Part shown: positions 1-36,103 of the stretch, piece by piece | Layout: each line of letters opens with the position of its first letter | How positions within the stretch are numbered: the stretch's first letter is position 1 | DNA from: Agromyces sp. | Lineage (GTDB): Bacteria > Actinomycetota > Actinomycetes > Actinomycetales > Microbacteriaceae | DNA length: 36,103 nucleotides | Assembly (NCBI GenBank): GCA_031178045.1 | Contig: JAPSJT010000010.1 | Span: forward strand, 1 to 36,103 | Direction of reading: 5' to 3' | Made by a program: the position numbers and the translations under genes | The notes under the pieces: model-generated | What the model was told of the DNA's origin: nothing | Databases searched by the model: none | Seen by the model: the letters and a program-made list of their open reading frames with translations, nothing else

Positions 1-41
1 AACCCCGCATAGCCACCGCCGACGATGAGAATCTTGGGCAC
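1..41 (-). CDS. NAD(P)/FAD-dependent oxidoreductase (NDH-2-like), N-terminus only, runs off the window
   Basis: Minus-strand GTG start at 41 with GAGGAG upstream; translation MPKILIVGGGYAG.. carries a GxGxxG Rossmann motif. Only 13 residues are visible. Confidence 0.55.
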   Translation of the reverse strand, partial: MPKILIVGGGYAG

Positions 42-87
42 GGTGAATGGACTCCTCATGTTTCGGAAATGCGGTCTGATGCTGCGA

Positions 88-1383
88 TCACTGCTCGCGA
101 GTGCGGACAGTCCGCCTGGTATGCCGAATGGCGCCGATGCCCAACAGCGCTGCTAGCGTACCAAATCCGGCGACCAGCGAGAGCGGCACCGTGATGTAGG
201 CGAGCGTCCAGGCCGTCGGCAGGAGCGTCTGCGCCCCATCCGACCGCGGCAGCGGCGGATCGGCGATCGGCACGATCTGCTGGGACTCGCCGTCTTCGCT
301 CGGCTCGGGAATGTCGGCGCGTCGGTGCAGCGTGATCCAGTCCGCGAGGCTGCCGAGCGGATTCTGCTCGACCTTCGGGACCTCGGCGCTGAGCGCCGCG
401 ACCGGGTCGATGAGCCCGTATCCGTAGAGCGGACTCGGCACCTCGTGTCCGTGCGGATCGGCCGTGCGAATAAGTCGTTCGATGACGTTCGCCGCGTCGA
501 GCTCGGGGAACTCGCTGCGCACGAGCGCGACGAGGCCCGACACGATCGGCGCCGCGCCGCTCGTCCCGTCCCACTGCACGTGGCTGCCGTCGGGCAGCAC
601 CCCGACGAGCGCCTCGCTCGGCGCCGCAACGGCGATCGTGATGCCCTGAGAGCTCGCGTCGAAGCTCGCGTTCTTGTCGCGATCGACGCCCGCGACGGTG
701 AGGACGCCGGGGATCGTGGCCGGGGCACCGACCTGGGTCGTGCCACTGCCCCGGTTTCCCGCCGCCGCGACGACGACGACGTCGTTCTCGAAGGCGTACG
801 TGAAGGCGTCGTCCCAGCTCTCGGGCCAGTCGGGCGTGTTCCGGGTGAGCGACATGTTGATCACGTCCGCACCGCTGTCGACCGCCCAGCGCACGGCCTC
901 GGCGATCTGGTCGTCGTTCGACTGCAGTGCGCCCGTGTCCTGGCCGAACGCCACCGACGCCGTGATGAGGTCGGCCTCGGGCGCCACGCCGATGACGCCG
1001 CTGCCCTCCCCCGTTCCCCGTCCGGCGATGAGCGAGGCGACCATCGTGCCGTGCGCGGGGTCGTCGCCGACGGGCGTCTGTCCGTCGGGGCTGCCGATGC
1101 CCGAGACATCCGTTCCGGCCGTGACGACGCCGCGCAGCTCGGCGACGTCGCCGTTCACGCCCGTGTCGATCACGGCGACCGTGACGCCGTCGCCCTTGGT
1201 GGTGTTCCACGCGGTCGTGAAGCCGTAGTCGCTGAGCCAGTACTCGAGGTCGCGTACCGTGTCGGCGTGCGCGGGGATGGCTCCGGCGAGTGCGATCGCC
1301 GTCGCGGCACCGGCCGCGGCGAGCGTACGGCCGAGCAGGCCGAACGCACCCTTGCGTGGACGACTCGCGGAACGCCGCGTCAT
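88..1383 (-). CDS. S8 family (subtilisin/mycosin-like) serine protease, secreted, with C-terminal TM helix
   Basis: Signal-peptide-like N-terminus; VAVIDTGVN (Asp), HGTMVASLIAG (His), GTSGAAPIVSGLVAL (Ser) catalytic motifs; C-terminal hydrophobic segment followed by RRTVRTREQ. Confidence 0.9.
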   Translation of the reverse strand: MTRRSASRPRKGAFGLLGRTLAAAGAATAIALAGAIPAHADTVRDLEYWLSDYGFTTAWNTTKGDGVTVAVIDTGVNGDVAELRGVVTAGTDVSGIGSPDGQTPVGDDPAHGTMVASLIAGRGTGEGSGVIGVAPEADLITASVAFGQDTGALQSNDDQIAEAVRWAVDSGADVINMSLTRNTPDWPESWDDAFTYAFENDVVVVAAAGNRGSGTTQVGAPATIPGVLTVAGVDRDKNASFDASSQGITIAVAAPSEALVGVLPDGSHVQWDGTSGAAPIVSGLVALVRSEFPELDAANVIERLIRTADPHGHEVPSPLYGYGLIDPVAALSAEVPKVEQNPLGSLADWITLHRRADIPEPSEDGESQQIVPIADPPLPRSDGAQTLLPTAWTLAYITVPLSLVAGFGTLAALLGIGAIRHTRRTVRTREQ

Positions 1384-1940
1384 CCGCGACCCCCGGTGTC
1401 ATCGGCCGAGTCGACGGGCGTGACGGTGTCGACGCCGTAGTCGGGGCACTGGCACACGTCGGGCGACCACGACGAGCGCTCGAGCGCGATGTCGCCGACG
1501 GGGTTCGAGCCCGGCCCCGCCGCGAGCGCGTGAGCGGCGAGCGCATGCAGGCACTTGACCCGAGTGGGCATGCCGCCCGCCGAGATGCCGGCGAGCTCGG
1601 GAACCACGGCGATCGACTCGCGGTCGGCGAGGTAGTCGCGGTGCGCCCGCTCGTATGCCTCGGCCGTCTCGGGGTCGGATGCGAGCAGCTCGTTGCACTC
1701 CACCATGACCTGCGCCGCCTCGAGGAAGGACATCGCCGCCGTCGCGACGGGGTGCGAGAGGTAGTAGAACGTCGGGAACGGCGTGCCGTCCGAGAGCCGC
1801 GGTGCCGTGGACACGACCGTCGGCGCACCGCACACGCAGCGGGCGGCGATGCCGACGACATCGCGCGCCGGTCGACCGAGCTGAGCGGAGACGATGCGGA
1901 TGTCGCGCTCGCTCACGGGTGCGAAGGGCGGCCGCGTCAT
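1380..1940 (-). CDS. DUF501 domain-containing protein
   Basis: MTRPPFAPVSERDIRIVSAQLGRPARDVVGIAARCVCGAPTVV...; conserved position between ftsB/divIC-like gene and downstream gene in actinobacteria; ATGA overlaps with both neighbours. Confidence 0.8.
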   Translation of the reverse strand: MTRPPFAPVSERDIRIVSAQLGRPARDVVGIAARCVCGAPTVVSTAPRLSDGTPFPTFYYLSHPVATAAMSFLEAAQVMVECNELLASDPETAEAYERAHRDYLADRESIAVVPELAGISAGGMPTRVKCLHALAAHALAAGPGSNPVGDIALERSSWSPDVCQCPDYGVDTVTPVDSADDTGGRG

Positions 1941-2590
1941 CCGTCGCCCCGGGCCGCGGGCACGTCGGCGGGCGGCGGCACGGGCTCCTCCGCGGGGTCC
2001 GTCACCGCAGGTGCGAGCCCCGCGGTCATCACGGAATCGAGCAGCGTGCGCATCCAGTCGCCCTTCGCTTCGGTCACTTCGGCCGACACCTCGGCCGTGG
2101 CATCCGCCTTCGCCGCCGGCGTGCGGTCGTCGATGACGAGGTAGCTCACCTCGCCCGGCATGACGTAGTAGAGCCGCTCGCGGGCCTGCGTCATGATGAA
2201 CGTCTCGTCGTTCCAACGCTCGCGCTCGTCGCGCAGGCGCTGCACCTCCTCCTCCTGATCGGAGACGGCGGCACGGAGCTCGGCGATCTGCTGCCGCTGC
2301 TGCGCGAACGCCGCGATCGTCGGCGCGAGCACGACGACGGCGAGCACGAGCACGCCCATCATGATGAGCGAGAAGCCTGAGAATCGGATGCCGCTGAGCC
2401 AGCCCGAGCGCACCGCTTCGGTGGCGTCGGCGGATGCCGCGCTCGGGCCCTTGGGCGACGACGTCGAGGCCGACCTCGACGAGGACGCGGGAGGCGACGA
2501 CGACGCCGGCCGCCGGGGAGTGACGGAGGCGGGTCGACGGGGGGTGCCCGAACCGCGGGGAGGGCGAGGGGCATCCGGATGCATCGCCAC
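1937..2590 (-). CDS. FtsB/DivIC-family septum formation initiator protein
   Basis: Single TM (GFSLIMMGVLVLAVVVLAPTIAAFA) followed by a coiled coil (QQRQQIAELRAAVSDQEEEVQRLRDERERWNDETFIMTQARERLYYVMPGE); directly downstream of eno. The ATG at 2584 is an alternative start with better SD spacing. Confidence 0.85.
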   Translation of the reverse strand: MAMHPDAPRPPRGSGTPRRPASVTPRRPASSSPPASSSRSASTSSPKGPSAASADATEAVRSGWLSGIRFSGFSLIMMGVLVLAVVVLAPTIAAFAQQRQQIAELRAAVSDQEEEVQRLRDERERWNDETFIMTQARERLYYVMPGEVSYLVIDDRTPAAKADATAEVSAEVTEAKGDWMRTLLDSVMTAGLAPAVTDPAEEPVPPPADVPAARGDG

Positions 2591-2611
2591 TCCTCACCGA
2601 CCCGGAACGAG

Positions 2612-2643
2612 CAACGGGGGCGACCTCACGGCCGCCCCCGTTG
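2612..2643 (-). terminator. Strong GC hairpin between eno and ftsB-like gene (attenuator/processing hairpin candidate)
   Basis: CAACGGGGGC (2612-2621) pairs perfectly with GCCCCCGTTG (2634-2643); 12-nt loop; no U-tract on the minus strand. Confidence 0.5.
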
Positions 2644-2658
2644 CCAGAATCCGTCGGA

Positions 2659-4155
<1,497 letters not shown>

Positions 4156-4325
4156 TCACGCCGCCCTCTCCTGCAGCTCGGGAAGTGCGTGCGGAGATGA
4201 TCCGCCGCACCCTCGCGAGGAACGCTCCGGGAGTCGCTGACAGGTCATCGGAGGGTGAGGAAGGGCGAAGTTCGGCGGATCGAACGGGTGGCAGGCCGCG
4301 GAGCGGGCGCCGGCGCGGGCGGGGG

Positions 4326-5594
4326 CTACGCGGTGAGCTCGCGGAACGCGAGCGACGAGGCATCCGTCGTCTCGGCCGTGACGTTCGCGAAGGCGTCGAA
4401 GCCGTCGGCCGTGACGCGATCGAGCAGGGCGCGCACGTTCTTCACGCGGCGTTCGAAGCGCACGCGGGTTCCGGATGCCACGAGCTCGTGCTTCAGCGAG
4501 AGCAGCGTCGCGGGCGGCACCTCGGCGTCGTAGACGAGCACGACCGAACGAGGCCGGCCCTCGTCGCGCACGGCGAGCAGGTCCACGATGCGCTCGAAGC
4601 CGATCGAGAAACCGCACGCCGGCACCTCCTGGCCGAGGAATCGCCCGATCATGTGGTCGTAGCGGCCGCCGCCGCCGAGCGAGTAGCCGAGGTCGGGGTG
4701 GGCGATCTCGAAGATCGTGCCCGTGTAGTAGCCCATCCCGCGCACGAGCGTCGGGTCGAACTCGATCGACGCTCCCGGCAGCGCCTCGCGAAGGGCGAGC
4801 AGCTCGCGATACGCGTCGAGGTCGAGCCACGACGGCGGACGGACGACCCCGTCGTGCAGGTGCCAGTCGGCGGCGGTGAGCGCCTCGAGCTCGGCCGCGA
4901 CATCCGCGTCGCCCGTGATGACCCCGAGCTCTCGGAGTTCGGCAGCCACTCCCCCGGCGCCGATCTTGTCGAGCTTGTCGATCGTGATGAGCGCGCGCTC
5001 GCGCAGTTCGTCGGGCACGCCCCACGAGCCGAGGATGCCCGCGAGGATGCGGCGGTCGTTCAGTCGGATCGTGCAGCCCGAAAGGCCCAGCGCGTCGAGG
5101 GTCGCGACGGTCGCGGTCAGCAGCTCGAGCTCGGCGAGCTGGCCCGACTCGCCGATGATGTCGATGTCGCACTGCACGAACTGGCGGTACCGGCCCTTCT
5201 GCGGCCGCTCGGCCCGCCACACCGGTGCGATCTGGATCGAACGGAAGACGGGCGGCAGCGCGGCTCGGTGCGTCGCGTAGAAGCGGGCGAGCGGCACGGT
5301 GAGGTCGTACCGCAGTCCGAGGTCGGCGAGCGAGAGCGCATCACCGGATGCCGCGGCCGCCGCGAGGTCGTCGGTCGTGATGCCGCGCTTCATCACGGCG
5401 AAGGCCAGCTTCTCGTTGTCGCCGCCGAGGCCGGCGTGCAGTCGGGCGGCATCCTCCATCACGGGGGTCTCGATCTCGTCGAAGCCGTGCGCCGCGTAGA
5501 CGCTGCGGATCACGCCGAGGGCGTGCTCGCGCCGGGCCTTCTCGGCGGGGAGGAAGTCGCGCATGCCGCGCGGTGGAGTGACGGATGCGGCCAT
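4326..5594 (-). CDS. hisS: Histidine--tRNA ligase
   Basis: TPPRGMRDFLPAEKARREHALGVIRSVYAAHGFDEIETPVMED..., RAERPQKGRYRQFVQCDIDIIG, GGGGRYDHMIG; class II aaRS motifs. Confidence 0.96.
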   Translation of the reverse strand: MAASVTPPRGMRDFLPAEKARREHALGVIRSVYAAHGFDEIETPVMEDAARLHAGLGGDNEKLAFAVMKRGITTDDLAAAAASGDALSLADLGLRYDLTVPLARFYATHRAALPPVFRSIQIAPVWRAERPQKGRYRQFVQCDIDIIGESGQLAELELLTATVATLDALGLSGCTIRLNDRRILAGILGSWGVPDELRERALITIDKLDKIGAGGVAAELRELGVITGDADVAAELEALTAADWHLHDGVVRPPSWLDLDAYRELLALREALPGASIEFDPTLVRGMGYYTGTIFEIAHPDLGYSLGGGGRYDHMIGRFLGQEVPACGFSIGFERIVDLLAVRDEGRPRSVVLVYDAEVPPATLLSLKHELVASGTRVRFERRVKNVRALLDRVTADGFDAFANVTAETTDASSLAFRELTA

Positions 5595-5701
5595 GCCGAC
5601 CATTCTTCCAGCACGAGGCGAGCGCTCCCGTACGGACGGCGCCAGCTCCGGACCGGTACCCCCCCGCGCGCGTGCCGCCGCCATGGGGTTCGGCGCCGGT
5701 G

Positions 5702-6145
5702 TCAGCCGAACACGTCGAGGTCGATGCCCCGCTCGTGGGCCGCGCGCTGCAGCGCCTCCGCCTCGTCGATGCCGACGGCGAGGTAGACGTGGAGCCCGTC
5801 GGCGTCGTCGCGCACGAGGTACTCGGAGTCGGTGACCACGATGACGATGTCCTCCTCGTCGAGGTAGCGCCACCGCACGCGCACGGTCGAGATGCGATCG
5901 GTGAGTGCCGAGACCGCACGGATCTCGGGCACCGCCGAGGCGAGGCCGAGCACGCGATAGAGCTGGTGCGACGCGGCGAGTCCCGCCGACATGTCGGCGC
6001 GGCTCTCGAGTGCGCCCGCGAAGTCGTCGGTGACGATCATGCCCGGCAGGCCCCACAGTGCGGCCGTCGCCTCGGCGTCGAATGCGCCGAGCGTGGCGGC
6101 GTATGCGTCGAAGAATTCGATGAGGCGCGCCTCCTCGATGCCCAT
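5702..6145 (-). CDS. SnoaL/NTF2-like fold protein of unknown function
   Basis: 147 aa; LIEFFDAYAATLGAFDAEATAALWGLPGMIVTDDF...; strong SD AGGAGGAGG upstream. Confidence 0.65.
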   Translation of the reverse strand: MGIEEARLIEFFDAYAATLGAFDAEATAALWGLPGMIVTDDFAGALESRADMSAGLAASHQLYRVLGLASAVPEIRAVSALTDRISTVRVRWRYLDEEDIVIVVTDSEYLVRDDADGLHVYLAVGIDEAEALQRAAHERGIDLDVFG

Positions 6146-6314
6146 GTCCCCTCCTCCTGCTCTCGTCCTCGTCCCCTCGGTCCCGACGGTACGCCGCCGA
6201 CCTGTCCCGCGCGACCCCGTCTCACGCTCGCGCTCGCGCTCGCGGCATCCCGTGTCGCCGGGTCGGGCCGGGCCGCACGACTAGACTCGATCGACTTCGA
6301 CGGCGGGGGGCGCG

Positions 6315-7391
6315 GTGAGCGAGGCAGCAGGCGATGCGGCAGGCGGGATCACGGTCGAGGGGGTCGCACGCTCGTTCGGCGACGTGCAGGCGGTGCGGGA
6401 TGCGAGCTTCTCGGTGGCCCCGGGCCATGTCGCCGGGCTCATCGGCCCGAACGGCGCCGGCAAGACGACGCTGCTGCTCATGCTCGCCACCCTGCTCGTG
6501 CCCGACGCGGGCTCGATCCGGGTGGGCGGCCACGACCCGGTGACCGAGCCGCGCGAGGTACGTGCCCGCATCGGCTGGATGCCCGACGCCCTCGGCTCAT
6601 GGCCGACGCTCTCGGTGCGGGACGCGCTCGTCACGAACGGGCGCATGTACGGCATGACGACGGATGCCGCGGCAGCCCGCGCGGAGGAGCTCATCGAGCT
6701 CGTGGATCTCGCTCCCCTCGCCGATCGACCGACTCGCGTGCTCTCGCGCGGCCAGAAGCAGCGGCTGAGCCTCGCGCGCGCGCTCGTGCACGACCCCGCG
6801 GTGCTGCTGCTCGACGAGCCCGCCTCCGGGCTCGACCCGGCCGCTCGCGCGGCGCTTCGCGAGCTCGTGCGGCGCCTGGCGGGCGAGGGCAAGACGATCC
6901 TCGTCTCGAGCCACGTGCTCTCCGAGCTCGAGGAGATGGCCGACGCGGCGGTGTACCTCGCCGGCGGCGTCACGGCCGCGGCCGACGCGGTCGAGCGCGC
7001 CGGTCGCAGCACCCGGCAATGGCGGGTGCGCTCGCTCGACTCGGAGCGACTCGGCGCGGCGCTCGGCGCCGCAGGGTTCGGCGAGGTCGCTCGCACCGAC
7101 AACCTCGGCGCGATCGTTCCGCTCACGAGCGAAGCGGATGCCGCGCAGCTGCTCGCGCACCTCGTCGGCGTCGGCGTGCCCGTCTCCTCGTTCGCCCCGG
7201 CGGTCGGCGACCTGGAACACGTCTTCCTCGACCTGAACCGTGCCGGCCCACCGGCGGCGACGGCGGCCGACCCGGCCGCCCCGATCCCCACGGCGCCCGA
7301 CGACACGGACTCCGAGCCGGCACCCGACCCGCGGGGCCGCACTGCGGCATCCGACCCGGCCGGGCCCGACGAGGGCGAGGCCCGCGCATGA
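6315..7391 (+). CDS. ABC transporter ATP-binding protein with acidic Pro/Ala-rich C-terminal tail
   Basis: GPNGAGKTTLL (Walker A), LSRGQKQRLSLARAL (signature), VLLLDEPASGLDP (Walker B). GTG/ATG start at 6315. Confidence 0.9.
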   Translation: MSEAAGDAAGGITVEGVARSFGDVQAVRDASFSVAPGHVAGLIGPNGAGKTTLLLMLATLLVPDAGSIRVGGHDPVTEPREVRARIGWMPDALGSWPTLSVRDALVTNGRMYGMTTDAAAARAEELIELVDLAPLADRPTRVLSRGQKQRLSLARALVHDPAVLLLDEPASGLDPAARAALRELVRRLAGEGKTILVSSHVLSELEEMADAAVYLAGGVTAAADAVERAGRSTRQWRVRSLDSERLGAALGAAGFGEVARTDNLGAIVPLTSEADAAQLLAHLVGVGVPVSSFAPAVGDLEHVFLDLNRAGPPAATAADPAAPIPTAPDDTDSEPAPDPRGRTAASDPAGPDEGEARA

Positions 7392-8470
7392 ACGGGTTCC
7401 TCCGCGGCATGTGGCTCATCGTGACGCTCGACCTGAAGCAGCGCGTGCGCGGGGTCGCGTGGTACGCGCTGCTCGGCGTGTTCGTGCTGCTCGTGACGAT
7501 CGTGACGGCGCTGCTCGTGCTCGCGACCAACGCATGGGACGCCGGCGGCGGGGGCGTCTTCTCGACGATCGTGTTCTTCGTGCTCCTGCTCGGCACCCTC
7601 GTCTCGCCGGCGCTCAGCGGCAACGCGATCAATGGCGAGCGCGACGCCGGCACGCTCGCGACGACCCAGGTGACCCTCATCACGACCCCGCAGCTCGTCG
7701 TGGGCAAATGGATCGCGGCCTGGCTCACGGCACTCGCGTTCCTCGCGGCGTCGCTGCCGTTCCTCGTCTTCGCCGTGGCCCTCGGTCACGTCTCGGCGGC
7801 CACGATCGCGATCTCGACGCTCGTGCTCGCCGCCGAGCTCGGTGTCGTCGCGGCCATCGGCGTCGGCGTGTCGGGCGTGCTCACGCGACCGCTCTTCTCG
7901 GTCACCGTCACGTACCTCGTGGTCGCTGCGCTCAGCATCGGCACGCTCATCGCGTTCGGCCTCGGCGGCGCCGCCGTGCAGTCGACGGTGCGCCAGACGG
8001 TCGTCGAGGTCGACTGGAGCCAGCTCGACGAGCAGGGCGAGTTCGCGGGCGAGGGCCCCGTCCCGTGTGCGCCGCCGCGTGTCGACACGCTCCAGGTGCC
8101 CCGCTTCGACTACGTCTGGGGGTTCCTCGCCGCGAACCCGTACGTGGTCGTGGCGGATGCCGCGCCCGGCAGCTTCGACCGGTTCGGCAACCCGCGCGAC
8201 CTCTTCGGTTGGATCGCGACCGGCGTCCGGGGCGCCCAGCATGCGCCCGACCTCGCCCCGCGCATCGACCAGTGCACGAACTTCGACTCGGCGACGGGGT
8301 GGGCGCCGACCGACTTCGAGTCGCCGCAGGAGATCTACGACCGTTCGGTGCCGTCGTGGTTCGTGGGCCTCACGATCCACGCGCTGCTCGGCGCCGGAGC
8401 GCTGCTGTGGGCGGTGCGCCGCACCGAGGTGCCGGCCCGGCGGCTTCCGACCGGGAGCCGGGTGGCCTGA
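7388..8470 (+). CDS. ABC transporter permease
   Basis: Multiple TM helices (MNGFLRGMWLIVTLDLKQRVRGVAWYALLGVFVLL...), ATGA overlap with upstream ATPase; about 130-aa extracytoplasmic insertion before the last TM. Confidence 0.85.
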   Translation: MNGFLRGMWLIVTLDLKQRVRGVAWYALLGVFVLLVTIVTALLVLATNAWDAGGGGVFSTIVFFVLLLGTLVSPALSGNAINGERDAGTLATTQVTLITTPQLVVGKWIAAWLTALAFLAASLPFLVFAVALGHVSAATIAISTLVLAAELGVVAAIGVGVSGVLTRPLFSVTVTYLVVAALSIGTLIAFGLGGAAVQSTVRQTVVEVDWSQLDEQGEFAGEGPVPCAPPRVDTLQVPRFDYVWGFLAANPYVVVADAAPGSFDRFGNPRDLFGWIATGVRGAQHAPDLAPRIDQCTNFDSATGWAPTDFESPQEIYDRSVPSWFVGLTIHALLGAGALLWAVRRTEVPARRLPTGSRVA

Positions 8471-8485
8471 GGGCGTCGCGCGAGC

Positions 8486-9196
8486 TCACTCGGCGGCGGC
8501 GACCTCGTGTTCCGCGGCGCGCACGTCGTGCTCGAGCCCGCGCACGGCGTGACGCAGGGCGCGCTCCGCGTCGAGTCCCTGCGCGCGAGCGGACGCCACG
8601 AGCGCGAGCAGCACGCTGCCGAGCTCGTCCTCCGTGGCGGGTGCGACGGGAGCCCCGCCCGTCGCATCCGACCCGGCGGGATCCGACACGACGGCCGATC
8701 CGGCGACCGGCACCGTGACCCCGACCTTCTCGGCTTTGCCGAGCACCTTCTGCGCGAGTGCGAGCGCCGGCATACCGCGCGGGATGCCGTCGAGCACGCT
8801 CGTGCGGTGCGGCTTCTCGTCGGCCTTGAGCTCGTCCCAGAAGGCGACGACATCGGCGGCGGTCGAGGCCTCGCGGTCGCCGAAGACGTGCGGATGCCGG
8901 GACACCATCTTCGCCGTCATGTGACGGGCGACATCGTCGATGTCGAAATCCTCGCCGACGCTGTGCGCCGCGATGTCGGCGTGGAAGAGCACCTGGTAGA
9001 GCACGTCGCCGAGCTCTTCGATCATCTCGGCGCGGTCGCCGGTCTCGATCGCGTCGATGAGCTCCCAGCTCTCCTCGACGAGGTACTGCACGAGGCTCTC
9101 GTGGGTCTGCTCGGCATCCCACGGGCATCCGCCCGGTGCGCGCAATCGGGCGACCATCGCGACCAGTTCGTCGAGTCCGGGGTGCGGTGCGTCCAT
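8486..9196 (-). CDS. mazG: MazG family nucleotide pyrophosphohydrolase
   Basis: LVAMVARLRAPGGCPWDAEQTHESLVQYLVEESWELIDAIE...EELGDVLYQVLFHADIA. Confidence 0.93.
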   Translation of the reverse strand: MDAPHPGLDELVAMVARLRAPGGCPWDAEQTHESLVQYLVEESWELIDAIETGDRAEMIEELGDVLYQVLFHADIAAHSVGEDFDIDDVARHMTAKMVSRHPHVFGDREASTAADVVAFWDELKADEKPHRTSVLDGIPRGMPALALAQKVLGKAEKVGVTVPVAGSAVVSDPAGSDATGGAPVAPATEDELGSVLLALVASARAQGLDAERALRHAVRGLEHDVRAAEHEVAAAE

Positions 9197-9219
9197 GACG
9201 GAAGCCTAGGTGCCCGAGC

Positions 9220-9948
9220 TCAGTGCAGGAACACGAGCAGCACGCCCACGGCGATGAAGAGCCCGCCGAAGACGAGATCGACGATGCGCCGGCCGCGTGC
9301 CGAGCGGGTGAACCGCCGCATGCCGTGGGCGGCGAGCGCGAAGAACCCCCACATGACGATGACGTCGACGACGACGACGGTTGCGCCGACGACGAGGTAC
9401 TGGGGCAGCAGCGGAAGGGAGGGCCGGATGAACTGCGGCAGGAAGGCGAGGAAGAAGACGATCGCCTTGGGATTCAGGAGGTTCACCCAGAGGCCCCGTC
9501 GGAACATCGACGAGCGGGACTCTATGGCAACGCGTGCGATCGCGGCATCGCTCCCGGTCGCGGGCTCGACGTCGGGCTCGGCATCCGTGCTGTTCGCGGC
9601 GACCGCTCGGCTCGCGGCATCCGACTCCGCGTTCTCGGGTCGGTCGCCGTCGTCGCCCGCGTCGGGACGTCGGAGGATCTGCCGCACCCCGAGGTACACG
9701 AGATACGCCGCCCCCGCGTACCGGATGACCTCGAAGAGCACCGGCGAGCTCGCGACGAGCACGCCGACCCCGAGTGCGACGACCGCGATGTGCACGACGA
9801 GCGCCGCCTGCTGGCCGAGGATGCCCCAGATCGACCGGCGGAACCCGTGCGTGAGCGAGTTGCCCATCGTGTTGATCGCGCCCGCACCGGGCGTGAAGCT
9901 GATCACGAAGCAGGCGGCGAGCAGGGTGACCCACAACGAGAACGACAC
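9220..9948 (-). CDS. LysE/RhtB family amino-acid exporter with an acidic insertion
   Basis: FTPGAGAINTMGNSLTHGFRRSIWGILGQQAALVVHIAVVALG, GLWVNLLNPKAIVFFLAFLPQFI are LysE family hallmarks. Confidence 0.9.
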   Translation of the reverse strand: MSFSLWVTLLAACFVISFTPGAGAINTMGNSLTHGFRRSIWGILGQQAALVVHIAVVALGVGVLVASSPVLFEVIRYAGAAYLVYLGVRQILRRPDAGDDGDRPENAESDAASRAVAANSTDAEPDVEPATGSDAAIARVAIESRSSMFRRGLWVNLLNPKAIVFFLAFLPQFIRPSLPLLPQYLVVGATVVVVDVIVMWGFFALAAHGMRRFTRSARGRRIVDLVFGGLFIAVGVLLVFLH

Positions 9949-9979
9949 CGTTTCAGGCTAGACGTCGCGAGCGTCCCGA

Positions 9980-9985
9980 TAGGAT
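9980..9985 (+). promoter_or_regulatory. Predicted -10 box (TAGGAT) for nhaA
   Basis: TAGGAT 47 nt upstream of the nhaA ATG. Confidence 0.4.
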
Positions 9986-10032
9986 CGACGCGGAGTGCCG
10001 GGAAGTCTGGTCGGCGGACCGATTGGAGACCC

Positions 10033-11232
10033 ATGAACTTCCTCCGCTCCGAGCGCTGGTCCGCCGCGCTCCTCCTCGTCGCCGCGGTCGTCGGCCTCGT
10101 CGTCGCGAACCTGCCGCTCGGGCCGGCGCTCATCGAACTGAAGAACGAGCACCTCGATCTGCCGTGGATCGGCCTCGACCTCTCGGCGGGTCACTGGATC
10201 AGCGACGGGCTGCTCGCGATCTTCTTCTTCATCGTGGCCGTCGAGCTCAAGCGCGAGCTCGTGATCGGCGAGCTCAATTCGCTCTCGAAGGCGCTCCTGC
10301 CCGCGATCGCCGCGGTCGGCGGAGTCATCGTCCCCGCGGCGATCTTCCTCGCGTTCACCGCCGGTCAGCCCACCGTGAACGGCTGGCCGATCCCCACCGC
10401 GACCGACATCGCGTTCGCGCTCGGGGTGCTCGCCGTCTTCGGCAGGTTCATCCCGACGCGCGTGCGGGTCTTCCTCCTCGCCCTCGCGGTGCTCGACGAC
10501 CTCATCGCGATCCTCATCATCGCGTTCTTCTTCACGGCTGAGGCGGACCTCGGGGCGCTCGGCTTCGCCGCCATCGCGATCACGGCGTTCGGGACGGTGA
10601 GCCGAGTCATGAAGCCGCGCTCGACGTGGATCCTGTCGCGGCGACCGCAGTGGCCGATCGTCGTCGTGCTCATCGTGCTCGCAGTGCTCGCGTGGTACTT
10701 CGTCTACCGCTCCGGCGTCCATGCGACGGTCGCCGGTGTCGCACTCGGTCTCGTGATGGCACGCCGGCCGGCGGGCCGCGCCGTCCACGTCATGGAGCCC
10801 TGGTCGAACGGCATCATCCTGCCGCTCTTCGCGTTCTCGGCGGCGATGGTCGCGGTGCCCGCCGTGCGTCCGAGCGAGCTCGACCCCGCCTTCTGGGGCA
10901 TCATCGTCGGCCTGCCGGTCGGGAAGATCGTGGGCATCCTGCTCGCGGGCGGCCTCGGCGGTCTCGTCGCGAAGCGGCGATCGGGTTCGCCTCTCACGCT
11001 CGGCGACCTCGCGATCGTCGGAGCGCTCGGCGGCATCGGATTCACGGTGTCACTCCTCATGAACGAGCTCGCCTTCGCGCGCCATCCCGAGGTCGCCGAC
11101 GAGGGCACGCTCGCGGTGCTGCTCGGCTCGGGCATCGCCATGGTGCTCTCGGCGATCGCGGTCACGGTCCGCTCCCGTCAGTACCGGGCCCGTGGCGCGC
11201 GAGCCGGCGTCGGCGGGGCGTTCTCGCGATGA
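10033..11232 (+). CDS. nhaA: Na+/H+ antiporter NhaA
   Basis: FFFIVAVELKRELVIGEL, PTATDIAFALGVLAVFGR, LDDLIAILIIAFFF, GGIGFTVSLLMNELAF; full NhaA motif set. Confidence 0.95.
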   Translation: MNFLRSERWSAALLLVAAVVGLVVANLPLGPALIELKNEHLDLPWIGLDLSAGHWISDGLLAIFFFIVAVELKRELVIGELNSLSKALLPAIAAVGGVIVPAAIFLAFTAGQPTVNGWPIPTATDIAFALGVLAVFGRFIPTRVRVFLLALAVLDDLIAILIIAFFFTAEADLGALGFAAIAITAFGTVSRVMKPRSTWILSRRPQWPIVVVLIVLAVLAWYFVYRSGVHATVAGVALGLVMARRPAGRAVHVMEPWSNGIILPLFAFSAAMVAVPAVRPSELDPAFWGIIVGLPVGKIVGILLAGGLGGLVAKRRSGSPLTLGDLAIVGALGGIGFTVSLLMNELAFARHPEVADEGTLAVLLGSGIAMVLSAIAVTVRSRQYRARGARAGVGGAFSR

Positions 11233-11570
11233 GCGAACCGGGCGGAATCAGCGGCGGCGGGTCCGGGTCGGATGCCGCGAGCCGCGAGCCCGCGAGCCGC
11301 CACTTGCGTGCCGAGCTGCACGAACGACGACTCCGGGGCATCCGGAGGCTCGCGCACGCCGCGCTGCTCCTCGCCGGCGAGACGACGGGCATCGGCGGCC
11401 CCTCGATCGCCGACCTCGTGGTCGTGCGACGCGGGACGGACGCGCCGGTGATCCGGACGAAGGCCGGCACGCTCGACGAGGCCGACGCCCTGCTGAAGGC
11501 GATCAACGCCGATCTCGCGTCGATGTCGGTCGAGGAGTTCCTCGCCGAATGGGGTCACCTCGGGCCGTAG
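11229..11570 (+). CDS. Uncharacterised 113-aa protein, translationally coupled to nhaA
   Basis: ATGA overlap with nhaA stop; MSEPGGISGGGSGSDAASREPASRHLRAELHERRLRGIRRLAHAALLLAGE...SMSVEEFLAEWGHLGP; intact ORF with predicted helical segments. Confidence 0.7.
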   Translation: MSEPGGISGGGSGSDAASREPASRHLRAELHERRLRGIRRLAHAALLLAGETTGIGGPSIADLVVVRRGTDAPVIRTKAGTLDEADALLKAINADLASMSVEEFLAEWGHLGP

Positions 11571-11594
11571 CGGCGAGATCGCACCCGAGCCGAT

Positions 11595-11612
11595 GTCGCG
11601 TCGCGGCGCGAC
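11595..11612. terminator. Possible bidirectional hairpin between convergent genes
   Basis: GTCGCG-TCGCGG-CGCGAC in the gap between the nhaA-coupled ORF and the mfd stop codon; short stem, no U-tract. Confidence 0.3.
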
Positions 11613-11617
11613 CGCCC

Positions 11618-14600
11618 TCAGCCGGCCGCCGCGGCCGTCGAATCGGCGGATGCCTCGGCCGGCTCGGGCGCGGGGAAGATCGCGGTGACGAGATTCGACA
11701 CCCAGGCGATCAGGTCGGCGTCGCCCGGCGCCTCGCCGCCGGGTGTCGGGAACGGCACGAGGATGACGTCGTTCTGGGCGAAGTGCTTCGCGCCCGGGTA
11801 CATGCGCTCGAGGCGCACTCGACGCGAGTCGGGGATGGTCGCCGGAGTGATGCGCAGCTTCGTGCCGGTTGCGATGACGTCGCTGAGCCCGGCGAGCTGG
11901 GCCTGGCGTCGGAGCCGCGAGATCGCCACGAGGTTCTCGACCGCCTCGGGCGGCGTGCCGTAGCGGTCGACGAGCTCCTCGAGCACCGCGTCGATCTGGC
12001 CGTCCTTCGCGGCCGGGCCGCTCGCCGCCGAGAGCTTCTGGTACGCCTCGAGCCGCAGTCGCTCGGAGTCGACGTAGTCCTCGGGGATGTGCGCGTCGAC
12101 GGGGAGCTCGAGTCGCAGTTCGGTCTGCCCTTCGGCCACGTCGCCGCGGAAGGCCGACACCGCCTCGCCGATCATGCGCAGGTAGAGGTCGAAGCCGACC
12201 CCGGCGATGTGACCCGCCTGCTCCGCGCCGAGCAGGTTGCCGGCGCCGCGGATCTCGAGGTCTTTCAGGGCGACCTGCATACCGCTGCCGAGCTCGTTGT
12301 TCGCGGCGATCGTCGACAGGCGGTCGTGGGCGGTCTCGGAGAGCGGCTTCTGCGGGTCCCAGAGGAAGTAGGCGTACGCGCGCTCGCGCCCGCGACCGAC
12401 GCGACCGCGCAGCTGGTGCAGCTGCGAGAGCCCGTACTTGTCGGCCCGGTCGATGATGATCGTGTTGGCGTTCGCGATGTCGAGGCCCGTCTCGATGATC
12501 GTCGTCGAGACGAGCACGTCGAACTTGCGCTCCCAGAAGTCCACGACGATCTGTTCGAGTGCGTGCTCGTTGAGCTGGCCGTGCGCGACCGCGATGCGCG
12601 CCTCGGGCACGAGCTCGGACAGCTGCGCTGCGACCCGGTTGATCGAGGACACCCGGTTGTGCACGAAGAACACCTGGCCCTCGCGAAGCATCTCGCGCCG
12701 GATCGCGGCCGCCACCTGCTGCTCGGAGTACGGCCCGACGAACGTGAGGATCGGGTGCCGGTCTTCGGGTGGCGTCGCGAGGGTCGACATCTCGCGGATG
12801 CCCGTGACGGCCATCTCGAGCGTGCGCGGAATGGGAGTCGCGCTCATCGCGAGGATGTCGACGTTCGTCTTGAGCTTCTTGAGGGCGTCTTTGTGCTCGA
12901 CGCCGAAGCGCTGCTCCTCGTCGATGATGAGCAGGCCCACGTCTTTGAACTTCACCTGCTCGGTGAGGATGCGGTGCGTGCCGATGACCATGTCGACCGT
13001 GCCGTCGGCGAGGCCCGCGACGGTCTCGCGCACCTCCTTGTCGCTCTGGAACCGCGAGAGCGCGCGAACATGCACGGGGAACCCGGCGAAGCGTTCATTG
13101 AAGGTCTCGAGGTGCTGCTTCACGAGCAGGGTCGTCGGCACGAGCATCGCGACCTGTTTGCCGTCTTGGATCGCCTTGAACGCCGCGCGCACCGCCACCT
13201 CGGTCTTGCCGAAACCGACGTCGCCGGCGAGCAGGCGGTCCATGGGGATCGGCCGCTCCATGTCGGCCTTCACCTCGTCGATCGTCTGCAGCTGGTCGGG
13301 CGTCTCGGCGAACGGGAACGCCTCTTCGAGCTCGTGCTGCCAGGGCGTGTCGGGGCCGAACGCGTGTCCCTTCGCCGCCATGCGCGCGGAGTACAGCTTC
13401 ACGAGCTCGACCGCGATGTCGCGCACCGCCCGGCGTGCGCGACCCTTCGCCTGCGCCCAGTCGCTGCCGCCCATCTTCGAGAGCGCGGGTGCCTCGCCGC
13501 CGACGTAACGGCTCAGGAGGTCGAGCTGGTCGGTCGGGACGAACAGCCGGTCGCCCGGCTGGCCGCGCTTCGACGGCGCATATTCGAGCACGAGGTACTC
13601 GCGCACCGCCGTGGGCGCCTGCTGGATGCCGGCCGTGCGGCTGGGCCCCTTCGGTCGTGTGCCCGTCGCGACTTCGCGCTGCACCATCTCGACGAAGCGC
13701 CCGATGCCGTGGGTCTGGTGCACGACGTAGTCGCCGGCCTTGAGCTGCAGCGGGTCGACGACGTTGCGGCGTCGCGTCGCGAGCTTCTTGTTCTGCCGGG
13801 CGTCGTAGCCGGCGGCGCGGCCGTAGAACTCCGCCTCGGCGATGAGGCCGAGCTTCGCCTCGGGCACTTCGAACCCGCGCGCCGCGTCGGCCTGCACGAG
13901 GTAGGCGACGCCCGGATCGAGCTCGGACGGCACCGTATCGACGATTCGGGCGGCGAGCCCGGCCTCGGCGAGCACGTCGCGCGCGCGCTCCACGAGACCG
14001 TGGCCGGCGGATGCGACGACGAGACTCCACCCGTCGCGCAACCGCTCCCCGGCATGATCGACGGCGCCCGCGACGTTGCCCGCGAAGCTCGGCATCGCGT
14101 TCGCTGCGACGCGCACGTACTCGGAGGCGGCGCCGGCGGCCGCTTCGGCCACTGCGGCGTCGGAGGAGGCGGCCACGACCTCTGCGGCGTCCCCGAGGTC
14201 GAAGCTCGAGAAGGTCCACCACACTCGCTTCGCGTCGGCCTCGCCGGGAGCGCTGAAGAGGGTCGCCTCGCGGAACTGCCGGATCGTGAGGAAGTCGCCC
14301 GCCGCGAGGTCGATCGGCGCATCGGCGCCGACGGTCGCGGCGCTCCAGGCTGCGCTCAGGAACTCGCGGTTCGTCTCGGCGAGGCTCACGGCACGACCCG
14401 TCACCCGCTCGGGCTGCAGCACCGCGACCGCGGCACCGGCGGGGAGATAGTGCGAGAGCGGCACCAGCCGGTCGAGGAGCGCCGGAGCGAGCGACTCCAT
14501 CCCCTCGACGGGAATGCCTTCGGCCACCTTCTCGAGGAGGCCGGCGAGGCTCGGGAACTCGTGCACCATCTCTCGCGCCCGTTGGCGCACCGCAGGCGTG

Positions 14601-15322
14601 AGCAGGAGTTCGCGGCTCGGGGCGAGCAGCATCCGCTCGACCGGGTCGGGAAGCGACCGTTGGTCGGCGACCGAGAACGAGCGCAGTTCTTCGACCTCGT
14701 CGCCGAAGAACTCCACGCGAACAGGGTGGTCGGCGGTCGGCGGGAAGACATCGAGGATGCCGCCGCGCACGGCGAACTCGCCGCGGCGGGCCACCATGTC
14801 GACGCGGGAATAGGCGAGGTCGACGAGACGGCGCGAGAGCTCTGCGAGGTCGTACCCGCGGCCACCTGCGACGAGCTCGATGGGAGTCAGCTCGGCGAGG
14901 TTGTCGGCGAGCGGCTGCAGCGCCGCCCGCACCGAGGCGACGATGACGAGCGGGTGCCGCGCACCCGAGGCCGACCATTCGTGCATACGACGAATGGCAT
15001 GCAGTCGCCGACCCACCGTCTCTGCGGACGGACTCAACCGCTCGTGGGGCAGGGTCTCCCACGCGGGGAACTCGAGGACCTCGGCGTCGGCGAGGTACGG
15101 GCCGAGCGATGCGCGCATGGCCTCGCCTTCGCGACTCGTCGCCGTGATCACGAGGAGCGCCGGCGGCAGCCCGGCCTCGGCCCGGCGCTGCAGGAGACCC
15201 GCGAGCAGTGGCGCATCAAGGCCGGCCGGCGCCGAGAAGTCGGCATTCCGCTGGGCTTCGGCCAACGCGCCGTCGATCGTCGAGGCGCGCGAAAGCGCCG
15301 TGGTCAAGCCCTGCAGATTCAC
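11618..15322 (-). CDS. mfd: Transcription-repair coupling factor
   Basis: LLAGDVGFGKTEVAVRAAF, DEEQRFGVEHKDALKKL, MSATPIPRTLEMAVTGIR, QLHQLRGRVGRGRERAYAY; GTG start at 15322. Confidence 0.97.
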   Translation of the reverse strand: MNLQGLTTALSRASTIDGALAEAQRNADFSAPAGLDAPLLAGLLQRRAEAGLPPALLVITATSREGEAMRASLGPYLADAEVLEFPAWETLPHERLSPSAETVGRRLHAIRRMHEWSASGARHPLVIVASVRAALQPLADNLAELTPIELVAGGRGYDLAELSRRLVDLAYSRVDMVARRGEFAVRGGILDVFPPTADHPVRVEFFGDEVEELRSFSVADQRSLPDPVERMLLAPSRELLLTPAVRQRAREMVHEFPSLAGLLEKVAEGIPVEGMESLAPALLDRLVPLSHYLPAGAAVAVLQPERVTGRAVSLAETNREFLSAAWSAATVGADAPIDLAAGDFLTIRQFREATLFSAPGEADAKRVWWTFSSFDLGDAAEVVAASSDAAVAEAAAGAASEYVRVAANAMPSFAGNVAGAVDHAGERLRDGWSLVVASAGHGLVERARDVLAEAGLAARIVDTVPSELDPGVAYLVQADAARGFEVPEAKLGLIAEAEFYGRAAGYDARQNKKLATRRRNVVDPLQLKAGDYVVHQTHGIGRFVEMVQREVATGTRPKGPSRTAGIQQAPTAVREYLVLEYAPSKRGQPGDRLFVPTDQLDLLSRYVGGEAPALSKMGGSDWAQAKGRARRAVRDIAVELVKLYSARMAAKGHAFGPDTPWQHELEEAFPFAETPDQLQTIDEVKADMERPIPMDRLLAGDVGFGKTEVAVRAAFKAIQDGKQVAMLVPTTLLVKQHLETFNERFAGFPVHVRALSRFQSDKEVRETVAGLADGTVDMVIGTHRILTEQVKFKDVGLLIIDEEQRFGVEHKDALKKLKTNVDILAMSATPIPRTLEMAVTGIREMSTLATPPEDRHPILTFVGPYSEQQVAAAIRREMLREGQVFFVHNRVSSINRVAAQLSELVPEARIAVAHGQLNEHALEQIVVDFWERKFDVLVSTTIIETGLDIANANTIIIDRADKYGLSQLHQLRGRVGRGRERAYAYFLWDPQKPLSETAHDRLSTIAANNELGSGMQVALKDLEIRGAGNLLGAEQAGHIAGVGFDLYLRMIGEAVSAFRGDVAEGQTELRLELPVDAHIPEDYVDSERLRLEAYQKLSAASGPAAKDGQIDAVLEELVDRYGTPPEAVENLVAISRLRRQAQLAGLSDVIATGTKLRITPATIPDSRRVRLERMYPGAKHFAQNDVILVPFPTPGGEAPGDADLIAWVSNLVTAIFPAPEPAEASADSTAAAAG

Positions 15323-15328
15323 CGTACG

Positions 15329-15334
15329 AGTCTA
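15329..15334 (-). promoter_or_regulatory. Predicted -10 box (TAGACT) for leaderless mfd mRNA
   Basis: TAGACT-CGTACG-GTG: 6-nt spacing from -10 to start codon. Confidence 0.5.
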
Positions 15335-15425
15335 CGCGCGGCATCCGACAGCCCGGCCGCTCCGACCGGCGTCGGCGCCGCCCGATACGATGGGCGCCGC
15401 CCACCATGCACCGGGAGGACCCCAC

Positions 15426-16145
15426 ATGATCATCGCCGCCGCCGACGGATCGGCCCTCGGCAACCCCGGCCCGGCGGGCTGGGCCTGGTACGTCGGCGAC
15501 GACTGCTGGGCGGCCGGCGGCTGGAAGCACGCGACGAACAACCAGGCCGAGCTCACCGCCGTGCTCGAGCTCCTCCGCGCAACGGCTCACGTCGACGACG
15601 AACTGCACATCCAGTGCGACAGCCAGTACGTCATCAACGCGGTGACGAAGTGGATGGCGGGCTGGAAGCGCAAGGGATGGCGCAAGGCCGACGGCAAGCC
15701 GGTCATGAACGTCGAGCTCCTGCAGGCCCTCGACGCCGAACTCGTCGGCCGGCGCTACCGCTTCGAGTGGGTGAAGGGCCACATCGGGCACGCCATGAAC
15801 GAGGCGGCCGACGAACGGGCGCGGGCCGTCGCCGAGGCGTTCCGCCGCGGGGCCGCGGTCATTCCTTCGGGCCCCGGGTGGACGAGAGGCGGCGCGGTCG
15901 AGCCGCGCGTCGACGAGATCGCCGTCGCGGAGGTCTCCGACGAGGTCGAGCCGATGGAGATCCCGCCACCCCTCGAACCCGCTGACGCGGTATCCGACGA
16001 CGCGGCGCTCTTCTCACTCGACGAGCTTCCCGAGGAGTGGCACGCCATCACGCTCGATCTCTCGACCGAGGAGTACGACCGCCTCGTGGTGCGAGCCCGC
16101 GCCGAGGGCGTCTCGCCCGAGGAGTTCCTCCGCGGACTGATCTGA
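15426..16145 (+). CDS. rnhA: Ribonuclease HI with about 85-aa C-terminal extension
   Basis: AADGSALGNPGPAGWAWYV, NNQAELTAVLELL, CDSQYVINAVTKWMAGWKRKGWRKADGKPVMN, WVKGHIGHAMNEAADERA; catalytic D-E-D-D arrangement. The extension ends LDLSTEEYDRLVVRARAEGVSPEEFLRGLI. Confidence 0.92.
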   Translation: MIIAAADGSALGNPGPAGWAWYVGDDCWAAGGWKHATNNQAELTAVLELLRATAHVDDELHIQCDSQYVINAVTKWMAGWKRKGWRKADGKPVMNVELLQALDAELVGRRYRFEWVKGHIGHAMNEAADERARAVAEAFRRGAAVIPSGPGWTRGGAVEPRVDEIAVAEVSDEVEPMEIPPPLEPADAVSDDAALFSLDELPEEWHAITLDLSTEEYDRLVVRARAEGVSPEEFLRGLI

Positions 16146-16172
16146 CCCCAGGATCCCCGGGCCGCCCGCCGC

Positions 16173-16805
16173 TCAGGCCGGCGAGTGGAAGCGCTGCTGG
16201 GCGGCGACGAGCCCGTCGGCGACGATCGCCTCGACGGCGTCGGCGGCATCCGACAGCAGGTTCGGCAGCGCCTGCCGCTCGGTGCCCGAGAAGTCCTTGA
16301 GCACGAAGTCGGCGGCGTCCTGCCGGCCCGGCGGTCGGCCGATGCCGACCCGCACGCGCGTGAACGCGCCGGAGTCGGTCGCCTTCTGGATGTCGCGGAG
16401 GCCGTTGTGCCCGCCGTGTCCGCCGCCCTGCTTCAGGCGCACGGTGTCGAACGGGATGTCGAGCTCGTCGTGCACCACCACGAGCCGGTCGACGGGAAGC
16501 GAGTAGTACTTGATGAGCGCCGAGACGGGGCCGCCAGAGGTGTTCATGTAGCTGTTCGGCTTCGCGATCACGAGCTTCGGCCCGCCCGGCCGGAGGAACC
16601 CCTCGGCGACCCGCGAGGGCGTCTTGTGCGACTTGAACGTCACGCCGAGACGGGCTGCGAGTTCGTCGACGACCATCTGGCCGACGTTGTGGCGATTGCC
16701 GGCGTACTGGGCTCCGGGGTTGCCGAGGCCGACGACGAGCCAGGTGTTCTCGGGCACGGCGTCGAGTTCCTTTCGGCGTGGACGGAAGCGATCGAGGAAT
16801 CCCAC
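16173..16805 (-). CDS. pth: Peptidyl-tRNA hydrolase
   Basis: [78 protein letters not shown]. Confidence 0.96.
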
Positions 16806-16867
16806 GAGTGCTCCGATCTGAGGTGCGCCGATCCGGTCGGGGATGCGACGATCTGGCGAAATGCGAA

Positions 16868-16938
16868 GGGCCTGCGGCCCGCCTCCGAGCGTACCCGGAT
16901 GCGGCCCGCAGGCCCCGACGCAGGCCGAGGGCCTGCGG
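16868..16938 (-). promoter_or_regulatory. Two mutually exclusive hairpins between rplY and pth
   Basis: GGGCCTGCGG at 16868-16877 and 16929-16938; the complementary CCGCAGGCCC at 16906-16915 can pair with either. Confidence 0.55.
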
Positions 16939-16944
16939 TGCCGG

Positions 16945-17577
16945 CTATTCGGCGGACTCGCCGGCGGCCTCCGCGGCAGGAGCCTCGGCGGGCGCCTCTG
17001 CGGCGGCGGCCTCTGCGGCCTCCTCGCCGAGGTCGACCTTCTGCGGCACGTGCACGAGCACGACGAGCGTCTCGGGGTCGCTCACGAGCGTGGCGCCCTT
17101 GGGCAGCTCGACGTCCTTGGCGTGGATCTGGGTGCCCTCCTCGAGCCCCTCGACCGACAGCACGATGTTCTCGGGGATGTGCGTCGCCTCCGCGTCGATC
17201 GTGAGGGTCTTGGCGTCGAGGTCGGCGATGGTGCCGGGGTACGACTCGCCCTCGAGGTGCACGGGCACCTCGACCTGCACGCGCTCGCCCTGACGGATGA
17301 CGATGAGGTCCAGGTGCTCGATGATCTGGTGCACCGGGTCCTTCTGCACGTCCTTGACGAGGGCGAGCTGGCTCTTGCCGGCGATCTGCAGGTCGAGCAC
17401 CGCGTTCGCCTTGCGGATGAGCAGGGCGACCTGGTGGCCCGGCAGCGTGACGTGCTGCGGGTCGGTGCCGTGCCCGTAGATGACGGCGGGGATCTTGCCG
17501 GCGGCGCGGATCTTGCGGGCCGCGCCCTTGCCGAAGGACTCGCGGGCTTCCGCGACGACCTTGTTGTCTTCTGCCAT
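16945..17577 (-). CDS. rplY: 50S ribosomal protein L25 (Ctc/TL5 form with C-terminal domain)
   Basis: [49 protein letters not shown]...; canonical AAGGAG SD; Ala/Glu-rich tail. Confidence 0.95.
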
Positions 17578-17748
17578 GGTGATTCTCCTTGCGGGCTCGG
17601 GGGCCCAGATCGTGTGTCTGTCTTCAACTCGAACGCATGCGAGCGTGAGGAATAGCCGAGAGCCGCTTCCACCGCGTCGATCACGGATGCCGCACCGCGC
17701 CGGAGCACGGACAGCGAGACATCCCTCGCCGAAGTTCAATGGACGAGT

Positions 17749-18276
17749 CTACCAGCCGGGGGCCATGGCGGCGATCGCGCGGTCCGCGACCTCGCCGACG
17801 GGACCGGTGTTCTCGACACGGACCCCTCGCTCGTCGTCGGCGAGCGGCTCGAGCGCCGCGAGCTGCGAGGCGAGGAGCGTCGCCGGCATGAAGTGGTCGA
17901 GGCGCTGCTCGAGCCGCTCGCCGAGCTCGTCGGCGGTCACGACGAGCTCGGCGAACACCGCGTCGGGGCACGCCGCGCGGATGGCGTCGCGATACGCCCG
18001 GCGCAGCGCCGAGCATGCGATGACGCACCCGCCCTCCGCATCGGCGAGCGCCTCCCCGACGCGCCTGAGCCAGGGCCACCGGTCGTCGTCGTCGAGCGGC
18101 ACGCCGGATCGCATCTTCTCGACGTTGGCTGCGGGGTGCAGGTCGTCGGAGTCGATGAACCGCATACCCGGATACCGCGTGGTGAGCCGCTCGGCGAGGG
18201 CGGCACCGACCACCGACTTGCCGGAGCCGCTCGGCCCCATGACCACGATGCGGGGCGGAGCTGGCGCGTCGTTCAT
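17749..18276 (-). CDS. gntK: Gluconokinase
   Basis: VVMGPSGSGKSVVGAALAERL, FIDSDDLHPAANVEKMRSGVPLDDDDRWPWLRRVGEAL, ACSALRRAYRD. Confidence 0.93.
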   Translation of the reverse strand: MNDAPAPPRIVVMGPSGSGKSVVGAALAERLTTRYPGMRFIDSDDLHPAANVEKMRSGVPLDDDDRWPWLRRVGEALADAEGGCVIACSALRRAYRDAIRAACPDAVFAELVVTADELGERLEQRLDHFMPATLLASQLAALEPLADDERGVRVENTGPVGEVADRAIAAMAPGW

Positions 18277-18283
18277 GCGTTGC

Positions 18284-18289
18284 AGGCTA
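18284..18289 (-). promoter_or_regulatory. Predicted -10 box (TAGCCT) for leaderless gntK mRNA
   Basis: TAGCCT-GCAACGC-ATG, 7-nt spacing. Confidence 0.5.
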
Positions 18290-18299
18290 GCCCACGCTC

Positions 18300-18336
18300 C
18301 TCACCGCAACAGCGCGCAACGGTGAGCCGCGCTCAC
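18300..18336. promoter_or_regulatory. Operator candidate between divergent gntK and gnd
   Basis: CTCACCG-N13-CGGTGAG (18300-18326) and GTGAGC-CGC-GCTCAC (18322-18336) share the central GTGAG half-site; a candidate gnd -10 (TACGCT, 18339-18344) follows directly. Confidence 0.5.
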
Positions 18337-18377
18337 AGTACGCTGGAGGCGACCCCTGACTTCTCGAGGAGAGCTTC

Positions 18378-19838
18378 GTGCCTGAAACCGGAACCGCAAA
18401 CATCGGAGTCGTCGGACTCGCCGTGATGGGCTCGAATCTCGCCCGCAATCTCGCGAGCCGCGAGGGCAACACCGTCGCCGTGTTCAACCGCTCCCCCGAG
18501 CGCACCCACACGCTGACCTCCGAGCACCCCGAGGCGGGCTTCGTCGCAGGCGAGTCGTACGACGAGTTCGTCGCATCGCTCTCCAAGCCGCGCACGGCCA
18601 TCATCATGGTGCAGGCCGGCAAGGGCACCGACGCGGTCATCTCCGAGCTCGTCAAGCGGTTCGAGCCCGGCGACATCATCGTCGACGGCGGCAACGCGAA
18701 CTTCCACGACACGATCCGCCGCGAGGCCGAGATCAAGCCCACCGGCATCCACTTCGTCGGCGCAGGCATCTCGGGCGGCGAGGAGGGCGCGCTCAAGGGC
18801 CCGTCGATCATGCCCGGCGGCTCCGCCGAGTCCTACGAGACCCTCGGTCCGATCCTCGCCTCGATCGCCGCGGTCGCCGAGGGCGAGCCGTGCGTGACCC
18901 ACGTCGGCACCGACGGCGCGGGCCACTTCGTGAAGATGGTGCACAACGGCATCGAGTACGCCGACATGCAGCTCATCGCCGAGGCCTACGACCTCATCCG
19001 CCAGGGCACCGGCAAGTCGCCCGCCGAGATCGCCGACATCTTCGCCGAGTGGAACACCGGCGAGCTCGAGAGCTACCTCATCGAGATCACCGCCGAGGTG
19101 CTGCGCCAGACGGATGCCGCGACCGGCCAGCCCCTCGTCGACGTCATCCTCGACGAGGCGGGCGCCAAGGGCACCGGCGCATGGACCGTGCAGAACGCCC
19201 TCGACCTCGGCGTGCCGACCTCGGGCATCGCCGAGGCGGTCTTCGCCCGCAGCCTCTCGTCCAAGCGCGCGCAGCGCGAGGCGGCATCCGACCTGCCCGG
19301 CCCCTCGGGCGAGTGGACGGTCGCGGCCGACGAGGCCGACGCGTTCATCGAGGACGTGCGCCGCGCGCTCTACGCCTCGAAGATCATCGCCTACTCGCAG
19401 GGCTTCGACGAGATCGTCGCGGGCGCCGAGCAGTTCGGCTGGGACATCAAGAAGGGCGACATCGCCAAGATCTGGCGCGCCGGATGCATCATCCGCGCCC
19501 GCTTCCTCAACCGCATCGCCGAGGCGTACGCCGACGACCCGGCCCTCGTCGCGCTCGTCGTCGCACCGTACTTCCGCGACGCCGTCGCGGGGGCGCAGGA
19601 GAGCTGGCGCCGCGTCGTGGCGATCGCCGCGCAGGCCGGCATCCCGACCCCGGCGTTCTCGTCCTCGCTCGCGTACTACGACGGCCTTCGCGCCGATCGG
19701 CTCCCCGCCGCGCTCATCCAGGGTCAGCGTGACTTCTTCGGCGCACACACCTACAAGCGCGTCGACAAGCCCGGCGTGTTCCACACGCTGTGGTCGGGCG
19801 ACCGCTCCGAGATCGAGACGACGCCCTCCTCCCACTGA
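18378..19838 (+). CDS. gnd: 6-phosphogluconate dehydrogenase, decarboxylating
   Basis: IGVVGLAVMGSNLARNLASREGNTVAVFNRSPERT, IIVDGGNANFHDTIRR, FVGAGISGGEEGALKGPSIMPGG, HFVKMVHNGIEYADMQLIAEAYDL; GTG start with GAGGAG SD. Confidence 0.97.
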   Translation: MPETGTANIGVVGLAVMGSNLARNLASREGNTVAVFNRSPERTHTLTSEHPEAGFVAGESYDEFVASLSKPRTAIIMVQAGKGTDAVISELVKRFEPGDIIVDGGNANFHDTIRREAEIKPTGIHFVGAGISGGEEGALKGPSIMPGGSAESYETLGPILASIAAVAEGEPCVTHVGTDGAGHFVKMVHNGIEYADMQLIAEAYDLIRQGTGKSPAEIADIFAEWNTGELESYLIEITAEVLRQTDAATGQPLVDVILDEAGAKGTGAWTVQNALDLGVPTSGIAEAVFARSLSSKRAQREAASDLPGPSGEWTVAADEADAFIEDVRRALYASKIIAYSQGFDEIVAGAEQFGWDIKKGDIAKIWRAGCIIRARFLNRIAEAYADDPALVALVVAPYFRDAVAGAQESWRRVVAIAAQAGIPTPAFSSSLAYYDGLRADRLPAALIQGQRDFFGAHTYKRVDKPGVFHTLWSGDRSEIETTPSSH

Positions 19839-19874
19839 GGTCGGCGACCGCAGACAGGCGCAGGAAGGCACGGC

Positions 19875-19970
19875 ATGCCGGAACCGACGTGGCGGGGTGA
19901 GGGCGCCGGTCCCGACTGCCGTTTCGCGCTCGCGAACGAGCGCACCTTCCTCGCCCGGATCCGCGCCTGA
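19875..19970 (+). pseudogene. Truncated DUF202 (YidH-like) N-terminal remnant
   Basis: MPEPTWRGEGAGPDCRFALANERTFLARIRA* matches the start of the DUF202 motif (D-x-RF-x-LANERTFLAWIRTAL) and then stops; SD AGGAAGG upstream. Confidence 0.65.
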
Positions 19971-20347
19971 TGTCGTGGCATCCCGAACTCGAGCCCGACC
20001 CGCACGGCGATGACGACGGCCGGCCGATGCCGGGTGAGCGCCGACGTCGAGTGCTGCGCATCGCGGTGCTGATCGCGCTCGGCGCGCTCGTACTGCCCCT
20101 CGTGCTCTCGGCGTACAGTGTCGCGAAGTCGGCGGCCGATCGGGCATGCGCCGTCTACGTCAGCGCCTACGACGCGGACGCCGCGGGCTTCCGCACGGCA
20201 TTCGACCTCTTCGGACCCGGCGGTCCCGGCTGGGAGTGCCGATCGGTGTCGGCGGGCGGCACCGAACGGGTCATCGCCGAGCTCGGTCCGCTGCCGGCCG
20301 CGCCGCGTCAGCTGCCGCCGTCGCCTCCCGCCGAACGCGACGCCTGA
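19970..20347 (+). CDS. Small single-TM membrane protein of unknown function
   Basis: 125 aa; TM VLRIAVLIALGALVLPLVLSAYSVA; TGATG overlap with the upstream DUF202 remnant; conserved-looking Cys pair. Confidence 0.65.
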   Translation: MSWHPELEPDPHGDDDGRPMPGERRRRVLRIAVLIALGALVLPLVLSAYSVAKSAADRACAVYVSAYDADAAGFRTAFDLFGPGGPGWECRSVSAGGTERVIAELGPLPAAPRQLPPSPPAERDA

Positions 20348-20381
20348 GCCGCGTGCGCGGTAGCGGCCCCAGGTTCGCGAC

Positions 20382-20873
20382 TCAACGTTCGGGCGACGAC
20401 GCCGGCTCGGGCAGGAACACGCGCTTGTAGCTGCGCCCGTCGGGCAGTTCCACGGTCTGCGCCTCGAGCTGTCCGCGCGTCACGCGCTGGTAGATCGCCT
20501 GCGGTGTCACGCCGAGTCGGGCCGCAGCCTCGGAGACCGAGAGGCCGGGCAGGTCGGTCGGCACGCTCGACGGCCGGTCGCGCTTGCGCTTGCGGCTCGC
20601 CTCCTGGCGCGACGCGATCTCGGCGTCGTCGCCGGCCCAGCGGTACTTCGCCGCGGAGACGCTGAGGCCTGCGGCATCCGCGATCTCCTCCCACGTCGCG
20701 CTCGCGTCGAGCGCAGCCCGCACGGCCGTGAGCTGCGCGGGATCGGCCTCGAGCGCGGTGACGAGCGAGCGGATGCCGCGGAGCCTCGCGAGGGGCGCGG
20801 CATCCGTCGTCGACTGCTCGAGCCCGACGAGCTCGGCGAGCGCTCGCGCGGCGTCGGCGGAGAGGAAGCCCAT
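20382..20873 (-). CDS. Putative DNA-binding protein with two HTH-like segments
   Basis: ATWEEIADAAGLSVSAAKYRW and LSVSEAAARLGVTPQAIYQRVTRGQLEAQTVELPDGRSYKRVFLPE; ATG at 20873 just downstream of the acyl-CoA ligase. Confidence 0.65.
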   Translation of the reverse strand: MGFLSADAARALAELVGLEQSTTDAAPLARLRGIRSLVTALEADPAQLTAVRAALDASATWEEIADAAGLSVSAAKYRWAGDDAEIASRQEASRKRKRDRPSSVPTDLPGLSVSEAAARLGVTPQAIYQRVTRGQLEAQTVELPDGRSYKRVFLPEPASSPER

Positions 20874-20884
20874 GGTCTGCGACC

Positions 20885-22585
20885 TCAGCCGTTCAGCAGG
20901 CGGTTGCGCACCTCGCGGCGCAGCACCTTGCCGATGAGCGATCGCGGGAGGTCGTCGACCGCGACGACGCGCTTCGGCACCTTGTACGCCGTGAGCTCCC
21001 CACGCGCGTGCTCGCGGATCCCGGGCTCGTCGAGCGTCGCCCCGGGTTTCAGCACGACCACGGCGACGACCTGCTCGCCCGAGTGGTCGTCGGGCAGGCC
21101 GATGACGGCGCAGTCCTCGACGTCGGGGTGCGAGCGCACGGCCTCCTCGACCTCGCTCGGCGCGACGTTGAAGCCGCCGGTGATGATGAGCTCCTTGATG
21201 CGGTCGACGACCCGCACGAAGCCCTCGGCGTCGATCGAGACGATGTCGCCCGTGCGGAACCAGTCGGCGCCGCCATCGGTCGCGGGCACGAACACCGCCT
21301 CGGTCTCGTCGGGCTTCCTCCAGTATCCGGAGAACACCTGCGGACCGCGCACGATGAGCTCGCCCTCGGCGCCCGGCGCCACATCCGTCTGAGGTGCGTC
21401 GGGGTCGACGACGCGCACCTCGGTGGACGGCAGCGGCAGGCCGACCGTGCCGGCCCTGCGGTTCGGGGCGACGGGATTCGCCATGAGCACGGGCGAGCAC
21501 TCCGAGAGGCCGTAGCCTTCGACGAGGTATCCGCCGGTCGCGGCCTCCCAGGGCGCCACGACGTCGGGCGAGAGCGGCATGGCGCCCGAGATGGCGATGC
21601 GGATGCCCTCGAGCGACACGCCCTCTGCGGCGGCCGCCTTGGTGAGCCGGTCGTAGATCGGCGGCACAGCGGGGAGGAAGGTCGGCGGGCGCTTGCGCAC
21701 GACCTTCAGCACGAGTTCGGGGTCGAATCTCGGAAAGAGCACGAGCCGCGCCCCCATGCTCATCGCGAAGGTGAGGCAGAGCGTGAGCCCGTAGGCGTGG
21801 AACATCGGCAGCACCGCGTAGACGACGGCGGTGCCGCGTTCGATCTCGGGCACCCAGGCTCGCGACTGCGCCGCGTTCGTCGTGAGGTTGGCATGTGTCA
21901 GCGTCGCGCCCTTCGGGCTGCCGGTCGTGCCGCTCGTGTACTGGATCAGTGCGACGTCGGAGGCCTCGGGTCCGATGATGTGCGCGTCGATGCGCTCGGA
22001 CGCCACGAGCCGCCGCCAGGGGGTCGTGCCCCGCACCTTCGTGGTGAGCGCCGCACGCGACGCTCGCGCCTTCGCGATCGGCAATCGCAGGAGCGCTCTG
22101 GTGAGGAACGGCATCGCACGAGTGACGTCGACGGAGACGATCGCGTCGACCGCGACATCCGCCGGGAACGCCTGGATCGTGTCGACCACCTTGTCCCACG
22201 CGATGACGACGCGCGCTCCGTGGTCTTCGAACTGGTGCCGCAGCTCGCGGGGCGTATAGAGCGGATTGTGCTCGACGACGATCCCGCCGAGCCGGAGCAC
22301 GGCGTAGAACGCGACGATGTGCTGCGGGCAGTTCGGCAGCACGATGGCGACGGGATCGCCCTTCTGCACGCCGAGCAGGCGCAGGCCCTCGGCCGCGCGC
22401 TCGATCTGCTCACCGAGCTCGGCGTAGCTCGTCGTGCGCTCGAAGAACTCGAGGGCGACCTGATCGCCGTACTGCTCGACCGACTCGCGCACGAGGTCGA
22501 AGAGCGAGCCGGTCTGCTCGTCGATGTCGTGCGGCACGCCGTCGGCGTAGCTGCCGAGCCACGGCCGAGGGGTCGTGATCGCCAC
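20885..22585 (-). CDS. Long-chain fatty acid--CoA ligase (AMP-dependent synthetase)
   Basis: YTSGTTGSPKGATLTHANL, EGYGLSECSPV, DWFRTGDIVSIDAEGFVRVVDRIKELIITGGFNVAPSEVEE. Confidence 0.95.
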   Translation of the reverse strand: MAITTPRPWLGSYADGVPHDIDEQTGSLFDLVRESVEQYGDQVALEFFERTTSYAELGEQIERAAEGLRLLGVQKGDPVAIVLPNCPQHIVAFYAVLRLGGIVVEHNPLYTPRELRHQFEDHGARVVIAWDKVVDTIQAFPADVAVDAIVSVDVTRAMPFLTRALLRLPIAKARASRAALTTKVRGTTPWRRLVASERIDAHIIGPEASDVALIQYTSGTTGSPKGATLTHANLTTNAAQSRAWVPEIERGTAVVYAVLPMFHAYGLTLCLTFAMSMGARLVLFPRFDPELVLKVVRKRPPTFLPAVPPIYDRLTKAAAAEGVSLEGIRIAISGAMPLSPDVVAPWEAATGGYLVEGYGLSECSPVLMANPVAPNRRAGTVGLPLPSTEVRVVDPDAPQTDVAPGAEGELIVRGPQVFSGYWRKPDETEAVFVPATDGGADWFRTGDIVSIDAEGFVRVVDRIKELIITGGFNVAPSEVEEAVRSHPDVEDCAVIGLPDDHSGEQVVAVVVLKPGATLDEPGIREHARGELTAYKVPKRVVAVDDLPRSLIGKVLRREVRNRLLNG

Positions 22586-22594
22586 TCGCGCCGC

Positions 22595-23572
22595 CTACGC
22601 CGCGCCGTCGAACATGCTCGTGACGGAGCCGTCCTCGAAGACCTCGTGGATGGCACGGGCGAGGAGCGGTGCGATCGGCAGCACGGTCAGGCGGTCCCAG
22701 CGCTTCTCGGCGGGGACCGGGAGGGTGTCGGTGACGACGACGGAGTCGATGAAGTCGGACTGGAGGATCTCGGTCGCCGGGTTCGAGAACACGGCGTGGG
22801 TCGCGGCGACGACGACGCCGATCGCGCCGTTCGCCTTGAGCGCCTCAGCGGCCTTCACGATCGTGCGGCCGGTGTCGATGAGGTCGTCGACGAGCAGGCA
22901 GACGCGGCCGTCCACGTCGCCGACGATCTCGTGCACCGAGACCTGGTTCGGCACGAGCGGGTCGCGGCGTTTGTGGATGATCGCGAGCGGTGCGCCGAGC
23001 TTGTCGCTCCAGATGTCGGCGACGCGCACCCGCCCCATGTCGGGCGAGACGACGGTGAGCGTCGCCGGGTCGAGCTGCTCGCGGAAGTGCTCGAGCAGTA
23101 CGGGCATCGCGAAGAGGTGATCGACCGGGCCGTCGAAGAAGCCCTGGATCTGCGCCGCGTGCAGGTCGATGGACATGATGCGATCGGCGCCGGCCGCCTT
23201 GTAGAGGTCGGCGACGAGGCGCGCGGAGATGGGCTCGCGACCGCGGCCCTTCTTGTCTTGGCGGGCGTACGGGTAGAACGGGGAGACCACGGTGATGCGC
23301 TTGGCCGATGCGCGCTTCAGCGCGTCGACCATGATGAGCTGCTCCATGAGCCACTCGTTGATCGGCGAGGCGTGGGACTGGATCACGAACGCGTCGGTGC
23401 CGCGCACGCTCTCGTCGAAGCGCGCGTAGAGCTCGCCGTTCGCGAACGTGCGCGCGTCGGTGGGCATCAGCTCGGTGCCGAGCTCGTCGGCGATCTGCTG
23501 GGCGAGCTCTGGGTGGGCGCGCCCCGAGACGAGCACGAGGCGCTTCGATCCGGTGGTCTCGATTCCCGACAT
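22595..23572 (-). CDS. prs: Ribose-phosphate pyrophosphokinase
   Basis: KRLVLVSGRAHPELAQQIADELGTELMPTDARTFANGELYARF, YPYARQDKKGRGREPISARLVADL, CLLVDDLIDTGRTIVKAAEAL; SD GGAGAGGA. Confidence 0.96.
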   Translation of the reverse strand: MSGIETTGSKRLVLVSGRAHPELAQQIADELGTELMPTDARTFANGELYARFDESVRGTDAFVIQSHASPINEWLMEQLIMVDALKRASAKRITVVSPFYPYARQDKKGRGREPISARLVADLYKAAGADRIMSIDLHAAQIQGFFDGPVDHLFAMPVLLEHFREQLDPATLTVVSPDMGRVRVADIWSDKLGAPLAIIHKRRDPLVPNQVSVHEIVGDVDGRVCLLVDDLIDTGRTIVKAAEALKANGAIGVVVAATHAVFSNPATEILQSDFIDSVVVTDTLPVPAEKRWDRLTVLPIAPLLARAIHEVFEDGSVTSMFDGAA

Positions 23573-23607
23573 GTGGTGTGTCCTCTCCACCCGCGTGAGC
23601 CGGTGCG

Positions 23608-25065
23608 TCAGTCGGCGGCTGCGTCGATCGATGCCGAGCCGGATGCCTCGCCGGCGGCCTCGGCGGCTCGGGCCGCTGCGGTGCCGGGTCGGTGCTTCTG
23701 GACCCATCCCTCGATGTTGCGTTGGGGTGCCACGTTCACGGCGAGGGCGCCCGCGGGAACATCTTTGCGAACGACGGTGCCGGCGGCCGTGTAGACCCCG
23801 TCGCCAATCCTAACGGGCGCGACGAACACCCCGTGCGACCCCGTGCGCACGTGCGAGCCGACCTCGGAGTGATGCTTCCGCACGCCGTCGTAGTTGGCGA
23901 AGATCGAGCCCGCCCCGATGTTCGAGTGCTCGCCGACCGTGGCGTCGCCGATGTACGAGAGGTGGGGCACCTTGCTGCCCTCGCCGATCGTCGCGTTCTT
24001 CGACTCCACGAAGGCGCCGATCTTGCCGTCGCTGCCGAGCACAGTGCCGGGCCGCAGATACGAGAAGGGGCCGACGGATGCCCCATCGCCGATCACCGAC
24101 AGCGTGGCATCCGTGCGCTTCACCTCGGCGTTCGCGCCGACCTCGCAGTCGACGAGCGTCGTGTCGGGGCCGATCACGGCCCCCGCCGCGATGACGGTCG
24201 CGCCCTTCAGCTGCGTGCCGGGCCGGATCGTGACATCGGGCTCGAGCTTCACGTCGAGGTCGATCCACGTCGTGGCGGGGTCTTCGATCGTCACGCCGTT
24301 CAACTGCCAGCCGCGCACGATGAGCGCGTTCAGCCGGGCGGCCGTCTCGGACAGCTGGGCGCGATCGTTGATGCCGGCGACGAGCCAGGGCTCGCTCACG
24401 GGCACGGCCTCGACCTCGGAACCCGCTTCGCGGAGCAGCTGGATGACATCGGTGAGGTACTTCTCGCCCTGCGCGTTGTCGGTCGTGAGGTTCGCGAGGT
24501 GGTCGCGCAGCGCTCCGACGCCGAACGCGTAGATGCCCGCGTTGATCTCGTCGATCGCCCGCTCGTCGTCGCTGGCGTCCTTCTGCTCGACGATGCGGTC
24601 GAAGGCGCCGTTCGCGTCGCGCACGACCCGCCCGTAGCCGTTCGGGTCGTCGTAGCGTGCCGAGAGCACGGAGGCGTGCGCGGCACGGCCGCGGTGGCGT
24701 TCGAGGAAGGCGGCGAGCGTGTCGGCGTCGAGGAGCGGCACGTCGCCGTTCAGCACGAGCACCTCGCCGTCGAAGTCATCGGGCAGGGCGGCGATCGCCT
24801 GCTCGACCGCTCGACCGGTGCCCGGGATCTCGTCCTGGTCGACGACCACGGTGCCGGGGAGCACCGACTCGACGGCCGCGGCGACCTGGTCGCGCTCGTG
24901 ACGCACGACGGCGATGACGTGCGCCGCATCGAGCGCCCGCGCCGTGCGCAGCACGTGCGCGACGATCGGCGAGCCGGCGAGGGGGTGCAGGAGCTTCGGG
25001 GTGGCCGATCTCATGCGGGTGCCCTGGCCGGCGGCGAGCACGATGATGGCGAGTTGCTGGTCCAT
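23608..25065 (-). CDS. glmU: Bifunctional UDP-N-acetylglucosamine pyrophosphorylase / glucosamine-1-phosphate N-acetyltransferase
   Basis: LAIIVLAAGQGTRMRSATPKLLHPLAG; left-handed beta-helix hexapeptides; NYDGVRKHHSEVGSHVRTGSHGVFVAPVRIGDG. Confidence 0.96.
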   Translation of the reverse strand: MDQQLAIIVLAAGQGTRMRSATPKLLHPLAGSPIVAHVLRTARALDAAHVIAVVRHERDQVAAAVESVLPGTVVVDQDEIPGTGRAVEQAIAALPDDFDGEVLVLNGDVPLLDADTLAAFLERHRGRAAHASVLSARYDDPNGYGRVVRDANGAFDRIVEQKDASDDERAIDEINAGIYAFGVGALRDHLANLTTDNAQGEKYLTDVIQLLREAGSEVEAVPVSEPWLVAGINDRAQLSETAARLNALIVRGWQLNGVTIEDPATTWIDLDVKLEPDVTIRPGTQLKGATVIAAGAVIGPDTTLVDCEVGANAEVKRTDATLSVIGDGASVGPFSYLRPGTVLGSDGKIGAFVESKNATIGEGSKVPHLSYIGDATVGEHSNIGAGSIFANYDGVRKHHSEVGSHVRTGSHGVFVAPVRIGDGVYTAAGTVVRKDVPAGALAVNVAPQRNIEGWVQKHRPGTAAARAAEAAGEASGSASIDAAAD

Positions 25066-25066
25066 G

Positions 25067-25138
25067 CTCCGCCACCAGGATTCGAACCTGGTCCTCACAG
25101 CTCCAAAGGCTGTCGTGCTGCCGTTACACCATGGCGGA
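25067..25138 (-). tRNA. tRNA-Gln(UUG)
   Basis: TCCGCCATGGTGTAACGGCAGCACGACAGCCTTTGGAGCTGTGAGGACCAGGTTCGAATCCTGGTGGCGGAG; acceptor TCCGCCA/TGGCGGA, anticodon loop CUUUGGA, T arm CCAGG-TTCGAAT-CCTGG; no encoded CCA. Confidence 0.95.
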
Positions 25139-25241
25139 CCGCGCGGACGATCGCCCGGCGCGCATCAAGTCTGCCATGGCCGCCGGGCGCGGTGCGGCGG
25201 CATCCGCTCGCCCGCACCCCCCACGCTGCGCTCTCGAGAGG

Positions 25242-25270
25242 GCTCCTGCGAGCGACCGCGCTCCTGCGAG
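25242..25270. repeat. Direct repeat upstream of the marR-type gene
   Basis: GCTCCTGCGAG at 25242-25252 and 25260-25270, 18-bp period. Confidence 0.6.
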
Positions 25271-25279
25271 AATGAGCGG

Positions 25280-25771
25280 GTGGCGGATACTGACGAGGTC
25301 GACCGGATCGTACGCGATTGGGAGCGCGAGCGGCCCGACCTCGACTTCGCACCCCTGCAGGTGCTCTCGCGAGTGGCGCGGCTCTCCAAGCACCTCGACC
25401 GGGCGCGCCGTCAGGCCTTCGCCCGCTCGGAGCTCGAGGCATCCGAGTTCGACGTGCTGTCGGCGCTGCGGCGGGCGGGCGCTCCCTACCGACTCTCCCC
25501 CAAGCAGCTCCTGCAGCAGACGCTCGTCTCGAGCGGCACCATGACCAACCGCATCGACCGACTGGTCGAGCGAGGGCTCGTGACGCGGCAGACCGACCCG
25601 AACGACGGTCGCGGCATCCTGGTCGAGATGAGCCCCGCCGGACTCACTCGAGTGGATGCCGCGATCACCCGCCTCGTCGACGCGGAGTCGGAGCTGCTCG
25701 AGGGGCTTCCGGCCGCAGAGCAGAAGCGGCTCGCCGCACTGCTGCGAAAGCTCAGCCTCGGGTTCGACTGA
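25280..25771 (+). CDS. MarR family transcriptional regulator
   Basis: GTG start; FDVLSALRRAGAPYRLSPKQLLQQTLVSSGTMTNRIDRLVERGLVTRQTDPNDGRGILVEMSPAG winged-HTH. Confidence 0.92.
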   Translation: MADTDEVDRIVRDWERERPDLDFAPLQVLSRVARLSKHLDRARRQAFARSELEASEFDVLSALRRAGAPYRLSPKQLLQQTLVSSGTMTNRIDRLVERGLVTRQTDPNDGRGILVEMSPAGLTRVDAAITRLVDAESELLEGLPAAEQKRLAALLRKLSLGFD

Positions 25772-25807
25772 GCGCATCGACGCACACCCGCCCGAGTAGC
25801 GCCGGCC

Positions 25808-26467
25808 CTACCGGCGAAGCACCTTCCGCGCGAGCCAGTTGCCGACGAACTGCACGATCTGCACGAACACGACGATGAGCAGGACTGCCGCCCAGGTGAC
25901 CGCCGGCTCGAACTGCCGGTAGCCGTACACGAGCGCGAAGTTGCCGAGCCCGCCGCCGCCGATGAAGCCGGCGACCGCCGTCATGTCGACGAGTGCGACC
26001 AGCACGAACGTGTAGCCGAGGACGAGCGGACCGAGCGCCTCGGGAAGCACGACCGTGCGCAGGATCCGGAGCGGCCCGGCGCCCATCGAACGCGCCGCCT
26101 CGATGACCCCCGGCGACACCGTGAGCAGGTTCTGCTCCACGATGCGCGCGATCGCGAACGACGCGGCGAGCGAGAGCGCGAAGATGAGCGCGTTGTTGCC
26201 GATGCCCGTGCCGATGACGAGACGGGAGAGCGGCTGGACCGCGGCGATGAAGATGATGAACGGGATCGGCCGGAAGAAGTTGATGATCACGTTCACGATC
26301 GTGAACACCGGCGCGTTCGACAGGAGGCTGCCCGGCCGGGTCATGTAGAGCACGATGCCGAGCAACAGCCCCGCCGCGCCGCCGATGAGGAGCGTGAGCG
26401 CCACCATGTAGAGCGTCTCGACCGCGGCGACCCAGAACTCGGACTGGAGTTCGAACAGGCGATCCAT
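25808..26467 (-). CDS. metI: Methionine ABC transporter permease
   Basis: ETLYMVALTLLIGGAAGLLLGIVLY, EAARSMGAGPLRILRTVVLPEALGPLVLGYT (EAA loop); follows metN with TGATG overlap. Confidence 0.93.
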   Translation of the reverse strand: MDRLFELQSEFWVAAVETLYMVALTLLIGGAAGLLLGIVLYMTRPGSLLSNAPVFTIVNVIINFFRPIPFIIFIAAVQPLSRLVIGTGIGNNALIFALSLAASFAIARIVEQNLLTVSPGVIEAARSMGAGPLRILRTVVLPEALGPLVLGYTFVLVALVDMTAVAGFIGGGGLGNFALVYGYRQFEPAVTWAAVLLIVVFVQIVQFVGNWLARKVLRR

Positions 26468-27495
26468 CAGCCCACCTCCGTCACGTCGACGCGCTCGGCG
26501 ATGGTCGCGATGACCGCGTCGACCGCTGCATCCGGCCCGCGCAGCGCGAGCGTGAGGTGGCCGAACGCGCGCCCCTGGATGTCGTTGATGCCGCCGTAGA
26601 CGAGCTCGAACTCGACGCCGGCCCTCGCGAGCTCGAGGAAGACCGCGGCCTGCGAGGCGTCACCGTCGCGGAACGAGATCGTGACGATGCGCCCGTCGTG
26701 CCGCTCGCGGAGCACCGCGAGTTCGGCCGGTGACGGGATTCCCTTCACGACCGTCGCGACGAATCGCTGCGACGACGGATTCTGCGGGTTCGAGAAGACG
26801 TCGAAGACGGGCCCGTGCTCGATCACCCGACCGGCATCCATGACGGCGACCTTCGTGGCGATCGACTGGATGACATCCATCTCGTGCGTGATGACGATGA
26901 TGGTCACGCCGAACTCCCGGTTGACGCGCTTCAGGAGCTCGAGCACCTCCTGCGTCGTCTCGGGATCGAGCGCGCTCGTCGCCTCGTCGGCGAGGAGCAG
27001 CCGGGGGGAGGTCGCGAGCGCGCGGGCGATGCCGACGCGCTGCTTCTGCCCGCCCGAGAGCTGGTCGGGAAAGTTGCGCGCCTTGTCGGCGAGCCCGACG
27101 AAGTCGAGGAGTTCGGCGACGCGCGCGGCGACCTCGGCCCTCGACGCGCCCGCGACGGTGAGGGGGTAGGCGATGTTCTGCCACACCGTCTTCGAGTTGA
27201 AGAGATTGAACTGCTGGAAGATCATTCCGATGCCGAGCCGGATGCCGCGGAGTTCGCGCTCGGACATCGTCGTGATCTCGCGGCCGTCCACCTCGATGCT
27301 GCCGGACGTCGCGGGCTCGAGTGCATTCACGAGCCGGACGAGCGTCGACTTGCCGGCACCCGAGTACCCGATGATGCCGTACACGTCACCGGGTTCCACC
27401 TCGAGGTCGACCTGGTCGATGGCGACCACGGGCGCCCCCGTGCGGTCGGGGGCGGGATACGTCTTCGTGACGTTCCGCAGGGCGACGAGCGCCAT
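26467..27495 (-). CDS. metN: Methionine ABC transporter ATP-binding protein
   Basis: MALVALRNVTKTYPAPDRTG, GYSGAGKSTLVRLVN, LSGGQKQRVGIARAL, ADEATSALDPETTQEVLELL; C-terminal NIL domain; SD AGGAGGAGG. Confidence 0.95.
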   Translation of the reverse strand: MALVALRNVTKTYPAPDRTGAPVVAIDQVDLEVEPGDVYGIIGYSGAGKSTLVRLVNALEPATSGSIEVDGREITTMSERELRGIRLGIGMIFQQFNLFNSKTVWQNIAYPLTVAGASRAEVAARVAELLDFVGLADKARNFPDQLSGGQKQRVGIARALATSPRLLLADEATSALDPETTQEVLELLKRVNREFGVTIIVITHEMDVIQSIATKVAVMDAGRVIEHGPVFDVFSNPQNPSSQRFVATVVKGIPSPAELAVLRERHDGRIVTISFRDGDASQAAVFLELARAGVEFELVYGGINDIQGRAFGHLTLALRGPDAAVDAVIATIAERVDVTEVG

Positions 27496-27571
27496 GAGAT
27501 CCTCCTCCTGCAACGCCGCGCAGGGCGGCGGACGCCGAGTCGTGCGTCCACCGCCCGCGCGGCGAGCTGAT

Positions 27572-27591
27572 CCGATCGCCGAAGCGATCGG
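27572..27591 (-). terminator. Intercistronic cUUCGg hairpin between metQ and metN
   Basis: Minus strand CCGATCGC-TTCG-GCGATCGG, 8-bp perfect stem with canonical tetraloop. Confidence 0.6.
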
Positions 27592-27602
27592 CTCGGTGTC
27601 GA

Positions 27603-28496
27603 CTAGCCCTTGGCGGCCTTCGTGTCGGCCTCGACCTTGGCGAGCGAGTCGAGGAGGTCGGCGACGGGCGTCTTCACGGACACCGCGGTGTCGCCCGAGG
27701 CCTCGATGAGTCCGGCCTGCACCTCGGGGTCGTTCTGGAAGATGTCGACGAGCTTCAGGTAGGTCTCGTTCTCGGCGTCCTCGGCGCGCGTCGCGAAGAT
27801 GTTCACGTACGGCAGCGCGTTGGGGTCGCTCGGGTCGTCCTGCGCGATCGCGTCGTCGAACGAGAGACCGGCGTCCTCGACGAAGTCGTTGTTGATGACC
27901 GCGGCGGCGACGTCGGGCAGCGAGGTGGGCGTGAGGGACGCTTCGAGGGCGGTGACCTCGACCTTCGACTTCGCCTCGTCGATGTCGGCGAGGTCGGAGA
28001 AGATCGTGCCGCCGCTCTTCAGCTCGATGAGCCCGGCCGACTGCAGCACGAGCAGTGCGCGCGCCTGGTTCGATGCGTCGTTCGGCACGGCCACGGTCTC
28101 GCCCTCGGCGATGTCGTCGACCGACTCGTACTTCGTCGAGTAGAGGCCGAGGGGGTAGATCGCCGTCGAGCCGACCGGCACGAGGTCCTCGCCCGACGAC
28201 ACGTTGTAGTCGGCGAGGTACACGATGTGCTGGAACTGGTTGAGGTCGAGCTCGCCCTCGGTCGTCGCCGGGTTCGGCTGCGCGTAGTCGGAGAAGTCGA
28301 CGATCTCGATCGTGATGCCCTCGTCGGCGGCGGCCTCCTCGAAGGCGGCCCACTGCGGGTCGGCCTTGCCGACGACGCCGATCTTCACGACGTCGGAGGC
28401 GCCGTCGCCGCCCGCGGCGGGCGACGCGCACGCGGCGAATCCGGCGAGGAGGGGCAGGGCGGCGATGGCGGCGAGGAACTTGGTGGTGCGTGACAT
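27603..28496 (-). CDS. metQ: Methionine-binding lipoprotein, MetQ/NlpA family
   Basis: Lipobox LLAGFAAC; KIGVVGKADPQWAAFEEAAADEGITIEIVDFSDYAQPNPATTEGELDLNQFQHIVYL. Confidence 0.94.
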   Translation of the reverse strand: MSRTTKFLAAIAALPLLAGFAACASPAAGGDGASDVVKIGVVGKADPQWAAFEEAAADEGITIEIVDFSDYAQPNPATTEGELDLNQFQHIVYLADYNVSSGEDLVPVGSTAIYPLGLYSTKYESVDDIAEGETVAVPNDASNQARALLVLQSAGLIELKSGGTIFSDLADIDEAKSKVEVTALEASLTPTSLPDVAAAVINNDFVEDAGLSFDDAIAQDDPSDPNALPYVNIFATRAEDAENETYLKLVDIFQNDPEVQAGLIEASGDTAVSVKTPVADLLDSLAKVEADTKAAKG

Positions 28497-28537
28497 GCGG
28501 GACTTCCTTTCGGCTGGGCGCGCACGTTCGGCTGCTG

Positions 28538-28566
28538 GTGGCATGGAGCAGGCATGGCTCCGCCAC
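28538..28566 (-). promoter_or_regulatory. Hairpin in metQ 5' UTR
   Basis: GTGGC-AT-GGAGC-AGGCATG-GCTCC-GCCAC (+ strand): two stacked 5-bp stems with a 2-nt bulge. Confidence 0.45.
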
Positions 28567-28613
28567 GGTTCGTGTCGTGGGGGCTTCGATGCCGCGAACG
28601 CGGGCGCACTCCT

Positions 28614-28654
28614 ACGTTATGCGAAGGATCTTCGCCCTATTGACCACGTGGTCA
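28614..28654 (-). promoter_or_regulatory. metQ promoter region with two dyads
   Basis: Candidate -10 TAACGT (28614-28619, minus strand); GCGAAG-GAT-CTTCGC at 28621-28635; perfect 14-bp palindrome TGACCACGTGGTCA at 28641-28654; locally AT-richer than surroundings. Confidence 0.5.
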
Positions 28655-28678
28655 CGATGCGTCACAGTTCCTGCGGTG

Positions 28679-30547
28679 TCAGGCTTCGAGCGTCTCAGAA
28701 AGTTCGAGCCAGCGCGTCTCGAGCTCGGCGACGGATGCCTCGAGCGCACGCAGCTCATCGCCGAGCGCGCCGAGTCCGACGTAGTCGCCCTGATCGTGGC
28801 GTGCCATCCGCTCGTGCAGCGTCGCGATCTCGGCCGTGAGCTTCTCGAGCCGCCGGTCGATGGCGGAGAGCTCCTTCTCGGCGGTGCGACGCGCCGCGCC
28901 GGTGAGCGTCGCCTCGCCCGACGCCGCCGCGGCGGAGCCGGGAGCGGCGGCCTCGGAGGCGAGCCGGGCCGAGGCATCGGCGGCCGCCCCGGCCGAGGTC
29001 CGACGCAGCTCGAGGTACTGCTCCACGCCGCGCGGCAGGTCGCGGAGGTGTCCGTCGATGATCGCGAGCTGCCGGTCGGTGACGCGCTCGATGAGGTACC
29101 GGTCGTGGGAGACGACGAGCAGGGTGCCCGGCCACGAGTCCAGCAGGTCCTCGATCGCGGCGAGCATGTCGGTGTCGAGGTCGTTCGTCGGCTCATCGAG
29201 GATGAGCACGTTCGGTTCGCTGAGCAGGATGAGCAGCAGCTGCAGTCGCCGCTTCTGCCCGCCCGAGAGGTTCTTCACGGGCGTCGAGAGCTGCGCATTC
29301 GTGAAGCCGAGCCGCTCGAGCAGCTGCCCGGGCGTCATCTCCCTGCCACCGACCTCGTACGAGGTCCGCTGCTCCGCGACGACGGCGCTGACGCGTTCGT
29401 CGGCCCACTCCGCGAGCTCGGCGAGCTCCTGGCTGAGCGTCGCGATCTTCACCGTCTTGCCGCGCTTCACGCGTCCGGTGGTGGGTTGCACGGCGCCCGT
29501 GACGAGGCCGAGGAGCGTCGACTTGCCGGCGCCGTTCACCCCGAGGATGCCGGTGCGCTCCCCCGGCGCGATGCGCCATTCGAGCTCGTGCAGCACGGTC
29601 TTCGTCGAAGGCGCCCCGGGCGGGGCATCCGCCGCCGCTCCGTGCCCCGGCTGCACCGGGTACACGACCGACACGTCGAGCAGGTCGACGACGTCCTTGC
29701 CGAGCCGCGAGACCGCGAGCCGGTTGAGCTCCACCGGGTTGCGCACCGGCGGCTCGTTCTCGATGAGCTGGTTCGCGGCCTCGATGCGGAACTTCGGCTT
29801 CGACGTGCGGGCGGGCGCGCCTCGGCGGAGCCACGCGAGCTCCTTGCGCATGAGGTTCTGCCGCTTCGTCTCGGATGCCGCGGCCATGCGGTCGCGCTCC
29901 ACGCGCTGCAGCACGTACGCGGCGTAGCCGCCCTCGAAGGGCTCGACGATCCCGTCGTGCACCTCCCACGTGCCGGTGCACACCTCGTCGAGGAACCAGC
30001 GGTCGTGGGTCACGACGACGAGCGCACCGGCATCCGCCGGCCACCGCGTCTTCAGGTGCCCGGCGAGCCAGGCGATGCCCTCGACGTCGAGATGGTTCGT
30101 CGGCTCGTCGAGGAAGACCACGTCCCAGTCGCCGACGAGGAGCGCCGCGAGCCCGACCCGGCGGCGCTGGCCGCCCGAGAGGCTGGCGATCTGCGCGTGC
30201 CACGGCACGTCGGCGAGCAGGCCAGCGATCACGTCGCGCACCTTCGCGTCCCCCGCCCAGACGTGCTCTTCGATGCCGCCCACGACCGACTCGGCGACGG
30301 TCTTGCCCGGATCCACGACATCGGCCTGGTCGAGCATCCCGATGCGGATGCCGCGGCGTCGGGTGACGCGACCGGCGTCGGGCTCGAGGCGGCCCGCGAG
30401 CAGCTTCAGGAGCGTCGACTTCCCGTCGCCGTTGCGGCCGACGACGCCGATGCGATCGCCCTCGTCGATGCCGAGGGTGACCTCGTCGAAGACGGTGCGC
30501 GTCGGGAACTCGAGGTGCAGGCGCTCGGCGCCGAGGAGGTGTGCCAT
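28679..30547 (-). CDS. ABC-F family ATPase (ribosome-associated type)
   Basis: Two ABC domains: VVGRNGDGKSTLLKLLAG and ILGVNGAGKSTLLGLVTG; signatures SLSGGQRRRVGLAALL and NLSGGQKRRLQLLLIL; FLDEPTNHLD / LDEPTNDLD; no TM. Confidence 0.94.
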   Translation of the reverse strand: MAHLLGAERLHLEFPTRTVFDEVTLGIDEGDRIGVVGRNGDGKSTLLKLLAGRLEPDAGRVTRRRGIRIGMLDQADVVDPGKTVAESVVGGIEEHVWAGDAKVRDVIAGLLADVPWHAQIASLSGGQRRRVGLAALLVGDWDVVFLDEPTNHLDVEGIAWLAGHLKTRWPADAGALVVVTHDRWFLDEVCTGTWEVHDGIVEPFEGGYAAYVLQRVERDRMAAASETKRQNLMRKELAWLRRGAPARTSKPKFRIEAANQLIENEPPVRNPVELNRLAVSRLGKDVVDLLDVSVVYPVQPGHGAAADAPPGAPSTKTVLHELEWRIAPGERTGILGVNGAGKSTLLGLVTGAVQPTTGRVKRGKTVKIATLSQELAELAEWADERVSAVVAEQRTSYEVGGREMTPGQLLERLGFTNAQLSTPVKNLSGGQKRRLQLLLILLSEPNVLILDEPTNDLDTDMLAAIEDLLDSWPGTLLVVSHDRYLIERVTDRQLAIIDGHLRDLPRGVEQYLELRRTSAGAAADASARLASEAAAPGSAAAASGEATLTGAARRTAEKELSAIDRRLEKLTAEIATLHERMARHDQGDYVGLGALGDELRALEASVAELETRWLELSETLEA

Positions 30548-30599
30548 GTCCCGACGAGCCTAGCCGCCGCGACCTGGACGCGAGCCCGAGCGCGGCGCC

Positions 30600-31532
30600 T
30601 CAGCGCGTGAGGACGCGGGCGCCGTGCACCGGCCCGTGCGCGTGCACCGCGTTGAGGCGCGCCGCGGAGAGCGCGATCTGGAGCTCGAGCGCCGAGTCGG
30701 CGTCCTCGGCGAGGAACGCCACGGTCGGGCCCGATCCCGAGACGAGCCCGGCGAGCGCCCCGTGCGCCTCGCCGAGCTCGAGGATGCCGCCGAGGCCGGG
30801 TGCGAGCCCGAGTGCCGCCTCCTGCAGGTCGTTGTGCAGGGCGGCGGCGAGGCGGTGGGCGTCACCCGCCCGGAGCGCCTGCAGCACCGTCGCGTCGACG
30901 ACGGGCGCGACCCCCGCCGACGCCAGCCGCATCGTCTCCTCGCGCCGACGGTCGAGCTCGCGGTACACGGCCGGCGTCGAGAGGCCGAACTCCGCCACCG
31001 CGAGCACCCAGTGGAACGAGCCCGTCGCGAGTGCGGGGCTCAGCCGATCACCGCGGCCCGTGCCGATCGCCGTGCCGCCCGTGAGCGCGAACGGCACGTC
31101 GGCACCGAGCTTCGCCGCGAGCGCGTGCAACTCCTCCTTGCCGAGCGCCGTGCCCCACATCGCGTCGCACGCGACGAGCGTCGCCGCCGCATCGGCCGAG
31201 CCGCCGCCCATGCCGCCCGCGATGGGCACGTGCTTCTCGATCTCGAGGTGCACGCCCCCGGGGACGCCGACGGTGCGGGCGAGCAGCTTCGCCGCGCGCA
31301 GCGCGAGGTTCGAGGCATCCGTCGGCAGGGCGGAGGTGTCGATCGGGCCGGTGAACGACACGCTGAACTCGTCGTCGGGCCACGCTCGCACGTCTTCGTA
31401 GAGCGAGACGGCCTGATAGGCCGTGGCGACGTCGTGATAGCCGTCGTTCTGCACGTCGCCGACGCGCAGGAAGACGTTGATCTTGCCGGGCGCTCGAACG
31501 TGTACCGACTCGTCCGTCGCCGCGATCGTCAT
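30600..31532 (-). CDS. ispE: 4-diphosphocytidyl-2-C-methyl-D-erythritol kinase
   Basis: [60 protein letters not shown] kinase motifs. Confidence 0.95.
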
Positions 31533-31568
31533 GCGTCCACGCTATCCCACGGCGCTCGGACGGCCCGG

Positions 31569-32111
31569 TCAGCCGACCGCCTGCAGCCAGGCCCGCATCC
31601 GGGTCTTCGCGTCGGCCAGCCGCGAGCCGTCGTGCATGCGCCCCCACGTGAGTGCGATCGACGAGCGACCCTCACCGACGGGGCCGGCCGAGGCGAGCAC
31701 GAACTCGCCGCCGTCGAGCGGGAAGCGGGCGGTGGGATGCTTCGCCGTGAGGTTGAGCGCGAGCGGCTCGACCTCGAGCTCGGTCGTCACGATCTCCGCG
31801 AGTGCTCGGAGCGCATCCGCAGTGCCGAGCGGGACGGTGCGCGAGACGCTCGCCTCGAACGTGCCGTCCTGGCGCTGGCCCGGCTCGCGGATGCCGCGTG
31901 CCTGCTCGAACGCGACGGTGATGTTCTGGGACCACCAGGCGTCGACCCCGTGCTCGGCGACGAGCCACGAGGCGATCCGCTGATGCGGCCACTCGGCGGC
32001 GCCGTTCTGGTCGAGGAGGGCGAACCACTCATCCCGGCCCCGGCCGGTGGCGGCGTGGACGGAGTCGTCGCCGACACCGTCGGCCGACGCTCCCACGGGC
32101 GTCTCGCTCAT
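31569..32111 (-). CDS. DUF4287-like domain protein with degenerate C-terminal domain
   Basis: TGRGRDEWFALLDQNGAAEWPHQRIASWLVAEHGVDAWWSQNITVAFEQARGIREPGQRQDGTFEASVSRTVPLG. Confidence 0.7.
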   Translation of the reverse strand: MSETPVGASADGVGDDSVHAATGRGRDEWFALLDQNGAAEWPHQRIASWLVAEHGVDAWWSQNITVAFEQARGIREPGQRQDGTFEASVSRTVPLGTADALRALAEIVTTELEVEPLALNLTAKHPTARFPLDGGEFVLASAGPVGEGRSSIALTWGRMHDGSRLADAKTRMRAWLQAVG

Positions 32112-32117
32112 GCGACC

Positions 32118-32123
32118 ACGCTA
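32118..32123 (-). promoter_or_regulatory. Predicted -10 box (TAGCGT) of DUF4287-like gene, overlapping the rsmA stop codon
   Basis: TAGCGT-GGTCGC-ATG; the TAG is also the rsmA stop (32121-32123). Confidence 0.5.
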
Positions 32124-33047
32124 GCGCGCGAGGTCGCCCGATGTCTCGGATGGATTGGACCCGGGTGCCGCTCCGGCAGCGCGAGCGATGCGGAGGAAGT
32201 CGCCGACCGTGAGCTGCTCGCCACGCGCCTGCGGGTCGACTCCAGCGGCCTCGAGTACCGCCGTCGCGCTCGCCGAGCTGCCGCCGAGCACCGTCGCGAG
32301 CGCCTGCCGCAGCATCTTGCGGCGCTGCTGGAACGCCGCGTCGACGATCGCGAACGTCGCGACACGCTCGGCCTCGCTGCCCGGGGCATCCGCGCGCTCG
32401 AACCCGACGAGCACCGAATCGACGTTCGGCACCGGCCAGAAGACCATGCGCGAGACATGGCCGGCGGTTCGCCATCGGCCGTACCAGGCCGCCTTCACGC
32501 TCGGTGCACCGTAGACCTTCGAGCCGGGATCGGCCGCGAGTCGGTGCCCGACCTCGGCCTGCACCATGACGATCCCCGACTGCAGCGTCGGGAAGTGCTC
32601 GAGCAGGTGCAGCAGCACCGGCACCGAGATGTTGTACGGGAGGTTCGCGACGAGACGCACGGGTTCGCCCGGCAACCGGGTCACCCGGAGGGCGTCATCC
32701 TGCACGACCGTGAGCGAGGTGCCCGGCTGCATGATGCGCACGGTGTGCGGCAACTGCTCGGCGAGTCGGCGATCGATCTCGACGGCGATGACGGATGCCC
32801 CGGCCTCGAGCAGCCCGAGGGTCAGCGATCCGAGTCCGGGCCCGATCTCGAGCACCGTCTCGCCCGCTGCGACGCCCGCGGTCTGCACGATCCGGCGCAC
32901 GGTGTTGCCGTCGTGCACGAAGTTCTGGCCGAGCTTCTTCGTGGGCGTGACGTCGAGCAGCTCGGCGAGGTCGCGGATCTCGGCGGGCCCGAGCAGACGC
33001 GGCACCACGGCGCCGGCCGACTCGGCCTCATGTCGGTGCGCGTTCAC
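32121..33047 (-). CDS. rsmA: 16S rRNA (adenine(1518)-N(6)/adenine(1519)-N(6))-dimethyltransferase
   Basis: PTKKLGQNFVHDGNTVRRIVQTAGVAAGETVLEIGPGLGSLTLGLLE, LVANLPYNISVPVLLHLLE. Confidence 0.96.
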   Translation of the reverse strand: MNAHRHEAESAGAVVPRLLGPAEIRDLAELLDVTPTKKLGQNFVHDGNTVRRIVQTAGVAAGETVLEIGPGLGSLTLGLLEAGASVIAVEIDRRLAEQLPHTVRIMQPGTSLTVVQDDALRVTRLPGEPVRLVANLPYNISVPVLLHLLEHFPTLQSGIVMVQAEVGHRLAADPGSKVYGAPSVKAAWYGRWRTAGHVSRMVFWPVPNVDSVLVGFERADAPGSEAERVATFAIVDAAFQQRRKMLRQALATVLGGSSASATAVLEAAGVDPQARGEQLTVGDFLRIARAAGAAPGSNPSETSGDLAR

Positions 33048-33062
33048 ACCGCACCGTCGCGT

Positions 33063-33965
33063 TCAGTCCCCCGCACGGGCTTCATCATCCCACGCACCGT
33101 AGACCCGACGCGTGTTCGACGCGAGTTGCGCGCACAGTTCGTCGAGATCCGCGTCGAGCACCTCGGCCATGAACCGCACCGTGTGCGGGACGAGGTAGGG
33201 CGCGTTCGGGCGGCCGCGCAGCGGCACGGGCGTGAGGTACGGGGCGTCCGTCTCGACGAGGATGCGGTCGCGGGGCGCGACCCTCAGGGCCTCACGGAGG
33301 TTCTCGGCGTTTTTGAACGTCAGGTTGCCGGCGAACGAGAGGTACCACCCTGCGTCGCCCGCGAGGCGGGCGAGGTCGGCGCCGCCCGAGAAGCAGTGGA
33401 ACACGGTGCGATCGGGAGCGCCCACCCGCCGGAGCGTCGCGACGACGTCGTCATGCGCCTCACGGTCGTGGATCTGCAGGGCGACGCCGTGCCGCTTCGC
33501 GATGTCGATGTGCGCCTCGAACGAGCGGAACTGCGCCCCACGGCCGGCCTCACCGGTGCGATAGAAGTCGAGCCCCGTCTCGCCGACGGCGCGCACCCGC
33601 GGCTGCGCGGCGAGCTCGTCGATGACGGCGAGGGCGTCGTCGAGGCCGCCGGATGCCTCGAGCTCGGGCGCCTCGTTCGGGTGCAGCGCCACCGCCGCGA
33701 GCAGACGGGGCTCCCGCGCCGCCGCCTCGGCCGACCAGCGGCTCGTGACGACGTCGGTGCCGACCTGCACGGCGCCCGCGATGCCGACGGATGCCGCTCG
33801 CTCGAGGTGCTCGTGCACGTCGAGCGGGAGGGCGCCGTCGGCGATCTCGAGATGCGTGTGGTTGTCGTAGACGGGTACGGCGAGCGGCTCGGGCTGTGGC
33901 GGGTACTCGACGGGACGGCCGCCGTCGGCGCGGGTGCGCAGGTGCTCGGGCGAGGCGTTCGTCAC
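33063..33965 (-). CDS. TatD family hydrolase
   Basis: VYDNHTHLEI, VAVGETGLDFYRTG-type motif (RAVGETGLDFYR), QIHDREAHDDV, FHCFSGG, ILVETDAPYLTPVPLRGRPNAPYLVPHTVRFMAEV. Confidence 0.94.
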   Translation of the reverse strand: MTNASPEHLRTRADGGRPVEYPPQPEPLAVPVYDNHTHLEIADGALPLDVHEHLERAASVGIAGAVQVGTDVVTSRWSAEAAAREPRLLAAVALHPNEAPELEASGGLDDALAVIDELAAQPRVRAVGETGLDFYRTGEAGRGAQFRSFEAHIDIAKRHGVALQIHDREAHDDVVATLRRVGAPDRTVFHCFSGGADLARLAGDAGWYLSFAGNLTFKNAENLREALRVAPRDRILVETDAPYLTPVPLRGRPNAPYLVPHTVRFMAEVLDADLDELCAQLASNTRRVYGAWDDEARAGD

Positions 33966-33972
33966 GCCGCGA

Positions 33973-35532
33973 TCACTCCGCGACCTCGATGCGCGGGAAG
34001 AGCGCCTCGAGCGGGGAGACGCGCTCGCCGAGGGTCCACTCGTTCGCCCGGTCGATGCGCTGCTCCTGCACGGTGCCGGGGGCGCCGAGCGCGGTCCAGA
34101 GCTTCGCGGTCGCCTTCGGCAGCACCGGCGAGAGCAGCACGGCGAGGGTGCCGAGTCCGTGGTACGCGGTGGCGAGCACCGTCTCGAGCCGGGCGCGCTG
34201 GTGCGGGTCCTTGGCGAGCGTCCACGGCTCCTCGACCGTGAGGTACCCGTTCAGCGCGTCGACGAGCTCCCACGTCGCCGCGATGGCGTCGTGCACGGCG
34301 AGTCGTTCGACGGCCGCCCACGAGGCATCCGTCGCACGCTGCTCGATCGACGCGATCTCATGGTCGGCGGCCGAGAGTTCGGCGGCGGCCGGCACGACGC
34401 CCCCGCAGTAGCGCGTGATCATCGCGACGACGCGCGAGGCGAGGTTGCCGAAGCCGTTCGCGAGCTCGGCCTGGTAACGGGCGGCGAGATCCTCCCACGA
34501 GAACGAGCCGTCCTGCCCGAAGTTGATCGCCGAGAGGAAGTAGTACCGGAACGCATCGGAGCCGAACGTCTCGGTGATCTGCTCGGGCGCGATGCCCGTG
34601 AGCTTCGATTTCGACATCTTCTCGCCGCCGACGAGCAGCCAGCCGTGCGCGAACACGCCGCGCGGCACGTCGACGCCCGCCGCCATGAGCATGGCCGGCC
34701 AGATGACGGCGTGGAAACGCAGGATGTCCTTGCCGATGATGTGCTGGGCCGGCCAGCGGCGGGTGAACTCGGCGTCGTCCTGCCCGTAGCCGACGGCGGT
34801 GATGTAGTTCAGCAGGGCGTCGAACCAGACATAGACGACGTGCGAGTCGTCCCACGGCACCTTCACGCCCCAGTCGAACGTCGATCGCGAGATCGAGAGA
34901 TCGGCGAGCCCCGAACGCACGAACGACAGCACCTCGTTGCGCGCCGACTCGGGCTGGACGAAGTCGGGGCGCTCCTCGTAGAGCGCGAGCAGCTGCTCGG
35001 CGAAGGCGCTCATGCGGAAGAAGTAGTTCTTCTCGTGCAGGAGCTCCACGGGCTTCGAGTGGATGGCGCAGACGAGCTGACCCTCGTACTCGCCTTCGCC
35101 CGGAAGCAGCTCGGACTGCTGCTTGTACTCCTCGCAGCCGACGCAGTAGTAGCCCTCGTACTCCCCCGTGTAGATGTGGCCGTCGTCGTAGAGCTTCTGC
35201 AGGAACTTCTGCACGTTCGTCTCGTGCCGGTCCTCGGTGGTGCGGATGAAGTCGTCGTTCGCGATGTCGACCGTCTCGAGCAGCGGGACCCACGCCTCGG
35301 CGACGAGCTTGTCGGCCCATTCCTTCGGCGTGACGCCGTTGGCGGTCGCCGTGCGGAGGATCTTCTGGCCGTGCTCGTCGGTGCCGGTGAGCATCCACGT
35401 GTCGTCGCCCGCCTGCCGGTGCCACCGTGCGAGCACGTCGGTGGCCACCTCGGTGTACGCGTGACCGATGTGGGGCACGTCGTTGACATAGAAGATGGGC
35501 GTGGTGACAGAGAACGAGGAGGCGTCGGCCAT
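33973..35532 (-). CDS. metG: Methionine--tRNA ligase
   Basis: TTPIFYVNDVPHIGHAYTEVATDVLARWHRQ (HIGH), GWLLVGGEKMSKSKLTGI (KMSKS). Confidence 0.97.
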   Translation of the reverse strand: MADASSFSVTTPIFYVNDVPHIGHAYTEVATDVLARWHRQAGDDTWMLTGTDEHGQKILRTATANGVTPKEWADKLVAEAWVPLLETVDIANDDFIRTTEDRHETNVQKFLQKLYDDGHIYTGEYEGYYCVGCEEYKQQSELLPGEGEYEGQLVCAIHSKPVELLHEKNYFFRMSAFAEQLLALYEERPDFVQPESARNEVLSFVRSGLADLSISRSTFDWGVKVPWDDSHVVYVWFDALLNYITAVGYGQDDAEFTRRWPAQHIIGKDILRFHAVIWPAMLMAAGVDVPRGVFAHGWLLVGGEKMSKSKLTGIAPEQITETFGSDAFRYYFLSAINFGQDGSFSWEDLAARYQAELANGFGNLASRVVAMITRYCGGVVPAAAELSAADHEIASIEQRATDASWAAVERLAVHDAIAATWELVDALNGYLTVEEPWTLAKDPHQRARLETVLATAYHGLGTLAVLLSPVLPKATAKLWTALGAPGTVQEQRIDRANEWTLGERVSPLEALFPRIEVAE

Positions 35533-35539
35533 AGGTGCA

Positions 35540-35545
35540 ATCCTA
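35540..35545 (-). promoter_or_regulatory. Predicted -10 box (TAGGAT) for leaderless metG mRNA
   Basis: TAGGAT-TGCACCT-ATG, 7-nt spacing. Confidence 0.5.
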
Positions 35546-35574
35546 TGGGCGAGCGGATGCCCCTCCGGCCCGGG

Positions 35575-36103
35575 TTACACGCCCCGCTCGCGCTCCGCGC
35601 GCTCCTCGCGATGGCGGCGGCGAACGCTTCCGTCGCCGATCGCGGGCGGCACCGCCTCCTCGACGTCGAGATGGTCGTGCGGCGTCGGCACGCCGAGCGT
35701 GACGTCCTGTTCCTTGAGTTCGGGTTCACGCACGTGCTGGCCCGGATACTCGACGATTCGCAGGCCGAGCACGATCTTGCCCGGCGCCTCGCGCTTGTCG
35801 AGCGCGCGGTACGCGTCGGCGACCTCATCGAGGGGGAAGACGTCGGCGATCGGCAGGCGGATCCGGCGGGCGGCGGCGAGCGAGGCCACGCGGCCGAGCG
35901 CCACGACGTCGCCCGCCGACGCCCGCACGGCGTCGTGCTCGTCGACCGCGTCCCAGTCGAGCAGGGTCAGCACCCGGGACGGGGGCACGCCGAGCTCCTC
36001 GGCCGAACCGGTCTCCCCGCCGAGGAAGTCGAGGAAGGCGGTCACGGGGTCGCTCGTGAGGGCGCGAACGCGATCGGCGAGCCGCGGCCCGTACTCGGTC
36101 GGG
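35575..36103 (-). CDS. Zinc-type/quinone-reductase-like NADP-dependent oxidoreductase, C-terminal part, runs off the window
   Basis: VTAFLDFLGG...RVLTLLDWDAVDEHDAVRASAGDVVALGRVASLAAARRIRLPIADVFPLDEVADAYRALDKREAPGKIVLGL; MDR C-terminal pattern followed by a charged tail. Confidence 0.7.
   Translation of the reverse strand, partial: PTEYGPRLADRVRALTSDPVTAFLDFLGGETGSAEELGVPPSRVLTLLDWDAVDEHDAVRASAGDVVALGRVASLAAARRIRLPIADVFPLDEVADAYRALDKREAPGKIVLGLRIVEYPGQHVREPELKEQDVTLGVPTPHDHLDVEEAVPPAIGDGSVRRRHREERAERERGV

Follow-up and report, generated by a model that had tools for sequence, protein, structure and literature searches.

A tRNA-Gln gene abutting the start codon of glmU in Agromyces: a possible bacterial counterpart of mitochondrial tRNA punctuation

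How is a gene expressed when its start codon lies directly behind a tRNA? The question is raised by a stretch of DNA of 36,103 nucleotides from Agromyces sp., an actinobacterium of soil (contig JAPSJT010000010.1 of assembly GCA_031178045.1), which is referred to here as the window. On its minus strand, the gene for tRNA-Gln directly abuts the coding sequence of glmU, which is essential and serves cell-wall synthesis. The arrangement is of the kind known from tRNA punctuation in animal mitochondria. A preliminary description of the locus proposed that the expression of glmU is tied to the maturation of the tRNA. To judge from the genomes compared, the junction is best read as a bacterial equivalent of this mitochondrial mechanism, with a probability of roughly 0.6.

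Anatomy of the junction

The tRNA-Gln(UUG) gene occupies positions 25067..25138 on the minus strand and comprises 72 nt, including the discriminator G73 at 25067. It is matched by the Rfam model RF00005 with 60.9 bits (25138..25067, minus strand), and ARAGORN reports a tRNA-Gln with the anticodon ttg at 25138..25067 plus the C at 25066. This C, position 74 of the tRNA, is the sole encoded residue of the CCA end. The glmU gene (23608..25065, minus strand; 485 codons plus stop) begins with the ATG at 25065-25063, and the protein read from this codon is identified as GlmU by NF010932 with 718.9 bits. On the minus strand the letters of the junction are ...CCTGGTGGCGGAG-C-ATGGACCAG..., that is, G73-C-ATG. 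The preliminary description had placed the three elements at the same positions and had noted that no CCA is encoded; both statements are confirmed. The anatomy of the junction is well established, and evolution has maintained it.

Downstream, glmU is followed by prs, which codes for ribose-phosphate diphosphokinase (22598..23575, minus strand; NF002844, 564.1 bits). The two genes probably form one transcription unit. Upstream of the tRNA, the space left for a promoter of tRNA and glmU is about 140 bp, bounded by a divergent gene for a MarR-family regulator (25277..25771, plus strand), for which the MarR-family matches are weak and all below the curated cut-offs. A search of a plasmid collection with the junction sequence returned nothing informative.

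A locus is called fused here if the start codon of glmU follows C74 without a gap. No start other than the abutting ATG is shared by every fused relative. A GTG at +24 (codon 9) was rejected as the start, being absent from loci L002, L006, L007 and L069, as was a GTG at -33, inside the tRNA, which L003 and L033 lack. Of the 38 fused loci, 14 have no in-frame ATG, GTG or TTG anywhere inside the tRNA. The fused starts consist of 34 ATG and 4 GTG codons; all 38 are RTG, as are the start codons of leaderless mRNAs.

The length of the gap after C74 was determined for 97 tRNA-linked glmU loci. It is zero in 38, 12-30 nt in 16 and more than 30 nt in 43, and a gap of 1-11 nt occurs in none of the 97 under the rule that, of several possible starts, the one closest to the conserved motif but at least 7 codons ahead of it is used; alternative in-frame starts at 2-11 exist in a few loci. 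The matches of a pattern search in the family agree with this picture. C74 itself is present in 97 of 97 loci, a count without evidential weight since this residue was built into the search pattern. The leader of glmU is either absent or long enough to hold a Shine-Dalgarno (SD) sequence.

Upstream of tRNA-Gln lies a conserved promoter-like motif, TGGCAGACTTGA, at 25165..25176 on the minus strand. In the form TGGCA[GA]ACT[TG]GA it precedes the tRNA in the fused loci inspected, among them those of Agromyces and Microbacterium. Its putative hexamer CAGACT (25173-25168) is unlike TANNNT and could represent a form of the extended -10 element particular to Microbacteriaceae. No other conserved promoter-like motif was found, and a TANNNT hexamer within 14 nt upstream of the glmU start occurs in none of the 38 fused loci. 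As far as such motifs indicate, glmU appears to depend on the promoter of the tRNA.

A different arrangement is seen in loci where glmU has no tRNA upstream (L061, L064, L068 from Curtobacterium, L058 and L062), which have a -10-like hexamer just before the ATG. Hexamers resembling TANNNT are found a few nucleotides upstream of glmU in some loci that lack the adjacent tRNA or come from outgroups (for example L058, L156, L163, L168 and L173), which suggests that glmU is leaderless there by means of its own promoter. In the loci listed first, this kind of initiation would have followed once the link with the tRNA was lost.

The 3' end of the tRNA and the precursor

The preliminary description assumed that tRNase Z cleaves the precursor right after the discriminator, releasing an RNA that begins with C-AUG. 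Neither the enzyme nor the site is supported. Canonical RNase Z (TIGR02651) has no match in the genome of the window, which is about 90% complete, and no full-length match in 36 relatives from Agromyces.

With acceptor pairing used to locate the discriminator, the base at position 74 was recorded for the tRNA genes in four genomes: the window's own, a second Agromyces, one of the Microbacterium-like genus g85 and an order-level relative (window genome, G079, G106 and G434). C74 is encoded in 168 of 168 tRNA genes. This includes all 120 genes that lack an encoded CCA, in which the next base is variable (C in 25, T in 30, A in 31 and G in 34). This is the pattern that would result from a maturation that retains C74 and leaves CA to be supplied by the CCA-adding enzyme. 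A further actinobacterial sample (G506, G494, G521 and G535) has C74 in 34 of 35 CCA-less tRNAs, and on these counts the encoded C74 looks like a general actinobacterial feature. An actinobacterial CCA-adding enzyme is present (762 bits), and a protein of the RNase E/G family, a possible candidate for the nuclease that would cut after C74, is found in the genomes tested.

The pattern also fits published cuts between the two Cs, C74 and C75. In P. acnes, RNA-seq placed the cuts within CCA always between the Cs, and the species has no obvious tRNase Z (PMC3848588). In S. coelicolor, tRNA 3' cuts likewise fall between the Cs (PMC4681348). The tRNAs in both reports encode CCA, and those without it would be cut at the same place by extension. 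Absence of RNase Z is not required for C74 to be encoded: RNase Z is matched over nearly its full length in a genome of the genus g2 (G001; 246 bits), and in G434 an RNase Z-like gene is present while the CCA-less tRNA genes still encode C74.

The tRNA-Gln of the window is most likely cut after C74, a position predicted from these patterns that lies between 25066 and 25065 on the minus strand. With a cut at this site, the glmU mRNA would start exactly at AUG and not at C-AUG.

As the preliminary description correctly pointed out, any SD sequence of glmU would lie inside the tRNA. The window contains GGTGG in the 3' strand of the tRNA, with an SD duplex of -6.0 kcal/mol. Some fused loci outside Agromyces and Microbacterium, such as L108 and L094, have GGAGG 6 nt before the AUG (-9.3 kcal/mol). 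SD strength was rejected as a discriminator, since the duplex energies fail to separate fused from leadered loci in the expected direction. Position 66, which decides between GGAGG and GGTGG or GGCGG, is A in 10 of 38 fused loci versus 20 of 59 others.

The tRNA-Gln alone folds well in silico. With 40 nt from the start of glmU attached (25026-25138, minus strand), the acceptor stem is lost in the predicted fold of the naked precursor, and 4.2% of control sequences lose it as strongly. A conserved misfold of the precursor that acts as a switch was considered and rejected, because the glmU 5' sequences of species with a spacer also abolish the acceptor stem on the window's tRNA, so that the effect is not specific to fused loci. 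It results from complementarity with the conserved LAAG codons of GlmU.

Distribution of the fused state

The neighbourhood of glmU was compared in 80 loci from Microbacteriaceae, most of which have tRNA-Gln(ttg) upstream of the gene. The junction GGAGC^RTG is found in Agromyces, Microbacterium and Labedella. Spacing had been proposed beforehand as a check on the link between tRNA and glmU. It is constant in Agromyces and Microbacterium, save for A. cerinus, but not in the other genera of the family, where leaders range from 12 to about 200 nt and many contain SD-like GGAG or AGGA.

A pattern scan of 400 genomes of the family found an RTG directly after C74 in 31, from 10 genera. In nearly all of these the RTG is the in-frame start of glmU; two (L090 and L096) have an RTG without a matching gene and represent chance cases. 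The fused state occurs in all 8 genomes of the Microbacterium-like genus g85, in 5/5 of g2 and 4/4 of g34, and in 8 of the 10 genomes of g1, the genus of the window itself.

In another two of the 31 genomes the tRNA-Gln abuts, with zero gap, the start of a different ORF, and glmU is not adjacent to the tRNA. The ATG belongs to an aldo/keto-reductase-like ORF at L089 (G032) and to an ORF of about 110 codons at L091 (G113). For each genome, a zero-gap RTG at a junction of this type has a chance of about 1 in 32.

On a tree of GlmU, 15 of the 16 distinct loci in the Agromyces clade are fused (16 of 17 rows if L086 is included, which is the window's own genome fetched again and was left out). As in the other counts of fused loci, the loci are related and hence not independent. 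The sole exception in the clade is A. cerinus (L005), in which a spacer of 52 nt with an SD-like AGGA separates tRNA-Gln from glmU. This species represents a natural control, and its spacer means that the abutment of tRNA and glmU is dispensable. Another locus of the window's own genus, L085, is fused yet placed outside the Agromyces clade. Across this quick tree the fused label changes 8 times, gains and losses not being distinguishable, with at least 4 changes on starred, well-supported branches. In several lineages of Microbacteriaceae, namely the Agromyces clade, g85 and Labedella, all or almost all loci carry the junction.

The preliminary description also speculated on a connection between the glutamine tRNA and the nitrogen of UDP-GlcNAc, which derives from glutamine. 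The tRNA-Gln gene lies upstream of glmU across the phylum with widely varying spacing, which points to inherited synteny rather than a glutamine link.

Processing model, alternatives and significance

We infer co-transcription, the position of the cut, leaderless translation and any regulatory coupling in the following form. A single promoter before the tRNA would drive tRNA-Gln and glmU, with prs behind. RNase P would free the 5' end of the folded tRNA, and an endonuclease would free the 3' end. If the latter cuts after C74, it would leave a tRNA that needs just CA from the CCA-adding enzyme, together with an mRNA that opens with the A of the glmU AUG. This leaderless RTG mRNA would then be translated, as actinobacterial ribosomes do with such mRNAs. 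The proposed tie between glmU and tRNA maturation would survive in this form, by way of the tRNA's promoter and the leaderless mRNA that 3' processing would produce, although the enzyme and the cut site first suggested for it are not supported. A more specific version holds that an actinobacterial endonuclease cuts after the always-encoded C74, that several lineages have placed the AUG of glmU(-prs) at this site, and that expression is obligatorily coupled to tRNA maturation. This version is possible, but is put forward tentatively.

The main rival, which is unlikely, is that the unprocessed transcript is translated by means of an SD sequence in the unfolded 3' strand of the tRNA (about positions 64-68), so that tRNA and mRNA are alternative fates of one RNA. 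It can draw on the GGAGG of L108 and L094, on the weaker GGTGG of the window and on the loss of the acceptor stem in the thermodynamic fold. However, that loss comes from codons that are not special to fused loci, and position 66 is not shifted towards A in them. Initiation from such an SD would also work with 1-3 nt between C74 and the start, spacings that are never seen, and the exact zero gap is left unexplained. A cut after G73, by tRNase Z or some other nuclease, would give C-AUG with a leader of 1 nt. In its favour, textbooks assign CCA-less precursors to tRNase Z, and the match in G001 is nearly full-length. Since neither the window's genome nor its Agromyces relatives yielded a full-length match, since C74 is encoded in CCA-less genes even where an RNase Z-like gene is present, and since published cuts fall between the Cs, this alternative is improbable too.

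Two further explanations, which dispense with processing, have very little probability. One is a promoter inside the tRNA from which leaderless transcription of glmU would begin at the AUG. The hexamers before glmU in some relatives without an adjacent tRNA and in some outgroups give it a precedent, but TANNNT is absent from the 14 nt before each of the 38 fused starts, the tRNA itself is under sequence constraint, and the conserved promoter-like motif precedes it. The other, just as remote, is compact gene order without function, in which deletion let the start drift up to the tRNA, while read-through yields a leadered transcript on which glmU is initiated independently of an SD. An RTG is expected after C74 by chance in about 1 of 32 sequences, as in L090 and L096. 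Chance of this kind accounts poorly for an exact zero gap that recurs with none at 1-11 nt, or for its persistence over long times in Agromyces and the Microbacterium-like genus.

The tRNA punctuation reading, which is preferred here, has parallels in several known systems. In mitochondria, an mRNA with little or no leader receives its 5' end when the tRNA before it is excised from a polycistronic transcript, and the same is predicted here. The mitochondrial nuclease is ELAC2, a tRNase Z, whereas here the cut is predicted after C74 and the nuclease is probably not tRNase Z; the setting also differs, being a bacterial chromosome with a single tRNA and one operon. Leaderless mRNAs with an RTG at or near the 5' end are described from Mycobacterium, Propionibacterium/Cutibacterium and Streptomyces. 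In these, transcription initiates at the start codon, whereas tRNA maturation is predicted to leave a 5' monophosphate end at glmU. The between-C cuts of PMC3848588 and PMC4681348 share the position after C74, but concern CCA-encoding tRNAs and are not linked there to a downstream start codon. Finally, MazF, a stress toxin of E. coli, is an endonuclease that makes leaderless mRNAs by cleavage (as cited in PMC3848588); at glmU, constitutive tRNA maturation is proposed instead. No description of a processing link between tRNA and glmU was found in the open-access literature.

The published cuts between C74 and C75 have been without explanation, and the present comparison turns them into a testable rule, namely that these actinobacterial genomes encode C74 in essentially all tRNA genes. 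The junction of tRNA-Gln and glmU provides a natural reporter for finding the nuclease. If the proposed reading is true, this is a bacterial case in which tRNA processing, and not transcription initiation, makes the translatable 5' end of the mRNA for an essential enzyme, and the synthesis of the cell envelope would be coupled to tRNA maturation.
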